Below are positions 1 to 64,000 of a DNA stretch of 64,000 nucleotides, piece after piece. The notes below the pieces were generated by a model. That model made no database searches, was not told the DNA's origin, and saw only the letters and a list, made by a program, of their open reading frames with translations. Origin of the DNA: Bradyrhizobium sp. 200 (GTDB lineage: Bacteria > Pseudomonadota > Alphaproteobacteria > Rhizobiales > Xanthobacteraceae); the NCBI RefSeq assembly GCF_023100945.1, contig NZ_CP064689.1, positions 8,786,001-8,850,000 of the forward strand, written 5' to 3'. How positions within the stretch are numbered: position 1 is the first letter of the stretch; each line of letters starts with the position of its first letter. Made by a program: the position numbers and the translations under genes.

Positions 1-1951
1 TGTCGTCAACGGCTACCTCGACGATCGTCGCGATATAGCTGACAAAGCTGCGATGCGCGGCAATGCCGAGCCCGTGACCCTTGGGGACGGACCGTCCCCA
101 ACCGCCCTTGTCCGCGACCAATTCGACGACCTTGCGAAGACGCGCGGTATCGATCGGATAGCTCTCATAAGGCTCGCCGTAGTTCCAGAGGTCTTTCACC
201 GAATCGAGCTTGACGATCCGGGGCGAGCCGATCAGCTCCAGCAGCATGTCCTTTTGGTCGCGTTTGGTGGCATGGGCGATTTCAGCGACCATCGACTGCA
301 CCGCGAAGGCGCGCGGGATGTTCGACACCGAGCGGAACCAGCCGATGCGGGTATGCGCAGCCGCTTCCGGATTCTCGCACTGCACGTTGGCGATCTCGAA
401 GGGCATGTCGACCAGCCCCATGCCGAGTTCGAACGGCGCCTGGTGCACCGTATTGGCGGCAAAGGTCGAAGCGATGCTCGGCGCGACGCTGCGATGGCGC
501 CAGGCCGTGACCTTGCCGCTCTTGTCGAGGCCGGCCTCGATGCGTTCCACCGAGACCGTGTGCAGGAAGCCGTTGCGAACGTCGTCTTCCCGCGTCCATT
601 GCACCTGTACGGGGGCGCCGAGCTCCTTTGAAAGCAGGGCCGCTTCGATGGCGTAATCGCACTTCGACTTGCGCCCGAAGCCGCCGCCGAGCAGGGTGAC
701 GTTGACGGTGACATTCTCCTCGGGAATGCCAAGCGTTTTGGCGACGTCCTCGCGCGTTCCGCCCGCGCTTTGCACCGGTCCCCAGATCTCCGCCTTGTCG
801 CCCTTGACGTCCGCGACTGCAACCGGTGGCTCCATGGCGACATGGGCGAGATGCGGCAGATAGTATTCACCCACGATCACCTTGTCGGCGCCCTTCAGGG
901 CGGCGTCCACATCCCCCTCCTTGCGCACCACCAGGCCGGGCTTGCGCGCGGCTTCCTCCAGTTGGGCCCGGTAGGCGACCGATTCGTATTTGCCGTTGGC
1001 GCCGTCGTCCCAGACGATCTTCAGGGCGTCGCGGCCCTTGATCGCCGCGCCGGTGTTGCGCGCGATCACGGCGACGCCGCCGAGCGGCTGGAATTTGGAA
1101 GGCCACGGCCAGCCCTTGACTTCCAGGACCTTCTCGACGCCGGAAACCTTCATCGCCGCCGCCCCGTCAAACGACGCGAGCTTGCCGCCGGTCACCGGCG
1201 GCCGGGCAATGACGGCGTATTTCATGCCGGGCAGGCGGACGTCGGCGCCGTAACGAGCCGCGCCCGTCGTGATGTCGTGGAGGTCGACGATCCCGATCTC
1301 GCCCTTGCCCAGATAGCGGAAGTCCTTGGGGTCCTTCAGCTTGAGGCCCTCGACGCTCGGCACCGATTGCTTGGCGGCATCGGCTGCCAGATCGCCAAAG
1401 CCAATGCGGCGTCCGCTGGCACTGTGGACGACCTCGTGATTGACCGCCTTCACCTCCATCGCCGGCACACCCCAGCGTTTCGCCGCGGCGCCTTCGAGCA
1501 TGGTGCGCGCCGAAGCGCCGATCTGGCGCATCGGCATCAGGTAGTGACGCGTGCTGCGCGATCCGTCGGTATCCTGGTTGCCGAATTTGACCTCGTCGCC
1601 ATGCGCCTGCTGGACGCGAACGCGCGACCAGTCGGCCTCCATCTCTTCGGCAACGATCAGGGGCAGGCTGGTGCGGACGCCGGTTCCCATCTCGGCGCGA
1701 TGGGCGACGATCGTGACAATGCCGTCGGGTGCGATCGCGACGAACACGCGCGGGTCCACCACGGTGCCGTGCGGCATCTTGTCCGCGCCGGTCTGGTACG
1801 CGGCAAAGCCGGGGCGTGACATCACGGGGGCGGCCAGAACGAAGCCGCCGGCCAGCCCGAGGCCCTTCAGGATGCTGCGGCGCGAAACGTTGTCGACTTT
1901 GACATATCGCTCAAAGCCACGGAGTTTTTTGGGATTGGTGAGAATGTTCAT
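1..1951 (-). CDS. Molybdopterin-binding large subunit, isoquinoline 1-oxidoreductase (IorB) type, partial
   Basis: Large catalytic subunit of a xanthine-dehydrogenase-family molybdenum hydroxylase, the class that hydroxylates N-heterocycles or aldehydes and passes electrons to an iron-sulfur subunit. About 650 residues are visible; the family is about 720-750, so the C-terminus lies beyond the left edge. The N-terminus has a twin-arginine signal (SRRSILKGLGLAGG near residue 22), which for this subfamily implies export of the folded complex. Inside are family-typical stretches such as the glycine-rich LLGGGFGRK and an ARPP segment. The ATG at 1951 lies 2 bases after the stop of the iron-sulfur subunit, so the two form one transcript. 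The true substrate cannot be read from sequence; IorB is a family name here, not a demonstrated activity. Confidence 0.9.
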   Translation of the reverse strand, partial: MNILTNPKKLRGFERYVKVDNVSRRSILKGLGLAGGFVLAAPVMSRPGFAAYQTGADKMPHGTVVDPRVFVAIAPDGIVTIVAHRAEMGTGVRTSLPLIVAEEMEADWSRVRVQQAHGDEVKFGNQDTDGSRSTRHYLMPMRQIGASARTMLEGAAAKRWGVPAMEVKAVNHEVVHSASGRRIGFGDLAADAAKQSVPSVEGLKLKDPKDFRYLGKGEIGIVDLHDITTGAARYGADVRLPGMKYAVIARPPVTGGKLASFDGAAAMKVSGVEKVLEVKGWPWPSKFQPLGGVAVIARNTGAAIKGRDALKIVWDDGANGKYESVAYRAQLEEAARKPGLVVRKEGDVDAALKGADKVIVGEYYLPHLAHVAMEPPVAVADVKGDKAEIWGPVQSAGGTREDVAKTLGIPEENVTVNVTLLGGGFGRKSKCDYAIEAALLSKELGAPVQVQWTREDDVRNGFLHTVSVERIEAGLDKSGKVTAWRHRSVAPSIASTFAANTVHQAPFELGMGLVDMPFEIANVQCENPEAAAHTRIGWFRSVSNIPRAFAVQSMVAEIAHATKRDQKDMLLELIGSPRIVKLDSVKDLWNYGEPYESYPIDTARLRKVVELVADKGGWGRSVPKGHGLGIAAHRSFVSYIATIVEVAVDD

Positions 1952-1953
1952 GA

Positions 1954-2406
1954 TCATACCCCCGTCGATGCGAGATGGACGGCGTTTTCGATGCGCTGGT
2001 AGCAGCCGCACCTGCAGATATTCCCGGATAGGGATTCGCGGATCTGGTCGTGCGACGGTTTTGGATTATCCATCAACAGCGCCGCTGCCTGCATGATCTG
2101 ACCGGTCTGGCAAAAGCCGCATTGCGGCACGTTAAGCTGCCGCCAGGCCTTTTGCACCGGGTGATCGCCGGTTGGATGAAGGCCTTCGATAGTGGTGACC
2201 TCGCGGCCGCGGACGTCGGACACGGAGGTGATGCAGGCGCGCACCGCCTGCTTGTCGACGATGACGGTGCATGACCCGCAGAGCGCCTGGCCGCAGCCGA
2301 ACTTGGTGCCCGTCAGGCCCACTTCATCACGGATAAACCACAGTAGCGGAAGATCGGGATCGCCATCCCAGTTCAGTTCCTGGCCATTAACCTTCACCTT
2401 GATCAT
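1954..2406 (-). CDS. [2Fe-2S] iron-sulfur small subunit, isoquinoline 1-oxidoreductase (IorA) type
   Basis: A 150-residue electron-transfer subunit that carries electrons from the molybdenum centre of the adjacent large subunit. The N-terminal plant-ferredoxin-type domain has its four cysteines at 38, 43, 46 and 58; the C-terminal helical domain holds the second cluster with Cys96, Cys99, Cys131 and Cys133. The length matches stand-alone small subunits of this family (about 150-160). The start at 2406 is supported by a strong purine-rich ribosome site (GGAGGAGGGAGAG) just upstream. There is no FAD subunit next to it, which fits the IorAB type that uses an external acceptor such as a cytochrome c. 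It is the first gene of a two-gene unit divergent from such a cytochrome. Confidence 0.95.
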   Translation of the reverse strand: MIKVKVNGQELNWDGDPDLPLLWFIRDEVGLTGTKFGCGQALCGSCTVIVDKQAVRACITSVSDVRGREVTTIEGLHPTGDHPVQKAWRQLNVPQCGFCQTGQIMQAAALLMDNPKPSHDQIRESLSGNICRCGCYQRIENAVHLASTGV

Positions 2407-2852
2407 GATCGTCTCTCCCTCCTCCTACAGAGCCGTCATGCGTCTCTTTGAGGTTAGCGAGAACATCTATCCTGGGGCACCCCCTCGTACGGTCTCAGGC
2501 AATGCTGACCTCGCTGAGAAATTGCAGACTGCACCGTAGGGTCTGAATGATTGCTGTGTCGGGTCCATCCTCCTGTCTTACTTTCGTTTTGTTCAAGGTA
2601 TGGACGTCTGAGAAGCTACCACAAATCGGGGCGCATAGAGTTCACAACGCCTTGTTTGCTCTTGTATTTAGCGAGGACTGCCTTCTCGAGCGGCGCGCTT
2701 TTTGGTCAAGAGCCCTTACGCAGTGGCCCACACGAGCCCGAGATTTTTTCGAAGAGTTGGGCTTCGCTGCTGGAGGAGCTGGGAATAGGTGTAACTCTGC
2801 GCTAGTCGCATTGGGGTGTCTACCATTGCCGCGTTCGAGGGACGCTTCGGAT
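2407..2852. promoter_or_regulatory. Divergent intergenic region, hydroxylase genes versus cytochrome c
   Basis: About 450 bases separating two divergently read units. It must hold both promoters, but I cannot point to a convincing -35/-10 pair or operator. Open frames across it have no recognisable protein content. Confidence 0.35.
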
Positions 2853-3722
2853 ATGACTGCAACGATGATCGGGCCCGCTCTCACGTTAGCTTTATCGCTG
2901 GTCGCCCTCACAATGCCAACATCGGTTTGGGCAACTGGCCCGACCTTGACGGTGTCAGCCGATGGCAGTGTCCATATCTTCGATCGGGACGCGCTGCTTG
3001 CCCGCACGGATGTCGTCGAAATCACCACGTCGCGTGATGTCGCGTACCGTACTCCTCGGACGTATCGAGCCGTGGCGCTGGCGAAGTTGCTTGAAGGAGT
3101 TGCCATTCCGCCTGATGCCGTGGTGGAAGCGGTAGCGCAAGACGGCTTCGTGACGCAACTCCCTCGCGATCTGGTGTACGCCAACGACGGCATCGTCGCG
3201 TATGTGGCAATCGAAGCCGCCGACAGGCCGTGGCCGCCAATTCCAGCTAAAGATAAGAGCGCAGGCGCCTTCTATATCGTATGGCTCGGCGATCAAGCGT
3301 CATCCGTCCCAACCATGATGTGGCCCTACCAAATTGTCAGTTTATCGGTGCAAGACGCGCCAGCCAAGCGGTGGCCCTCGCTGGCGGTTGATCCCATGCT
3401 CCCTGCCCTCCATCCGGCGCGAGACGGGCAAACCGTCTTCGTGAACAAATGTTTCACATGCCACACGATGAACCAGGCAGGATCGGCGTCGGCTGGCCCC
3501 GATCTGAATTTGCCGATGAACCCGACGGAGTACTTCACCGATGCCGGTTTGCGCGCGCTGATCCGAGATCCACGCTCGGTTCGGGTTTGGCCCGAGCAGC
3601 GGATGCCCAGCTTTGCCGAAGAGGACCTGAGCGATGAGGAACTCGGCCTGATCTTGGCGTATTTGAATCACATGTCGGATAGGAAGAGCCGAGCAACGGA
3701 GGGTGGCAGCAGCAAACGCTAA
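2853..3722 (+). CDS. Periplasmic cytochrome c with N-terminal molybdopterin-domain-like region
   Basis: A predicted exported one-haem cytochrome of 289 residues. The signal peptide ends near ...SVWA (about residue 27). Residues 30-175 resemble the soluble domain seen in proteins related to sulfite-oxidase-type molybdopterin-binding folds; I see no cysteine that would bind molybdenum, so this may be a structural or docking domain. Residues 190-275 are a class I cytochrome c domain with CFTCH at 200-204 and a likely axial methionine near 251 (RMPSF). I chose the ATG at 2853 because it gives a clean signal peptide; the open frame extends upstream to 2547 without recognisable sequence. It is divergent from a molybdenum hydroxylase lacking a flavin subunit, so I infer that it may accept that enzyme's electrons. 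Confidence 0.8.
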   Translation: MTATMIGPALTLALSLVALTMPTSVWATGPTLTVSADGSVHIFDRDALLARTDVVEITTSRDVAYRTPRTYRAVALAKLLEGVAIPPDAVVEAVAQDGFVTQLPRDLVYANDGIVAYVAIEAADRPWPPIPAKDKSAGAFYIVWLGDQASSVPTMMWPYQIVSLSVQDAPAKRWPSLAVDPMLPALHPARDGQTVFVNKCFTCHTMNQAGSASAGPDLNLPMNPTEYFTDAGLRALIRDPRSVRVWPEQRMPSFAEEDLSDEELGLILAYLNHMSDRKSRATEGGSSKR

Positions 3723-4416
3723 GTAAATCGTAAAACTCGATTACGGTTGGCGACGATGAGGGCGTAGTCGCCGCCGACAGGCGTCATCGGCTCTTGCAGA
3801 CCGGCCACGGGCGGCCGAGCCATGACTGCTTCAGCCGTTTTGCTCGGAAGCTATTCAGAAAAATCGAATCCGTGGCGGCCGGCAGTGCCGCGTTCGATCT
3901 TGCCGTTGCATGTTACTTGTCGAATATCTCGCGCTGGCACTTATCGGACCTGCCGCGCCAAGCTGACGATGTTCGTTGATAGGCAAAGCGGAGCCTCGCG
4001 CTTGGGCGCGTCGAGGTCCGGCAAATGACCCCGATTCGGACATTGGGGTCACTGGTTTTGGCAGAATTCTTTGTGCCGCGTTCGGCCAATGTGAGGTCTT
4101 TTGGATGGACGTCTGATCGTGTAGTCTTGTTTAGAGCTGCTCTTCCAGACGGGACGTGCCGACGTCTCCGTTCGAGGCGAATCTGCAGCGGGGAATGCCG
4201 TCGGCGGGCATCGCACTCTCAATAGAACCGACAGTCCTTTTGTGCCGGTCTCTCACCGAGCACTCGCCGTGCCGCACAGGCACGCGAAATGCTTTAGCTT
4301 TGACAGCGACGAAGGAGCGGCGCGCGACCACCTCAGCAAACGTACCGCGAGCGACCATTGCGGCCGTGTGAGCTGCGGGCGTCGGCATTGCGAGCAACGA
4401 AGGGAGGAGCTGCAAG
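3723..4416. other. Intergenic region with no recognisable gene
   Basis: About 690 bases between the cytochrome and the TRAP operon. Short open frames occur on both strands but none has a recognisable domain or good start signals. The TRAP operon promoter should lie in its last part; I cannot assign boxes. Confidence 0.4.
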
Positions 4417-5490
4417 ATGGTGAAATCCACACTGTTAATGGGATTCGTGGGGCTATCCGCCTTGGCGCTCACGGCGGTGACCACAGATGCGAACGCGCAG
4501 GACAAAGTCCGCTGGAAGATGCAGAGCGCGTTCGGCAGTCAGCTGCCACACCTCGGCACCTCGGGCGTGCGCTTCGCGAAGAATGTCGAGCGGTTGTCGG
4601 GCGGCAAACTGGAGATCAAGTTCTACGAGCCCGGTGCGCTGATCCCGCCGCTGGAGTGCTTCGACGCGGTGGCCAAGGGCTCGATCGAATCGTGCTGGAC
4701 GACGCCTGGCTACCACACCGGCAAGTACCCCGCGCTTGCCTTCTTCACCACCGTGCCGTTCGGCCCGCCCATCGGCGAGTTCCTCGGCTGGAAGTGGTTC
4801 GGCGGCGGCAACCAGTTGCGCAATGAGATCTACGCCAAGCACGGCCTGTTTGCGATCGACTCCTTCGCCATCGCGCCCGAGACCTCCGGCTGGTTCCGCA
4901 ACGAGATCAAGTCGATCGAGGAACTGAAGGGGCTGAAGATGCGGTTCTTCGGCCTTGGCGCGCAGGTGATGCAGAAGCTCGGCGTCTCCACCCAGTTGAT
5001 GGCAGCGGCTGACATCTATCCTGCGCTGGAACGCGGCGTGATCGACGCGACCGAGTTCTCGATGCCGACGATGGACACCAAGTTGGGCTTCCATCAGATC
5101 GCCAAGTTCAACTATTTCCCAGGCTGGCATCAGCAGACCTCGGTGAGCGAGCTTCTGATGAACAAGGCGGCCTGGGAGGCCCTGTCGGATCAGAACAAGG
5201 CGATCATCGAGATCGCCCTCGGCGAATCCATCATGCACACCTACGTCGAGAGCGACCACGCCCAGTTCGCGGCGATGGCCGAGATGCGCGACAAGCACAA
5301 GGTTCAGATCAAGCGCTGGAGCGACCAAGACCTGGCCACGCTGGAGAAGGCCTGGCTGGAAGTGCTGGCGGAGGAATCGGCTAAGGACCCGCTGTTCAAG
5401 AAGGTCGCCGACCACTACCTGGACTACCGCAAGAAGTTCTCGGTTTGGGGCGCATCGCAGGCGATGAAAACCACCTATCAGAAGGATTGA
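4417..5490 (+). CDS. dctP: TRAP transporter solute-binding protein (DctP family)
   Basis: Periplasmic receptor of a tripartite ATP-independent transporter. It has a Sec signal peptide (hydrophobic core around residues 5-22, cleavage near TDANA-Q at 28) and then the DctP fold; length 357 is normal. The family's organic-anion arginine is probably in the KGLKMRFFG segment (about residue 172). The region 190-235 (AADIYPALERG, then the TEFSMPTMD stretch) resembles the TakP/mannitol-chloroaromatic branch, whose known ligands are 2-oxo acids and similar compounds. A ribosome site GGAGGAG sits 8 bases before the ATG. The two membrane subunits follow, making a complete transporter. The ligand is not predictable with confidence; a 2-oxo or hydroxy carboxylate is the best guess. 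Confidence 0.93.
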   Translation: MVKSTLLMGFVGLSALALTAVTTDANAQDKVRWKMQSAFGSQLPHLGTSGVRFAKNVERLSGGKLEIKFYEPGALIPPLECFDAVAKGSIESCWTTPGYHTGKYPALAFFTTVPFGPPIGEFLGWKWFGGGNQLRNEIYAKHGLFAIDSFAIAPETSGWFRNEIKSIEELKGLKMRFFGLGAQVMQKLGVSTQLMAAADIYPALERGVIDATEFSMPTMDTKLGFHQIAKFNYFPGWHQQTSVSELLMNKAAWEALSDQNKAIIEIALGESIMHTYVESDHAQFAAMAEMRDKHKVQIKRWSDQDLATLEKAWLEVLAEESAKDPLFKKVADHYLDYRKKFSVWGASQAMKTTYQKD

Positions 5491-5762
5491 GCGGAGGCAG
5501 CCGGTGCAGCGCGGGGCTGCGCCAGCTCCTGCTGGGGAAGTTGCCTCGCCGGGCGGCGATGAGATCAGCCGAACAGCCCGGTAGCCGATCGGCCGCGCGC
5601 GCATCTCAATCCTGATGCGGTGTGCGAGGGGGAGGATCGTGTCTGCCGATGGCGCAGCAGTTGCTGAGGCAGGGCAGGCAAAATGGCGGAGGGGAACGTG
5701 TCTGGAGAACGGTTGCGCACGGTGCACTGCCGCGGGTTCCGCCACAGCAGGACTTTGTTGCG

Positions 5763-6323
5763 ATGAGTGCATTGCTGAAGCTGGCCGAGAGTATGCGGCG
5801 GGCGCTCGAGGTTGTTGCCCTGGCGTCCGGTTGGCTGCTCGTCACCATGGCGTGCGTGACCACGTTCGATGTCGTCGCGCGCAAGTTTGGCTTGCAGCTG
5901 CCGTACACCAGGCTGCAAGAGCTGGAATGGCACTTCCACGCCGCGATCTTCTCGCTTTGGATGGGCTACTGCTACACGATCAACGCGCATCCGCGGGTCG
6001 ATACGTTCACCGAGATGATGTCGTATCGCGGCAGGGCATGGATCGAACTCGCCGGCTGCCTCGTGCTGGCGCTGCCCTACATGGCGCTGGTCGCCTACTA
6101 CAGCCTGGATTTCGTTGCGCAGTCCTATCGGCTCGGCGAGCAGTCCGATAGCACGGTCGGGTTGACCCACCGCTGGATCATCAAGGGCATCTACGCTGCC
6201 GGGCTGTGGATGGTGGTGCTCGGCATCCTCAGCGTACTGCTCCGCGTGATCGTCTTCCTGTTCGGTGATAAGTCGGAGCGGGAAGTCAACCTGCAAATCG
6301 GACATGTGATTACGGACGTCTAA
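5763..6323 (+). CDS. dctQ: TRAP transporter small permease (DctQ family)
   Basis: Small membrane subunit of the TRAP transporter, which joins the large permease DctM. It is 186 residues with four predicted membrane segments (about 15-37, 52-73, 95-117 and 140-163) and the typical pair of conserved tryptophans in the ELEWHFHA and LWMGYCY region. I chose the ATG at 5763 (MSALLKLAES) because the upstream extension to 5622 is low-complexity and lacks similarity; the ribosome site is weak, so the start is uncertain. The gap of 272 bases after dctP is long for a TRAP operon and may hold an mRNA element that lowers membrane-subunit expression relative to the receptor. I see no clear terminator there. 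Confidence 0.88.
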   Translation: MSALLKLAESMRRALEVVALASGWLLVTMACVTTFDVVARKFGLQLPYTRLQELEWHFHAAIFSLWMGYCYTINAHPRVDTFTEMMSYRGRAWIELAGCLVLALPYMALVAYYSLDFVAQSYRLGEQSDSTVGLTHRWIIKGIYAAGLWMVVLGILSVLLRVIVFLFGDKSEREVNLQIGHVITDV

Positions 6324-6343
6324 CCCTTCCGGAGGACTCCAAC

Positions 6344-7726
6344 GTGCTCGACTGGCTGGCCGATAATCTCGCTCTGATCATGTTCGTGTCGATGTTTTTC
6401 TTCATTTTCATCGGCTACCCGGTCGCCTACATCATGGGCGGATTGGCGCTCGTCTTTGCCGTCTTCGGCGCCTGGCTCGGCACGTTCAACCTGATCGGCC
6501 TGTCCGATATCGTACTGCGCATGTGGGGCGGGGTCGCCAACGATCCGGTCCTGGCGTCGATCCCCATGTTCATCTTCATGGGCGCGATCCTGGAGCGATC
6601 GGGCTCCGCCAAGGACATGCTGGACGCAACCGAGGTCCTGCTCAAATGGTGCCCGGGCGCGCTGGCGGTTTCCGTGATGGTGATGGGCACGATCCTGGCG
6701 GCGCCGATCGGCGTGGTCGGCGCCGCGGTGATCACGCTGTCGGTGATCGCCCTGCCGCAGATGCTGGCCGCGGGCTACGACAAGCGGCTTGCCATCGGCA
6801 CCATCGCCTCGGCCGGAACGCTCGGCATCCTGATTCCGCCGGCCATCATGCTGGTGGTGATGGCGGAGATGCTGTCGACCTCGGCAGGCAACCTGTTTCT
6901 CGCCGCCATCATGCCGGGCTTCCTGCTTTCCGGCCTCTACCTCGTCTATATCGTACTCGTCGCCATCTTCAGGCCAGGCGCCGCGCCCAAGCTGCCGCCC
7001 GGCTACGGGCCGCAGACCCGCCGTGCGTTCTGGTACGCCCTCTGGCGGGGCCTGTTCCCCATGACGGCGCTGCTGGTGATCGTGCTCGGCTCGATCTTCG
7101 CCGGCTGGGCCACGCCCACGGAGAGCGGTGCTGTCGGCGTGCTCGGCTCCATGTTCATCGCCGCGCTGAACAGGCGCATGACGTTCAAGATGATGAACGA
7201 GGCGATCTATTCGTCCTGCCGCGCCAACGGCCTGGTGTTCCTGATCTTCCTCGGCGCGACCGGCTTCTCCTACGTGTTCCGCGTGCTCGGCGGCGACGAC
7301 CTGATGATCTCGACGCTCACCCATTTCGGCATCGACACCAAGTGGGAAATGCTCACCTTCATCATGGTTCTGATCTTCCTGCTCGGCTTCCCGTTCGAGT
7401 GGATCGAGATCTGCCTGATCGTCCTGCCGGTGTTCGGGCCGATCCTGTTGAAGTACGACTTCTCCGACCACATCGGCAGCAACGCTGCCCTGATGACCTG
7501 GTTCGGCACGTTGGTTGCGGTCAATCTACAGACCGCGTTCATGACGCCGCCGTTCGGGGCGACGCTGTTCTACATGAAGGGCACGGCGCCGCCGGGGGTC
7601 ACCATGAACGACGTATTCACGGCCATGTATCCGTTCGTTGCGCTGCAGGTGCTCGGCTTGATGCTGTGCATTTATTTCCCGAGCATCAGTCTGTGGCTGC
7701 CGAGACTGGCCGGCTTCCTCGAATAG
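6344..7726 (+). CDS. dctM: TRAP transporter large permease (DctM family)
   Basis: Large membrane subunit that forms the sodium-coupled transport channel. It is 460 residues, hydrophobic throughout, with about 12 predicted membrane segments. Family patterns are present: the [15 protein letters not shown] stretch near residue 160 and the TPTESGAVG motif near 262. It starts with GTG at 6344, preceded by a good ribosome site (GGAGGA, 6331-6336), 20 bases after the dctQ stop. An extra hydrophilic segment around residues 215-235 separates the two halves, as is common in the long DctM branch. It closes the operon dctP-dctQ-dctM, and no catabolic gene follows to name the substrate. Confidence 0.95.
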
Positions 7727-7870
7727 CCGCCATTTCCTTGGGGCGCGGACGTTCGGCTTCGGGTGGTGTCAAGACGTGGCGCGGTGGCTTTTTGCTGCAC
7801 ATATCTGTTTCCGCCTCTTTCGTCTGGCGGTGCCTTAGTGGTGTAGTCGTGACTCCGTTTCCACATCCTG

Positions 7871-7910
7871 CTCGTCGAACCGGACAGGCGGCTCTCCCGC
7901 ATCCGGCTCT
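7871..7910. repeat. Hairpin resembling a group II intron/mobile element structural piece
   Basis: An interrupted inverted repeat: CCGGA at 7880-7884 pairs with TCCGG at 7902-7906, and GCGG at 7888-7891 pairs with CCGC at 7897-7900. Read on the minus strand it gives GAGCCGGATGCGGGAGAGCC, which from memory resembles structural motifs of bacterial group II introns. No reverse transcriptase is nearby, so at most it is a small remnant. It could also simply be a hairpin downstream of the TRAP operon. Confidence 0.3.
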
Positions 7911-7961
7911 CGGACAAAAGCGGTCCACGGGAGGTATTGTGACCAGAGTTAGGTCCCTGCC

Positions 7962-9084
7962 CTAGGCCCGATAAACTACAAGCTGCCGTTCGGAATCAAG
8001 AATGACCCTTGTTCCGAACTGCTGACATCTTCCATCTAGTGTCTGCTGGAGCCATTCGATGTCTCGCCACCACGTTGGAATGGAGAGACGAAAGTTCTTG
8101 ATCTGCAGGGGAATCAGTTTGAGCGCATGGAGGCTTCCGCTGGTCGGATCCAGGTCGGCGAAATACATCAAGGCAAGGTCGTCGCGGTAGCGCTCGTAAC
8201 CACCGATGCCTTCATAGTCGTTCAGGAAATCACCGCAGCCATATAGAATGAGGCGGTCTCGATAGATTTCGATCGCTCGCGGATGATGCGAAGAATGCCC
8301 GTGTATGATCGACACACCTGCCTTGTCGATGAGCGCCCGGGCCAGACTTTTTTGCTCCTGGGGAATGTGATATCCCCAATGGATTGAAACGACGACGAGA
8401 TCGCCCGGCCTCCTGAGCGCCATGACTTGGTCGGCGACCTCAGACGCACTCGCCTCGGAGGTCCGGAAGCAAGTTGACCCCTAGAGCGTCTGACGTCGCA
8501 GCCCAATCGAGCGGGATGCCGCTCGATGTCGATCCAAACGAAAAGATCAAGAGCCGTGCTTTGCCTAGGTTCAGCACTGCAGGGGTGCGCGCTTCATGAT
8601 CGTTGCGTCCTGCGCCCGTCGTCTTGATGTTGAGTTTCTGCAGCGTCAGCGTCTCCAGCAAGCCGCCGGTGCCCCAATCGAGCAAATGGTTGTCGGCCAA
8701 TACGCAGCAGTTGATCTTGGCTGCCGCGAGACATTCTGCATTGTCGGGGCTCATGCGGTAGTTGATGCCCTTGTTCATGCGATCGTTGCTGCGGGTCACA
8801 GCCGTTTCGAGATTGATGATCCGCGCGTCCGGCTGCATGCGCTCCAACTGGCCCAGTGCAGCGCCCCAAACGTAGGATGACCCGTTGCGCCGCGGAATGG
8901 GCCCGTTCGCCTGCTCGGCGAGCAGCACGTAACCCTCCGCCGATCGCAAATAGTGTTCGTAAATCTCGGGGCTGCAGGGATGCGCCAACACCTGGTCGAT
9001 GCCGCGGCCCCACATGACATCCCCGCATAGAAAGAGCCGCACCGATTTCCTGTGCGCAGCCGGCAAATGTCCATCCTCGGGCAT
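7962..9084 (-). pseudogene. CapA-family protein (poly-gamma-glutamate synthesis type), interrupted by one frameshift
   Basis: Two consecutive minus-strand frames together make one CapA-like metallophosphatase-fold protein. The N-terminal part (9084-8440) has the GDVMWGRG motif near residue 21 and NLETAV near 95. The C-terminal part (about 8470-7962) has the conserved HWG motif and GHSSHHP. In the second frame the joint reads EASASEVADQVMALRRPGD, so the shift lies near 8455-8465 and equals one extra or two missing bases. The combined length of about 370 residues is normal for the family. CapA-like proteins are linked to polyglutamate capsule but many have unknown roles. It starts 10 bases after the metallo-beta-lactamase-fold gene, so the pair is likely co-transcribed. 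It could be a true pseudogene or a sequencing error. Confidence 0.8.
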
Positions 9085-9094
9085 GAAATACCGC

Positions 9095-10114
9095 TCAACT
9101 TCTTGCGTCAGATGCAGGATCCCTGAACGCCGTCATCACCTCGGCCAGCATCCGCTCCTGCTCGAGCGCATAGCGCGGAGAGAAGTGAAACGGCTCGACG
9201 CGGCGCACATTGGCTTCCCGCGCAATTTCTCCCGCAGCCGTAGTTGTAAGATGGGCCCGTTCCATCGCCAATGCGGCGTCCGCCCCGGCAAATGCTGCCT
9301 CGATGAACAGGATGTCCGCATTCTGAACGAGCGCCACGATGGCGGCACGATTGGCCGGCGTGTCGACGACATCGGTCACATAGGCAATCTTCTGGCCGGC
9401 AGCGACCGTCAGGAGATCGCGCAGGCTGCCGAGCGGCTCGAGACGACCGCCCGAAGCGGCCGCTCCATCGATCCGTATCAAATGATCGTCCGGACGCCCC
9501 TCCACAACCGCCTGCTTGAGCGACTGCAACCACGGCCCGACCGGAAGCCCGCGCTCGGACAAGCGATTCTTCCAAATGTTGACATGGGCCACTTCCTGCA
9601 GGGCAAAGCCGAGGCAGGGCGTACGATGCTCGAGGATGGCGGCTGAGACACGGCAGGTCCGTTCGTCACAGAGGACGCCGTCAAGAGTTGTCTTCGACGC
9701 CGACGGTTCCGCGGCAAAAGCCCTCTTCAACCGGAACTGCCTGGTCGAGATGGAGTTCGGCGTCTCAAGCTCGCTGACAACGAAGACTAGATCGGAGCCG
9801 TAGCTCTCAACCAGGTTCCATCGATAGGCCTGAAGCTTGTGATAGACGCGCTCGGCAAAGCCGGCCGGGCCGTAAAGGTGTACTGTTTTCTCGTGTCCCA
9901 CAAGCAAACGGAGCAGATGATCAAAGCCAATGAAATGGTCGATATGCGCATGTGAGACGAAGATCTGGTCGACGCGTCGTATCTTCCGCGGCGACAGAGA
10001 AGAGATTTCTCCGAGATCGAACAGCACGCTGTGCGTTTTGAACAGCGTCTCCACATAGACCGTCGGATCGCCGTAGCGACCGTTGACCAGGCTCGGAAGG
10101 AAGATCGGTCGCAT
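9095..10114 (-). CDS. Metallo-beta-lactamase-fold hydrolase, ribonuclease Z-like
   Basis: A 339-residue metallo-hydrolase of the RNase Z/arylsulfatase-like branch. The zinc motif SHAHIDH is at residues 54-60, and the domain includes later ligands around AYVTDVVDT (about 265) and the closing PFHFSPRY region. RNase Z itself cleaves tRNA 3' ends, but this branch has unusual central insertions (about residues 100-200), and many relatives act on other phosphodiesters, so tRNA processing is not assured. The ATG at 10114 is the first in frame. It lies directly upstream of the frameshifted CapA-like gene on the same strand. Confidence 0.8.
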   Translation of the reverse strand: MRPIFLPSLVNGRYGDPTVYVETLFKTHSVLFDLGEISSLSPRKIRRVDQIFVSHAHIDHFIGFDHLLRLLVGHEKTVHLYGPAGFAERVYHKLQAYRWNLVESYGSDLVFVVSELETPNSISTRQFRLKRAFAAEPSASKTTLDGVLCDERTCRVSAAILEHRTPCLGFALQEVAHVNIWKNRLSERGLPVGPWLQSLKQAVVEGRPDDHLIRIDGAAASGGRLEPLGSLRDLLTVAAGQKIAYVTDVVDTPANRAAIVALVQNADILFIEAAFAGADAALAMERAHLTTTAAGEIAREANVRRVEPFHFSPRYALEQERMLAEVMTAFRDPASDARS

Positions 10115-10413
10115 GGCAAACTATTCTGCAGCGGGTTTTTCACGCGTCTTGTGCGTCAGCCTACCTTCACTGCCCAAGGAACCCTCCTTTGTACACCGGG
10201 TTGATTTTGGTCAATGCTCCATGAACTTCCAGATTTAAGCAGACTTTTGGACTCCGCACCGGCAAGATCGAACTACGGCTCTGCAAATCTGATCACGCTC
10301 GTTCGGCTACGCGACGAGGTACGGCAATCGATGCTCGCTCGCTGCGGCGAGCCGGATCTGGAAGGGCACGTCAAGCCCGCGTCGACGCCTCTTGCAGCCT
10401 GATGGAGAGAGCC
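10115..10413. other. Intergenic region, divergent promoters
   Basis: About 300 bases between the minus-strand hydrolase and the plus-strand PEBP gene. An open frame at 10214-10402 has no recognisable content or convincing start signal, and I do not call it. Confidence 0.3.
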
Positions 10414-10863
10414 ATGAAACTTGTTTCAAGCGCCTTCGACGATGGTACAGCAATTCCGCGACGATTTACCTGCGATGGAGAAAACCTCTCCCCGCCTCTG
10501 CAATGGTCCGGCGCGCCAGCCGGAACGCTGAGTTTTGTCCTGCTCTGCGACGACCCCGATGCGCCCGCCGGCATATGGCATCATTGGGCGGCCTACGATA
10601 TTCCGCCGGCCGTAACGGAGCTTGCGGTCGACGCCGCGCAAAACGCCAAGTTGAAGCAGGCGGTCAACGATTTTCGGAAGGTGGGCTATGGCGGCCCGTG
10701 TCCACCTCATGGCCATGGACCTCATCATTATCACGTCCGGCTGCTTGCTCTCTCGACGGACCAGCTTCGGGCAAAGGCCAACGCGTCCTGCCGTGACATT
10801 GAGCGAGAGGCACGCAAGTACACCATCGCGGAAGCGATCCTTGTCGGTTGGTATGAGAGATAG
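10414..10863 (+). CDS. YbhB/YbcL family (PEBP, Raf-kinase-inhibitor-like) protein
   Basis: Small protein (149 residues) of the phosphatidylethanolamine-binding fold. It has the family's DDPDAP motif (about residues 47-52) and the GPCPPHGHGPHHY segment (about 95-107) that forms the anion pocket. There is no signal peptide, so it is probably cytoplasmic. I chose the ATG at 10414 over 10402 because GGAGAG at 10404-10409 is correctly spaced for it. Bacterial members bind small ligands, but their role is unclear. It stands alone with no operon partner. Confidence 0.92.
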   Translation: MKLVSSAFDDGTAIPRRFTCDGENLSPPLQWSGAPAGTLSFVLLCDDPDAPAGIWHHWAAYDIPPAVTELAVDAAQNAKLKQAVNDFRKVGYGGPCPPHGHGPHHYHVRLLALSTDQLRAKANASCRDIEREARKYTIAEAILVGWYER

Positions 10864-11542
10864 TCCGGCGGGATGCCGGGACCAGTAGACAAAGAACGAC
10901 GGCGGGGAAACAAAGACCGCGCGGATATCCGTTGACGGTCGCTACAACGAGAATCGCGGCTGGTCCGGGCCTTACGCAGATTAGCGGCTGTGGGCAGGCC
11001 ACCAACCGTGATTCCGTTACGTTGACGCGAATCTCGGCGGGGTCGATCCATGATCGGGCCGTCTGAAGAGTGGCCAAGGTCAACTGTTCTACGAGTTTCA
11101 TCTTGGCGTTGCGGTACCCGAAGATCATCGGCTTGCCAATTCTGAAAAGCCCAACCCTGGTGGTTCGCTTGTTACAGCACTTCGATGGCGCCCTCGCTCA
11201 CCGCCTAATCGATCGGTGCGGGCTACGCCGTGCGCCCTAGATTGATACCGCGACCGGGCCGACACCCGACATCATCGCCATGTCGCCGGACTCGCGATTC
11301 GCCTTCGTGTGCTGATCGGGGTCGTACCGGAAATCATCCGGTGTGCGCATCCGTTCCAATGAGAGGAGGTGATCGAATAAGGACGCGTCTTGCTGCGGTG
11401 CATGAGTCCGTTGTTGGCAGTTTTGAGGCATGCCGAGGCGATCTGATTAGGTCCGATGTTCGGGGAAAACCGGAAGTGACTGGCAACCGACCAAACCGTC
11501 GCGCGTGACCCGCAGCGGAAGTCGCGGCCGCAGGCGAGCCGC
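10864..11542. other. Gene-poor region with a trace of a beta-propeller gene
   Basis: About 680 bases without an intact gene. At 11241-11314 the plus strand encodes IDTATGPTPDIIAMSPDSRF followed by a stop, which reads like one blade of a YVTN-type beta-propeller. No start and no further blades are visible, so I take it as a remnant. The rest shows nothing I recognise. Confidence 0.35.
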
Positions 11543-12862
11543 TTACACCATCGTCATCTCGCGCCTGAGCTGGGGGGCGAAGATGGTCTTAGGTATCAGC
11601 GCGTGGACGCCGCGCACGATGTCCACCACCTGGGTCACGCGGAAACTCACCGCGACGCTACACAGCGCGTAGGCGTCGAGCTCGCTGATCTTCGCCCGGG
11701 TCGCCACAAATTTGATCGCGTTGCGCGCTGCAAGAGTCATCGCCGCGTTCAGATCTTTGTCGAGGCCGATGATAATCCAGTACGAGTCTGTCTCGGCCAC
11801 CGGCCAAGCCAGGTTCTTCTGCTTGTGCAGAATGACCTGGATGCGCAGCTCCTTCATGCGCGTCTCAAGGGCCGTAAGCGAGATCTCGCCGTCACCCTGC
11901 ACCGCATGGCTGTCGCCCGTATAGATCAGCGCGCCAGGCTTCCATACCGGGATGTAGAGCGTCGAGCCCTCGGACAGCTCGCTGAGATCGAGATTGCCCG
12001 CGTGCGGGCCCGGCGGCACCGAGCTAGTGACGCCGGGGCTCAAGGGCGGGAAATAGCCATCGGGTGGCGCAACGCCCAAGGTACCCTGGAAGGGCTTCAA
12101 CGGAATGGTGATGTTGGGCATGAACTTGCCCTTCATGGCGCGCAGGTCGAGATCGACATACTTGATCTGCCCCTGAGCATAGTCCTGCGGCAGCAGGCCG
12201 GTCCCCAGCGAGCCCGGGTTGTTGAAGACGGCGCCCCATTCGTAGGGACGGATCCGCTCGTAGCGGATCTCCAACACGTCGCCCGGCTCGGCCTTGTTCA
12301 CGGCGATCGGCCCGATGATCGAATGCGGGCCTCTGCCCGGATTGCTGACGCGCAACTTCGCCAGCGTGTCGATCGTTACACCCGGCTGCATTTCGTTGAG
12401 AAAATGCGACCAGGTATCGGGAAAGCTGATGACATCGCCCGAATCGATAGTGAGAATGGGCGCCAAGTTGGCGTCGTACACGCCGAGCTGCACCGTTTCC
12501 TTAGTCGAGGGAACCACGTGCACGCGGCCTCCACGATGGGATTGGCGCTTCGGCGCCACGCCGGACTCCTGCGCCCGCGCCAGCCTCGCGAACCATGGCT
12601 CGACCGCGGCGAGCGCACCCATGAAGCTGCTTGCTTGCAGGAACTTGCGCCGCCAATGGCCGCGCGCCGACAGATAGCCGTCGAGAGTCGCCTGATCGAC
12701 CTCGTCCATATGGAGGAGGGTATCGGAGGCGCGATTGTCGAAGGCCGCATCCTTGATGTCCTCGCGGATGATGCCCGTGCCCTTCTCGTCGCTGCAGCCG
12801 AAAAGATTGGCGCAGGCGTGATGGTGGGCGTGCTCATTTCCGTCGCCGTGGGTCTCCGACAT
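11543..12862 (-). CDS. Tat-exported acetamidase/formamidase-family protein
   Basis: Member (439 residues) of the acetamidase/formamidase family, enzymes that hydrolyse short amides to ammonia and carboxylate. The catalytic domain begins near residue 115 and includes PGRGPHSIIGPIAV (about 175), GDVLEIR and the GDSHAVQGDGE motif (about 320), which is diagnostic. Unusually, a twin-arginine signal (RRKFLQASSFMG, residues 71-82) is preceded by a 70-residue leader starting with a His/Cys-rich stretch (HAHHHACANLFGC, residues 11-23). This leader could bind metal or mean the true start is further in. ATG 12862 has a purine run upstream. No amide transporter gene is adjacent. Confidence 0.88.
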   Translation of the reverse strand: MSETHGDGNEHAHHHACANLFGCSDEKGTGIIREDIKDAAFDNRASDTLLHMDEVDQATLDGYLSARGHWRRKFLQASSFMGALAAVEPWFARLARAQESGVAPKRQSHRGGRVHVVPSTKETVQLGVYDANLAPILTIDSGDVISFPDTWSHFLNEMQPGVTIDTLAKLRVSNPGRGPHSIIGPIAVNKAEPGDVLEIRYERIRPYEWGAVFNNPGSLGTGLLPQDYAQGQIKYVDLDLRAMKGKFMPNITIPLKPFQGTLGVAPPDGYFPPLSPGVTSSVPPGPHAGNLDLSELSEGSTLYIPVWKPGALIYTGDSHAVQGDGEISLTALETRMKELRIQVILHKQKNLAWPVAETDSYWIIIGLDKDLNAAMTLAARNAIKFVATRAKISELDAYALCSVAVSFRVTQVVDIVRGVHALIPKTIFAPQLRREMTMV

Positions 12863-13253
12863 GACGCCCCCCTAAGAAAGCGTCCGCGCGCTATACCGCG
12901 TCAATGGAACGTGCCATCGAAACCCAACCTTGCCTGGCTCGATGGCCAGATGGCGGAGTTATCGCGGCCTCTCACAAAGCTCACGTCGCTTTGGCGTACC
13001 GAGAAAGCTTTCAGTACCACGTTACTCGCCTGCGGTCGAATTGGAGGTAGTCGGCCGTGGTTCCCGCTTGTGGTGGATAGGTTCGGTTTTGGCCCGTCGA
13101 TGATGTCTAGCTCTGTTCGTTCCAATGGCTGCTGTCGAAGGTTAGACCGGACGTGTCTCGCGCGCTGGCCTCGACCGCCGCTGCCGCCTGTGGCGGCTTG
13201 CAATCACCTTCTGGCGGCCTACCATGCGTTGCCCACCCTGCAGGAGCGCAGCC
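12863..13253. other. Divergent intergenic region, no gene seen
   Basis: About 390 bases between the minus-strand amidase-family gene and the plus-strand kinase-like gene. It should hold both promoters. I see no clear operator, hairpin or coding content. Confidence 0.3.
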
Positions 13254-13739
13254 ATGGAACTCACCGTGGTGCCCGTCGTCAAGCCGGACGACGCCAACTT
13301 CATCTTCGGCCAGTCGCATTTCATCAAGACCGTTGAAGACCTCCACGAAGCGCTGGTGGGCGCGGTTCCGGGCATCCGCTTCGGGCTGGCCTTCTGCGAG
13401 GCCTCCGGTAAGCGGCTGGTGCGCTGGTCGGGTAATGACGAAGCCGCCCTCGCCCTCGCACGCGACAACGCATTGGCTATCGGTGCCGGCCACACTTTCC
13501 TGATCTTCCTGGGCGACGGGTTCTTTCCCGTCAACGTGCTGGCTGCGGTGCGTGCGGTGCCAGAGGTCTGCCACATCTATTGCGCGACGGCCAACCCGAC
13601 ACAAGTGATCGTCGCACAAACGGAGCTGGGCCGCGGCGTGCTCGGCGTGGTGGATGGCGCCTCGCCGCTGGGTGTCGAAACCGACGCCGACATTGCGTGG
13701 CGGAAAGACCTGCTGCGAAAGCTCGGCTACAAGCTGTAG
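13254..13739 (+). CDS. Adenosine-specific-kinase family protein (DUF355 type)
   Basis: A 161-residue protein of the small family known as adenosine-specific kinase, described first from an archaeal structure; the enzymatic activity is weakly established. Recognisable stretches are GIRFGLAFCEASGKRLVRW (about residues 41-59), the FLGDGFFPVNVL segment (about 85) and the CATANPTQVIVA segment (about 112). It has no signal peptide. ATG 13254 follows AGGAGCG at 13242-13248. It is a single-gene unit facing the Rieske gene tail-to-tail. I would trust the family membership but not the kinase name. Confidence 0.85.
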   Translation: MELTVVPVVKPDDANFIFGQSHFIKTVEDLHEALVGAVPGIRFGLAFCEASGKRLVRWSGNDEAALALARDNALAIGAGHTFLIFLGDGFFPVNVLAAVRAVPEVCHIYCATANPTQVIVAQTELGRGVLGVVDGASPLGVETDADIAWRKDLLRKLGYKL

Positions 13740-13788
13740 TGGCTGGATGAAGCCGAAGCCGACAGGGTGGCGCCCTCAGCGCGTCATG

Positions 13789-15576
13789 TCAGGACGACCC
13801 AGCCTCTTGATGCAGTTCGCCACCCCGCATCAAGCGGCGGGCGATGTCGGCTGTCTGCAGAGACGCGCGTTCGGTCGGTGAATGGGCCGCCACATAGCGG
13901 GCAACCGCGATGAGGATGTGCCGGCCCTCATCCGTGTCGCCCCACGCGCCGAATTGCCGGACTCCCGCCTCCAGCATCTGATACGTATGGAAACCTGCAT
14001 CTTCGCGTAGCACCGCATGCGCAAGCGTAGCGATCAGCGCCTGCGGCGAATGGCCGAGCGTGAGATACCGTGCCACCAGGCGTGCGGCGAGATCGACCTG
14101 TCTCTGCCGGTCGAAGGCGTCGAGCAAGGCGGCGCCGATCGTCTCTGGATCCGCGGGCAGATCATCGAGCTGCTCGCCGCAGGCGCCCGGGATACGCGCT
14201 GGCGGCACATTGAGATAGCGAGCAAGATAGAGCGCCATCGCTCCGTGCAATACGCCGCGGACGGTCGTGACGTGAGTGTCGATGTTGGCAGTCCCGATGC
14301 GCGTCAGCATCTGGTGGACTGCGTTGGCGTAGGTGAAGACGTGATGCGCCGTCTCCCAGTCGGCGTGCTCGTTGGCATTGCCGAAGCGCGCCACCCTGAG
14401 CGCAGCCGCGTATGCGAGGGCTTGGCCAAGGTCAGCAGGAGCGGCACCGGCGCGGATCGCCTCCTTGAGCGCAGCAACGATCCTGTCCGGATCCTCACCG
14501 AGCAGCTCTTGAGCAAGCGCGGCCTGGCCCGACCACTTACCCGAGCCATGTCCGACAGCGAACAGACCCGCGAGTTCGCTGGTCGAGTCCTCACACAACG
14601 CAACAAGGTCAACGGGCTGGCGCCAGGCAGTCGATTCCTCGGCGCCACGGGCCGCTACCATCTGACCGACGACAGTCGGCAGCAGAGCCGCCGCGTGTTG
14701 CCAGCCGACCAGGTCGAGGCACTCGAACGCCTTGTTGATGAAGTCGAGCGAGTGCCCGGTGTTGGCGAACACGCGCTCGGTCTCGGCGGCGAACAGGGAA
14801 TCAGCGAGTTCAGCCGGAGAGAAGCCGGCCGCAATCGCCGTGAGCAGGGTGCGCTCGGCCGCCTCGCGATGGCGCACGTTTGTCCAACGCCGCAGCCAGC
14901 GTTTGAGCGCGGCCGGATCCGGTCGGCTTCCAAGCGGCGCGCGTTCCCGCCGCGGCGCCTCGCCATCGCAGTCCGCCGCTACGCAGCGTGCGCCGTGGAA
15001 TAGAGCGAGATAGGCTTCCTCCTCCGGCAGGCCGGGCAGGATATTGGCGAGTGCCGTAAGGATCGTCAGACCCACGCCCCAGCCGTCGCGATTTTGCGCC
15101 CCGAACAGAGCCACCTCCCGTACGATTTCGGCCTGCGGTACGCCGGCCGCGAGCTGACCTTGCACGGCCTTGGCAATGACGAGGCCGAGGTCGTGGGCGA
15201 GGCCGTTCGCAAGCCGCTGATGCCAGTGCGCGGCGGGATCGGCATGGGTGAACGTGGTCTTCACCCAGACGTCACCATTGCGCACCTCGACCGGGCAGAT
15301 CGGCACGTCGTCCGCCCAGAGGTCGAAGGTGCAGCCGCTTTCGAGATCGAAGCGAGCGTGGTGCCAGTGACAGGTCAAAATGCCGTCCTCGACGCTGCCG
15401 CGCTCGAGCGGGAAGCCCATGTGCGGGCACCGATTGTCGAGGGCGAAGACGCGCCCGCGGTCGTAGATGACGAGGATAGGACGATGGCCACCGTGCACGA
15501 CGAGCTGCCCCTTGATCTTCAGTTCCTCAAGGGTGCCCGCCAGCGCAAATTCCTTGCTAGGCATGTCCATGGGCAT
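13789..15576 (-). CDS. Rieske [2Fe-2S] protein with a long helical C-terminal region
   Basis: Residues 8-110 are a Rieske domain with cluster ligands in CPH (Cys50, His52) and CHWH (Cys69, His72), as in the ferredoxin components of ring-hydroxylating enzymes. The remaining 480 or so residues are alanine-rich and helical, with many His and Asp (for example DGWGVGLTILTALANILPGL near 175 and WETAHHVFTYANAVHQ near 430). I do not recognise a catalytic domain; histidine-containing helices might hold a di-metal site as in ferritin- or oxygenase-like folds. No reductase or oxygenase partner is adjacent. The start is the first of several in-frame ATGs (15576, 15570, 15564), so the N-terminus is uncertain by a few residues. 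Confidence 0.8.
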   Translation of the reverse strand: MPMDMPSKEFALAGTLEELKIKGQLVVHGGHRPILVIYDRGRVFALDNRCPHMGFPLERGSVEDGILTCHWHHARFDLESGCTFDLWADDVPICPVEVRNGDVWVKTTFTHADPAAHWHQRLANGLAHDLGLVIAKAVQGQLAAGVPQAEIVREVALFGAQNRDGWGVGLTILTALANILPGLPEEEAYLALFHGARCVAADCDGEAPRRERAPLGSRPDPAALKRWLRRWTNVRHREAAERTLLTAIAAGFSPAELADSLFAAETERVFANTGHSLDFINKAFECLDLVGWQHAAALLPTVVGQMVAARGAEESTAWRQPVDLVALCEDSTSELAGLFAVGHGSGKWSGQAALAQELLGEDPDRIVAALKEAIRAGAAPADLGQALAYAAALRVARFGNANEHADWETAHHVFTYANAVHQMLTRIGTANIDTHVTTVRGVLHGAMALYLARYLNVPPARIPGACGEQLDDLPADPETIGAALLDAFDRQRQVDLAARLVARYLTLGHSPQALIATLAHAVLREDAGFHTYQMLEAGVRQFGAWGDTDEGRHILIAVARYVAAHSPTERASLQTADIARRLMRGGELHQEAGSS

Positions 15577-15918
15577 TACCTCCCATTGTCACTCTGGGGC
15601 CGCTGCAGGTACCCCACAACATAGGTATCCTCTCGCGCAAAGGCGAGAGAATGCTATGGGGGCTGCGCAAAAGGGCGCGAACTGCCATGACGAGATGGCC
15701 AAAGGTATTTCAAAAATGCGCTACAAACGCTCGCACCTCTTCCAATCTTTCTGGCGATCCCTTTATGCTATTTGACCATCAGTCCGAACGATCGGATGGA
15801 GCCTCGAAAACGGCAGGCTATACACCCTGACCAGGCAAACACCATGAAAGTTAGAAGAGAGCTTGTTCATCATCACGTTCCAACCTGACGTGAAGCGACG
15901 AGCTCCAGAGGTTGCACG
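15577..15918. other. Divergent intergenic region, no gene seen
   Basis: About 340 bases, somewhat more AT-rich than its surroundings, between the Rieske gene and the S41 peptidase. It is presumably a promoter region; I cannot place promoter boxes. Confidence 0.3.
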
Positions 15919-17196
15919 ATGAAGGAGGCAATCAACTCAGCACCGTCGCGCCGCCACTTTTTGCGGCTAACATCAATGGCTGCGGCATCAGCCCTGGCTC
16001 CAGCGTGGGCCGAGCAGCTAGAACCAGCGGATTCGGCCATATCCCAACCCGTGTCCGCACGCATCGCCACGTTCGAGGAGGTATGGCGGACCGTCCGAGA
16101 CCGATTCTACGATCCGCACCTACACGGGCTCGATTGGTCGGCTGTTCGGGAACGTTACTTGCCAGGCGCCACACGGGCGAGTTCCGAAGCGGCGCTGGCC
16201 AGCGTCATTAATAGCATGCTCTCCGAGCTGCATGCTTCGCACACCCGCTACTACACGCGGTACGAACCAGAGTACTACCAGCTTTCCGATATCTTTGCCG
16301 GTGCGCTAAGGCGACGCGGACTGGAACGCGCTTTTCCGGGTGGCCGTATCTCCTATCCCGGCATTGGCATCCTCTCGCGTCCCGATATGCAGGGCGACAG
16401 CGTGATTACCGGTGTTATAGAGCGCACGCCGGCCCAACAAGCCGGCCTGCTCGCTGGCGATGTGATCGTCTTCGCCGACGGTGCACCGTTTCAGCCGGTT
16501 CAGTCGTTCCGCGACAAAATTGGCAAGGAAGTAGTGCTGGGCCTACGTCGTGCCGGCGCGTTTACGCAAATATCGGCTACCCCAGTCGATATTGAACCCA
16601 ACAAAATGTTCTTGGATGGCTTGAGGGCCAGCGCCCGCATAATACGGGCCAACGGCCGAAGCATCGGCTATGTTCATGTCTGGTGCTACGCTGGCTCCGT
16701 CTATCAGCGGACGCTCGAGCATCTTCTATCGCAAAGTCCGCTGAACGAAGCCGACGCGCTGATCTGGGACCTGCGCGATGGGTGGGGCGGCGCGATTCCC
16801 GAGTATCTCGATTTGTTCAACACGCGAGCGCCGACGATGCAAGTCACTGATCGCAATGGCGCCAGCGAATTCCGGAACGTGAAGTGGCGCAAGCCGGTCG
16901 CCATGCTTGTCAACGGAGGCACCCGCAGCGGCAAAGAGATCCTTGCCTATGGCTTCAAAAAATACCGGCTTGGCGAGGTCGTCGGTACCCGTACCGAAGG
17001 AGCTGTCCTCGCTGCGACTGCATTCCTCATTGGCGGCGGCTTGCTGTTGCTCGCGGTCGAGGACGTGCATGTCGACGGCGAGCGGCTGGAAGGCGTTGGC
17101 GTCGCACCCACGATCGAAGTCCAAGCTGACCCGGACTCCATGGATCGTAGTGATCCTCAACTCAATCGTGCAATCGCGGTCCTATCCGGGGTCTGA
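15919..17196 (+). CDS. Tat-exported S41 family (C-terminal processing type) peptidase
   Basis: A 425-residue serine peptidase of the Ctp/tail-specific class. The N-terminus has a twin-arginine signal (SRRHFLRLTSM, residues 10-20). An N-terminal helical domain is followed by a PDZ domain (about 150-215, with ERTPAQQAGLLAGD) that recognises substrate C-termini. The catalytic domain (about 240-410) has GYVHVW, the WDLRDGWGG segment and the nucleophile region NGGTRSGKE, where Ser337 is the likely catalytic serine, followed by the GTRTEG loop. Tat export is less usual for this family than Sec. The ribosome site before 15919 is weak (AGAGG). It is a single-gene unit. Confidence 0.88.
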   Translation: MKEAINSAPSRRHFLRLTSMAAASALAPAWAEQLEPADSAISQPVSARIATFEEVWRTVRDRFYDPHLHGLDWSAVRERYLPGATRASSEAALASVINSMLSELHASHTRYYTRYEPEYYQLSDIFAGALRRRGLERAFPGGRISYPGIGILSRPDMQGDSVITGVIERTPAQQAGLLAGDVIVFADGAPFQPVQSFRDKIGKEVVLGLRRAGAFTQISATPVDIEPNKMFLDGLRASARIIRANGRSIGYVHVWCYAGSVYQRTLEHLLSQSPLNEADALIWDLRDGWGGAIPEYLDLFNTRAPTMQVTDRNGASEFRNVKWRKPVAMLVNGGTRSGKEILAYGFKKYRLGEVVGTRTEGAVLAATAFLIGGGLLLLAVEDVHVDGERLEGVGVAPTIEVQADPDSMDRSDPQLNRAIAVLSGV

Positions 17197-17490
17197 TCCA
17201 CTGGAGGCAGCATGCTGGCTCTTGGCGCAGGACCGGTAGGGCCTCCCTTCTGGTCGGCGAATCGAGAATTTGCGCTGGCCAATTGCCGAGAGTTCAATCG
17301 CGGAATGAGAGATCCCAGATCTCGGATCGCGAGAGATCACCCTCCGCCCCGATGTAAGATCATGCTTTGGGTAACGTCGGCGTAGTTCGGGAAACACCTC
17401 AATGAAGCGTGAAGAACCTGACGAAATTGGATCAGGCAGCCGGACCGATCCAGAGCGCGTCAAAGGGAACCAATCCTCACGACCACGCCA

Positions 17491-20160
17491 TCATCGATCG
17501 GATGCAATGACGACAGGGATGCGCCGGATATCCGGGTTCATGACATTACCGTTGACCGCGATGACGGCGAGCATGGTGTACACTCCGGCTGGCAGCCGGC
17601 CGCCCAGATCAATCCGGAATGTAGCGTCGTCGCCGGGTCGCGCGACATCGGCGAGCACGACTCGATCCTTGTCGTCGATCACCATATAGCGACACTCCGG
17701 TGCGGCACGAGTGCGCACGACGGGTGCGATCAACGGCAGCGGCGTCCGCACCAGGCGATAGTTTCGCTGGAATCTTTCGATGATCTCGATCTCGCCCGAG
17801 AGCGTGACGCGGTCGCCGTTCCATTCCACCTTGGTGACATAGCCGTGCCGCGGGATCGCGTAGGCGTCGTATGATCCCACGCCCAGCGGGTAGGTCAGAT
17901 CCCGGAAAGCCTCGAGCGCGACTTTGTCGGCCGACCATTTCTTCAGCCGGTACGGTCCATTGGTGACCAGGAAGTGGCCGTGCTCACGGTAGAAGACCGC
18001 GAGCGCCGCCCATCGCTTGCGCGCCTCGTCGGCGGTCACCAAGGATCGCAGCGAGGCGGGACGGTATGCGTCGCGCTCGAATGCCTCGACCAACGGCACG
18101 AGCTTGCGTTTGAGTTCGTCAGAGCGGACCAGGTCGAGCCACTCGACATTGCGGCGCAAGGCCTCTGCTTGCGAGAACGCCGCCCAGCCCCGGCTGGCCG
18201 CCTCCTCCATGAGCACGACCAGATGCCATGGCAGCGTGCTCCAGGGCGGCGCCGCCAGAGCCTCTTGGTCTGGATCCTCCAGCGCCACTGTCAGATAGAC
18301 GTCGATGACTAGCAACTCGCGAACGAAGCTGACATCGCCGACGCGGAAGCTCTTGGAGGTGATGTCCGTGTCCGCGACCCGCAATCCCGCAAGTGCCCGG
18401 CGCAGGGGCTCCGTTGCGGCGTCGACGACGGGGTCGTAATGCCCCTCATCGCCCTCGCGGCGAACGCCCCAGCGATACGCGAACATATAGGCATAGAGCA
18501 GATCGGCGACGGTCGTACGTGACCCGTCGTGGAAAGCCGAGCCGAGCACACGATAGGTCAATTTCGCAGCAGCGGACGTTTTTGCGCCGATCGGCTGCAG
18601 CCGGCCGTCGCCCGGCTCAGGCAACACCGCGTCAGCAGGGACATGGATCACCTCCGTCACGGCGGATGGCTGGGCGGATTCACGCTGCTCGACGATGGGC
18701 TCCGCTGTGATGGACAGGCCAACAAAGGTGTAGACGACCATGAGCGTGGTCAGCGGAACTTGCGAACGAAGCGCGGCTCCACGTACCGCCATCACACGCA
18801 TCGCCTTGGTATGGCCGAGGTAGACCGCCGTGACATGGCCCGTCACGATCGCCGCAACCGCCGCGTACCAGGCAAAGCGCGCGCCGACGATCGCGATATC
18901 AACGTGGTAGCCGGCGGTGCCGAAGAGATTCCAGCCTTTGCCGAACGGATCGGACGCGAGCGGCACGATGTACTGGCCCTGGATCAACAGGAACACCAGA
19001 TAATGTGCCACGTGATAGCCGATGGCGATCGGGACGAGCGTCAATGCGAAGCTGCGGGCAAGCTCCATCGGCGAGCGAGCCATAGGCGTCGGCATGATCG
19101 CGCAGATCGCCAGGTAGGCGCCGAGGAACAAAAGCCAGAACCCCACGAGACCGGCTGTCTTGATCGCGACCGGGTCGTGCTCGCCCAAGCCGGGGAGCGT
19201 GGCGCGAAGCCAGCTTTCGAGGTTCGACCATGTCGAGGTGCCGATGAGCCCGTCATAAAGCACGGTCGAGAGCAGGAGCAACACGAATGCCATCATGGAC
19301 GTCGAGACGGGCTCGTCGTCGAGCAGCCCTGCCCCGAATGGTCGAAGCAACAACTTCCGCCCTTGCGGCTGAACCTTCGCCTGAGTTGGCGCAAAACGGG
19401 CGAAGGTGCCGAACACGATGGTGAACACCTCGCCGTGCTGCATCCAGATGTCACGACCGAACACGAACATGCCGATCAAGGTGAGGATCGAATACGCGGC
19501 GGCGAAACCGGCAATGTGAGCCGGCACGGCGGGGCTTGGGTAGACAAGCTCGATCCACGCAAAGGCGAGCAGCAGCAAGCACGCCGGCCAGACACCGAGC
19601 ACCGGCCAGTACGGCAGCCGTCGCGACAGTTCGGTGCCGGTGGCCAGCCGATAGAGTCGCTCTGCCCCTTCGAACAGCGTCCGCCACGGATTGATCAGCT
19701 GCCACAGGTCTCCAGCGAAGGCCGAAACATAGGCAAGGCCGACCCAGAAGATGATCCACACGAGCGTTGGCGCGATGTTGCGGTATGGGTTCTGATCGCC
19801 GATGAACCCGGCGAGCACCGTGACAATGAATACGCCAAGCGCGACGAGCCGCAGCAAAACAACACCTGGCCATCCGATCAGCCGGCCGGGCGCAGTGGCG
19901 AGCAGATCGACATGCGGGCCGCGACGGGTGGCCGGGGCATGACGAACGAACAGCCCGAAGACGACGAATGACAATGCGACCGCGGCGGCAGCTCCGAAAA
20001 GATAGAGCGAAAGGGGCAGCGGCAGGTCATAGCGCTGGCCAAAGCCGTGGGCGGCAGCAGGTGCCGCAGTGCCGAGAGCGACACACGCCGCTGCTGCAAG
20101 CGTCCGCAACACGACGACGCTATTGCGGATAGACCTCGATAAGGACAAGCGGTGGCTCAT
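17491..20160 (-). CDS. Polytopic membrane protein with C-terminal periplasmic B module
   Basis: A two-part protein of about 890 residues. After a signal-like segment ending AAPAAA, the mature chain would begin HGFGQRYDLPLPLSLYLFGA. About twelve hydrophobic segments follow to roughly residue 480; from memory this part resembles polytopic proteins labelled fenitrothion hydrolase in some databases, a label I would not take as function. The last 400 residues are a soluble B module clearly paralogous to the C-terminal half of the protein at 25216-27495 (shared APPWS-LPWH, NGPYRL, YPLGVGSYDAYA). The start is uncertain: ATG 20160 overlaps the cupredoxin gene by 41 bases, and ATG 20196 or a GTG near 20116 are alternatives. 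It is the last gene of the nine-gene ABC operon. Confidence 0.8.
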   Translation of the reverse strand: MSHRLSLSRSIRNSVVVLRTLAAAACVALGTAAPAAAHGFGQRYDLPLPLSLYLFGAAAAVALSFVVFGLFVRHAPATRRGPHVDLLATAPGRLIGWPGVVLLRLVALGVFIVTVLAGFIGDQNPYRNIAPTLVWIIFWVGLAYVSAFAGDLWQLINPWRTLFEGAERLYRLATGTELSRRLPYWPVLGVWPACLLLLAFAWIELVYPSPAVPAHIAGFAAAYSILTLIGMFVFGRDIWMQHGEVFTIVFGTFARFAPTQAKVQPQGRKLLLRPFGAGLLDDEPVSTSMMAFVLLLLSTVLYDGLIGTSTWSNLESWLRATLPGLGEHDPVAIKTAGLVGFWLLFLGAYLAICAIMPTPMARSPMELARSFALTLVPIAIGYHVAHYLVFLLIQGQYIVPLASDPFGKGWNLFGTAGYHVDIAIVGARFAWYAAVAAIVTGHVTAVYLGHTKAMRVMAVRGAALRSQVPLTTLMVVYTFVGLSITAEPIVEQRESAQPSAVTEVIHVPADAVLPEPGDGRLQPIGAKTSAAAKLTYRVLGSAFHDGSRTTVADLLYAYMFAYRWGVRREGDEGHYDPVVDAATEPLRRALAGLRVADTDITSKSFRVGDVSFVRELLVIDVYLTVALEDPDQEALAAPPWSTLPWHLVVLMEEAASRGWAAFSQAEALRRNVEWLDLVRSDELKRKLVPLVEAFERDAYRPASLRSLVTADEARKRWAALAVFYREHGHFLVTNGPYRLKKWSADKVALEAFRDLTYPLGVGSYDAYAIPRHGYVTKVEWNGDRVTLSGEIEIIERFQRNYRLVRTPLPLIAPVVRTRAAPECRYMVIDDKDRVVLADVARPGDDATFRIDLGGRLPAGVYTMLAVIAVNGNVMNPDIRRIPVVIASDR

Positions 20161-20503
20161 GATGGGAGTGGCTACTTGCGCGCTCGCGCGCATCATGGAG
20201 GTGGATGGGGAAGCGTCCGGTCGCGCGTGCCGTGAACTTCATTTCGGCGATCGTGCCGGCCTCGACTTTCTGCTCGATGTCATAGCCGTGCAGATGCAGG
20301 GTCAATGGCTGGTCCGTGCCCCAGCGCAGCTTGACTACGTCGAGCTGTTTGACGCGGATCAGGCGCATGTTCTGCGCCACCTTCCCGTGCTCGATCTTGA
20401 GGTCGAACGTCAGCTCTGCGGCTTGCGCGCTTACGCTCGGCGCGAGCGCACCCACCACTGGTATCAAGAGGCGTCGGCACAATGTAAGCGGAATTCTCAG
20501 CAT
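20120..20503 (-). CDS. Small exported cupredoxin-like protein
   Basis: A 127-residue protein with a Sec signal (ending near VSAQA) and a single cupredoxin-like beta domain. The stretch TLHLHGYDIEQKVEAGTIAE (about residues 68-87) and the later GRFPIHLHD carry histidines in the spacing of copper-binding cupredoxins, but I see no cysteine ligand, so a classical blue-copper site is unlikely. The tail SHSHHEPPL adds more histidines. ATG 20503 has GGAGCAGG just upstream and is preferred to ATG 20521. It lies between the split A-module gene and the membrane-B gene and overlaps the latter. A role in metal binding or redox in the periplasm is inference. Confidence 0.78.
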   Translation of the reverse strand: MLRIPLTLCRRLLIPVVGALAPSVSAQAAELTFDLKIEHGKVAQNMRLIRVKQLDVVKLRWGTDQPLTLHLHGYDIEQKVEAGTIAEMKFTARATGRFPIHLHDARERASSHSHHEPPLVLIEVYPQ

Positions 20504-20521
20504 GGACCTGCTCCGACCCAT

Positions 20522-21670
20522 TCATCGAGGCGGCTTGGACTCGACATCCGCGATCCGGTTGAACACCCAGTTCTCGTCATATGGCGACGGCACAGCTGCC
20601 GGATCGCCGAGCGCGAACCACGTCAGGCGGCCGAACGGGTCCGTAAAGCCTGCGATCGGGTTCCACGCTGTCTGCGGCCGCCCGTCGACCCCAAGGGCGA
20701 GCCAGCCATTCCAGGGAAAATCCTTGAGCTTCACCGTGCGGATGAACATCGGCGAATTGAAGCCGTCGTGGGCGTCATAGGCGATGTTCTCAATGCCAGC
20801 CGAGAATTCGGAATTGAAATATTCCCGCTTGAGGGCGTAACCGGCAACGGCCTTGTGGCAGCTGCCGACGAGCATGCCGACGAGGCCGCGTTCCAGATTG
20901 ATGCGCTCGACCGCGCCGTCATAGTCGCCGGCCCGCAGGCGTTCGACATCGGATTCGATGCGACGCAGCCGCTCTGGATCGACAATTGCATCCCCGAGCA
21001 GCCGATAGGCGGCGAACCAGCCGGTCCTGACCCAGCGCGGACCAAGCCAGCCGTTCAACGCCTCCCTCGCCGAGGCCACAAGGTCGGCGGCGTTCACCTC
21101 ATCGATCGCGACATCCCAGTCGGAATCGCCTGCCTGCCATTCGGCGCGAACGAGGCTTCTTGCGAGCGCGCCTACCGCCCTCACCTTCAACTCGCCGACG
21201 ATCGCACCGGTTGCTTCAGTGAGGCTGCCAAGAAGCCGCGCCTTCGCGGCTGCCGCCAGATCGACATGGTTGAGAAAATCGCCGTGAAACGGCGTGACCG
21301 GATAGGGATGCGTGATCAACTCACTGGCCTTGCCACCGATCTCGCGGATTGCGGCCCGGGTAAGCGCACAGATGGACGCCTCGTCCTTCGCCAGCGGCGA
21401 TGCCGGATTGACGCGAACAATCACAAATGAGCCAAACGACTCGACAGCGGTGATGGTCTCGGGCATCGCACCAGCAAATCGCGGCGTACCGCCAACATAG
21501 GCATGCATCTTGCCGTCGCGCAGGAGGTCCGCCGCTCGCTCGGGCACTACCGTCGCAATCTCGATCTCATGAGGATAATAGGACGGATAGACCGGCAGCT
21601 CATGGCCGCTGCGGGCTACGGTGATCGCGATGAACGTCATCGCTGCGATGAGGAGGCTGCATCTGGTCAT
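20522..21670 (-). CDS. Exported A-module protein of unknown function
   Basis: A 382-residue predicted periplasmic protein. A signal peptide (MTRCSLLIAAMTF...) ends near ARS-G/HELPVYPSYYPHEIEI. The whole mature protein is paralogous to the N-terminal half of the 25216-27495 protein: both share GHE-P-YPS-YP-EI, YP-TP-H-D, GIENIA, the LKLKD/VKLKD-PWNGWL stretch and AWNP-AGFTD. I do not recognise an enzyme domain. ATG 21670 was chosen because it gives a normal signal peptide. It follows livF by 57 bases and precedes the cupredoxin by 18. Together with the B module on the membrane protein it recreates, as separate chains, what the fusion protein carries in one. Confidence 0.8.
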   Translation of the reverse strand: MTRCSLLIAAMTFIAITVARSGHELPVYPSYYPHEIEIATVVPERAADLLRDGKMHAYVGGTPRFAGAMPETITAVESFGSFVIVRVNPASPLAKDEASICALTRAAIREIGGKASELITHPYPVTPFHGDFLNHVDLAAAAKARLLGSLTEATGAIVGELKVRAVGALARSLVRAEWQAGDSDWDVAIDEVNAADLVASAREALNGWLGPRWVRTGWFAAYRLLGDAIVDPERLRRIESDVERLRAGDYDGAVERINLERGLVGMLVGSCHKAVAGYALKREYFNSEFSAGIENIAYDAHDGFNSPMFIRTVKLKDFPWNGWLALGVDGRPQTAWNPIAGFTDPFGRLTWFALGDPAAVPSPYDENWVFNRIADVESKPPR

Positions 21671-21727
21671 TGCGACATCCGGAACGTTCAGACACGGCGT
21701 TTCGCAATCGTTTCGGCTTGCGCGCAA

Positions 21728-22453
21728 CTAGCCGCGCAACGCCTTCATCACTTTTTCGTCGGCGAGCGCTTCCCTCGGCGATCCATGGAAGATGATCTCG
21801 CCACGGTCGATGGCGTAGAGCCGGTCGCCGATGCGCGTCGCCGCACCCAGATTCGATTCCGCCATGAGGATGGAAACGCCCATCGCCTTGATCTTCATGA
21901 CCGCCTCGGTGAAGCGATTGACCACGACCGGGGCCAGGCCCTCGAAGGCTTCGTCGAGCAACAACAGCGACGGCGACAGCATCATGGCGCGCGCGATCGC
22001 CACCATCTTGCGCTGACCGCCGCTGAGGTGCAAGCCTTGACGCTGCAGCAGGTTCTGCACTTCGGGAAAGAGGCTGAACGTCTGGGCTTCGGGGTCTACC
22101 CGCTGACCGCCGTTACGGCGCTTGGCGACCTCATCGCCGAGCCAGCGACTGATCATCAGGTTCTCGCTCACCGACAAATCAGGAAAAACCCCGCAATCCT
22201 CGGGCGAATAGCCGATGCCACGTCTCGCCCGCTCGTGCGGCGGGAGCCTTGTCACGTCCTCGTCATCGAACAGGATCTGTCCGGCCCGGACGGGGAGAAA
22301 TCCCATGATGCTCTCGATAGTGGTGGTCTTGCCCGCTCCGTTGCGCCCGACGAGGCATACCACTTCCTCCTTGTCGACGCGCAGCGACACGCCGTTGAGG
22401 ATGTGGGCCGGGCCGCGGTAGGTGTCGATCGCATTGACATCGAGCACGATCAA
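21728..22453 (-). CDS. livF: ABC transporter ATP-binding protein, LivF type
   Basis: One of the two cytoplasmic ATPases of the branched-chain-amino-acid-type transporter. It is 241 residues with Walker A GRNGAGKTTT (about 37-46), the ABC signature LSGGQRKMVAIARA (about 144) and Walker B LLLLDEAFEGLAP (about 165). Its length is normal for LivF. Its ATG overlaps the livG stop by 4 bases, showing translational coupling. The HAAT class carries amino acids, but also urea, short amides and aromatic acids, so the class alone does not name the substrate. Confidence 0.93.
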   Translation of the reverse strand: MIVLDVNAIDTYRGPAHILNGVSLRVDKEEVVCLVGRNGAGKTTTIESIMGFLPVRAGQILFDDEDVTRLPPHERARRGIGYSPEDCGVFPDLSVSENLMISRWLGDEVAKRRNGGQRVDPEAQTFSLFPEVQNLLQRQGLHLSGGQRKMVAIARAMMLSPSLLLLDEAFEGLAPVVVNRFTEAVMKIKAMGVSILMAESNLGAATRIGDRLYAIDRGEIIFHGSPREALADEKVMKALRG

Positions 22454-23223
22454 TCCTTTCGTGAGAAGGCGTCGGTACCGGAAGAGCCGATCAGGATCAT
22501 TGCGACCTGCTCGTTCTTCCTGATCTCGGCGGGAGTGCCTTGCGCAAGAATCGCGCCCTGGTGCATCACGATGATGCGATCGGAATATTTGAACACGACG
22601 TCCATGTCGTGCTCGATGACCACGGCTGTTATGCCCTCGCCGCGCACGACCGAGGCGATCCTGTCCATGATCTGGCCCTTGTCGCGCGTGCTCACCCCGC
22701 TCGTGGGCTCGTCGAGGAACAGGAGCTTGGGCCGCAGCGCATAGGCGAGCGCTACGTCGAGCAGCTTGCGCTCGCCTTGCGCGAGGCCGCGCGCAAGCTC
22801 GTTGCGCTTGCCGGCGAGCCCGAATTGGTCGAGCACCGCGTCGGCTTCCCGCGTCACCTCGCCGTCGCGGCGGGCGAGCGCCGCAATGTTGCGGGTCTTG
22901 CCTTCACGGGAAAAGATCGCCAGCGCGACGTTGTCGAAGGCGGTAAGGTCGTCGAACAGATTCACGAGCTGGAAGCTGCGCGCAATTCCGGCCTTGACGC
23001 GCTGGGTCACCGAGGCGTTGCTCACGTCCTCGCCCTGAAAGATGATTTTTCCGGAATCGGCGCTGTAATATGCGCTCACGATGTTGCAGAACGAGGTCTT
23101 GCCGGCACCGTTGGGGCCGACCAACGAAATGAACTCGCCCTCCTCGATGGTCAGATTGACGTCGTCGACAGCATGCGTATCGCCGAAGTACTTCTTGAGA
23201 TGGACCGTCTCGAGGAGCCTCAT
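22450..23223 (-). CDS. livG: ABC transporter ATP-binding protein, LivG type
   Basis: The second ATPase of the HAAT transporter. It is 257 residues with Walker A GPNGAGKTS (about 36-44) and Walker B LLFLDEPTSGV (about 165). The signature is the variant LAQGERKLLDVALA instead of LSGGQ, which is seen in some LivG proteins. It ends with the LivG-type C-terminal stretch ILAQGTPAEIRKNEQV. The start is ATG 23223, in an ATGA overlap with the livM stop; an open extension upstream to 23331 is antisense-like and rejected. Confidence 0.93.
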   Translation of the reverse strand: MRLLETVHLKKYFGDTHAVDDVNLTIEEGEFISLVGPNGAGKTSFCNIVSAYYSADSGKIIFQGEDVSNASVTQRVKAGIARSFQLVNLFDDLTAFDNVALAIFSREGKTRNIAALARRDGEVTREADAVLDQFGLAGKRNELARGLAQGERKLLDVALAYALRPKLLFLDEPTSGVSTRDKGQIMDRIASVVRGEGITAVVIEHDMDVVFKYSDRIIVMHQGAILAQGTPAEIRKNEQVAMILIGSSGTDAFSRKD

Positions 23224-24251
23224 GAGGTCCCCCTGGTAAACCTGGCAGCAAGGCGCGCAGCCGTCCCCACGATGCCCGACGGCAGCGCTAATACCAGGAC
23301 CACGAGCACCACGCCGAGCAGGAGCTGCCAATATTCCGTGCTCGCGACCGCATAGGTCTTTAGATAGTTGAACACTACGGCGCCGACGATCGGCCCTGTG
23401 AACGTCCGAAACCCGCCGAGCACGCTCATGAATACGATCTCACCGGAGAACGGCCAATAAAGGATGTCGGGCGTGGTCAGTCCATTGAGCGGGACCCAGA
23501 GGACACCGGCCAGGCCCGTGAACGAGCCCGATATGACGAAGGCGATCCAGCGGTAGCGCCGCACTGATATGCCGACGAAGTTCGCGCGCGTCTCCTTGTC
23601 GCGAATTGCCTGCAGCGCTTTGCCGAACGGCGAGTGCACGACGACCCACATGATGACCGTCGCCAACGCGAACAGTCCAAGTACATAATAATAGTAGGCG
23701 AAAACGAAGCGCTGGAACGAGCCGGGCCCGGCGAAGTTGACGAGACCGCCGAGCAGCGTGAGCTTGGCGGAGGCGACGCGGATGCCGTCGGTGCCGCCGG
23801 TCACCCAGAAGAACTTGAAGGCAAGGCTCCACAACACCTGCGACAATGCCAGTGTCAGGATGCTGAAGAAGATGCGCGTGTGCCGTACGCACACGAACCC
23901 GAACAGCGCGGAGATGAGCAGCGTGCCCAGGAGCCCGCCGACGATGCAGAGCTCCATGGATTGCGCGCCGAGGTCGCGTACGATGAACGCAACCGTATAG
24001 GCGCCGGCGCCGAAATAGGCAGAATGGCCGAACGACAACAGTCCGGTATAGCCGAGCAGCAGATTGAAGCCGAGCGCCGCGATGGCCATGATCAGGCCAT
24101 AGGTGAGCAGCACCGTCTGGTAGGGATCGACCAAACTCGGCAGCATCGCGAGCACAAGGAGTATTGCGATCGCGACCACAGCCGGCCGCCAAGCAGACGA
24201 GCCAGTGCTCGTGATCGCGGCTTTTTTTGCAACGGCGAGGCTCATCGTCAT
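23220..24251 (-). CDS. livM: ABC transporter permease, LivM type
   Basis: Inner-membrane permease subunit of 343 residues with about nine hydrophobic segments. The family pattern GYTGLLSFGHSAYFGAGAYT (about 67-86) is clear, as is the region around GKALQAIRDKETRA (about 210), which contacts the ATPase. Both ends are coupled: the start overlaps the livH stop (24248-24251) and the end overlaps the livG start. It forms the channel with LivH. Confidence 0.93.
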   Translation of the reverse strand: MTMSLAVAKKAAITSTGSSAWRPAVVAIAILLVLAMLPSLVDPYQTVLLTYGLIMAIAALGFNLLLGYTGLLSFGHSAYFGAGAYTVAFIVRDLGAQSMELCIVGGLLGTLLISALFGFVCVRHTRIFFSILTLALSQVLWSLAFKFFWVTGGTDGIRVASAKLTLLGGLVNFAGPGSFQRFVFAYYYYVLGLFALATVIMWVVVHSPFGKALQAIRDKETRANFVGISVRRYRWIAFVISGSFTGLAGVLWVPLNGLTTPDILYWPFSGEIVFMSVLGGFRTFTGPIVGAVVFNYLKTYAVASTEYWQLLLGVVLVVLVLALPSGIVGTAARLAARFTRGTS

Positions 24252-25138
24252 GCCCTCCCAAACAGTCCGGTCGGGCGAGTGAGCAGGACCGCGGTCGCGA
24301 TCAGGTAGAGCACGGCAAGCTCGATCTCAGGGAAGAACTGGATGCCGGCGGTGCGGACGAGGCCGACGATCAGTGCACCGGCCACTGCGCCTTCGAGGCT
24401 CCCGAGCCCGCCGATCACCACGACAACGAACGCCAAGATGAGGGCCTCAATGCCCATGCCGAGCACGGCGGCCTGCGCCGGCACCACGACCGCGCCACCC
24501 AACCCTGCCATGAAGCAGCCGATGGCGAAGGCTTGCACGTAGACACGGCTGACATTGATCCCGAGCGCTGCGGCCATACGCCGATCCTGCGAAGTGGCGC
24601 GCAGGATGACGCCGAACTTGGTACGGTAGATGAACCACCACAGGCCGAGAGCGGCGATCAGCCCAATGGCGATGACGAACAGGTTGTAAGTCGGATAGAG
24701 GAGCCGGCCGATCGGGATGCTGCCCATGTGATCCATAATCGATCCGGCGGTGAGTGGCGTACCTCCGAACAGGAACTTCATGGTGTCTTCGAGGATCATG
24801 AGCAGGCCGAACGTGACCAGCAGATGGTACTCCTCCGGCCGTCGGTAGAGCGGACGCAGCAGCGTGGGCTCGATCACCGCGCCCACGACCGCGATCGCGA
24901 CGGCGCCGACGGGCAGCAGGAGCAGGAGGCCGGCAAGGCCGAGCGTACCGCTCGCCGCATGGCCGACCGCCCCGCCGACGACCCAGGCCGAGACGTAGGC
25001 ACCGAGCGCATAGAGCGTCCCATGGGCGAGATTGACGATGCGCATGACACCATAGATGAGGCTCAGGCCCGCGGCGATCAGGAACAAAACCGCTGCGTAG
25101 AAAAATGAATTGAGCAATTGGATGATGAATATCGTCAT
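24248..25138 (-). CDS. livH: ABC transporter permease, LivH type
   Basis: Inner-membrane permease of 296 residues with eight or so hydrophobic segments. LivH hallmarks are LIYGVMRIVNLAHGTLYALG (about 28-47) and the late GGLGSLEGAVAGALIVGLV (about 245), with the ATPase-contact loop LRATSQDRRMAAALGI (about 181). It lies downstream of the AB fusion gene (25216-27495) and begins the tightly overlapping livH-livM-livG-livF block. Confidence 0.93.
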   Translation of the reverse strand: MTIFIIQLLNSFFYAAVLFLIAAGLSLIYGVMRIVNLAHGTLYALGAYVSAWVVGGAVGHAASGTLGLAGLLLLLPVGAVAIAVVGAVIEPTLLRPLYRRPEEYHLLVTFGLLMILEDTMKFLFGGTPLTAGSIMDHMGSIPIGRLLYPTYNLFVIAIGLIAALGLWWFIYRTKFGVILRATSQDRRMAAALGINVSRVYVQAFAIGCFMAGLGGAVVVPAQAAVLGMGIEALILAFVVVVIGGLGSLEGAVAGALIVGLVRTAGIQFFPEIELAVLYLIATAVLLTRPTGLFGRA

Positions 25139-25215
25139 CGTTCTTCCTCACGCGAACTGCGGCGTCTCAGATCTTCTGACGCGAACTGCGGCGCCTCGGA
25201 TTTCCCTCCACTGTC

Positions 25216-27495
25216 TCAATTGCTCCGAAAGTCCATGCGGCCGATGGTCGGATTGATCGTGTTGCCGTCGAGAAAGATAGCCGTGAAGACTGTGTAATTG
25301 CCTACCGGGAGATTCGGCGGCAGCGACACGGCAAAGCGTTCGTCGCCTTCCTGGCTCGCGCTCCCGGCTGCGACCACCATGCCATTCTCGCCGAGGAGAA
25401 CGTACCGTGCCACCGGCCGGATCGGCAGCATCTCGCGCAGCGTGTCGCGCTTGAGCGACACCCGAACGATGCGGCGATCGCGCTGCTGCTTGAGCGCGAT
25501 CTCGGCGTCGGCCGTCACCAAAATGCGATTGCCGATGTGCTCGACCCGCGTCACGAATGCCTTGGCTGGATAGGCATAGAAGTCGAACGTGCCAAGGCCA
25601 ACCGGATAGGTGAACTCGCGAATGACGTCGAGTGTGTAGACGTCGGGCAAGAAACTCCTGAGCCGGTAGGGACCGTTGGTCACGAGCAAGTGGTTGTTGG
25701 CTTCGACGAATTGATCGAGCGCCTGCCAGCGTGCGGTCGCGGCTTGCGCACTCACCAGGCTTTCGAGCGCCGCCGGTCGGTAGCCGGCCGCGGCGAATTC
25801 CTTGATCAACGCGCGCAGCTTGTCGCGCTGTGCTGGATCGCGCGCGAGGTCGAGCCACGGCAAATTGCGACGCTTAGCCTCGCTTTGCGAGAAAGCCGCG
25901 ATTTCGCGCTCGACGGCGGCTTCCATCAGCACCAGGACGTGCCACGGCACCGAGCTCCACGGCGGCGCCACCAGCCCATCCTCATGCTCGTCGGTCGGGA
26001 TGGAGTCGACATAGACCTCCACGATTGGCGAGCGATAGGTGAAGACGAGATCGGCGATCGGGAGCTTCGATTCCTCCACGCGAATGACGCGGACACCCTT
26101 GAGGCGGTCCCGCACCAAGCTGGTCGCGGCGGAAACCTCGGCATCGAAGGTCGCGGCGGCGGGCGAGCTACCCCATCGGTACGCAAAGGCGTAAGGGTAG
26201 ATCAGGTCGGCGGTCTCCATTTCGCTGCCATCCTGGAACGGCGATGCAAGGACGCGGTAGACGACTTTGGTCATCGCGCTCCCGGCGGCGTCGATCGGAA
26301 CGAGCCGGCCGGTGCTGGGCTCTGGCACCAGGGCATCGGCCGGGATACGGATGGATTGCCGTGTCGATTGCTCCGCAGGCCGAACCTGCGCGCGATTGGG
26401 AGCCCACAGACTGTTGTATGGAACGGCCAGAAACGCATCGTCGCCGACGATCGCCCACACCAGCCGGCCGGGCGCGTCCGTGAACCCGGCAACCGGGTTC
26501 CAGGCTGCGGTTGCGCGGATGTCAATGCCCAGCCGGAGCCAGCCGTTCCACGGCAAATCCTTCAGCTTGAGCGTCCGCAGGACGACGGCTGAGTTGAATC
26601 CGAACTGCGAGTCGACCGCTATATTCTCGATCCCGTTGGAGAAGTCGTCGCTGTAGAACTCGCGCCGGAGCCGATAGCCAATCACCGCGCGGTCGCAACC
26701 GCGGGTCAGCTCCGTTATCAGGTCGCGTGCGATGTTGAGGTGATCAGCGGGGTCTGTGTAATCCGCCTCGACTAACCGCCCATAGAGCTCGTCGGCGTGT
26801 TTACGATCAACCTCGCCGCTGACGGCGGGATACAGCAGGTGATAAGCCTGGAACCAGCCCTCCTTGATCCAGGGTGGTGCTGGCCAGGCATTAAAGCCGA
26901 CATTGGCGGCGCGCAGCACCTCGTTGACCGCAACCTCGTCGAAGCGGACGTCCCAGTCTGTCGGATGCAGTGCAAGTCGGTGAAGCACCATGTCCTCGCT
27001 GCCGGTGTTTTGCGCGCGCACGGCCAGCGAGGCAGCAGTCCCCACGGTGGGCTTCGTGTCTGCGCCACGATCAACGTGACCGATGTAGTCCGCATGATAC
27101 GGCGTGATCGGGTAGCGGTACGGAACCACGTCCGGATGCGACACCAACGAGTGCGCAGCATTTTCGATTGCGCGACAGCGCGCTTCACGTCCCTGCACGC
27201 GCTGTGGATTGACGCTGACGGTGATGAATGAGCGCAGTGAAACGACTGACTTGAGGTGCGACGGCGTCTCTCCCGAAAACTGCGGGGTGGCGCCGAGATA
27301 GGCGTGGAGCGGGTCCTTGGCGTTGCTGAATTCTCGGGCCCCCGCTCCGGGATCGAGCGGCTCGATGCGGATTTCCTGCGGGTAGAAAGAGGGATAGTAC
27401 GGCACCTCATGTCCGGCTTTCGCCGTCAGCGCAGCGGCACAGAGCAGCGCCGCTGCGAGCGCGCCGCTTTGCATGAGGGATTCCCGCACGGACAT
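25216..27495 (-). CDS. Exported A-B fusion protein of unknown function in an ABC operon
   Basis: A 759-residue predicted periplasmic protein. The signal peptide ends near LTAKAG, after which the chain reads HEVPYYPSFYPQEI. Residues about 25-390 form module A, paralogous to the 20522-21670 protein. Residues about 400-759 form module B, paralogous to the C-terminal 400 residues of the membrane protein at 17491-20160; shared stretches include FAYRWG, VAPPWSSVPWH, LLVTNGPYRL and YPVGLGTFDFYAYPAKAFVT. I do not recognise an active site. Start: ATG 27495 (GAGGG upstream) or ATG 27474; both give a signal peptide. It sits between the substrate-binding protein and livH. I infer a partner of the transporter or an enzyme making its ligand. 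Confidence 0.82.
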   Translation of the reverse strand: MSVRESLMQSGALAAALLCAAALTAKAGHEVPYYPSFYPQEIRIEPLDPGAGAREFSNAKDPLHAYLGATPQFSGETPSHLKSVVSLRSFITVSVNPQRVQGREARCRAIENAAHSLVSHPDVVPYRYPITPYHADYIGHVDRGADTKPTVGTAASLAVRAQNTGSEDMVLHRLALHPTDWDVRFDEVAVNEVLRAANVGFNAWPAPPWIKEGWFQAYHLLYPAVSGEVDRKHADELYGRLVEADYTDPADHLNIARDLITELTRGCDRAVIGYRLRREFYSDDFSNGIENIAVDSQFGFNSAVVLRTLKLKDLPWNGWLRLGIDIRATAAWNPVAGFTDAPGRLVWAIVGDDAFLAVPYNSLWAPNRAQVRPAEQSTRQSIRIPADALVPEPSTGRLVPIDAAGSAMTKVVYRVLASPFQDGSEMETADLIYPYAFAYRWGSSPAAATFDAEVSAATSLVRDRLKGVRVIRVEESKLPIADLVFTYRSPIVEVYVDSIPTDEHEDGLVAPPWSSVPWHVLVLMEAAVEREIAAFSQSEAKRRNLPWLDLARDPAQRDKLRALIKEFAAAGYRPAALESLVSAQAATARWQALDQFVEANNHLLVTNGPYRLRSFLPDVYTLDVIREFTYPVGLGTFDFYAYPAKAFVTRVEHIGNRILVTADAEIALKQQRDRRIVRVSLKRDTLREMLPIRPVARYVLLGENGMVVAAGSASQEGDERFAVSLPPNLPVGNYTVFTAIFLDGNTINPTIGRMDFRSN

Positions 27496-27530
27496 CACGA
27501 CCCTCGAGGCAACGCCTGCCTTCAACAACC

Positions 27531-27561
27531 GACCATGCCCTCGCAAAACGAGGGCATGGTC
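27531..27561. repeat. Perfect 13-bp inverted repeat between substrate-binding and A-B fusion genes
   Basis: Arms GACCATGCCCTCG (27531-27543) and CGAGGGCATGGTC (27549-27561) enclose a 5-base loop, with no T-run. Placed right after the substrate-binding gene, it fits an mRNA stem that protects the upstream message or weakens read-through, so that the binding protein is made in excess. This role is inference from position. Confidence 0.7.
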
Positions 27562-27578
27562 ATGTTGATAGGCGAGCT

Positions 27579-28955
27579 TCAGGCCACCTGTGGCCAAGTC
27601 TCCTTGATCCAATTGTAGGTCGACGTCGGATCGTTGTGCGAGGTGCCCGGCTTCGGCCAGTTCGGCGGCGCCGTGATGTTGCGGATCGGGATCGTGATCA
27701 TCCTGCCCGGATCGAGGATCTGGAACGGGTACTCGGCCACGTTCTTGCTGAACCCGGTCACCGCGTCCTTGTAGCCCTGGTGATTGTCGGGCCGGATGTA
27801 GAGATAGCCCGCCGCGGTCTCGAAATACATGCCTTCGAGCTGGCTGATGATCGCCTCTTCGTCCGGCCAGCCACCGACGAGCCTGTTCGCTTTCTCGACC
27901 GCCGTACGGTACATATGAAGCGTGTGGTACGCGCCATCCGACTGGAAGTTCGGATACTCGTTCCAGCGCTTGAAATACTTCTCCACGAAGGTCTTGTTGG
28001 CCGGCCAGCGATTTCCCGGTGGGAAGGTGAAGTAGTAATTGGAGTGGACGCCAGCGATGACACCTTCCGGGTGATCCTTGCCGATGGCGTGCGGCGCGAC
28101 GCCGAAGGCGATCGTGCTCGCGAACTTGGCATTGTTGAACATGCCATAGCGCAGCGCTTGTTTGTAGAGCGCCACATAGTCCCCGCCCCACACTGACGAC
28201 ATGATCAGGTCAGGATTCGAGGACATCGTTTTTGTGATGTGCGCCGTGAAGTCGGTCGTGCCGAGCTTCGGCCAAGCTTCCGATACGACCTCGGCGCCGG
28301 GCACCATCTTCTTGTAGGCGATCATGAAGTGGTCGAAGGCGTTGCGACCGTAAGAGTAGTCGGGATGGATGTGGGCGATCTTCTTTGCGGTCGGCCAAGT
28401 CTGCGCCGCCGCGACCGCGCAGGTCACGCCGTCGGCCGACTGGATGTTGGTGATGCGGAACGCGAACTTCGGGTTCGGCACCGCCTTGTCCCACAGGAAG
28501 TCGGTGCAGCCGTCAACGAAGATGGTGAGCAGACCGAGTTCCTCGGCGACCGGTCCGAGCGCGGGGGTATTGCCGCTGGATATGACGCCGGTGAACATGT
28601 CGATCTTCTCGGAGAGCTTCATGCGGCGAAGCTCTTTCACGTTGGCGTCGGTGCCGGCGTTCTCGTCCGCCGTAATGGTCTCGATCTTACGTTTGCCGAG
28701 AATACCGCCCTGCGCGTTGATCTCCTCGGCGGCCAGTATGTGGCCCTTGAGCGAGGGCTCTCCGAGCACTGCCGCGGGGCCGGTTAGGAAGGTCATGTGG
28801 CCGAACTTGAGCGGGGTGGCGGGAATATTTCCCTTCGGAGGCCTGTCGACCTGCGCCACGGCCGGAGCAATCGCCGGCACCGTTGCTGCCGCGGCCCCTA
28901 TCGTAATACCTAGGCTATTCAGGAAATTTCTGCGATTCAGCTGCTGCTGCGTCAT
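27579..28955 (-). CDS. ABC transporter substrate-binding protein, branched-chain (HAAT/LivK-like) type, Tat-exported
   Basis: A 458-residue periplasmic receptor that opens the nine-gene operon. The twin-arginine signal is NRRNFLNSLG (residues 7-16), followed by AVAQ. The body is the type I periplasmic fold of HAAT receptors: FLTGPAAVLGEPSLKGHILA (about 55), NAQGGILGKR (about 82), and the HPDYSYGRNAFDHF stretch (about 200) typical of the hinge-side region. ATG 28955 has GGAGGA 8 bases upstream. It is longer than LivK (about 370), as is common for amide/urea/aromatic-ligand members. The ligand is unknown; linkage to the A/B proteins and a cupredoxin suggests something other than leucine. Confidence 0.9.
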   Translation of the reverse strand: MTQQQLNRRNFLNSLGITIGAAAATVPAIAPAVAQVDRPPKGNIPATPLKFGHMTFLTGPAAVLGEPSLKGHILAAEEINAQGGILGKRKIETITADENAGTDANVKELRRMKLSEKIDMFTGVISSGNTPALGPVAEELGLLTIFVDGCTDFLWDKAVPNPKFAFRITNIQSADGVTCAVAAAQTWPTAKKIAHIHPDYSYGRNAFDHFMIAYKKMVPGAEVVSEAWPKLGTTDFTAHITKTMSSNPDLIMSSVWGGDYVALYKQALRYGMFNNAKFASTIAFGVAPHAIGKDHPEGVIAGVHSNYYFTFPPGNRWPANKTFVEKYFKRWNEYPNFQSDGAYHTLHMYRTAVEKANRLVGGWPDEEAIISQLEGMYFETAAGYLYIRPDNHQGYKDAVTGFSKNVAEYPFQILDPGRMITIPIRNITAPPNWPKPGTSHNDPTSTYNWIKETWPQVA

Positions 28956-29242
28956 GGACCGTCCTCCGATTCGAGGGTCGGGTGCGACGCTCCCGCCACG
29001 CGCGGAGCACACACCTCCGGCCTTTTCGTGGCTTATTGCAACATCTTAGTCCCGCGGCGCCTCCGAGTAAATCAACTTCCGCCGATTTCGAGCGCAATCG
29101 GCTGTCTCTCCGGGGGCGGTGGCGGGTTCGCAAGCAAAGGTCATGCGGACAACGAATTGCGCCGACGATCGGCGGTAGCCTTCTGCGACGTGGTCTGCGT
29201 CTCGCCGCGTGTCGCCAACCAGGGCCCGATCGGATGCGAGCG

Positions 29243-29722
29243 TCATCGGACCTCCTCCTCGCGTTTTTTGTTCTGCAGAAGATCGGCGCCGGTTGAAAGT
29301 TCTCTGGGCGCCGGAGGGGACGGTCCGACCTGGCTCGGTTGCTTGTCGAAGTGCAGCATCCGCAGAGCGTCGGTGTCTGCGGGAAGGAAGATAGTCGTCT
29401 TGTCATCCAGGAACTTGTCGTAGGCCCGCAAGGTCCGGAGGAACTGGTAGAATCTCGGATCCTGCCCGAAGGCTGCAGCGTAGGTCCGCGAAGCCTCGGC
29501 ATCGGCCTTGATGCGCTCGGCCTGTCCGGCAGCGTCGGATTCGATGCGGCTCTTCTCGTGGTCGGCCTCGGCGATGATCCTCTTCGCCTCCACCTCACCC
29601 GCCGAGCGGTTCTCCTTGGCGATCTTGGCCCGCTCGGCTTTCATGCGTTCGAAGACGTGCTCCCGGTTCAGCTCCGGAGGGTAGAGGCGGCGGACAACTG
29701 ATGTGCGTGTGCAGCGTGATCG
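29243..29722 (-). pseudogene. hflC: hflC-like (SPFH/band 7) C-terminal remnant
   Basis: The minus strand from about 29700 to 29243 encodes only the last 155 or so residues of an HflC-type protein: VVRRLYPPELNREHVFERM, then a coiled-coil MKAERAKIAKENRSAGEVEA, the segment AAAFGQDPRFYQFLRTLRAY and FLPADTDALRML. In intact HflC the N-terminal membrane anchor and the SPFH domain come before this; upstream of 29720 I see neither. HflC with HflK forms a membrane ring that restrains the FtsH protease. No hflK or ftsH lies nearby. I read it as a truncated leftover, although ATG 29644 could still give a 133-residue peptide. Confidence 0.75.
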
Positions 29723-29950
29723 CGGTCGCCATGTTGGCTCGTTTGAGTGTCAATCGGCGTTGAATTGGATTGGGACCCTGTGTCGGCGCCCAAAAGGGCC
29801 CCAGCCGGTGGAAGACCAATCCGAGCAAGGGGTAGCGCCTGCCTGGTAGCGAATGTTGCGTGGCCCTTGGCGACAGCGGCCGCGAAGCGTACAGAGCGAT
29901 TGCACACGGATCTGAAGATAGCTCTCCGGGCCTCGAGGAGGACCAACGTC

Positions 29951-30365
29951 GTGAAGCGGGACTTCGACCTCATCGTCTATGGCGCGACGGGTTACACCGG
30001 CCCTACGGCACGGACTTCGTTTACGACGAGATGATGGTCGCGGATTTGGGGAAATCGCTCGCGTGACGACGGAGACGTTCGCCACGATGGTTTCCTTGTT
30101 CGGGACCGGCGGTCTCAAACCCGGCGCAGGCCCGACTCGGGAAGTGCGCGAGAAGGGCTTCTACGACATCCTCTTCCTGGGCGATCTGCCGGATGGCGGA
30201 CGGGTCGAGGCGGTAGTCACGGGCGACCGCGATCCGACCAGCAAGATGATCGCCGGGAGCGCTCTCTGCAAATTGCCTGCCCAGCCAGGGCCCAATGACG
30301 CCAAATCCATCGTGGATATCGCGACGGGGCAGAAGCCGGACCGCGATCCCACGCCAGAAGGGTAG
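29951..30365 (+). pseudogene. Saccharopine-dehydrogenase/trans-enoyl-reductase-like remnant
   Basis: The start (GTG 29951) encodes KRDFDLIVYGATGYTG, the Rossmann motif of this family. It is joined immediately to what is normally the far C-terminal part: YGTDFVYDEMMVADLGKSLA in another frame, then REVREKGFYDILFLGDLPDG and SKMIAGSALC in a third. So a large internal deletion plus at least two frame changes have destroyed the gene. Intact relatives are about 390-420 residues. Nothing suggests residual function. Confidence 0.75.
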
Positions 30366-30632
30366 GGCAAGGATCCGGCTGCGGCGGAGTTGGGCGCCAG
30401 CTCTCACCTTCCATCGTCCAGGTGATGCCGGGCGGTGCAGGCCGGCCGCGCGGCTAATTAAGAAATCTTCGGGCGCGAACCGGCGGGCGGGTGCCGACCT
30501 TTCCTTCCACATATCGGCGAATTAACTCGCGTTTGGGCCCTGGCGGCGCATAATCAAACAATCACCGCTCCGCCTTCCAGGCATTACCGGTGACAGAGAG
30601 TGTTGCGCTCCCGCCTGTTCGAGGGAAGCATC
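30366..30632. other. Intergenic, nothing recognised
   Basis: Short non-coding stretch after the reductase remnant. It may hold the promoter of the small gene that follows; no clear boxes. Confidence 0.25.
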
Positions 30633-30881
30633 ATGCCCCAATCTCAACGCCTGTCGTCCGTCATTCCAATCGCTGCAATTGAGCGCCCCGCCTGTCCGAA
30701 GTGCAAGGCCCCGATGATGCTCGTCAGCATCGAGCCAGCACGCGCCCGGGGCGTCGACTTGCAAACGTTTGAATGCGCTGTCTGCAATCAGGTACTTACG
30801 AGCTTTGCCGCGTTTGAAGACCCCATGAAGTCCAAGGGTCTTGGACGCTGGCTTCAAGGCGATTTGCACTCACCGAAGTAA
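30633..30881 (+). CDS. Small zinc-ribbon-like conserved protein
   Basis: An 82-residue hypothetical protein. Two cysteine pairs, CPKC (about residues 22-25) and CAVC (about 49-52), have the spacing of a small zinc ribbon, with a short C-terminal basic tail. ATG 30633 is preceded by GAGGGAAG at a good distance. From memory, similar small proteins are common in Bradyrhizobium and relatives, function unknown. It stands alone. Confidence 0.7.
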   Translation: MPQSQRLSSVIPIAAIERPACPKCKAPMMLVSIEPARARGVDLQTFECAVCNQVLTSFAAFEDPMKSKGLGRWLQGDLHSPK

Positions 30882-31039
30882 GGCCCGCCGGCGTGAAACG
30901 GCGAGCTACTGTCCGGCGAGTTGGTCGGGCATCTAAACGACGCGCACGGCACCGAGAAGCGGCTCGATCGATTCACTGACAGATTGTTCCCCGGCAGAGG
31001 CAGATCTCGCCAAATCTGACCGCTGAAGGCGCAGGGAAA

Positions 31040-31219
31040 ATGATCTCGATCAAATCGACCGGTCGAACGCTAACCGAGATGCAAGAACTGGAGGCGATGG
31101 CCGCGGAGCTGCTAAAGACTGCCCGCAAGCTCCCTCCGGGGCCGGTACGCCACGATCTCCTTAAGGAGATCGGGAAATTCCGTGCGTGGATCATCGCGCT
31201 GAAGGCGAAGGGGAAATAG
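31040..31219 (+). CDS. Small conserved helical protein
   Basis: A 59-residue ORF: MISIKSTGRTLTEMQELEAM, then a helix with AAELLKTARKLPPGPVRHDL, ending in a basic tail. It has a GCAGGGA ribosome site before ATG 31040. The pattern TARKLPPG-RH-LLKEIG-FRA is one I know from many small Bradyrhizobium proteins of unknown role. The regular heptad-like hydrophobics suggest a helical hairpin. Confidence 0.65.
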   Translation: MISIKSTGRTLTEMQELEAMAAELLKTARKLPPGPVRHDLLKEIGKFRAWIIALKAKGK

Positions 31220-31403
31220 TCGGCCTCGTCCAGCGGGTCAACAGTTCCCAAGGTCAATTAAACTAACCCGGCCTCGGTAACCGTGCCGCTTATCCGTGAT
31301 CTTTCGAGCCTCAATGAGCGTTGCCGACAGCACGGCTATCCGCGCTGCCGACGTTGCTTCTGACGATCAAACGGCACCTACACATCCTGCGACATGCGAA
31401 ACA

Positions 31404-31802
31404 TCATTGGCAGATTCCACTGAGGGCTGAAAAAAGCCCGCGACGCGACCGAACGGCAATGATCAGGGGTTTCTCGCGTCCCATATTGAATTCGTAGACA
31501 GCAATTTCATAAATGAGCCGCGACCCAACGTAGCCAAGGGTCACGAACGCGTTTTCTTGCGAACCCTTTTGAGCAATTTCCCAACGATTTGCAACGGACA
31601 ACGCATCGCCGACAGCATTGCCGGTTTCTTTGTCGATCGATACGTGGCGTTTAAAAGGTGCACTCGGCGCGGGCCGAACAAGTCCCTCGTCATTTACTCG
31701 CACCCATTCCTTAATTTCACACGAATAGACCTCGGCCACGGCTCCGATCGGGCACACAGCAATGGCCGCCATAGCGGCTGCAAATGTGGTGTTGAGTTTC
31801 AA
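31404..31802 (-). CDS. Exported hypothetical protein
   Basis: A 132-residue protein with a clear Sec signal (MKLNTTFAAAMAAIAVCPIG, cleavage near AVA-EVYSCEI). The mature part has two cysteines (in YSCEI and at the C-terminal GICQ) and a mixed beta pattern. It matches no family I can name. It stands alone in a gene-poor, more AT-rich stretch, which may be foreign or decaying DNA. Confidence 0.6.
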   Translation of the reverse strand: MKLNTTFAAAMAAIAVCPIGAVAEVYSCEIKEWVRVNDEGLVRPAPSAPFKRHVSIDKETGNAVGDALSVANRWEIAQKGSQENAFVTLGYVGSRLIYEIAVYEFNMGREKPLIIAVRSRRGLFSALSGICQ

Positions 31803-32100
31803 TCAAATCACTTTCCGAACTGGCTTGTTATTCCCCCTTAGCGGCCAAGAATCCATTATCGCAAGCTTTGCACTGGTAAGGTTACCGTCGTGAGTACTCC
31901 CGTGCGATAATCAGCACTCGCGTTGGACACGCATTGAAAAATTGTACCACGTGAACGACCACAAAAATGCTAACCGGGTTGGGATTGCGGTTTTTTTCTT
32001 GAGCCAGCTATCGCTCAAGCGCCGTCAACAGCGACTAGGGGGCGAACATGTACGAAGTTCTGATATTGCTGGTTCTGGCAAATTTAGGCTTCACCAGCTA

Positions 32101-32429
32101 CATCTGACGAACGGTCAGGCGTGGCCCTCCAGGCGGCCTGGCTCGGGCTTGTTCCCAAGCAGCATTCGACCGGCGGCAAGGAACGTCTGGGTAGAATCTC
32201 AAAGCAGGGAAATCGGTATTTGCGATGGCTGCTCGTCAAGGGCGCCATGGCCGTTATCCGATATGCGCGGCAGCATGGCACGCGGCGCCTCCGGCTTGCG
32301 CATATTATGGAGCGCCGGCCGATCAAGGTCGCCGCCGTGGCGCTTGCCAATAAAATCGCGCGCATGGCCTGGGCCATGATGGTACGCGGAGAGCAGTTCA
32401 AAGAGCCAAGATCGCTGCCAGCAGCATAG
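32101..32429 (+). mobile_element. IS110-family transposase, C-terminal remnant
   Basis: About 105 codons of the second (transposase_20) domain of an IS110/IS116 transposase: AAWLGLVPKQHSTGGKERLG, then GRISKQGNRYLRWLLVKGA and AVIRYAR. The DEDD N-terminal catalytic domain is absent and no start signal precedes it. The 3' end looks natural (stop at 32427-32429). It marks a past insertion and deletion in this gene-poor region. Confidence 0.88.
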
Positions 32430-32912
32430 ACAATAGGAGTTTCAACGATTGGCGAGGGCATGACGACGTAATGCAGATACGGTTGTTCCGGGGATTGGGA
32501 GAGCCCGTTTGGGTCAACGCACTTTCAAGTGCATGCGAACGATCGGGACCCGATCCGCACAGAGCATTAGGGCCAGCGGCCACACCTGCCGCATCAACAG
32601 GCCGGACACGTGACCGCACCCGACCAATGGGTCAGAAAGTTCTTGCCAGAGCGCCGTCCACACGTGACCCGGAGCCGCCATGATCTTGTCTAGGATCAAG
32701 ATGGCGCTCCGACCTACTCCCCTCTATTATGACAGGTGATCAAGCGCCCGGCTATTGTCTCGCGGGACCTGATCGAGACGCACGTCGCATGCCTATTAGG
32801 GCAAGGTCATCGCGTGACGTATCCGAACCAACACCGCCTGATCCTCCGAGCCCTCACCGAATATCGGTGAGGACCCTGACGCATGCAGGCGTTTTCAAGG
32901 GGAGGAATGCTC
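32430..32912. other. Intergenic region with a hairpin, no gene
   Basis: About 480 bases without coding content. An inverted repeat pairs GCCAT (32678-32682) and CTTG (32686-32689) with CAAGATGGC (32698-32706). It could be an insertion-sequence end or an RNA hairpin; I cannot decide. Confidence 0.35.
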
Positions 32913-33008
32913 ATGAACTTCAAGCAAACTGCTGTCAGCGTTTTGACCGTCGCCTGCCTCATCGGGGCCGCGATGCTTCTGCCGGAACTTCTGCGTTCAG
33001 CACACTAG
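32913..33008 (+). CDS. 31-residue single-pass membrane peptide
   Basis: A tiny ORF with a strong ribosome site (GGGGAGGA, 4 bases before the ATG region) encoding MNFKQTAVSVLTVACLIGAA and a short tail ending in AH. One hydrophobic segment with a basic N-terminus would sit in the inner membrane. The match of ribosome site and membrane pattern is the only support. It ends 2 bases before the converging fucU-like stop. Confidence 0.45.
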   Translation: MNFKQTAVSVLTVACLIGAAMLLPELLRSAH

Positions 33009-33010
33009 GT

Positions 33011-33454
33011 CTAGTTGATCGTCCCCTTCCGAATTAGGAAGCAGCCGAAGCTGTGTGTGTCGCCGACCTGCACGACGCCGAAGCTGCGTTTGGCGCTATC
33101 ATAGAATGCAAACCGCTCGATCTCTCCGAACGCAATGGGCTGCTCCGAACAGCGGTTGATCTCCCGCAGCACCGCGCCATGAATCTCCGGCGTTTTGTCG
33201 GGCTCGCGCGCATCAATCATGACGCGGATCGGATCCGGCTCCGACGCATCGAGCGGAAGGACTCTCAGAATCGCGCCGATCACCTGCGGCAGGAGCAGGC
33301 CGGGCAGCCGGATCAGGCGACCCGTGACTGACGCGCGGGCGATGCGCTCGGCCGGATGGTTAGCATCGACCACAGCCAAGTCGTCGCCGTGCCCCATCGA
33401 CGCCATCAGCCACAGCAGGTCGGGCGTCAGGATCGGATCGATTCCCTTCAGCAT
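33011..33454 (-). CDS. fucU: RbsD/FucU-family sugar mutarotase
   Basis: A 147-residue pyranose/furanose mutarotase, which speeds interconversion of sugar anomers such as L-fucose. The motif MGHGDDLAVVDANHPAE (residues 20-36) with His22 is the family's active-site strand, and the C-terminal Y-D-S-A-KRSF region is typical for FucU. I chose ATG 33454 because the long upstream frame is antisense to the neighbouring lactonase. It is the last gene of the minus-strand unit LacI-amidase-reductase-lactonase-mutarotase and overlaps the lactonase by 7 bases. In that context L-fucose or a similar deoxy sugar is the likely substrate. Confidence 0.9.
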   Translation of the reverse strand: MLKGIDPILTPDLLWLMASMGHGDDLAVVDANHPAERIARASVTGRLIRLPGLLLPQVIGAILRVLPLDASEPDPIRVMIDAREPDKTPEIHGAVLREINRCSEQPIAFGEIERFAFYDSAKRSFGVVQVGDTHSFGCFLIRKGTIN

Positions 33455-34302
33455 GCGATGGCCTTTCCGCGATGAGACAAGTACATGCCGACGGCGTTGC
33501 CGCCGAACACCCGCGATTGCGCGCACGCGTCGAGTCCAACCATCAATTGCTCGGCAGTCGAGATCCAGCGGCCATAGTCCGCCGCGAGATTGACCACCGG
33601 CCAGTCGCTGCCCCAGATCAGCCGCTCGGCGCCGAAGCAGGTCAGGAGGTGTTCGGCATAAGGCCGCAGATCGTCGACAGTCCAGTGGGCCGGCGCCTCG
33701 GTGACAAGGCCGGACAGTTTGCAGGCGACCTTCGGGAATTGCGCGACGGCGGTGATGTCGCTCCGCCATGCTGCACCAGCGCCACCCCCGATAGCGGGCT
33801 TGGCCGCGTGATCGATAACGACACGCAACTGCGGGTGCCGTTCGAGCACGGGAATGAGCCGTCGCAAATGCCGAGGCTTGAGCAGCGCATCGAACACCAG
33901 TTGATGCGCGATCATGGCGTCGAACGCGGACGCGAGCTGCGCGCGCGTGAGCCAATCATCGTCGGCTATGTCCTGCACCATCGGACGCAGACCGACGAGC
34001 AGCGGATCGGCGGCGAGACTTGCGATCGTGGCATCGGCGTCGGGCGCGGCAAACTCGGTCCAGCCGACCACGCCTGCAACGAACGCGGTCTTGTGCGCAA
34101 GATCGAGCAGGAAGGCAGTCTCGGCATGCGTCGGTGCGGCCTGCACCAGGATGCTGGCCGCAATTCCATGCGCGGCAAGATGTGGCGCCAGATCCTCGGG
34201 ATTGAAGTCGCGATAGATCGCGCCGAGCGCGGGCGTCAGCCACGCGTAGTCGCCGCGGGCCACGTGCCAGAAATGCTGATGCGCATCGATCCGTGGTGTC
34301 AT
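33448..34302 (-). CDS. Amidohydrolase-family lactonase, L-fuconolactonase-like
   Basis: A 284-residue metal-dependent hydrolase of the amidohydrolase_2 family. DAHQHFW (residues 6-12) supplies the first metal-site histidines, HLAAHGI and the VVIDHAAKP segment (about 175) follow, and WGSDWPVVN (about 240) gives the catalytic aspartate. The family includes L-fuconolactone, L-rhamnono-lactone and 2-pyrone-4,6-dicarboxylate hydrolases. Next to FucU and an aldo/keto reductase, a sugar lactonase is the most likely role: it would open the lactone made by the reductase acting as a dehydrogenase. ATG 34302 overlaps the reductase stop by 4 bases. Confidence 0.87.
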   Translation of the reverse strand: MTPRIDAHQHFWHVARGDYAWLTPALGAIYRDFNPEDLAPHLAAHGIAASILVQAAPTHAETAFLLDLAHKTAFVAGVVGWTEFAAPDADATIASLAADPLLVGLRPMVQDIADDDWLTRAQLASAFDAMIAHQLVFDALLKPRHLRRLIPVLERHPQLRVVIDHAAKPAIGGGAGAAWRSDITAVAQFPKVACKLSGLVTEAPAHWTVDDLRPYAEHLLTCFGAERLIWGSDWPVVNLAADYGRWISTAEQLMVGLDACAQSRVFGGNAVGMYLSHRGKAIAC

Positions 34303-35348
34303 GGCAGAACCGGAACCGGAACGTGAGACTCGAGCAATCCTTCCGCCTTGAGATCGGACCACAGGCCGGACGGAATTTTGCGCGACAGCGAAGCGATATT
34401 CCGGCGGATTTCCTGGTCCGACGTTGCCCCCAGCACGATGCTCGAAACAGCGGGATGGGCGAGCGGAAACTGCAGCGCCGCGTCGGCGAGCTTGGTGTCG
34501 TGTGCATGACACACGGCTTCGATCCGTTCGACGCGGGTCATGATCGCCGGCGGCGCCACGGCATAATTGTAATGCGCTCCGGGCCGCGCGCCGGTGGCGA
34601 GAATGCCGGAATTGAACACGCCTCCGAGCAGCACGCCCAGTCCCTTGCGCTCGGCTGTGGGCAGGAAGCCCTGCAGCGCCGGCTGCTCCAGCAACGAATA
34701 GCGCCCTGCCAGCAGCATGACGTCGAAATCGCCGGCCTCAGCGAAGCGAGCACACATCTCGGCTTCGTTGACGCCGACGCCGATGGCCGAAATCGCCTTC
34801 GCGCTGCGTAGCTGCTCGAGAGCACGATAGGCTCCGTCCATGGCCTCCTTGAAACGCCGCTCGATCGCGGCCGCGCCATGGGTCCAGACATCGACGTCAT
34901 GAATGAGAAGAATGTCGATGCGGTCGAGGCCGAGCCGCAGCAGCGACTGCTCGAACGAACGCATGGTGCCGTCATAGGAGTAATCGATCACCGCGGCGTG
35001 CGGCAGGCCGCCGACATATCCTGAACGGTCGGCCGACCCTTTCGACGGGTCCATCCAGCGGCCCACCTTGGTGGACAGCACGAAGCCATCGCGCGGATGA
35101 CTGCGCAGCGCGGTGCCGCAGCGGTGTTCGGCTAGGCCGTGGCCGTAGAGCGGGGCTGTATCGAACAGAGTGATGCCGGAATCGTGAGCCGTTGCCACCG
35201 CGCCGATGGCCACGCTCTCATCAAGACGCGCATAGAGGTCGCCGATCGGGGCCGCGCCGAACCCGATCGCGCTGACGTTCAACCCGGTGCGGCCGAGCGG
35301 CCGTATCGGCAGGCAATTATTGTCAGCGGTGGCCGGTGTTGCAGTCAA
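34299..35348 (-). CDS. Aldo/keto reductase, L-fucose/D-threo-aldose 1-dehydrogenase-like
   Basis: A 349-residue NAD(P)-dependent oxidoreductase. The TIM-barrel begins RPLGRTGLNVSAIGFG; the catalytic tetrad is visible as DTAPLYG (Asp, Tyr about residues 62-68), a lysine in STKVGRWMD and the IHDVD region. The cofactor end has SSIVLGAT. Length and the inserted segment with YDGTMRSFEQSLLRLG (about 126-141) match the D-threo-aldose/L-fucose dehydrogenase and pyridoxal dehydrogenase branch rather than the short AKRs. It likely oxidises the sugar to its lactone, which the next gene would hydrolyse. It overlaps the amidase gene by 4 bases. Confidence 0.85.
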   Translation of the reverse strand: MTATPATADNNCLPIRPLGRTGLNVSAIGFGAAPIGDLYARLDESVAIGAVATAHDSGITLFDTAPLYGHGLAEHRCGTALRSHPRDGFVLSTKVGRWMDPSKGSADRSGYVGGLPHAAVIDYSYDGTMRSFEQSLLRLGLDRIDILLIHDVDVWTHGAAAIERRFKEAMDGAYRALEQLRSAKAISAIGVGVNEAEMCARFAEAGDFDVMLLAGRYSLLEQPALQGFLPTAERKGLGVLLGGVFNSGILATGARPGAHYNYAVAPPAIMTRVERIEAVCHAHDTKLADAALQFPLAHPAVSSIVLGATSDQEIRRNIASLSRKIPSGLWSDLKAEGLLESHVPVPVLP

Positions 35349-36799
35349 AGCGCCATCGTCCCTGGTGGTGCCGGCGTCGAGGATCGCGGATCGATCGGTA
35401 CATGGGATAGGGCAATTTCGCGCTCGATCCAGGCGGCAAGATGAAAGAGATCGGCCTCGCGGCGCGGATGGGCGAGAATCTGGATGCCGATCGGCAGGCC
35501 CTTCGAGAAGCCGACCGGAACTGAAATCGCCGGGCAGCCGGTCAACGACCAGATCGCCGTGATCGAGATCCAGTCAAGATAGTTCGACAGCTTGCACCCC
35601 TCGAGTTCGGACAGGAACAGAGTCTCGACCGGAAACGGCATGGCCTGTGTCGCGGGACAGATCAGGAAGCGGTGCGTGTCGAGAAAGTCGATGGTGCGGC
35701 GGAACAGCTCGGCGCGATAACGCTCGGCAGCGGCAAGCGCAGCGCCGGCTTGATGCCGGCCGCGCTCGATATCCTCCATCACCGGCTTGGGAAACTGGCT
35801 GCGGTGTTCCGCCATGAACGGATCCCAAGCAGTGAGGAAGCTCGACCCGCGCAACGCCAGAAAAGCCTGCATGGCACCGGCGACATCGGGCGAATCCGTC
35901 GCAACCGCGATGCCGGCGCGTTCGAACAGGCGCACCAGTTCGGCCATGGCGATGCGGATGTCGCCGCCGATCGGCAGTTCGCCGAGATCGACCGACACCG
36001 CGAGCCGGTCCGGTTTATGCGGCGATGCCGCCGCATCGAGAAACGGCGGCTCAGAGTTTGGCGACGTCAGCGGATCGCCCGGATCGAAGCCGATCATGGC
36101 ATCGAACATCAAGGCGAGATCGTTGACATCGCGGGCCATCGGGCCTTCGACCGCCATGGTATCGAACGGATTGGCGAGGCGCTTGCGCGGCACCCGGCCC
36201 GGCGTCGGCCGCAGTCCGGTGACATTGCAGAACGCCGCCGGAATCCGCAGGCTGCCGCCGAGATCATTGCCGTGCGCGAGCCACGTCTCGCCGGTAGCAA
36301 GGGCCACCGCCGCGCCGCCCGATGATCCGCCGCATGTGAGACGGGTGTCGTAGGGATTCCGTGTGGTGCCGTGCACAGCGTTGGTCGTCTGGGCGCCGCC
36401 GAGTTCCGACAGATTGGATTTGCCGAGCACGATAGCGCCGTTGGATTCGAGTTTCGCGACAGTACGGTCCGAAACCTCGGCGATCCGCGTCTTGAAGATT
36501 GGCGTCCCGCCGGTGGTCCGGACGCCGCCGACGTCATTGTTGTCCTTGACGACGATCGGCAGTCCGCCCAGCAGTGTTTTTTGCCCTGCCTGACGCGCCC
36601 TGTCGGCGGCCTGCGCCTGCGCGCGGGCGCGCTCCAGACACAGCGTCGGCAGCGCATTGACCGCAGGTTCGACGGTGGCTATCCGCCGGGCCGCAGCGTC
36701 GACGAGTTCGACCGACGTCACCTCGCCGCTGACAAGCAGCCGATGCGCGGCCAGCGCGCCGAGCTTGATGAGATCTTCAAACATCGGCGTCCTCGGCAT
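35345..36799 (-). CDS. Amidase (amidase-signature family)
   Basis: A 484-residue amide hydrolase of the Ser-cisSer-Lys class. The triad is visible: Lys85 in VVKDNNDVGG, Ser159/160 in CGGSSGGAAVALATG, and Ser183 in NDLGGSLR. Relatives act on indoleacetamide, other aryl amides or peptide amides. ATG 36799 overlaps the LacI gene end; ATG 36784 is an alternative start five codons later. An amidase inside a sugar-oxidation unit is unusual and hints that the imported compound carries an amide (for example a glycosyl amide or N-acyl sugar), which is inference. Confidence 0.9.
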   Translation of the reverse strand: MPRTPMFEDLIKLGALAAHRLLVSGEVTSVELVDAAARRIATVEPAVNALPTLCLERARAQAQAADRARQAGQKTLLGGLPIVVKDNNDVGGVRTTGGTPIFKTRIAEVSDRTVAKLESNGAIVLGKSNLSELGGAQTTNAVHGTTRNPYDTRLTCGGSSGGAAVALATGETWLAHGNDLGGSLRIPAAFCNVTGLRPTPGRVPRKRLANPFDTMAVEGPMARDVNDLALMFDAMIGFDPGDPLTSPNSEPPFLDAAASPHKPDRLAVSVDLGELPIGGDIRIAMAELVRLFERAGIAVATDSPDVAGAMQAFLALRGSSFLTAWDPFMAEHRSQFPKPVMEDIERGRHQAGAALAAAERYRAELFRRTIDFLDTHRFLICPATQAMPFPVETLFLSELEGCKLSNYLDWISITAIWSLTGCPAISVPVGFSKGLPIGIQILAHPRREADLFHLAAWIEREIALSHVPIDPRSSTPAPPGTMAL

Positions 36800-37814
36800 T
36801 GAGCGTTGACGCGGGAGCAGCGCAGGACTTTCGGACCATCAACCGCGGCTCCATGACGGTGGTGGTTCCAGGACCGAGACGGGTGCCGGCAATGCGCTGG
36901 GCCAGCAGATCGAGCGCGGTCTCGCCCATGGAGCGAACCGGTTGCGCGACCATGGTGAGACGCGGGGCGACGGCCTCCGCCCAGGGAAGATCGTCGATGC
37001 CGATAATCGAAATATCGTCGGGACAATTGAGGCTGAGTTCGGCGGTGGCGCGTAGCACGCCGATGGTCATCAGGTTGTTGGCCGTGAAGATCGCGGTCGG
37101 TCTTTGGTCGCTGCGCAACAGCTGAAGCGCGGCTTCATAAGCAGACTGCTCGCGAAAACCGGCGTCCCTCACCAGGGTGGGCTCGAGCGCAAGGCCGGCC
37201 GCGAGCAGCGCTTCCCGGTAGCCCTGCAGACGATCGGCGGCGGTGCGGACCGTCTTCGGGCCATTGATCAGCGCGATGCGCCGATGGCCGCAGCCGATCG
37301 CATAGGAAGTCGCCTCATAAGCGGCGCGGTGATTGTTGAGCACTACGGCGTCGTAGCCGAGCCCTTCCATGGCGCGGTCGACCAGCACGACCGGAATTTC
37401 GAGTGCGGCGAGCAAGGCCGCGCGGTTCATTGATGCGGTGCCCGTCGGTGCAAGGATGAGGCCGTCGATACGCTGCGAACGCAGCATCCGCAAATGGGTT
37501 TCTTCGCGCTCGGTGATCTCGTTTGAATTGCACAGGATGACGGAGAAGCCGCGCACGGCGGCGGCAAGCTCAATGGCCTCGAACAGTTCGGAAAAAAACG
37601 GATTGGTGATGTCGCCGACGATCAGGCCCAGTAGCCCGCTGGATCGCTTGCGCAGGCTGCGCGCGGCCGCATCGGGTGCATAGCCGAGCTTGTCGACCGC
37701 GGCCCGCACCCGCGCCAAGAGCTCGGGGCTGACCCTGGCCGGATTGTTGAGAACGTTGGAGACGGTGGCCATTGACACGCTTGCGAGCTGGGCCACGTCG
37801 CGGATGGTCGCCAT
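36777..37814 (-). CDS. LacI-family transcriptional regulator
   Basis: A 345-residue DNA-binding regulator. The LacI helix-turn-helix is at the N-terminus (TIRDVAQLASVSMATVSNVL, residues 3-22, then the hinge helix near SLRKRSSG), followed by the periplasmic-binding-protein-like sensor domain. ATG 37814 gives the canonical N-terminus; the open frame upstream to 37883 is rejected. It heads the minus-strand catabolic unit and faces the ABC transporter operon. Two copies of a CG-centred operator-like sequence lie in the divergent region, so it probably controls both units and its own expression, released by the imported sugar or a product. Confidence 0.92.
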   Translation of the reverse strand: MATIRDVAQLASVSMATVSNVLNNPARVSPELLARVRAAVDKLGYAPDAAARSLRKRSSGLLGLIVGDITNPFFSELFEAIELAAAVRGFSVILCNSNEITEREETHLRMLRSQRIDGLILAPTGTASMNRAALLAALEIPVVLVDRAMEGLGYDAVVLNNHRAAYEATSYAIGCGHRRIALINGPKTVRTAADRLQGYREALLAAGLALEPTLVRDAGFREQSAYEAALQLLRSDQRPTAIFTANNLMTIGVLRATAELSLNCPDDISIIGIDDLPWAEAVAPRLTMVAQPVRSMGETALDLLAQRIAGTRLGPGTTTVMEPRLMVRKSCAAPASTLNAEDADV

Positions 37815-37825
37815 TCGGCGCCTCT

Positions 37826-37839
37826 TTGAAACGATAAAA
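37826..37839. promoter_or_regulatory. LacI-type operator-like site 1
   Basis: TTGAAACGATAAAA, 11 bases upstream of the regulator start. It repeats the first 11 bases of site 2 exactly and keeps the left half and the central CG of a LacI-family palindrome; the right half is degenerate. Its position suits autorepression. Confidence 0.6.
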
Positions 37840-37924
37840 TTCAGAGAATCACATTTCTTCATTATGCTCAAGTTCGCAAGCAAAATATGGGCTTGATACC
37901 ACTCCTGATCTATGGAACATTAAA

Positions 37925-37938
37925 TTGAAACGATACAA
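37925..37938. promoter_or_regulatory. LacI-type operator-like site 2
   Basis: TTGAAACGATACAA fits the dyad TTGnAnCGnTnCAA with the central CG that is typical of LacI-family operators. It lies 71 bases before the first permease gene. Spacing to site 1 is 99 bases, compatible with looping. Recognition by the adjacent regulator is inferred. Confidence 0.65.
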
Positions 37939-38009
37939 AATATGATCGATCGGCAGGAGGGAGCGTTGGCTCACAGCAGCGGCGCGGGTGCGATAACGGT
38001 GGTCCGGCC

Positions 38010-38951
38010 ATGACCGGCTACGCGCTTCGCCGTGTGCTCTCCACCGTGCCGGTCTTTATTTTCGTGGCGCTGTTTGTGTTCTTCCTGCTGCGCATCACGC
38101 CCGGCGATCCGGCCATCGTGATTGCCGGCGACCAGGCGACCTCGGCGCAGATCGAAACGATTCGCGAGCAGCTCGGGCTCAATCGACCCCTGGTCGATCA
38201 GTTGCTCGCATGGGCCGGCCAGTTGCTGCGCGGCGATCTCGGACGTTCGGTGTTTTCCGATATCCCGGTCACCCGTCTGATCGGCCAGCGGCTGGAACCG
38301 ACAGCGATGCTGGCGCTGGTTGCGATCTTGTTTGCGATCGCGATCGCGCTGCCGCTCGGCACGCTGGCTGCGGTGCGCGCCGGCGGCCTTGCCGATCGCG
38401 TCGTGATGGCCTTCGCGGTGCTCGGCTTTTCCTCGCCGGTGTTCGTGATCGCGTTTCTGCTGGTCTACCTGTTCGCACTTACTCTCGGCTGGTTTCCGAC
38501 CCAGGGCTATGTGCCGCTGTCGCAAGGCACCTTTGCCTGCCTGCATAGCCTGATCCTGCCGGGTGTCGCGCTGGCGCTGCTGTATGCCTCGCTGCTGGCG
38601 CGAGTAACGCGCGCGAGCCTGCTCGAAGTGCTGTCGGAAGATTACATTCGCACTGCGACCGCCAAGGGGCTGACGCCGGCGTGCATCACCATCCGCCACG
38701 CGTTAAGCAATGCCGCTGTCCCGATCGTCACGGTGATCGGCATCGGGATGGCCGCGCTGCTCGGCGGCGTGGTCGTGACCGAAACCGTGTTCAATATTCC
38801 GGGGCTTGGACGGCTCGCCACCGACGCCATTCAGCGCCGCGACTATCCGGTGGTGCAGGGCCTGATCCTGGTGTTCTCCTCGGTGTATGTCGTGATCAAT
38901 CTCCTGGTCGATCTTAGCTACGTGTTGTTCGATCCGCGGGTCCGGTACTGA
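38010..38951 (+). CDS. Oligopeptide-type ABC permease (DppB class)
   Basis: A 313-residue inner-membrane permease of the dipeptide/nickel/oligopeptide class with about six membrane segments. The first (residues 9-30) is followed by the periplasmic loop with DPAIVIAGDQAT and IREQLGLNRPL typical of DppB, and the ATPase-contact (EAA-like) loop is near DYIRTATAKGL (about 210). The ribosome site is weak. It starts the five-gene transporter operon, whose last cistron is the receptor. Members of this class also carry glycosides and other sugar conjugates, which fits the sugar genes on the opposite strand. Confidence 0.92.
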   Translation: MTGYALRRVLSTVPVFIFVALFVFFLLRITPGDPAIVIAGDQATSAQIETIREQLGLNRPLVDQLLAWAGQLLRGDLGRSVFSDIPVTRLIGQRLEPTAMLALVAILFAIAIALPLGTLAAVRAGGLADRVVMAFAVLGFSSPVFVIAFLLVYLFALTLGWFPTQGYVPLSQGTFACLHSLILPGVALALLYASLLARVTRASLLEVLSEDYIRTATAKGLTPACITIRHALSNAAVPIVTVIGIGMAALLGGVVVTETVFNIPGLGRLATDAIQRRDYPVVQGLILVFSSVYVVINLLVDLSYVLFDPRVRY

Positions 38952-39838
38952 TGTCGATGGCAGGCACCGTGACCGATACGGCTGCCGCCGTGCCCAATCG
39001 CCTCAGCGCCGTTCGTAGGATCGCGTCGTTCCTCGCGAAACATCCGGTGATCCTGATCGGGGGCGCGGTGCTGCTGCTGTTCATCTTAATTGCACTGCTG
39101 GCGCCGTTGGTGCTGCCGGATCCGACGCGGCTCAATCCAGTGCAGCGCCTGCGCACGCCGAGCCTGCAGAACCTGTTCGGCACCGATCAATTCGGACGCT
39201 CGACGCTGTCGCGGACGCTGAACGGCACGCGGATCTCGCTGACAGTCGGCATTCTTGTGGCAGTAGTGACGACTGCGGTCGGTCTTCTGTTCGGTCTGGT
39301 TGCGGGGTTTTTGCGTCGGATCGATAATGTCATCATGCGGTTGATGGACGGCATCATGGCGATCCCCGGCATTCTGCTGGCGATCGCTTTGATGTCATTG
39401 TTCGGCTCCAGCATCCAGAATGTGGTGGTGGCGATCAGCATTGCCGAAATCCCGCGCATGGCCCGCATCGTGCGCAGCTCGGTACTGGTGATCCGCGAGC
39501 AGCCCTATGTGGAAGCAGCCGTCACCAACGGGACCAAGCTGTCCCGTCTGCTGTGGCGACACGTGCTGCCCAATATCGCCGCGCCGGTCATCGTGCAGGC
39601 GACTTATGTATTCGCCTCGGCCATGATCGTGGAATCGGTGCTGTCGTTCCTCGGCGCCGGCACGCCGCCGACGATTCCGAGTTGGGGCAACATGCTGGCG
39701 GAGGGCCGTCAATATCTGCAGCGCGCGCCGTGGATGATCGCATTCCCGGGCGCTTGCCTCGCGCTGCTGGTGCTCACCGTCAATGTGCTCGGCGACGCCC
39801 TGCGCGATGCGCTCGACCCGCGTCTGTCACGGCGCTAG
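38951..39838 (+). CDS. Oligopeptide-type ABC permease (DppC class)
   Basis: A 295-residue partner permease. DppC features are the N-terminal extension, the first membrane segment (about 32-53), then LNPVQRLRTPSLQNLFGTDQ with the FGTDQFGRS motif (residues 76-84), and the contact loop EAAVTNGTKLSRLLWRHVLP (about 177). Its ATG shares a base with the DppB stop. It forms the channel with the DppB-type subunit. Confidence 0.93.
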   Translation: MSMAGTVTDTAAAVPNRLSAVRRIASFLAKHPVILIGGAVLLLFILIALLAPLVLPDPTRLNPVQRLRTPSLQNLFGTDQFGRSTLSRTLNGTRISLTVGILVAVVTTAVGLLFGLVAGFLRRIDNVIMRLMDGIMAIPGILLAIALMSLFGSSIQNVVVAISIAEIPRMARIVRSSVLVIREQPYVEAAVTNGTKLSRLLWRHVLPNIAAPVIVQATYVFASAMIVESVLSFLGAGTPPTIPSWGNMLAEGRQYLQRAPWMIAFPGACLALLVLTVNVLGDALRDALDPRLSRR

Positions 39839-39841
39839 GAG

Positions 39842-40861
39842 ATGGCGATGCAGCAGCCAGTGCTCTCGGTGGAACAGCTCAACGTCTCGGTGCAGACCGC
39901 AAACGGCTGGTGCCCGATCGTCCGCGATCTGTCGATCGAGGTGGCGGCTGGCGAAACGCTATGCCTCGTCGGCGAATCCGGCTGCGGCAAGAGTCTGACG
40001 GCGCTTGCGGTCATGCGGCTGTTGCCGCGTGGCGCGCGCATCGACGGCGGGCGGATACGTCTTGGCGGTGTCGACCTTGCCGCGCTGGACGAGCCCGCGC
40101 TGCGCAACGTGCGGGGACGGGACCTCGCGATGATCTTCCAGGAGCCGATGACGTCGCTCAATCCGGTCATGACAATCGGTGAGCAGATTACCGAAGGCGT
40201 CCAACGCCATGAAAGCGTGTCGTCCGCCGCGGCACGCGCCCGCGCGCTCGAACTGTTCAACAAGGTGCGGATTCCCGATCCGCAACGCAGGCTTGCCGCC
40301 TATCCGCATCAGCTGTCCGGCGGTATGCGCCAGCGCGTGATGATTGCAATGGCGCTGGCCTGCCGGCCCAAACTGTTGCTTGCCGACGAGCCGACGACGG
40401 CGCTCGACGTGACCATTCAGGCGCAGATCCTGGAAATGATGGCGGAGCTGCGCGCCGAGATCGGAACTGCGATCGTCTTCATCACCCACGATCTCGGCGT
40501 GGTGGCCGAGATTGCCGATCGCGTCGCCGTTCTCTATGCCGGCAAGATCGTCGAGCAGACCGACGTGGTGTCGCTGTTCGACAATGCCTGCCATCCCTAT
40601 ACGCGCGGCCTGATGCGCTCGATCCCGCGGCTGTCCCGGCAGGCAGGCGGCGCGGTGGTCGATCGGCTGACCGAGATCAAGGGCACCGTGCCGGCGCCGA
40701 CTGCGGTTCCGGCCGGTTGCGCCTTCTCGCCGCGTTGCGCTTCGGCAACCGAGCAGTGCGCCGCGGAGCCGTTCGCCGAGCCGCTTGCACCGTCGCATCT
40801 GGTGGCCTGCTGGCATCCGGAGACGGCTGCCGTCGCGGCAAATGCCGGGGGGGCGCGATGA
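39842..40861 (+). CDS. Oligopeptide-type ABC ATPase (DppD class)
   Basis: A 339-residue ATP-binding subunit. Walker A is GESGCGKS (about 42-49), signature LSGGMRQR (about 158), and Walker [10 protein letters not shown] (about 178). The C-terminal oligopeptide-transporter extension has the cysteine pattern CAFSPRC...C...C (about 298-330), which in DppD/OppD proteins can bind an iron-sulfur cluster. The start is 39842 or the next ATG at 39848. Its stop overlaps the next ATPase start by 4 bases. Confidence 0.93.
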
Positions 40862-41844
40862 CAGCTGTGCTCGAGGTCGATCGGCTGACCAAGCACTTTA
40901 CGTTTCGCCGCGGTCTGTTCGGCGAAGGGGCGGTTCGCGCCGTCGATGGCGTCACGTTTTCGCTGGCGCAGGGCGAGACGCTGGCGCTGGTCGGCGAATC
41001 CGGCTGCGGCAAGTCCACGGTGGCGCGGCTGGTGCTTCGGCTGACCGATCCGACGTCGGGCACCATCCATCTGAGGGGTGAAGACGTCACGCGCATGGCA
41101 GGCGAAAGCCTGCGCCGGGCCCGCCGCAACGTGCAACTGGTTTTTCAGGATCCGTTCGCCTCGCTTAACCCGCGCATGACCGCGCGCCAGATCGTCGCCG
41201 AGCCCATGATCAACTACGGCGCGGTCGATGACGCCGCGTTCGGCCGCCGGATCGAAACGCTGTTCGATTGCGTTGGGCTGGCGCGACATCAATGGGACCG
41301 TTTTCCGCACGAATTCTCCGGCGGCCAGCGACAGCGCCTCGGCATCGCGCGCGCACTGGCGCTCAATCCTGCAGTGCTCGTCGCGGACGAGCCGGTCGCG
41401 GCGCTCGACGTGTCGATCCAGGCGCAGATCCTCAATTTGCTGGCCGACCTCAAGCGCGACCTGGGGCTGGCTTACCTGTTTATCAGCCACGACCTGAGTG
41501 TCGTGGAATTCATCAGCACTACGGTTGCGGTGATGTATCTCGGCACCATCATCGAAATCGCCTCCCGCGATGCGTTCTTCAAAAATCCGCGGCATCCCTA
41601 TGCACGGGCCCTGCTGGACTCTGTTCCTGTCACCCATCCGAGCCGGCGCGGCCGGCGTGCATTGCTGCAGGGTGAGATTCCGAGCGCCAGCGCGCTACCG
41701 TCCGGGTGCCGATTTCGAACGCGGTGTCCAATGGCGACGGCGATCTGTGCCGAGCGGCCGCCGCCGCTCGAGGAGAAAGCCGACGGTCATCGGGTGGCTT
41801 GCCACCATGTCGAGCGGCACGCATCCGCACCAGCCGATCAATGA
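40858..41844 (+). CDS. Oligopeptide-type ABC ATPase (DppF class)
   Basis: A 328-residue second ATPase. Walker A is GESGCGKST (about 45), the signature FSGGQRQRLGIARAL (about 155), and Walker B VLVADEPVAALD (about 175). The C-terminal extension has CRFRTRCPMA and further cysteines as in DppF/OppF. ATG 40858 lies in an ATGA overlap with the preceding gene; an open extension upstream to 40717 is in the other ATPase's coding region and is rejected. Confidence 0.93.
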   Translation: MTAVLEVDRLTKHFTFRRGLFGEGAVRAVDGVTFSLAQGETLALVGESGCGKSTVARLVLRLTDPTSGTIHLRGEDVTRMAGESLRRARRNVQLVFQDPFASLNPRMTARQIVAEPMINYGAVDDAAFGRRIETLFDCVGLARHQWDRFPHEFSGGQRQRLGIARALALNPAVLVADEPVAALDVSIQAQILNLLADLKRDLGLAYLFISHDLSVVEFISTTVAVMYLGTIIEIASRDAFFKNPRHPYARALLDSVPVTHPSRRGRRALLQGEIPSASALPSGCRFRTRCPMATAICAERPPPLEEKADGHRVACHHVERHASAPADQ

Positions 41845-41877
41845 AAATGACAATGTCGTGTAAGGGGAGAAACCATA

Positions 41878-43428
41878 ATGAACAGATATCTGGGAGTGAT
41901 CGTCGCGGCGGCATTGGCCGTCACGGCCGTGCCGGCATGGGCACAAACCATCCTGAAGGTGCGGCCCTTCGGTGATCTGAAGACCATCGATCCGATGGTG
42001 ACGTCGGACTACATGGTCCGCAATCACGGCTACATGATCTACGACACGCTGTTTGCTCAGGATGAGAAGGGCGCCATCAAGCCGCAGATGGTGCAAAGCT
42101 TCGCCACCGCGCCGGATGGTCTGACCTGGACGTTTGTGCTGCGCGACGATCTGAAATTTCATGACGGTGCGGCCGTCACCGCCGCCGACGTCGTCGCCTC
42201 ACTCAAGCGCTGGGGCCAACTCGATGGCCTCGGCCAGCAACTGACGGCGCACACCGCCTCGCTGGAGGCCGTCGACGCCAAGACCGTCAAGCTCATCCTT
42301 AGGGATCGCTGGGGACTGGTCCTGGAAGCGCTCGGCAAGCCGAGCTCCATGGTGCCGTTCATCATGCCCGAGCGGATTGCCAAAACGCCGACGAACGAGG
42401 CGGTGAAGGATCCGATCGGATCCGGTCCGTTCATGATGAAGCGTGACGAGTGGTCACCAGGTTCGAAGGTGGTCTACGTCAAGGCGCCGACCTATGTGCC
42501 GCGCCAGGACCCGCCGAGCGGTCTCGCCGGCGGCAAGGTGGCGAATGTCGATCGCGTCGAATGGGTGATCATCCCTGACGCGCAAACCGCTCTCAATGCG
42601 CTGCAAGCCGGCGAAATCGACATCTTTGAAGAGATTCCGCCGGACATGATGACGCTACTGAAAGGCAATGCCAAGGTGGGCATCGCCAGGCTCGCCGCGT
42701 TGCAGGGCGTGATGCGGCTCAACCAGGCGATCCCGCCGTTCAACAATGCCAAACTGCGCCAGGCGATCCTCCAACTGGTGGATCAGGAGCAGACGCTGCG
42801 CGCCTATGTCGACGACGCCTCGCTCTACACCAGTTGCCCCTCGTTCTACATGTGCGATTCGCCCTACTTCACCGACGCCGGCTGGCCGAAGCCGGATGCG
42901 GCCAAAGCGAAGCAACTGGTGAAGGAAAGCGGCTACGACGGGTCGCCGATCGTGCTGCTCGATGCCACCGAAACTGCGCTGCATCCGCAGACTCTCGTGG
43001 TGGCGCAGGCGATGCGTGATATCGGGCTGAACGTCGACTATCAAGCGATGGACTGGCCGACGCTGTCGACGCGGCGCGCCAACAAGAACCCGATCGCGCA
43101 AGGCGGCTGGTCCGCCTTCATGTCAGGGCCCGCGGCGCCGGACATGTTCGAGCCGGTCGGCCATTTGGCGCTGCGTTCGAACTGCGAAAAGGCCTGGTTC
43201 GGCTGGCCGTGCGACGAGGCCATCGAGAAGCTGCGGGCGGAATTCACGATGATCCCGGATCTCCAGGGCCGCAAGGCCAATGCGCGTGCGGTCCAACTGC
43301 GGGCCGTCGAGACCGTGCCCTACGTCCCGGTCGGACAGTTTTATCTGGTCCGGGGCTACCGCAAGGATCTCACCGGACTGCTCAGCGCGGGCATCCCGGT
43401 CTACTGGAGCGTCGGTCGCGGCAGGTGA
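41878..43428 (+). CDS. Oligopeptide-type ABC solute-binding protein (DppA class)
   Basis: A 516-residue periplasmic receptor. Sec signal: MNRYLGVIVAAALAVTAVPA with cleavage near AWA-QT. The body is the cluster C fold: LKTIDPMVTSDYMVRNHGYM (about 34-53), TWTFVLRDDLKFHDGAAVTA (about 86-105), and the YPVG-like VPYVPVGQFY region (about 490). The ligand is not predictable. It closes the transporter operon 33 bases after the DppF-type gene. It belongs with the LacI-amidase-sugar unit across the divergent promoter. Confidence 0.93.
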   Translation: MNRYLGVIVAAALAVTAVPAWAQTILKVRPFGDLKTIDPMVTSDYMVRNHGYMIYDTLFAQDEKGAIKPQMVQSFATAPDGLTWTFVLRDDLKFHDGAAVTAADVVASLKRWGQLDGLGQQLTAHTASLEAVDAKTVKLILRDRWGLVLEALGKPSSMVPFIMPERIAKTPTNEAVKDPIGSGPFMMKRDEWSPGSKVVYVKAPTYVPRQDPPSGLAGGKVANVDRVEWVIIPDAQTALNALQAGEIDIFEEIPPDMMTLLKGNAKVGIARLAALQGVMRLNQAIPPFNNAKLRQAILQLVDQEQTLRAYVDDASLYTSCPSFYMCDSPYFTDAGWPKPDAAKAKQLVKESGYDGSPIVLLDATETALHPQTLVVAQAMRDIGLNVDYQAMDWPTLSTRRANKNPIAQGGWSAFMSGPAAPDMFEPVGHLALRSNCEKAWFGWPCDEAIEKLRAEFTMIPDLQGRKANARAVQLRAVETVPYVPVGQFYLVRGYRKDLTGLLSAGIPVYWSVGRGR

Positions 43429-43774
43429 TCGGCGGCACGTCGAAGGTGGCATCGCCGCTGCGGCGGGCAGGAGCCTGTGAACAAGGCTCCAGCCGTCTTG
43501 CCCCATCTCAGTGGTCATGACCGTCGTACCTGTGGTATTCACGCCCGGCAAATTGCGACCAGCGACGAGTCCGCCTCGACTAGTCCCTTGGCGTTTGTCC
43601 GCTTTGCGCCAGTACCGGCCGTTCGATACCCGACCGGACGAAGCCACGACTGGGTGAAGAAGACCTGCGCGAAGCGGGAGATGCTGGTGGACCGCCGCGC
43701 ACCCGCAGACAGGTCTAGATGCGACAAGCGTGCCTTCCCGTCGGTCAGGTCGGACCAGTCGCTCCCGCGACCTA
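43429..43774. other. Intergenic region between converging genes
   Basis: About 350 bases after the receptor gene. A 6-bp stem (GGAGCC 43470-43475 with GGCTCC 43485-43490) without a T-run might aid termination. No coding content is recognised. Confidence 0.3.
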
Positions 43775-44407
43775 TCAGGGCTTCGTGAAACGGTAGGCGA
43801 AGCGATCGGTCTCACCCTTGATCGAGGGATCGAACACCTTCATCGAGTGTGGATCGTCCTTGTTTGCGAGTATGGTGCTTTCCGCGTCCAGTACGAAGCC
43901 GGCCGCCTCCACCTCCGCGCGAAGGGATGCAGGCTCAATCCGATGCAGCGACTGGGCGTCGCTCGTGCCAGCCCCGACGGCGGCGGCATGGTCAACGATG
44001 ACGTAAAACCCACCGGGCTTCAGCCGCTCGTAGACAGCTCGATTGAACTGGGCCGACGTCGCGCCCCTGGCCTGGATCAGCTCGGTGTGGAGATCGTGAT
44101 AGAATAGGTGCAGCCACAGGACGTCCGCTGGTTGCGTGGCCTCCGGCATCGCGACCAGGTCCGCCGAGACGGCTTCGACGTTCTCTCGGCCCGGCTCCTT
44201 CGCAAGCGTCCGCATGCGGCCGACCGGATCGTTCTTGAAGTGGGCGACTTCGGCCGGCACGAAGCTGTAGACCCGTCCTTCAGGTCCCACGATGCCGGAG
44301 AAGAGACGGGTCCAGTCGCCGTCGCCTGGGTAAACGTCGATGACAGTGGAACCCGCATTTACGCGTGCGAACCGGATCAACTCGGACAGCCTGGATTGGT
44401 CATACAT
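43775..44407 (-). CDS. Class I SAM-dependent methyltransferase-like protein
   Basis: A 210-residue protein resembling the predicted methyltransferases of COG4798 type. The SAM-binding strand is VNAGSTVIDVYPGDGDWTRL (about 15-34), the acidic second strand is followed by VSADLVAMPEATQPADVLWL (about 81-100), and LKPGGFYVIVDHAA (about 130) is the fourth-strand motif. ATG 44407 has GGAGAT upstream. It is the last gene of the minus-strand set SDR-SnoaL-nitroreductase-methyltransferase; the gap before it is 136 bases, so it may have its own promoter. Substrate unknown. Confidence 0.82.
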   Translation of the reverse strand: MYDQSRLSELIRFARVNAGSTVIDVYPGDGDWTRLFSGIVGPEGRVYSFVPAEVAHFKNDPVGRMRTLAKEPGRENVEAVSADLVAMPEATQPADVLWLHLFYHDLHTELIQARGATSAQFNRAVYERLKPGGFYVIVDHAAAVGAGTSDAQSLHRIEPASLRAEVEAAGFVLDAESTILANKDDPHSMKVFDPSIKGETDRFAYRFTKP

Positions 44408-44543
44408 TGGGATCTCCGTTTCGGTTGGGTATTCGACGAGCGCGCGGCCTGCGAGCCGGCGATCCACGGCTCATTCACCGTCGACCCCGAACCGGTGGCC
44501 GCAGACGGCCAGCGGTTTCGCTGTTCGCTCCGAAGCCATGGAC

Positions 44544-45138
44544 TTAGGCCCAGCGGCCGGCCTCCTCAAAACTAAGGCGAGGATTGCGCGGAAACACGGA
44601 AGCTGGATCGCCGTGACCAATGCTGCAAATGAAGTTCGACCGAACCCGCGTGCCTGAGAAGAACGCTTTATCCACGCCGGCGTTGTCGAAGCCGGACATG
44701 GGCCCGCAGTCCAGTCCCAACGCCCGCGCAGCGACGATGAGGTAAGCGCCCTGCAGCGTTCCGTTTCGCATTGCCGTCACCTCGGCCACGTCTGGTGCCG
44801 CGAAGTATTTCTGCATGACCTCGGCGGCGTGAGGCAAAAGCTTTGGCAGCTCGCCGGCGAAATCCAAATCGTGGCCGATAATGACCGTGACAGGAGCCTT
44901 CAGAATCTTCGGCTTATTCGGTTCCGCAGCAAGCCCGGCGAGCGTTGCCTTTCCGTCGGCGCTACGCACCCAGATAAACCTGGCGGGGGTTGCTGTTTGC
45001 GGATGTCGGTCCCCATTTCATGAGATCGTAGATTTCGCGTACCAGATTGTCCTCAACAGGACGATCTGCCCAACCGTTCGGGGTGCGAGCGGAGCGAAAA
45101 ATCTGGTCAAGCGACTGACCGTCTAAAGCGGAAGTCAT
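44544..45138 (-). pseudogene. rutE: RutE-like malonic semialdehyde reductase/nitroreductase, one-base frameshift
   Basis: Flavin-dependent reductase of the nitroreductase fold, closest in pattern to RutE of pyrimidine degradation. The N-terminal part starts at ATG 45138 (SLDQIFRSARTPNGWADRPV, then [12 protein letters not shown]). The C-terminal part in another frame starts [14 protein letters not shown] and has [33 protein letters not shown] and [10 protein letters not shown]. Removing one base from the run of five at 44985-44989 restores [14 protein letters not shown] and gives 197 residues, the normal length. So this is a single +1 event in a homopolymer: a recent mutation or a sequencing error. 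No other rut gene is adjacent, so another enone or aldehyde could be its substrate. Confidence 0.88.
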
Positions 45139-45196
45139 GGATTGAGCCCATTCAGATTAGAGGATATCAGGCGGCATAAATCACCGTCGAACTCGA

Positions 45197-45607
45197 CTAC
45201 GTCTTTGCGTCGGTCTGCGAGGCCCGCGCCAGTGCTTGCGTGTCGATGTACTCCTGGATGCGGGCGACCTTGCCGTCTCGAACGGTGATGTCGAAGACCC
45301 ACCCGTCCTTGAACGGCCTATTCGTGGCTTTGATTTTTCCCGTAGCGACGCCGACGACCATAACCCGGTCTCCCTGCGCCACGAATTCGAGGGGCTTCGG
45401 GTATTGCGTTTCCACCTCTTCGGACGCCTTCTTGAGCACAGCCGCCAACTCCGCGTGCCCGCGGTGCGTGCCTGCCAGCGGCCAGCCCTCGCCCGGAATG
45501 ATCCACTCGATATCTTCGGCAGCCAACGCCAGCAGATCGCGCGCGTTGCCGCTGCCCATGGCTGCAAAGAAATTCTTCACAAGCTGGACATTCTCTTCGG
45601 TGCTCAT
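45197..45607 (-). CDS. SnoaL-like (NTF2-fold, ketosteroid-isomerase-related) protein
   Basis: A 136-residue single-domain protein. The pattern VQLVKNFFAAMGSGNARDLL followed by ALAAEDIEWIIPGEGWPLAG and the HRGHAELAAVL stretch is typical of SnoaL-like proteins, whose small alpha/beta cone can be an isomerase, hydrolase or ligand-binding fold. The C-terminus ends with KVARIQEYIDTQAL. It is cytoplasmic. It lies 30 bases downstream of the SDR, so both are likely one transcript. No specific reaction can be given. Confidence 0.85.
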   Translation of the reverse strand: MSTEENVQLVKNFFAAMGSGNARDLLALAAEDIEWIIPGEGWPLAGTHRGHAELAAVLKKASEEVETQYPKPLEFVAQGDRVMVVGVATGKIKATNRPFKDGWVFDITVRDGKVARIQEYIDTQALARASQTDAKT

Positions 45608-45637
45608 CGTATCTCTCCGTGTTCGGTCGGCGCGAAT

Positions 45638-46372
45638 TCAGATGGCCGAGAAGCCGCCGTCGACGGACAACTCCACCCCGTTGACGAAGCTCGAATCGTC
45701 TGAAGCAAGAAACAGCGCGGCTGCCGCAATTTCCTCAGGACGACCCATCTTTCCCCGCGGGATCAGGGATTCGAACATCCGCTTCGCTTCCTCGGTGAGA
45801 ACCTGGTCCTGCATCGGTGTGGCGATTGGCCCTGGGTGCAACACGTTCACCCGGATATTCCTGCCCTTGAGTTCGTTGAGCCACCCGCGTGCGAATGCGT
45901 GCAGCGCCGCCTTGCTCGCCGCATACACGCTGTAACCAGGAAAACCTTTGATCGAAGCAACTGACCCGGTCATGAAGATCGATCCGCCGTCGTTGAACAG
46001 CGGCAACGCCTTCTGGACCGTAAACAGCGTGCCGCGCGTATTCAGGCCGAAGGTCGCGTCGAAATGCTGCTCGGTAATCTCGCCCAGTGGGACGGCTTCG
46101 CCCGTGCCAGCGCTCGCGTACAGGATGTCGATCCTGCCCTTTTCCCGCTTGACCGTGTCGAACAGACGGTCGAGGTCGTCGAGATTGGCCGCGTCGCCGC
46201 GCACGCCGGTCACGTTCCGGCCGATCAGCTTGACGGCCTGGTCCAGCGCCTCCTGTTTCCGGCCCGTGATGAAAACATAGGCGCCTTCTTCAACGAACCG
46301 CTGGGCGCTCGCCAGCGCCATGCCGCTCGATCCACCCGTGATGACTGCAACCTTACCTTCAAGCTTTCCCAT
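45638..46372 (-). CDS. Short-chain dehydrogenase/reductase (SDR)
   Basis: A 244-residue NAD(P)-dependent oxidoreductase of the classical SDR type. The cofactor motif is TGGSSGMALA (about 12-21; the usual last Gly-x-Gly is altered to MAL), with SAG at 91-93, the catalytic serine in GSVASIKGFPG (about 137), and YAASK (Tyr and Lys about 150-154). The arginine after TGR suggests NADPH. First gene of a minus-strand unit divergent from a LysR regulator, as for many small detoxification or secondary-metabolism operons. Confidence 0.92.
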   Translation of the reverse strand: MGKLEGKVAVITGGSSGMALASAQRFVEEGAYVFITGRKQEALDQAVKLIGRNVTGVRGDAANLDDLDRLFDTVKREKGRIDILYASAGTGEAVPLGEITEQHFDATFGLNTRGTLFTVQKALPLFNDGGSIFMTGSVASIKGFPGYSVYAASKAALHAFARGWLNELKGRNIRVNVLHPGPIATPMQDQVLTEEAKRMFESLIPRGKMGRPEEIAAAALFLASDDSSFVNGVELSVDGGFSAI

Positions 46373-46593
46373 GACTGCTTCCTTCCAGGCTTCCGCCTCT
46401 GATCGTTTGGGGACGCCCCCGAGAACCTCGACATAGGTCCGCCGGGGTCAGGCGTTGAGTGCGGAAAAGCGCACATCGGCGGTGCGAAAACGATCCGGGC
46501 TCGTCGCTGCAAGCTATGATTTCAGCCAATACTGCTATACGATCCGTTAGATGCGGCTTTTGGAATGCGCACCGTGTGGTGCTGGATTGCACC
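46373..46593. promoter_or_regulatory. Divergent SDR/LysR promoter region
   Basis: Short region between a LysR regulator and its likely target operon; this is where LysR proteins usually bind. I did not find an unambiguous T-N11-A palindrome. Confidence 0.4.
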
Positions 46594-47490
46594 ATGATCG
46601 ATTGGGATGACATTCGCTACTTTCTCGCCGTCGCGCGCGGCGGCTCGGTGCGGGCTGCCGCCGAGCGCCTTGGAGTGAACCACGCGACCGTGCTGCGACG
46701 CATCGCCCAGCTCGAGGAACGCCTCGGGGTCCACATGTTCGAAAAGCTGCCTTCGGGCTACCGCCTGACGGCTGCGGGCGAGGAGGTCCTCGAGTTCGCG
46801 GACCAGATGGAAGCGTCGTCGCACCAGCTGGAGACGCGCATCTTCGGGCGCGACCAGAGCGTGCGCGGGCTTCTGCGGGTGACGCTGGCGCCGCCCCTCG
46901 CGACACACCTGCTCATGCCGGACTTCGCCGATTTCGCGCGTCTGCATCCGGACATCGAGATGGAGATCATGTCGTTCGGCGAACTGGCAAACCTGACCAA
47001 CCGAGAGGCCGACGTCGCGATCCGCGTCGTCTATGACCGCAAAACCCTGCCGCTAAATCTTCACGGCCTGAAAGGACCGGAGGTGTTCGGCGGGGTCTAC
47101 ATGTCTCGCGATCGACTGGCCGCATGGCGCGCGGGCGCGCCTGATCCCATCCGGTGGATCGTCATAAGCATTCATGGAATTCCAAATTGGGCCACCGAAG
47201 GTGAGGTTCGCGCCACGGGGGTTCCGTTCAGGACCACGGACGCCGAGACGCAGTTGGTTGCTGTACGGCAAGGTCTCGGGGTCACGACACTGCCGTGCTT
47301 CATCGGAGATGCCGACCCCCTGCTGGTGACGGTGCCGGGCACCGACCTGCACATGTACGGAACGCTCTGGCTTCTCACACAGGGGGAGACACGCAAGACC
47401 AAGCGCGTGCGGCTCTTCACGGAGTTCGTATCCCGCAGGCTCGCCGCGTACGCTCCGCTTCTCGCGGGGCAGACCACATCGCACGAATGA
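46594..47490 (+). CDS. LysR-family transcriptional regulator
   Basis: A 298-residue regulator. Winged helix at the N-terminus: MIDWDDIRYFLAVARGGSVR, then AAERLGVNHATVLRRIAQLE (about 22-41). The effector domain follows from about 90. ATG 46594 gives the usual N-terminus; the open frame upstream to 46459 is rejected. Divergent orientation to the SDR unit suggests it controls that unit. The effector is unknown. Confidence 0.92.
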   Translation: MIDWDDIRYFLAVARGGSVRAAAERLGVNHATVLRRIAQLEERLGVHMFEKLPSGYRLTAAGEEVLEFADQMEASSHQLETRIFGRDQSVRGLLRVTLAPPLATHLLMPDFADFARLHPDIEMEIMSFGELANLTNREADVAIRVVYDRKTLPLNLHGLKGPEVFGGVYMSRDRLAAWRAGAPDPIRWIVISIHGIPNWATEGEVRATGVPFRTTDAETQLVAVRQGLGVTTLPCFIGDADPLLVTVPGTDLHMYGTLWLLTQGETRKTKRVRLFTEFVSRRLAAYAPLLAGQTTSHE

Positions 47491-47840
47491 CGCCCTGCAG
47501 GTTGCCAGTGGATGAATTCAAATTGCGGATACTGACTGCACGAACCGCGGTCTCCAGATCGGAGACTAAAAGCTTTCCTCAACAGGACGGCCGATGGTCC
47601 TACCGCTTTCTCGATGGCGGCGGTGTAGGGCTGATCAATGAGGACGTCGTGGACCGAAGATCGCCGAGATCCACTAACCTCCTCCATCCTCAGTCTGCAG
47701 CATTCTTTTAAATGAGCTTCTGGACCTTAGCTGATCGCCCATGGTCCGAAGGTCCGCTTTGCGCCGATTGTGTTGAAGAAGTCGGCGGCCCAAATGTTTG
47801 GGATGTTGCAAGGAATCAGGGCGCGTGAGTTTGTTTGCTC
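47491..47840. other. Intergenic region between LysR gene and IS remnant
   Basis: About 350 bases. No gene seen. The last part runs into the insertion-sequence remnant and may include its outer end. Confidence 0.3.
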
Positions 47841-48278
47841 TCAGGCCGGCATTGGGGCAGGCAGCGGGATCAGCTTTGCCAGCTTTCGGAGGTTCTGGGC
47901 GGTGGCAGCCAGCAGGAACTCGTCGTGAACACCAAATGGACCTCTCAGCCTGAGCCGATCGAGGCGCAGGATGCGCTTCAGATGCGCGAACAGCATTTCG
48001 ATCTTCTTCCGTTCACGGCGCGACCTGACATAGGCATCGGTCTTCGCGATGTCGCGCGCAACGTCTCGGGCCTGTTCGTGGATTGAACGCGGGACCTTGC
48101 GGGCAGGCATTTTCGGACAACACCGCGGCTTCAGTTCGCAAGCATCGCAGTCATACTTGCTGGCGCGGTAAAGCAGTGTTGCCCCATCATTCACCAGAGT
48201 TCCGGTAGAGCTCAGCACCTTGCCGGCGGGACAGACGTAGAGATCGTGTTCCTGATCGTAGGCGAAGTCTTCCTTCAA
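47841..48278 (-). mobile_element. IS1182-like transposase, C-terminal remnant
   Basis: About 145 codons of the DDE transposase C-terminal part: FAYDQEHDLYVCPAGKVL, a zinc-like CDACELKPRCC (about 44-54), then RRERKKIEMLFAHLKRILRL (about 87-106), the stretch with the final catalytic glutamate, and RLRGPFGVHDEFLLAATAQNL. The N-terminal half is missing: upstream of 48278 the frame runs into unrelated sequence. It lies at the left edge of the peptidase/STAND island and may be a scar of its arrival. Confidence 0.85.
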
Positions 48279-48711
48279 GATGTGAGTTTTTTAGAAAAGC
48301 TTCTTAAGCTTCAACTAGTTGAGGCTTAAGAGCTGCTTCACGGTCAGGAAGATAATCAGGACTTGTGCGGGTACGAAAACGCATTGGGACGAAAAAGATG
48401 GAAGCTGCGGACGTTTCGGTGCCCGGAAAACGGCGCGGGATCGGGCGCGAACCGTTTTGAGTCCGGCGGCCGGCCCGGCAGCCTCCAAGCGCCGCCGGCG
48501 GCGGCTGGCCGCCTAGCCGTGCCGCGACCGCGCCGCTGGCCCGGACCGGTCCAGGCCGGTGGATAAGCCGGCGAACGCGATTGACGTTCCAACCCGGCCG
48601 CCGTCCCGATGGGGTCGGGACGGCCGCGATCGTCGTCCGATCCGAGTGCGGCCCGCATTTCCGGGAAATCGTCTGCGATGAAGAAGCGCAAAGCCCTCCG
48701 CTCCGCCGAAG
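48279..48711. other. Gene-free region at the island edge
   Basis: About 430 bases. It contains the inverted repeat noted at 48303-48330 and a very GC-rich tract (48440-48620) with open frames on both strands but no recognisable protein. Confidence 0.3.
48303..48330. repeat. 13-bp inverted repeat, one mismatch
   Basis: CTTAAGCTTCAAC (48303-48315) and GTTGAGGCTTAAG (48318-48330) face each other across two bases. It lies just outside the IS1182-like remnant and is AT-rich against its surroundings. It could be an element end or a terminator stem. Confidence 0.6.
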
Positions 48712-49017
48712 GTGGAGGAGGAAGAGAGGCCGAAGGAGAAACTGAAAAACCCGCCGTTCGGGAAGCGGTTTCCATCTCGCGCCTCGGCGTCCGCCAAGAT
48801 TCTGTCCAAGAACGTACTTCGCCTGCGCAAGTGCCTCGGGTTCAGCCAGGCCGACCTGGCCGATGCGATCGGGACGGATCAGCAGGCGGTCGGGCTGATC
48901 GAAACAACGCGGTCGAATCCGACCCTGCGGACGATCGAAAACCTCGCGCGGGCTCTGAACACGACCGTTCCGGACCTCCTGAGCAAGCCGGGGCGGCGTC
49001 GAACCGGAAAAGCCTGA
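48712..49017 (+). CDS. XRE-type helix-turn-helix regulator
   Basis: A 101-residue protein with a single HTH_3 domain: LRLRKCLGFSQADLADAIGT (about 36-55), DQQAVGLIETTRSNPTLRTI and ENLARALNTTVPDLL. The first 30 residues are charged and probably disordered. The frame opens with GTG 48712; a later start is possible because the upstream part has no ribosome site that decides it. It precedes a broken RES-domain gene; XRE-like proteins are antitoxins of RES toxins in some systems, but those antitoxins usually carry an extra C-terminal domain absent here. Confidence 0.75.
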   Translation: MEEEERPKEKLKNPPFGKRFPSRASASAKILSKNVLRLRKCLGFSQADLADAIGTDQQAVGLIETTRSNPTLRTIENLARALNTTVPDLLSKPGRRRTGKA

Positions 49018-49090
49018 TCGAGCCGACCGCCGATCGCTGGCGATTCCATTCCCTCGGCCTCACGACGAAGGACCCATACGGCTGCGCCGA

Positions 49091-50329
49091 TTGGACGATG
49101 CCGTTCCAATCCCCATATGGGAAGGTCAGTCGGACGGGGCTTCGGCCGCGGCGGCAACAGCATCCGAGGTCTCCGTGCCGCGCTATCCGAGCGAAGAGCT
49201 ATTCGTTTGCGGGGAATGCTTCGGCGACGAAGGTATGAAGGATTTCTGCTCGAACCACGCCGAACGCACGGAGTGCGATTTCTGCGGTGTCACGAGCGCG
49301 GACACGATCGCCGCCGACATCGACCATGTGAACGCGACAATACAATCCATCGCTACTACGACGATCCGGCGAACTCGGGTCTGTCCTACGAAACCGCCGA
49401 GGGCGGCTGGCAGGGGCAGACCTGGTGGACCTACGAGATCTTCGACGAGCTCGGGCTCGACTTTCCTTTGGACGAGGGCGACCGCCTGCACAACACGATC
49501 GCCAGCGGCGTCGGCAACGATCTGTGGAGCGAAGCCGAACCTTACGCACTGTCGCCCGTGCAGCAACTCGCGTTCAGTTGGGAGCGCTTCTGCAAGACGG
49601 TGAAGCACGAGCGGCGCTACTTCTTCCTCCATGAAGAGAAGAAGCGGCCGTGGCCGGACCATGACGAGCTCTATTCACCCGCCGAGATCCTGCGGGCAAT
49701 CTTCTCCTTCGCGGAGCACGCCAGCGCGTTCGGCAGGATGCGGGCGGGCACCGCACTCTTCCGCGCGCCAGCAGCCGAAGGGAAAGCAATACGTGACGCC
49801 CGGCTCGCTCGGGCCGCCGCCCGCCGATCACGCGATCAAGACGAACCGAATGAGCCCCCCGGGCGTCGCGATGACCTACGCCGCGGAGGACCGCGATACG
49901 GCCCTCGCCGAGACGGCGGACGAAGCCGGTACCTACGCGATAGGCGAGTTCACGAACGATCGGGAATTGCTGATCCTCGATCTCACGCGGTTGCCTGACG
50001 TGCCCAGCGTCTTTACCGAACTGCCCGACACCATCGGCGACCCGCGCCCGCAGCTTGGCTTCCTTCACAGCATCAGCCGGGAGATCTCCCGCCCGATCGC
50101 CCGCGACGACCGCGTCCACGTCGAATACGTCCCGACGCAAATCGTGACCGAATACGTGCGGACCGCCGTGACGATCGGAAAGCGCAAGGTCGACGGCATC
50201 CGCTACAACAGTTCGCGGCACCACGCCGCGACCGCGCTCGTCCTGTTTGCCGACCAGTCCAATCTCATCCTCGGGAAGGACGAACGCCCCGAATTCAATC
50301 GTACCGACGACAGATGGCTGCGTCTGTGA
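49091..50329 (+). pseudogene. HEPN/RES-N-terminal plus RES-domain protein, two frameshifts
   Basis: Three successive plus-strand frames make one protein. Frame 1 (to about 49335): ELFVCGECFGDEGMKDFC with CDFCG, a zinc-binding start typical of the HEPN/RES N-terminal domain. Frame 2 (about 49335-49770): YYDDPANSGLSYETAEGGWQ, then WTYEIFDELGLDFPLDEGD and FCKTVKHERRYFFL. Frame 3 (about 49770-50329): the RES domain, with GPPPADHAIKTNRMSPPGVA and YAAEDRDTALAE. RES domains degrade NAD+ in RES-Xre toxin-antitoxin modules. The second shift sits in a CG-repeat (near 49767), where two missing bases would restore LFRAR. As it stands it is not functional unless the sequence is in error. Confidence 0.8.
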
Positions 50330-50464
50330 AGACCGACGAAACCAGCGTCACCAAGCACGATATCGGACGCTGGGCCGCTAAGCCGCGCGGCTTCTCGCTG
50401 GTGGCCTGAAACGACGTCGACCAAGGGGCGTTGCCGCCGACCCAAGCGAAACGGCAAAGGTCGG

Positions 50465-51794
50465 TCATTCGCGGCACGACGCTATCGCGGCACGACGACG
50501 TATTTGTCCGCCTTCAGCAGGAGGCCGGCCTCCAGCGGGGGCTTGATATCGAACATCTGCGCCCCGTTCCTGAAATGATAGATCCGCCGGATCCGATAGG
50601 TATCGGGGTTCGACGCGGCGACCTCGCATTGATTGGCGGACAGCCAGAACCGCGTGCGCGCGTGGCCATTGGTCGTCTTGATTTCCATCAGCCGCTCCTC
50701 GCCGTCGGGCTCGAACGATCTGACATCGTAGCCCAGATGGTCGCCGTCGAGGTCCGAAACCCACCTCACCTTGGCCGCGCGCGCCGTTATGCAGCGCGAA
50801 TGCCCCTAACCCGGCGTCGAACACCGGACCGCCTGACGATCCTTTCTGAGTTGACGCAGTATGCCGCAGCCGGCTGCCGGTCTCATTGGGCCCGAGCGCT
50901 GTCCCGATCGCGAACTGCAATTCTCCGCGCAAAGGGTGCTGCAGCACCATTAGCGGCGACCCGGCAGGGGCCTGGGGTATTGTTCTCTTGAGCCCGATAA
51001 AACCGCGCGTTGCGCCGCCGGGCAGTGAGTCGTCGGCTACCCGTTCGTCAAGACGGACCAAGGCAAAGTCCAGCTGTTGCATGTTTGGCTCGCCGCTTCC
51101 GCCGGATAGCTCGACGCCGGCGGCTGGGCTTGATCGCAGAACTGGCTTGCCATTGGCCTGCACCCGTGCGACGCGGCCGGCATTGTTAACGGCAGCGGTG
51201 CTGTCCAACAGGTCAAAGCGGAAGCGCAGCTCCGTGGCCGCTGTCGGGGCCTCGATCGCTCGCTTGAGATTATGCCAGTTGGTCAGGACAAGGTCGGGGC
51301 CAACCAGAAAACCAGTGCCGATACCAGGAGGACTGAGGTCGGCGTAGTCGATCCTGCACACCGCGCGAACCCGCCGCTGCATCGTGTCCAGTCGATTGAT
51401 CGCCCCGCCGGGCAGCATCTGCTCTAGTTCGGCCCGCAAGTCCGCTGTGATAGCTCCGGTACCTGCCGCTACGTGCAAGACTTCCTGTGCTGATGCAGTG
51501 TGTATGAAGGAACGCACGACTTCCTGCAGCGCTTCCGCATCAGGCTTGTCTTGCTGAACTGCGCCGAGCAGGCTGGGGAGCCAACCTTCCCCGTTCGCGC
51601 GCGCCAGCAGCTGCCCCCACCTGGAGCGGGAAGGTGGACGGAATCGGGACGAGGTTGAACACCGTCCTGTTCTCGAGATAATCAGTGAGCGTCTGGTTAA
51701 GCTCGGCGAGAGCGTTAGCGCCGGCACCTTCGTATGCTGCCACAATGGCCTTGCGTATCTCCCGCAGCTGAGGTCCTGTAAGAACCAGCCTCAA
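50465..51794 (-). pseudogene. EAD1-trypsin-DUF3883 protein, interrupted
   Basis: Starts with TTG 51794 (GGAGG upstream). Residues 1-55, LTGPQLREIRKAIVAAYEGA and on to NQTLTDYLENRTVF, are an effector-associated domain (EAD1), a small adaptor that recruits effectors to signalling NTPases. One extra base in the C5 run at 51614-51618 changes frame; removing it gives LQVGQLLARANGEGWLPSLL. The trypsin-like domain follows: His in VLTNWHN, Asp in QQLDFALVRL, Ser in QKGSSGGPVFD. Near 50790 the frame changes again into WVSDLDGDHLGYDVRSF and ERLMEIKTTNG, a DUF3883 nuclease-like domain, probably joined by a deletion. Third gene of the minus-strand unit. Confidence 0.78.
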
Positions 51795-52063
51795 CGCCCG
51801 CCTCCTTCGACCAGTACGTCTACCTGCATCGGCTCAGCCTCCTCTAACGCAATCTCTGCGCTTCCTCGGCCTCCATCCTCTGTGAAGGCCTCTATCGTGA
51901 AGCGGCCGGAAGGCAGACGAAGTCTCGTCACCCCGTCGGCGTCTGCAACGAGCGCCAGCTCGGGCACCGGTACACTGGAGCGCGGTACCCCGACCATCGC
52001 TCCAGCGGCTGGTCGACCGTCGCTTCGCCTCACGCGCACTGTCACATCTACCCACTCGGGCAA
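51791..52063 (-). CDS. Small carboxypeptidase-regulatory-like beta-sandwich protein
   Basis: A 90-residue single domain: MPEWVDVTVRVRRSDGRPAA, then ADADGVTRLRLPSGRFTIEA. The pattern (extra strand, GRPAAGA, DADGVTRLRLPSGRFTIEA) is that of carboxypeptidase-regulatory-like/Ig-like domains. It has no signal peptide. It is coupled on both sides: 3 bases after the protease remnant stop, and its TGA overlaps the TTG start of the EAD1 gene. Such domains are frequent adaptors next to peptidases in conflict systems; a role in binding the protease or target is inferred. Confidence 0.72.
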   Translation of the reverse strand: MPEWVDVTVRVRRSDGRPAAGAMVGVPRSSVPVPELALVADADGVTRLRLPSGRFTIEAFTEDGGRGSAEIALEEAEPMQVDVLVEGGGR

Positions 52064-52066
52064 GTG

Positions 52067-52974
52067 CTATGCTCCGGCTCCGCCGTCCGGGCCTACATCG
52101 ATCCAGCGCTGGATCGTCTCGAACAGGTCGGGAGTAATGCGGGGCGCCGAGTTGGCCACGACGCCCAGATGGCCGGGCGTGCCGCCGGTGCCATAAGCAT
52201 GTATGGCGATGCCGATGGGGGCCGCGATGTCGCTGTCGACCGTGAAAGCAGGTGCTCCGCTCTGTCCCGGCGTTGTGTCCACGTCATAATAGACGCGTAG
52301 CGCCGTCGTAGCGATGACCTTGCTTCGGTGCGCCCACATCTCGCGGCCAAAGCCCTTCGCGGCCTCGCCGGGATAGCCGGCAACATGGACGTACCGATCC
52401 ATCAGATCGGCATCCGGACGGACCGCGATGCCGAACCAGCCGAGCCGGTCGCCGAGGGCATCCGCGGCCTCGAGATGAATAGCGCCGATGTCGGCGTCCC
52501 CTTCTGTTCAAGGCTCATGGTCGGATCGTTCCTGGTCCACGCCTCCAGGGCGGAAAAGCGTGTAGCTGTGACCGAGCCGTGCTTTGCGGCGTCGCGGTTC
52601 ATGCCCGGTGTGACGACAATGCGTTGGGCCTAGCCCCCGATCATCTCGTGATACACGCAGTGCCCGGCGGTGAGCAGGGTGCGCGGGCCGACCAGCCAGC
52701 CGGTACCTACCGCTGCGCCGCGCGGGCCTTCGATGCGAAGGTTGCAGATCATGCACCACGGCATAAGGTCCGTGTCGAGAATGCGGACGCGTTCGTCCTC
52801 TCCGATGATCGACTCCAGGACCGCTGGGGGCGCTTTCCCGCGGCGCACGAAATATTCGGCGGAGGGTGACAGCGGTACTTTCTTGGCACCCACTTTGGGT
52901 GCTCGTCCGAGCGGCGCACTTTCCAGCTCTGCAGTTTCGACTGGGAGTGGATTACTCGATGACTGCAGCGGCAT
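52067..52974 (-). pseudogene. V8-like (glutamyl endopeptidase) serine protease, nonsense mutation plus frameshift
   Basis: ATG 52974 has a perfect ribosome site (GGAGGG). The protease fold reads RGAAVGTGWLVGPRTLLTAG with catalytic His in AGHCVY. At 52630-52632 an in-frame TAG interrupts IGG-stop-AQRIVVTPG; relatives have GGWA there, so TGG to TAG is likely. Near 52498-52501 one base is lost in a C-run (in another frame: ADIGAIHLEAADALGD). The end has YDVDTTPGQSGAPAF with the catalytic serine. Intact relatives are about 300 residues. First gene of the minus-strand unit with the beta-sandwich and EAD1-trypsin genes. It has no obvious signal peptide, which fits an intracellular role. Confidence 0.85.
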
Positions 52975-53375
52975 ACAAACCCTCCTACCGCAAACGTCAG
53001 GTCGATTGGCAAAGCAACCATAAGCTGTCCCCGCTTTGACGACAAGGTGCTTTACGTAGGGCTCTCTCGCGGACGGAGGTCTAGTCTCTGGCACATTTGA
53101 CGTCCGTTCGGACAGCACTAAGCTGACGTGCAATACTGATCGAGGCCTGCACCGACGAGGAAGTCCGACAAGACAATATGTCTCGGATTTCGCTCGGGGG
53201 AGGCTCGCACGTTAAGATGATGGACCATGACAGACGCCGTTCGAGCCGCTTCGATGAAGCCTCACCACACGATTCGCTTCCTGGAAGCGACGGCACGGGA
53301 TCGGTAGGATGATCACCATTCATCGCGGCCCCGCTCCGACTGAGCAAGCTGCGCCTCAATTCGATTGCTTACGCC
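52975..53375. promoter_or_regulatory. Divergent promoter region between two peptidase units
   Basis: About 400 bases between the V8-like and S8 peptidase genes. It should contain both promoters. No operator-like repeat stands out. Confidence 0.4.
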
Positions 53376-54560
53376 ATGATTAGGATCCTGTCTGAGGACG
53401 GCAAGACTCTCGTGCCCTGTACCGTCACCGAGGTCAGGGACGAGAGCACGGGCTTCATCCCGATTACCCAACCAACGAACTGCGATGGCACGTACACCTT
53501 ACGTGACCCCGGCCTTACGCGGTGCTTGAGGATAGAGCCGCACGACGCTCATTGGGGCATGTTCGCTGACATTGCATCCCCCGACGATCAGATCGAGTGC
53601 ATATCTATGGGCGATCCGGATCTGCCATGGTGGCAGGTTGCCGTGGGAGCGAGGACACCGGCGGTCCACTCCGCTCTCGGGATCAAGATCGGTATTATCG
53701 ACGTCCTGTTCAGGCCGGGACCAAACATGATGAATTTTACCTTGGCCGAGCCGGAGCGGCTTGAGGAATTTTCGTCCGTTTCCGCTGACGGTCACGGCCG
53801 CCAAGTGAGCGCGATCGTGGCAGGTCGCGGGCCGGGCAAATACCGGGGTCTGGCCCGCGATGCCGATGTGTTTTTCGTCGACGCGTCACGAGCGGACGAT
53901 ACCGGCGCGGCGTCGGAAACCGGCTTGGACCATGCGCGGGTCGTCGATGGTATCCGAAACCTGTGGGAAAGCTTCGACGTCGACATCATCAATCTATCCT
54001 GCGGCTTCGGTACCCAGGATCTTCCGGACCTCGAAGACGTCATCAAAGAGGCGGCAGACAATGGGGTGATCTGCATCTGCGCCGCGGGCAATTCCGTGGA
54101 GCTCCCGATCGAGGCTCCCGCCCGCTATGAAGCGGCCGTCGCGGTGTGCGGCGTCGGATTTACTGGGGTCGCCGACTTTCCGACGTTCATGGGTCGCCTC
54201 GCGCGCAAGGCCGAACGGCAAAATTGGCCATTCGGATGCGGGATCCAGACATGGCCTCAGGGTGTTCCCTTTGTGCATTCCGGCACGGCTTGGGGATTGG
54301 AACTCAATGCCTTCGCGCCCAGTCTTGGTATCATCATCCGGTCGGAAAATGGCCGCATTCGGGAGTATTATGGAACATCTTATGCGGCCCCCATCGTTGG
54401 CAGCGTCCTTGCTTGTGCGCTCTCCCGTGACCAAATATACCGGAAACTCTCGGGTCGGAGCCGATATTTCCATGCACTGCAACGGCTTCAGGAGATATCC
54501 GTCAGTGTGGGCCTGGCCCCGAAGGGGTCTCAGGCAGGAATGCCTTTGCTGCAGCGTTAA
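53376..54560 (+). CDS. S8-family (subtilisin-like) serine peptidase
   Basis: A 394-residue peptidase without a signal peptide, so probably intracellular. Residues 1-90 are a beta-rich N-terminal region without the usual inhibitor prodomain. The catalytic domain has Asp109 in KIGIIDVLF, His140 in DGHGRQVSAIVAG, the oxyanion Asn239 in CAAGNS and Ser335 in YYGTSYAAPIVGSVLA, all intact. The sequence between 115 and 160 is unusually short. The following small gene may supply the missing prodomain. It opens the plus-strand unit and is divergent from the V8-like protease set. Confidence 0.9.
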   Translation: MIRILSEDGKTLVPCTVTEVRDESTGFIPITQPTNCDGTYTLRDPGLTRCLRIEPHDAHWGMFADIASPDDQIECISMGDPDLPWWQVAVGARTPAVHSALGIKIGIIDVLFRPGPNMMNFTLAEPERLEEFSSVSADGHGRQVSAIVAGRGPGKYRGLARDADVFFVDASRADDTGAASETGLDHARVVDGIRNLWESFDVDIINLSCGFGTQDLPDLEDVIKEAADNGVICICAAGNSVELPIEAPARYEAAVAVCGVGFTGVADFPTFMGRLARKAERQNWPFGCGIQTWPQGVPFVHSGTAWGLELNAFAPSLGIIIRSENGRIREYYGTSYAAPIVGSVLACALSRDQIYRKLSGRSRYFHALQRLQEISVSVGLAPKGSQAGMPLLQR

Positions 54561-54572
54561 GGTTTGTGTGGT

Positions 54573-54893
54573 ATGAGTCCTACGACGCGGCCGAGGAGAG
54601 TGAAAAAACGGTCCATGAGCGCCAAAATGCGTGAATACGTGGTTTCGCTCCGTCGCGGAGCCGACATGAAGGTGGTGGTTCCAAGCGGGTCCTTGACGGA
54701 TGCCGTGAAGGAAACGCATGTCCACATCAAGGAGGTTATGCCGACGGGAAAGACCGTTGTCGTCGCCGTGAGCAGTCCGAGCGAGCTTGAGCTCCTGCGC
54801 GCACGACTCGACCGCACGTGTCATGTGGTGGAACGAACCATCGGCCACGTGCTGAACGGCAGCCACTCGGCCGGCCCCCCTCGTCGCTTTTGA
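54573..54893 (+). CDS. Small protein resembling a stand-alone I9 peptidase inhibitor
   Basis: A 106-residue protein, 12 bases after the S8 peptidase. After a basic N-terminus it reads MREYVVSLRRGADMKVVVPS, then ETHVHIKEVMPTGKTVVVAV and SSPSELELLRARLDRTCHVV. This alternation is like inhibitor I9 prodomains (a first YVV strand, a later strand, then S-xEL-xLR...V-xVE). Stand-alone I9 proteins act as inhibitors or folding helpers of subtilisins. I base this on pattern only. Start is ATG 54573; ATG 54615 is possible. Confidence 0.6.
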   Translation: MSPTTRPRRVKKRSMSAKMREYVVSLRRGADMKVVVPSGSLTDAVKETHVHIKEVMPTGKTVVVAVSSPSELELLRARLDRTCHVVERTIGHVLNGSHSAGPPRRF

Positions 54894-55417
54894 GGGCGAT
54901 GCGCTCACGAGGCGCGATTCCGAGCGTATTAGCAAACCTAGTCCCGATCAGAGGAGCGGCGATCCGGAATATTCGCCAGAATCGCTTAGTCCGACAACGC
55001 GATCGAGCCGGGTTGCCGTTGATTGATTGGACCGCGACGCGACGAACGGAGCTGTCCGTCGGTGCGATCTCCGCGAACTCGCCTCCTCTGTCGCTAGAAG
55101 CTCGAGGGATTTTTGCATCTGCCAAGCGGTCCTCTCGATACTGGAGGTAGCCTTGCCAGGACGATCAGCGGAGGTTTGGCGCGGGTCAGCCCGTCATCTG
55201 CGCAAAGAATCGCGAGCCAAAACCGAATCGACATTTCGTTCATGTATCCGTTGCCCTTCGATGGGCGACCTCGACAAACGTACGCGTTCCAAGTCCATCC
55301 CACTTTTCCGTTGGCCGAGACGCCAACCCGCGCTATCAAATGGGACTGCAACTTTAGGCCATTGCGCAAAACATGTGCACGGCCGCGTTGTTCGTCGCGA
55401 TCATGAGGTCGGATTCG
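54894..55417. other. Intergenic region before the MPE-trypsin-caspase operon
   Basis: About 520 bases with no recognised gene. It likely contains the promoter of the downstream operon. Open frames inside are short and without content. Confidence 0.35.
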
Positions 55418-56740
55418 ATGTCTTCGCCAGTTCCGAATTCATCCACCGTCGTGGTTTTGGCCGACGAAATCTCAAGGATCTTCAGCGGCTACGAGGCGAT
55501 CGAAAACATCCGGGAAGTCGCGGCATCGGATGACGTAATGTCCGACGTCGAGAAGGCGGCCATATTCGCCGGCTTGGGAAATACCATCGACAAGTTGCGT
55601 CGCGCTGAGAAGAAAATGGGCGCGAAAGTCCTGAGCACCCCGAACGATGCGCGGGCGGCCCGGCTACAGAGCCTGATAGCGTCCGGCGAAGCTGCCAAGC
55701 TGCTGCTGCAACCACTCGCGACGGGAGGGTTCGAAGCGCTCTTCGATACCAACGATTGGAGCGGTTGGGCCACGGTCGCATGGGCGAAACTTACCCATCT
55801 CAGGAAACATCCTCTGCCCGTTCCCGGAACCGTCAACCCGACACCATTCGCCGAACGTGCGCGCGTGGCGTTGCTCGGCGACTGGGGCACGGGAATGTAT
55901 GGTGCGCCGCACATCGCCAACGCCGTAAGGGCAGACAGCGACGGCTTCGAGCTGCTGCTGCACCTCGGTGATGTCTACTACTCCGGCACACTGGACGAGA
56001 TCAACGGCCGATTCCTCGCCTTGTGGCCTGCCCGTAACGGGGCCACGAGCCGGGCATTGAACTCGAACCACGAGATGTTCTCTGGCGGAGAAGCCTACTT
56101 CACCAAGACGCTGCCGCAGTTCGGCCAGACAAGCAGTTACTTTGCCTTCCAGAACGCACACTGGACATTGATCGGTCTCGATGTCGCCTATCTCGACCAC
56201 AACATGGACGACGAACAAGCCTGGTGGGTGAGCGAAGTCGTGCGCAACGCGGGCGGACGCAAGGTCGTCTTCTTCTCGCATCACCAACTCTATTCCAACA
56301 TCGAAAAAGAGCAGGGTGATCGCCTTTGGTCACACGCCACCTTTGGGCAACTCTTGCGCAGCAAACGGGTGTTCGCCTGGTACTGGGGTCACGAACATCG
56401 GTGCACCATTTTCGAGGAGCCGGACCGCAATTTCGGTATTTACGGCCGCTGCATAGGCCACGGCGGTATGCCGCAGGCGCGCGATCTCACCAAGGATCTC
56501 CCTCGCGCCGCCGACCCGCGCTACGCGGCGGCCGATTGGCGCATCTGCGCCGAAAAGACCGTGGGTCAGAACGTTCTTTCTCGAGCCGTCGTCCTCGAAG
56601 GCCGCAACCCCTACATCACGGGCGAGGAGGACAAGTTCACGCCGCACGGCTTCTCGGTCCTCGAATTCGATGGACCGCACCTTCGCGAGGACGTTCGCGA
56701 CGCGACAGGAGCCGTCATCTATTCTAGGCAACTTTGCTGA
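55418..56740 (+). CDS. Calcineurin-like metallophosphoesterase with helical N-terminal region
   Basis: A 440-residue phosphoesterase. The first 135 residues are helical and unrecognised, possibly an adaptor. The catalytic domain has the five family motifs: LLGDWGTG (Asp155), HLGDVYYSG (Asp185), SNHEMF (Asn217, His218), FFSHHQLYS (His288) and WYWGHEHRC (His325, His327). It could cleave phosphomonoesters, phosphodiesters or nucleotides; there is no signal peptide, so it acts inside the cell. ATG 55418 is chosen over two earlier in-frame ATGs because the extension has no content. First gene of a tight three-gene operon with a trypsin-like protease and a caspase, suggesting that it makes, removes or responds to a nucleotide signal. 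Confidence 0.88.
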   Translation: MSSPVPNSSTVVVLADEISRIFSGYEAIENIREVAASDDVMSDVEKAAIFAGLGNTIDKLRRAEKKMGAKVLSTPNDARAARLQSLIASGEAAKLLLQPLATGGFEALFDTNDWSGWATVAWAKLTHLRKHPLPVPGTVNPTPFAERARVALLGDWGTGMYGAPHIANAVRADSDGFELLLHLGDVYYSGTLDEINGRFLALWPARNGATSRALNSNHEMFSGGEAYFTKTLPQFGQTSSYFAFQNAHWTLIGLDVAYLDHNMDDEQAWWVSEVVRNAGGRKVVFFSHHQLYSNIEKEQGDRLWSHATFGQLLRSKRVFAWYWGHEHRCTIFEEPDRNFGIYGRCIGHGGMPQARDLTKDLPRAADPRYAAADWRICAEKTVGQNVLSRAVVLEGRNPYITGEEDKFTPHGFSVLEFDGPHLREDVRDATGAVIYSRQLC

Positions 56741-56750
56741 GGCCCGTCTC

Positions 56751-57695
56751 ATGCCGTTTGATCAGGCCAGGCTTCTTGCGCGGGCGCAACGTGCATTAGG
56801 CGCAAACTCGCCGACCGATGCTGTGCGTAAGGTCCGCTCGATCGTCGGATCGAAGAACATCCCTGCAAGCGAAAAGGGCGCACAAATCGCAATGGACGCC
56901 CTGCTCGATGGCCGGGCGCCGACACCGGCACAGATTTCCGCCCTCGAAATCGTCATCCGGCTGATGAGACCCGTGGTGCTGACCGCGAACGCCGAACTCG
57001 GCGATCTTCCGGAGACCGGAAACAAGGATCTGCAACCCGAAGCATTGAAGTCCGCATGGACGCACTTCCGCCGACTGGTGGCTCCCCTGATCGGTTCGAT
57101 CGGGCGCATCGAAGATGCGTCGGGCAATCATGTCGGAACCGGCTTCGTCGCCGGCGAGAACATGATCGCGACCAATCGGCACGTGCTCGCGGTACTCACC
57201 GCCGGAGGAGACGTGCTCGCGCCTTCGCAATGCAGGATCTGTTTCAAGCAGGAGTCGGGCCGCATTAACGCTAAAACCGACTACGCGAATATCGACCGGG
57301 TGATCGACTTCCACCCGCGGTATGACATCGCATTGCTCGGATGCAACGTCGGCGGCAGAGCCTCCGTGGATTTCGAGGACTCTCTGCCGGAGATCGGATC
57401 GACAGTCTGCACGATCGGATATCCTGGCGAGGACAAGAAATACAACCCGCTGTTCCTCACGCCGGTCTTCAACGGCGCCTTCGGCGTCAAGAGCGCCTCG
57501 CTCGGCGAAACGCTGGATGGCACGGAGGGCGTCGACCTCTTCCACGACTGTTCCACCACACGGGGCAATTCGGGTTCGCCGGTGTTCGCGCTATCGACCG
57601 CGAAAGTCGTCGGAATTCACCGGTCGGGCTTCTTCATGTACCGGAACGAAGCGGTTTCGTCGCGCGTGCTGAAAACGATAGGACGGCCGCAATGA
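56751..57695 (+). CDS. Trypsin-like serine protease with helical N-terminal domain
   Basis: A 314-residue protease. Residues 1-105 are a helical domain (MPFDQARLLARAQRALGANS, then SEKGAQIAMDALLDG) that I do not recognise. The trypsin-like domain has His144 in ATNRHVLA, Asp192 in PRYDIALLG and Ser274 in TRGNSGSPVF, so the triad is intact. There is no signal peptide. The ATG is 10 bases after the phosphoesterase stop, and its TGA overlaps the caspase ATG. Trypsin-caspase pairs are known from predicted prokaryotic conflict systems, where one protease may activate the other; cleavage of the caspase by this enzyme is a testable inference. Confidence 0.9.
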   Translation: MPFDQARLLARAQRALGANSPTDAVRKVRSIVGSKNIPASEKGAQIAMDALLDGRAPTPAQISALEIVIRLMRPVVLTANAELGDLPETGNKDLQPEALKSAWTHFRRLVAPLIGSIGRIEDASGNHVGTGFVAGENMIATNRHVLAVLTAGGDVLAPSQCRICFKQESGRINAKTDYANIDRVIDFHPRYDIALLGCNVGGRASVDFEDSLPEIGSTVCTIGYPGEDKKYNPLFLTPVFNGAFGVKSASLGETLDGTEGVDLFHDCSTTRGNSGSPVFALSTAKVVGIHRSGFFMYRNEAVSSRVLKTIGRPQ

Positions 57696-59926
57696 GCCGA
57701 CGCGCGCTAATCATCGCCATCGAGAATTATTCGCTCGTCAACGACAACAGCATCGAGCTCGAGCTGAAAGGGACGCTTTGCCGCGCCCGCCGATTTCGTT
57801 CCTGGTTGACCGAGAAATGGGACAGCGAGGGCGTTCCCAAAAACGAACGGCAGATCATCTTCTGTTCGGAGCCAAAAATCGACGACGAAAGGGGCGCCTC
57901 GATCGACGATATCAAAATCGCGCTCGACGAGCTGCAGACACTCGGCCGGGACATGACGGAAGAATGCTATTTCTACTTTAGCGGCCACGGGTTCAGCTTC
58001 GACAAGAAGGTCACGCGATCCAGCATGCTGATCGCCGCGGACTACCGATCCATGAAGCTTTCGGGAGACCGGTGCGCCAACCTCGACTGGATCGTGCTTT
58101 GGCTGACGATGAACATGGGCGCGGGCCGCCACTATTTTTTCATTGATGCGTGTCGCAACGTCTTCGACGCGAGCGTCATCCAGCCGCCCGATGCGTTGTT
58201 GCCGAACGACCCCGCCAGCGCAGGCGAACCCGATTCCTTTCTACTGCAGTCGTCCCGACCAAAGGAAACCGCTCCGGCCGATGGCACCTTCGCGGATGCC
58301 CTCCTTGACGGCTTGGCCGGTCGCGGCACCGCGAAGATCTGGGACCGATCCGATCCCGGCGCGATGGTGGTGCGGTTCGATACGCTCAGGGACTTCGTCA
58401 AGCAACGTATCAACCGCAAGATCCATCAGAGCGTCAGCGGAGACGGCGGGGATGCGTCGGGTCTGATCCTCAAGTTGAAGCCGCCTCCCCTTTCGAAATG
58501 CACGATCCATCTGATCGGCGGCGAGGCGGCAGGTACCGTGGTCTTCGACGGAGAAAGGACCCATCTGCGCGAGCCGCTGAACGGTGCGTCCAGCCGTTAC
58601 GACGTTCCGCCCGATAATTACAGGATCACGCTCGAACTAGGAGGGACCAGCGTGTCGCCCAAGGAAGCGGTCCTCACGCTGTACGACGATGCCGAAGCGA
58701 CGTTTTCGTTGGATCCTTCGCTGGCTCAGCCGGACCAATCCCAGAAAACGACGGTCATCACCGTTCCGCCGGATACCTCGCTTACCCTTCAAAGCAAGGA
58801 AGGTCGGCCGCTGCGGACGCTTGCGGAAGGGACTCATCGACACATCCCGCGCGGCAAATATGGCGCCGTGCTGAGCGATACCCAAAACAGGGTCATCAGG
58901 TCCGACGAGCTTATTCTTGCCGGCAACGACCCCGTCGACATCGGCGAATGGACCCGCGGTGCAATCCGCAAACTCATTCTCGATCGATTCCCCAAAGATC
59001 CGAACGGCGGCATCATTCTATCTCCGTCCCTGGAAAGAGCCCTCATCGATACCGACCTCGACATCTTGCTGTCCCTATTGGGTGCCGCCAAGATTCTGGA
59101 AGGCGACCCCCGCGTTCCAGCAAACGAAATCGAACGGTTCCCTCTCAACGATTTCGCGTCCGAGAAGCCCGGCTCGTCCCCCGTCTTCGTTCTAGGGGCC
59201 TTCGAAGATGACGAAACGAAGCTGGAGGTTTCCGTACGGCGCACCGGCGCACCGAACTGGACTTTGGCATCGACGTCGGAAATCGCGTCGCTGCGCGACT
59301 TCCGAGCGACGCCGGACGCGGGTCCCCTTCTCGTGTCGTTGAGAAGGGCGGGCGACGCCGTCGCTTACACTCTGACGTCCTTCGCCTTCTCCAATCGCGT
59401 CACCTTGATCACGGTTACGCAAGACAGCGATGGTGGCTTCACCATCGGACAGTACTTCATCCCTCTTGGTCATCTCGCGGCCGAATTCGACTATCCGACA
59501 TCTTCCCGTCATGGAGATCCCTTGTTGGACGTGCTCGCCTCCAGCAGGATGACGCGCTCCTTCCGTCGGCGCAGGAGCGTTTTGAGCGATCTCCAGTTCT
59601 ATTCCGGCAGGGATCTCGTCGAGGGGAACTGGCTGGATCCGCTGGCGATGCTCCTCGCCGCGTACGAAGCGCTTCGGCGCCGGCGACGAGATGGTGACCT
59701 GGCGACTCTGGTTTCGGCCCTAGAAGCTCATTTCAGCGGGATAGCCGACACTGATATTTTATCGTCCAAGTTACGTGATGAGACTTCGCGGCTGGAGAAG
59801 GGCCTTCCAATCTTCATGGACGGTTTCGTCGCAGCAGGCGGATCGGCATCTGACCTTCCGCCGGGGTCCTCGCTGGACTACTCGTCGATTTGGACCGCCT
59901 GGCACGAATTGCCCCCCCGTACATGA
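57692..59926 (+). CDS. Caspase-family (C14) peptidase with long C-terminal extension
   Basis: A 744-residue protein. The N-terminal caspase-like domain (residues 1-270) starts RRALIIAIENY and has the catalytic His99 in YFYFSGHGFS and Cys154 in FFIDACRNVF. Residues about 275-520 contain beta-rich segments (CTIHLIGGEAAGTVVFDGER; SLTLQSKEGRPLRTLAEGTH), perhaps ligand- or target-binding. The C-terminal 150 have GNWLDPLAMLLAAYEALRRR, a helical pattern also seen at the ends of other conflict-system caspases. No signal or membrane segment. ATG 57692 overlaps the protease stop by 4 bases. It probably executes proteolysis that stops growth or kills the cell when triggered. Confidence 0.9.
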   Translation: MSRRALIIAIENYSLVNDNSIELELKGTLCRARRFRSWLTEKWDSEGVPKNERQIIFCSEPKIDDERGASIDDIKIALDELQTLGRDMTEECYFYFSGHGFSFDKKVTRSSMLIAADYRSMKLSGDRCANLDWIVLWLTMNMGAGRHYFFIDACRNVFDASVIQPPDALLPNDPASAGEPDSFLLQSSRPKETAPADGTFADALLDGLAGRGTAKIWDRSDPGAMVVRFDTLRDFVKQRINRKIHQSVSGDGGDASGLILKLKPPPLSKCTIHLIGGEAAGTVVFDGERTHLREPLNGASSRYDVPPDNYRITLELGGTSVSPKEAVLTLYDDAEATFSLDPSLAQPDQSQKTTVITVPPDTSLTLQSKEGRPLRTLAEGTHRHIPRGKYGAVLSDTQNRVIRSDELILAGNDPVDIGEWTRGAIRKLILDRFPKDPNGGIILSPSLERALIDTDLDILLSLLGAAKILEGDPRVPANEIERFPLNDFASEKPGSSPVFVLGAFEDDETKLEVSVRRTGAPNWTLASTSEIASLRDFRATPDAGPLLVSLRRAGDAVAYTLTSFAFSNRVTLITVTQDSDGGFTIGQYFIPLGHLAAEFDYPTSSRHGDPLLDVLASSRMTRSFRRRRSVLSDLQFYSGRDLVEGNWLDPLAMLLAAYEALRRRRRDGDLATLVSALEAHFSGIADTDILSSKLRDETSRLEKGLPIFMDGFVAAGGSASDLPPGSSLDYSSIWTAWHELPPRT

Positions 59927-60002
59927 CCGGCATTCGGTCGCGCTACCGAGCTACATCACAGCGAGGACCCGAGCGCACCGTCCGTACGCCATTGATCGAG
60001 TT
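59927..60002. other. Short convergent gap between caspase and STAND genes
   Basis: Only 76 bases between two converging stops. No T-rich terminator hairpin is obvious, so transcripts may overlap. Confidence 0.3.
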
Positions 60003-63000
60003 TCAGAGCGGCACGGAACACTCCTCCGAAAAGGGCTCATCCTCTAGATACAGCCTCCATTCTCCAGGGGTGAGCCTTCGGGTCACACGAGTCCGAGCCT
60101 CACTCACGAGTTCGTCGAAGTCCACAGGCTCGATGCTGACGCCGTCATGACTTGCCACGGCAATCCGCTTGCCGTTGGAGTCGAATGCCAGTGCCTCGAT
60201 GTCGCCGCTCCTCTGGAGCGTGCATAGCTTTTGGTCATTTGCGACGTCCCATACCGTCACCTTTCGTCCTAAGGTTGCCGCCGCCACAACTGGCCGCTGC
60301 CTGGCCACAGCCATATGCATCACCCTGTCGCCAGCCGAGACGGTAACGCGCGGCTCCGGGAACTCGGGATCCCAGACTACAAGCCGCGATCCGCACGCGA
60401 GGACGATCGGGCCGCGCTCCGGCCCGGCGAAATTCATCTCCTCCGGCGCATCGTCCGATAGGGTTATAGAAGCTTCCCACGGAGTAATAATGCTCCGCAC
60501 GGAAATGTTTTTCGCGTTTCGGGCGGCGATTCGGGTACCCTCTTGATCGAACAGGACGGATCCCGAAGTACAGTCACAAGGCAGGGTCCCAGAGTCCCAT
60601 CGATCGCGAACCCGCAAGACGCGAACGACACTGTCGCCAGTGGTAGCTACGTATAGCTCTCCATCGGGCCCGAATGCCATAGCGAGGGGTTTCCCGAGGT
60701 CCTTCGCAGTTTCCCGTTCGCGGCGCGACCTTAGGTCCCAGACGCGCACAACACCGTCTTCCCCTGCAATCGCGATTCGAGACTCCGCGCTGTCAAAAGC
60801 CACATGGATAATCGGAGCGGTGTGCTCGATGTGAAAAACGTGGGAACAGCTAGGCAGCCCCCGCACGTGCACACGGTGTTTTCCCCAACGCTCCTTGCCG
60901 CCTGCACCTATTAGCTCAGCCTCACGTTCAACCTCGGCTAGTAATCTCCCTGCTGAAAGTTGCAGTCCCTTGTCGACGTAACCGGGTTCGAGCATCGTGC
61001 TCAGTTGACCGGTGCCGACGTCCCAGACGAAGAGATGATTTCCCAGAACCCCCACGAGTTGCTTGCCATCCCCTGAGAACTCGAGTTCGCTGGGCACGCC
61101 TTTCGTATCGAGGCCCGGCAGTCGCCAGGGGAGTAACTGTCCCTCGTCCTGGCAAGTGAGGAATTGGCGTTCTTGAGGCGAGAAGGCGACTTGTGTCACT
61201 CCGGATCCCCTCGCCCGGGCCAGGAGCCGCCCCGTGCGCGTCTCCCAGACCTCCACCATTCCCCGGGAGAATCTCGAGCCCCCAGTCAAAGCGCGAGTGC
61301 CATCGGGGCTCAACACAACCGATGGATTCTCCAGTATGGGAGTTCGTGATCGCTCTTTGCCCGTCTTCCCCTCTACAAACGCGACCTGACGTCTCACCCC
61401 CATTGGCGTTCCCATTACGGCGCCGCCGGCCGAGACGGAAAGGGCTACAAGGTCCCCGCCGAAGCCGAGAACTTGGCGGTCGTCGAGACGAGCGATCTCG
61501 GCGCCAGTTTCTGCGTCGAAAAGCAGTGTTGCGTGAGGAAGGCCCGTCGACACGCAGAAAACCGAACCGTCACAGGCAGATGCAATGGATGGAGAAATGC
61601 CGTCGTACGGCACCGTGGCCAGCGGCTTGTCGATGGAGTCGATCCTCCAGAGTCGAATAACGTTGCGCTTTTCTCCATCGGCCGTCGAGTGCCAGTGACC
61701 GTCTGGACCAACGAAGTGGGTATGGCTGTTGGTGTTCGGGCTTGCCGCCGTAGCGACGATCCGCTCAGATCCCGAGAATACGACCGCGTGGTAGCCCGCG
61801 CTCTCGGGGTGGAGTATCCTCGCTATTGCCTGCGAACTTCGCACGTCCCACACTTCGAGAACGTAGTTATCTTGCCAGGCGACTAACCGACCGCTCGGGC
61901 TCAAGACAGCGTTCCGGAGCTGGGAGGGCTTCAGGGGAATCCCGGCCACCCGCTTCTGCTTGGCTATGTCCCAAACAATGACACCCTCACCGCTAAGTGT
62001 CGTCGCTGCGCGCAAGCGGTCGATGCGCACATCGCGGATGCCGCCGCGCGCATGTCGCAAGCAGGCGGCCTCCCTCCACCCGTCGCACTCGAGGATTCGG
62101 ACCGTGTGTTCCGCGTCCGCCAGAGCAAGATAACGGCCAAGAAGCCATCCTTTGTCCGCCCGGTAACCGAGCTGAATAGTTTCCGTCAATAGCGGAAGGT
62201 GCTCAATAGCTGCCCGGAGCACGTCTGCCGACTCTATAGAGGGAGACAGACGGATCGATTCGATCGCCAACAGCACTGCCAAGTCGATTTGGTCAGGCTG
62301 TTGATGCCGGATCAGCTCGGCCTGCGCGGCGAGCTTGTGGGCGAGTGCGCGGCGGTATAGACGCCTGGTCTCGACAAGACGCTGCTGGCGCTCCTCGGCG
62401 AGCGCTTGGGCCTGCTCCAATTCCCGCTGGCGTGCGGCTACTTTCTCCTGTTCGACCCTCTCAATGGCCTTCCGACTGGCATAGACCAACGCCGGCAGGT
62501 CAGGCCCATAACCCAGTTCAGTGGCGTCAGGACTGTTCAGCCATCCTTCAGCTTCGGCCAACTCGACCGTGTCCAGCAGGCCGCCATCGCCCTTCCCCAG
62601 TCGAATCCATTCCTTCGCCTTCGCGTCGAGCCGCCGTCGCGTCTTTTCCTTATCCCTTCGGTTGCTTATCCATTCATGCAGTTGTGGCCAGCCCGTGATC
62701 AGCGTCTCGTGGGCGATGTCGACTCTCTTGCCTGCTTCCTTTTCCTCACCGCTCTGTGTTAGCAGACGATTGTCTGCCAAATGTCGCAGTGTCTTAGCAA
62801 ACGGTAGATCCTCGCTCAGCGTTGCGAGCTCAGCCTCTGTCTGTTGACGGCGGGTATCCGCCCTGCCTTCGCCAAACTGCACAAGACGGAGAAATATGCG
62901 CCGGGCGATTGCCTTTTCATCCATGGTGAGGTCAGCCAGCGTTGCGTCGGCCTTCTTCACCATCGCCACGGTGAGCCCACTTCGGTCCTCACTCCCTAGC

Positions 63001-64000
63001 CGCTTGTAGGCGCTGAGGGTCAACAAACGTCTCTGCATCTCGCCCCACAAAAGCACCATCGCCTCCTGCACCAGGGGCAGGATTCCAGGCTCATCTGCCG
63101 CGTCCGCCAAGATCCGGTCGACCAACCCTGCTTCCAGATAGACGCTTACATCAACCGCCGGCCTCTCAATCGCAAGACGCAATGCCTCTCCCCGCAACGG
63201 GACAATTTCCAGCCGCTGGCTCTTGTCGATCGGCCAAAGGTCACTGTTCATGAGATCGGGGTAGAAATCTGCACGCATGGCGAATAGCAAGGCGCACTTC
63301 TGCACCGCGTGCAAACCTTTTAAGGCGGCAATGAAACGCGCCTGCTCCTTCCACTCGGTCTGGGTAAAAAGTTCCTCAAACTGGTCTATCACGAGCAGGA
63401 GTCGTTCGGCTGGTGTGTTGGCCTTCAGCAAACTGTCCACACACTCACCGGATCTCGAAAGGTCTCCACAAATCCGGGCCAGTTCTTGCATTGGTCGACT
63501 TCCCGGTCGGATACTTCGCACCAGCCAGCAACCGGGCGACCAGAAACCAGGCGAGAAGTCGCGCCTTTCGGAGAGCTTTGGCAGCAAACCGGCAAAGATC
63601 AGCGAGGACTTGCCCGACCCGGACGGGCCGATCACCCAGAGGCAGCGTTGATTGCGAAAATGCTGCAGCATCTGCTTGATCTCGTCTTCGCGTCCGTAAA
63701 AGAATCGGGCATCTTTCTCCCTGAATGGGATCATGCCGGGATAGGGACACGGGATGCGCTCCGGTTTCGGTTCTGGCTGAGCAAGCAACTCACGCAGGCG
63801 AGCAACCTCAGATTCCCAATTGTTCTGTTCCGTACAATCCAAGCGGACGCGGAATTCGATGCGCAGCGGCAATGAACAATCGCGCTCTCTGAGCAACGGA
63901 ATCAGGCGCTCCTGCTGCTCCGCCACAGTAGCGTACGATGCCAACTGCTCTCCGAATGTGGACCACTGGTCGGCGAGATAAGCATGACTGAGCACAAGGA
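60003..64000 (-). CDS. TIR-nSTAND NTPase-WD40 protein, partial
   Basis: The gene runs off the right edge: the frame stays open to the last base, and the first visible residues (VLSHAYLADQWSTFGEQLAS, then IPLL and RIEFRVRLDC) are the C-terminal half of a TIR domain. Residues about 85-450 are a novel-STAND NTPase: PYPGMIPFREKDARFFYGRE, Walker A GPSGSGKSS (about 123-131), Walker B LLLVIDQFEELF (about 199-210), and RADFYPDL. A helical coiled linker follows (about 500-560), then some 700 residues of WD40-like blades (repeated W-D motifs such as VVVWDPE and VWDVANDQK) to the stop. STAND proteins sense an invader through their repeats, oligomerise, and release an effector; TIR effectors often degrade NAD+ or make nucleotide signals. 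Visible part 1,332 residues; convergent with the caspase operon. Confidence 0.9.
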   Translation of the reverse strand, partial: LVLSHAYLADQWSTFGEQLASYATVAEQQERLIPLLRERDCSLPLRIEFRVRLDCTEQNNWESEVARLRELLAQPEPKPERIPCPYPGMIPFREKDARFFYGREDEIKQMLQHFRNQRCLWVIGPSGSGKSSLIFAGLLPKLSERRDFSPGFWSPGCWLVRSIRPGSRPMQELARICGDLSRSGECVDSLLKANTPAERLLLVIDQFEELFTQTEWKEQARFIAALKGLHAVQKCALLFAMRADFYPDLMNSDLWPIDKSQRLEIVPLRGEALRLAIERPAVDVSVYLEAGLVDRILADAADEPGILPLVQEAMVLLWGEMQRRLLTLSAYKRLGSEDRSGLTVAMVKKADATLADLTMDEKAIARRIFLRLVQFGEGRADTRRQQTEAELATLSEDLPFAKTLRHLADNRLLTQSGEEKEAGKRVDIAHETLITGWPQLHEWISNRRDKEKTRRRLDAKAKEWIRLGKGDGGLLDTVELAEAEGWLNSPDATELGYGPDLPALVYASRKAIERVEQEKVAARQRELEQAQALAEERQQRLVETRRLYRRALAHKLAAQAELIRHQQPDQIDLAVLLAIESIRLSPSIESADVLRAAIEHLPLLTETIQLGYRADKGWLLGRYLALADAEHTVRILECDGWREAACLRHARGGIRDVRIDRLRAATTLSGEGVIVWDIAKQKRVAGIPLKPSQLRNAVLSPSGRLVAWQDNYVLEVWDVRSSQAIARILHPESAGYHAVVFSGSERIVATAASPNTNSHTHFVGPDGHWHSTADGEKRNVIRLWRIDSIDKPLATVPYDGISPSIASACDGSVFCVSTGLPHATLLFDAETGAEIARLDDRQVLGFGGDLVALSVSAGGAVMGTPMGVRRQVAFVEGKTGKERSRTPILENPSVVLSPDGTRALTGGSRFSRGMVEVWETRTGRLLARARGSGVTQVAFSPQERQFLTCQDEGQLLPWRLPGLDTKGVPSELEFSGDGKQLVGVLGNHLFVWDVGTGQLSTMLEPGYVDKGLQLSAGRLLAEVEREAELIGAGGKERWGKHRVHVRGLPSCSHVFHIEHTAPIIHVAFDSAESRIAIAGEDGVVRVWDLRSRRERETAKDLGKPLAMAFGPDGELYVATTGDSVVRVLRVRDRWDSGTLPCDCTSGSVLFDQEGTRIAARNAKNISVRSIITPWEASITLSDDAPEEMNFAGPERGPIVLACGSRLVVWDPEFPEPRVTVSAGDRVMHMAVARQRPVVAAATLGRKVTVWDVANDQKLCTLQRSGDIEALAFDSNGKRIAVASHDGVSIEPVDFDELVSEARTRVTRRLTPGEWRLYLEDEPFSEECSVPL

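What the first reader, a model, noticed from the sequence alone, without database searches (positions are those of the whole stretch)
55418..59926. Tight metallophosphoesterase-trypsin-caspase operon: candidate proteolytic conflict system
Three intact genes (gaps of 10 bases and a 4-base overlap) encode an intracellular phosphoesterase, a trypsin-like protease and a caspase-like protease, all with complete catalytic residues and all with unrecognised helical or beta-rich extra regions. Caspase-trypsin associations are known from predicted prokaryotic conflict systems, but I do not recall a described system with this trio. A model: the phosphoesterase handles a nucleotide signal, the trypsin-like protease is the switch, and the caspase is the executioner.
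Basis: partly seen in the sequence, partly recalled or inferred. Interest (0 to 1): 0.85.

Follow-up and report, generated by a model that had tools for sequence, protein, structure and literature searches.

The report
Phosphatase, trypsin and caspase immune-like trio
Three neighbouring genes in a soil bacterium encode a phosphatase-like enzyme and two protein-cutting enzymes that travel together through related bacteria, and they look like a built-in defence or self-destruct module in which the cutters probably switch on the phosphatase.

Summary
Window 55418-59926 holds three intact, tightly packed genes: a calcineurin-fold phosphoesterase (MPE, 440 aa), a V8/trypsin-type protease (314 aa) and a caspase (744 aa), all with catalytic residues. 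They form a real unit: all 6 loci returned by a trypsin-profile genome scan carry the same order with gaps of -4 to +15 bases, and the three proteins diverge in step (Mantel r 0.95-0.98 over 10 trios).

Conflict-system genes (TIR, nSTAND1, trypsin-NucA) lie beside the trio in 4 of 8 loci.

The MPE's nearest solved relatives are mammalian purple acid phosphatases, and relatives of this MPE recur in other protease systems: TIR-caspase-MPE (4 genomes), trypsin-NucA then MPE (2), one trypsin-NucA-MPE fusion, MPE-CHAT (1); yet 0 of 12 plasmid loci with related trypsins have one. I read the MPE as the effector, probably gated by proteolysis, and the non-catalytic part of the caspase as the best sensor candidate. 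Activity, cleavage and phage effects are untested. I found no description of this trio in print. New variant of a known kind.

The parts
55418..56740 (+). MPE: calcineurin-fold metallophosphoesterase of purple-acid-phosphatase type with about 145 aa of mostly helical N-terminal extension; predicted effector
56751..57695 (+). Trypsin-like serine protease (V8-like), N-terminal helical module plus protease domain
   Evidence: PF13365 56.2 bits; triad H144/D192/S274; best PDB matches by sequence are V8/glutamyl endopeptidases E 4e-9; related to trypsins in trypsin-NucA and trypsin-PLD fusions; not modelled
57692..59926 (+). Caspase-like cysteine protease (residues 1-250) followed by two beta-rich segments, a helical stretch, a beta stretch and a helical C-terminus; predicted initiator protease and candidate sensor
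53376..54560 (+). Subtilase (S8) gene upstream; accessory seen in the closest clade only
   Evidence: PF00082 64.7 bits; 84% and 78% identical copies upstream of the trio in L015 and L016, no match to it in L017-L020; L019 has a different subtilase gene nearby
54564..54893 (+). Small conserved protein (about 85-109 aa) between subtilase and MPE, function unknown
   Evidence: 89-91% identical in L015 and L016 at the same place; no Pfam family
60003..64000 (-). TIR-nSTAND1-WD40 protein (1402 aa; runs 211 bases past the window end), convergent neighbour; a caspase-TIR gene lies just beyond the window end on the same strand
   Evidence: L009:11003-15211 PF13676, PF20703, WD40; L009:15232-16482 PF00656 plus PF13676
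50465..51745 (-). EAD1-like/trypsin protein, context
   Evidence: PF13365 55.8 bits; EAD1 PF19955 E 3.5e-4 but below its cut-off (21.4 vs 24.2 bits)

Best explanation
The three genes form one inherited, three-protein conflict module (probably phage defence by killing or arresting the infected cell). Two proteases, a trypsin-like and a caspase-like one, sit in a relay that ends on a purple-acid-phosphatase-like metallophosphoesterase. Proposed flow: the non-catalytic two thirds of the caspase sense the trigger, directly or through a partner; the caspase becomes active and cuts the trypsin and/or the MPE; the MPE, held back by its N-terminal extension, is released and hydrolyses a phosphate-containing target (nucleotide, nucleic-acid end, phospholipid or phosphoprotein) to stop growth. 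Shown here: the genes, their conservation as a unit, intact catalytic residues, modelled folds of MPE and caspase core, and repeated association of this MPE family with proteases. Inferred: the conflict role, order of cleavage, the gate, the sensor and the target.
For: Unit: same order, gaps -4 to +15, in 6 of 6 loci returned by the trypsin-profile scan, plus the window; an eighth copy (L039) is cut by the contig end after MPE and the first 46 aa of the trypsin. Among listed hits on contigs of 5 kb or more, the MPE and trypsin lists share 32 contig lengths where about 0.17 are expected. Co-divergence: Mantel r 0.97, 0.98, 0.95 over 10 trios, 0 of 2000 permutations as high; 0.79 for MPE-trypsin over 35 contigs. 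The Roseovarius copy stands near an ileS-like gene (by eye), with no further match to my query set nearby (its neighbours were not run through Pfam), so three proteins may suffice. MPE as effector: of 12 genomes with this MPE (of 315 family genomes, own included), 3 are trio loci (one cut by its contig end), 4 are TIR-caspase-MPE, 1 is MPE-CHAT, 1 patatin-MPE, 1 has nSTAND1 upstream, 2 have no evident partner. Of the 6 trypsin-NucA loci picked in the family by the trypsin alone, 4 have an intact MPE relative within 6 kb, one of these fused (trypsin-NucA-MPE, 1229 aa), 1 has only fragments, 1 none. Conflict context: clear in 4 of 8 loci (window, L017, L018, L039). Precedents: in canu a caspase activates a gated nuclease (PMC12799240, passages read); mammalian TRAP, the fold relative, is a latent phosphatase activated by proteases (PMC7081696, passages read). 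Evolution rate: against the six more distant trios the window's caspase is 31-40% identical, its trypsin 46-59%, its MPE 56-63%.
Against: No activity, cleavage or phage data exist. The trio MPE lacks the longer loop at the place of TRAP's repression loop that most other protease-linked MPEs here have (20 vs 30 residues), so the TRAP mechanism cannot simply be carried over; the gate in the N-terminal extension is a guess. The link of MPE to trypsin-NucA is not general: 0 of 12 plasmid stretches around related trypsins (NucA or PLD fusions for the most part) hold an MPE match. MPE relatives without an evident protease exist: 2 of 12 family loci and 4 of 4 viral-contig loci without a match to the trypsin or caspase profile. 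A caspase of the trio's family without its own MPE and trypsin exists (L016:15440-17632). Conflict neighbours are not evident in L015 (beyond the shared subtilase) and L020. In the caspase only residues 241-440 evolve faster than the core; the part from 441 on is about as conserved as the core, which weakens the sensor argument for that part. The genes are rare (own genome only of 398 phylum genomes; own plus one partial match of 385 class genomes), so statistics rest on few lineages. PADLOC has no model for the MPE and only weak or generic ones for the proteases.
Confidence: 0.47

Rival explanations
1. One reading: the MPE degrades or makes a nucleotide signal that controls the system, the trypsin is the switch and the caspase is the executioner that digests cell proteins.
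Against: No cyclase, TIR or other signal maker was seen as a constant part of the trio loci. The closest folds are purple acid phosphatases. A trypsin-NucA-MPE fusion puts the MPE in line with a nuclease effector.
Confidence: 0.2
2. The MPE is a brake or immunity factor (a phosphatase that keeps the proteases or their targets in the off state).
For: MPE is the first gene of the trio and the most conserved one (mean column identity 66% against 62% and 41%); a kinase-kinase-phosphatase defence module exists (PMC11341870, abstract in the listing).
Against: No kinase in the trio; MPE sits last in the TIR-caspase-MPE units and at the C-terminus of the fusion, an effector-like place.
Confidence: 0.13
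3. Not defence: a stress or development-linked proteolysis module of large soil genomes, without a role against invaders.
For: The host genome has 17 caspase genes; the Roseovarius and L015 copies show no clear defence neighbours (with Pfam for two L015 neighbours).
Against: Very patchy distribution and conflict-system neighbours in 4 of 8 loci.
Confidence: 0.2

Closest known systems
NucA-trypsin conflict systems ('System 3', Kaur, Burroughs, Iyer and Aravind 2020, PMC7159879; passages and that section read)
   Same: Alphaproteobacterial, several peptidases (trypsin, subtilase) coupled to a phosphoester-cleaving effector; the trio's trypsin is related to these trypsins, in several alignments including the N-terminal helices; such genes stand head to head with the trio in L017 and L018 and on the contig of L039.
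   Different: The trio has no NucA; it has an MPE and a caspase instead. Section 32 of that paper, read whole, mentions neither.
canu, caspase-activated nuclease system (Tuck et al. 2025, PMC12799240; passages read)
   Same: Caspase with MALT1-like core followed by beta-rich domains, paired with a metal-dependent phosphoester hydrolase; three genes in the prototype.
   Different: Hydrolase there is a metallo-beta-lactamase-fold nuclease with gating insertions; the passages name no trypsin in canu. Here the hydrolase is calcineurin-fold, and the trypsin is a constant partner.
TIR-caspase Thoeris-like systems (Rousset et al. 2025, known to me from recall and from its citation in PMC12799240)
   Same: Caspase beside TIR genes; L018 has a ThsB-like TIR plus caspase just downstream of the trio, and L068-L071 have TIR-caspase-MPE.
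   Different: No TIR gene belongs to the trio itself.
Mammalian purple acid phosphatase TRAP/ACP5
   Different: TRAP's gate is a loop of around 20 residues (PMC7081696); the trio MPE has a shorter loop there, a 145-residue N-terminal extension and no signal peptide by eye.

Membership tests
Caspase-like peptidases C14 | Caspase fold with His-Cys dyad | tested here: met
Trypsin/V8-like serine proteases S1 | Trypsin domain with His-Asp-Ser triad | tested here: met
   PF13365 and PF00089 above cut-off; H144, D192 in 121 of 121, S274 in 119 of 121; fold not modelled
Purple acid phosphatases | Calcineurin fold with motifs GDxG, GDxxY, (G)NH(D/E), xxxH, GHxH (motifs recalled) | tested here: met
Purple acid phosphatases | Binuclear metal centre and phosphatase activity | not testable with these tools
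   Needs protein
Purple acid phosphatases | TRAP-type long repression loop | tested here: not met
   Segment of 20 residues in the trio MPEs (4 of 4 aligned) and in L066; 28-33 residues in the other 11 of the 16 aligned relatives; place of the loop recalled
NucA-trypsin conflict systems (System 3) | NucA-type endonuclease core component | tested here: not met
   No PF01223 in the trio proteins; NucA only in neighbours of other loci
NucA-trypsin conflict systems (System 3) | Trypsin-like peptidase core component | tested here: met
   The A1 profile matches 7 NucA- or PLD-fused trypsins at E 6e-31 to 4e-43, 5 of them with alignments starting at profile positions 10-45; the NucA-linked trypsins of L017 and L018 match only weakly, E 3e-10 and 2e-9
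canu | Caspase with MALT1-like core | tested here: met
canu | Metallo-beta-lactamase-fold nuclease with gating insertions | tested here: not met
   The hydrolase is PF00149 with a purple-acid-phosphatase fold
TIR-caspase (type IV Thoeris-like) | TIR gene paired with the caspase | tested here: not met
   No TIR among the trio proteins; TIR neighbours were seen only in the window region and L018
EAD/EACC/ternary systems | Effector-associated domain on the components | tested here: not met
   No EAD family of Pfam at E up to 1 in the three proteins; EAD1 only in the neighbour 50465-51745, below cut-off

The most novel reading that the evidence does not exclude
A so far unnamed class of bacterial immune effector: an intracellular purple-acid-phosphatase-like pro-phosphatase that is switched on by partner proteases, and that has been captured by several architectures (MPE-trypsin-caspase, TIR-caspase-MPE, trypsin-NucA-MPE, MPE-CHAT). 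It would be a bacterial parallel of caspase-activated nucleases and of cathepsin-activated TRAP.
Probability: 0.32. Interest if true: 0.85.

Novelty: new variant of a known kind. Interest (0 to 1): 0.62.

Why it matters
It adds a fixed three-protein module to the proteolytic conflict systems of bacteria and points to a phosphoesterase family that turns up beside caspases, a CHAT protease and trypsins. If the MPE is released by cleavage, protease-gated effectors in bacterial immunity are not limited to nucleases and pores. The prediction is directly testable with three genes and three point mutants, and the four TIR-caspase-MPE units give a second test bed.

Tried and rejected
Nucleotide-signal role for the MPE: not excluded, put as a rival; the fold and context evidence lean to effector. 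Carrying over the TRAP repression loop: rejected for the trio, because the loop is short. Shared contig length as proof of linkage: a proxy, used only for contigs of 5 kb or more; the coincidence at 2615 bases is false, since the two genes would not fit. P0113, a 737-aa MPE-caspase hybrid that lacks the trypsin, comes from a short contig and looks like a deletion or an assembly error; not used. Island signs: trio GC 60.3% against 59.6-64.6% for the window's 4-kb bins; one tRNA gene in the 7 loci scanned, in L018, none in L009: no integration site shown or excluded. Plasmids: no hit for the caspase; 17 records hit by the trypsin, all under 60% identity; I opened 12 of the 17 and none holds an MPE match, one (L037) holds a clear caspase and one (L038) a weak caspase-like match. 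Viral contigs: 4 loci with an MPE relative, none with a match to the trypsin or caspase profile. The caspase beyond its core, the N-terminal part of the MPE and the trypsin were not folded alone, so nothing is claimed about whether their folds are known; the structural match lists covered caspase residues 1-263 and MPE residues 71-440 only. Chance estimate: with the own-genome density of caspases (17 in 9.49 Mb) the script gives P about 1.6e-9 for 6 of 11 non-own MPE loci beside a caspase-clan protease; only 5 of 11 are PF00656 caspases, the sixth is CHAT, and the loci are not independent lineages, so the figure overstates the case. L011 and L016 are one contig, L018, L021 and L055 another, L023, L039 and L056 a third; each was counted once. 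Of the two MPE loci called partnerless, one neighbour of L073 was run through Pfam and none of L074, beyond the BLAST and profile search. The Panoptes paper that my last two searches returned uses the words in other senses (PMC12657218, passages read).
Full report
What is there. The window lies at 8786001-8850000 of a 9.49-Mb single-contig genome. The three genes are intact, on one strand, with gaps of 10 and -4 bases. Pfam recognises all three above the curated cut-offs. PADLOC has no model for the phosphoesterase and only weak or generic protease and caspase models for the others. NCBIfam names none of them above its cut-offs.

It is a unit. A profile of 24 trypsin homologues scanned against genome contigs returned 6 loci, and all 6 carry MPE, trypsin and caspase in this order and strand: two MAGs (Hyphomicrobiales, Xanthobacteraceae), Bradyrhizobium sp. 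Gha, an uncultured Bradyrhizobium, Afipia massiliensis and Roseovarius aestuarii. With the window that makes 7 complete trios; gaps between genes are -4 to +15 bases in all 7 (some starts chosen by homology). An eighth (L039) is cut by the end of its contig inside the trypsin. In the non-redundant protein set, the listed MPE hits (120 of 1977) and trypsin hits (120 of 324) share 38 contig lengths, 32 of them at 5 kb or more where about 0.17 are expected; MPE-caspase share 11 and trypsin-caspase 9 (one of these the own genome) at 5 kb or more. This is a proxy for linkage. The caspase list (71) is short because the search needs shared words: the Afipia caspase, for example, is present but its contig length is not among those listed. 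Over 10 trios (7 loci, 3 contigs) the distance matrices correlate with r 0.97 (MPE-trypsin), 0.98 (MPE-caspase) and 0.95 (trypsin-caspase), none of 2000 permutations reaching that; over 35 contigs MPE-trypsin gives 0.79. Species history alone can give such correlations, so this shows co-inheritance, not contact.

It is rare and patchy (own genome counted in each figure): the caspase in 2 of 100 relatives, the trypsin profile in 8 of 391 family genomes, of which 2 are the trio trypsin, the MPE in 1 of 398 phylum genomes and 2 of 385 class genomes, the second a partial match, the caspase profile in 2 of 397 order genomes, the second without the caspase domain in the matched frame.

Relatives of the parts. 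The trypsin profile also finds trypsins fused to NucA (PF01223) or PLD (PF13091) domains: 7 at E 6e-31 to 4e-43, 5 of them in alignments that run upstream of the protease core into the N-terminal helices; the NucA-linked trypsins beside the trio in L017 and L018 are more distant, E 3e-10 and 2e-9 (Pfam for some). These are the NucA-trypsin systems of Kaur et al. 2020 (PMC7159879, section read). In the Mesorhizobium plasmid locus L037 a caspase gene lies directly before such a trypsin-PLD gene. I opened the surroundings of all 6 family loci that carry a NucA-linked trypsin. Four have an intact relative of the window's MPE nearby: L040 and L041 as the next gene, L042 as the C-terminal part of one 1229-aa trypsin-NucA-MPE protein, L039 as part of a trio 5.7 kb away. 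L043 has fragments and L044 none. The control goes the other way: of 12 plasmid stretches around related trypsins, none holds an MPE match. In L017 and L018 a trypsin-NucA gene stands head to head with the trio, about 105 and 180 bases away.

The reverse search, MPE profile in 315 family genomes, found 12. Three are the trio (own, G303, and G133 cut by the contig end). Four (G157, G200, G148, G286) are units with a TIR gene 56-64% and a caspase 41-44% identical to the TIR and caspase flanking the Afipia trio, followed on the same strand by the MPE (Pfam for caspase and MPE of one of the four). One has a CHAT-domain gene overlapping the MPE, one a patatin gene overlapping it, one an nSTAND1 gene two genes upstream, and two have no evident partner. 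The metal-site residues examined are the same in all 16 MPEs aligned from these contexts, apart from one Phe for Tyr188. These facts make the MPE look like a phosphoester hydrolase effector that protease systems recruit, as they recruit NucA, PLD and metallo-beta-lactamase nucleases.

Context. In the window there are, besides the trio, an EAD1-like/trypsin gene (50465-51745), a broken trypsin gene (52067-53133), a subtilase and a small gene that also precede the trio in L015 and L016, a convergent TIR-nSTAND1-WD40 gene and, past the window end, a caspase-TIR gene. Over the 8 trio loci, clear conflict-system neighbours were seen in 4 (window, L017, L018, L039); L016 has a second caspase and a dCTP-deaminase-like gene, L019 a subtilase; L015 and L020 show none beyond L015's shared subtilase. 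Not every neighbour was run through Pfam.

How it probably works, and how sure. I put about 0.8 on a conflict or cell-death module and 0.47 on the fuller statement that the proteases release the MPE as effector. Precedents are canu, where a caspase activates a gated nuclease (PMC12799240, passages read), and TRAP, a latent phosphatase activated by cysteine proteases, with trypsin also tested as an activator (PMC7081696, passages read). Against a simple copy of TRAP: the trio MPE has 20 residues where most other protease-linked MPEs have 30 at that loop.

Prior description. Eight full-text searches of the held library on the combination, and two on Thoeris caspases and TRAP, gave no paper whose listing or read passages describe a phosphoesterase-trypsin-caspase operon. 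The two eLife papers (PMC7159879, PMC8195603; passages read) list calcineurin, trypsin and caspase domains as separate components of conflict systems. The library lacks most subscription journals, and supplementary tables could not be read, so earlier mention cannot be excluded.

Noticed in passing
L068:6288-9837, L069:5442-9037, L070:6075-9658, L071:5632-9225: Four unnamed family genomes carry TIR, caspase and the same type of phosphoesterase on one strand (L071 also a ThsB-like TIR): a TIR-caspase system with an added MPE.
   Followed up: partly
L042:4445-8134: One 1229-aa protein joins trypsin, NucA endonuclease and the phosphoesterase.
   Followed up: yes
window 52067-53133: Two open pieces of a trypsin-like gene on the minus strand in different frames, apparently a decayed protease gene between the EAD1-type trypsin and the subtilase.
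   Followed up: no
window 54564-54893: Small protein between subtilase and MPE, conserved in L015 and L016; a Ti-plasmid trypsin-NucA locus (L050) also has a subtilase followed by an 80-aa gene, which gave no BLAST match to it. Perhaps a subtilase inhibitor or propeptide-like protein.
   Followed up: partly
G000 whole genome: The genome has 17 caspase-domain genes; apart from the trio caspase only one of them matched the trio caspase in a protein search.
   Followed up: no
L016:15440-17632: A second caspase of the trio's own family, with its C-terminal half but without its own MPE and trypsin, 2.3 kb from the trio and next to a dCTP-deaminase-like gene.
   Followed up: partly
L033-L036: Relatives of the phosphoesterase occur in contigs classed as viral, without a match to the trypsin or caspase profile; whether they are phage-borne or host DNA is open.
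   Followed up: no
P0280: A 1146-aa caspase of this family ends in a TPR-S (sensor) domain, a hint that the C-terminal side is the sensing side.
   Followed up: partly
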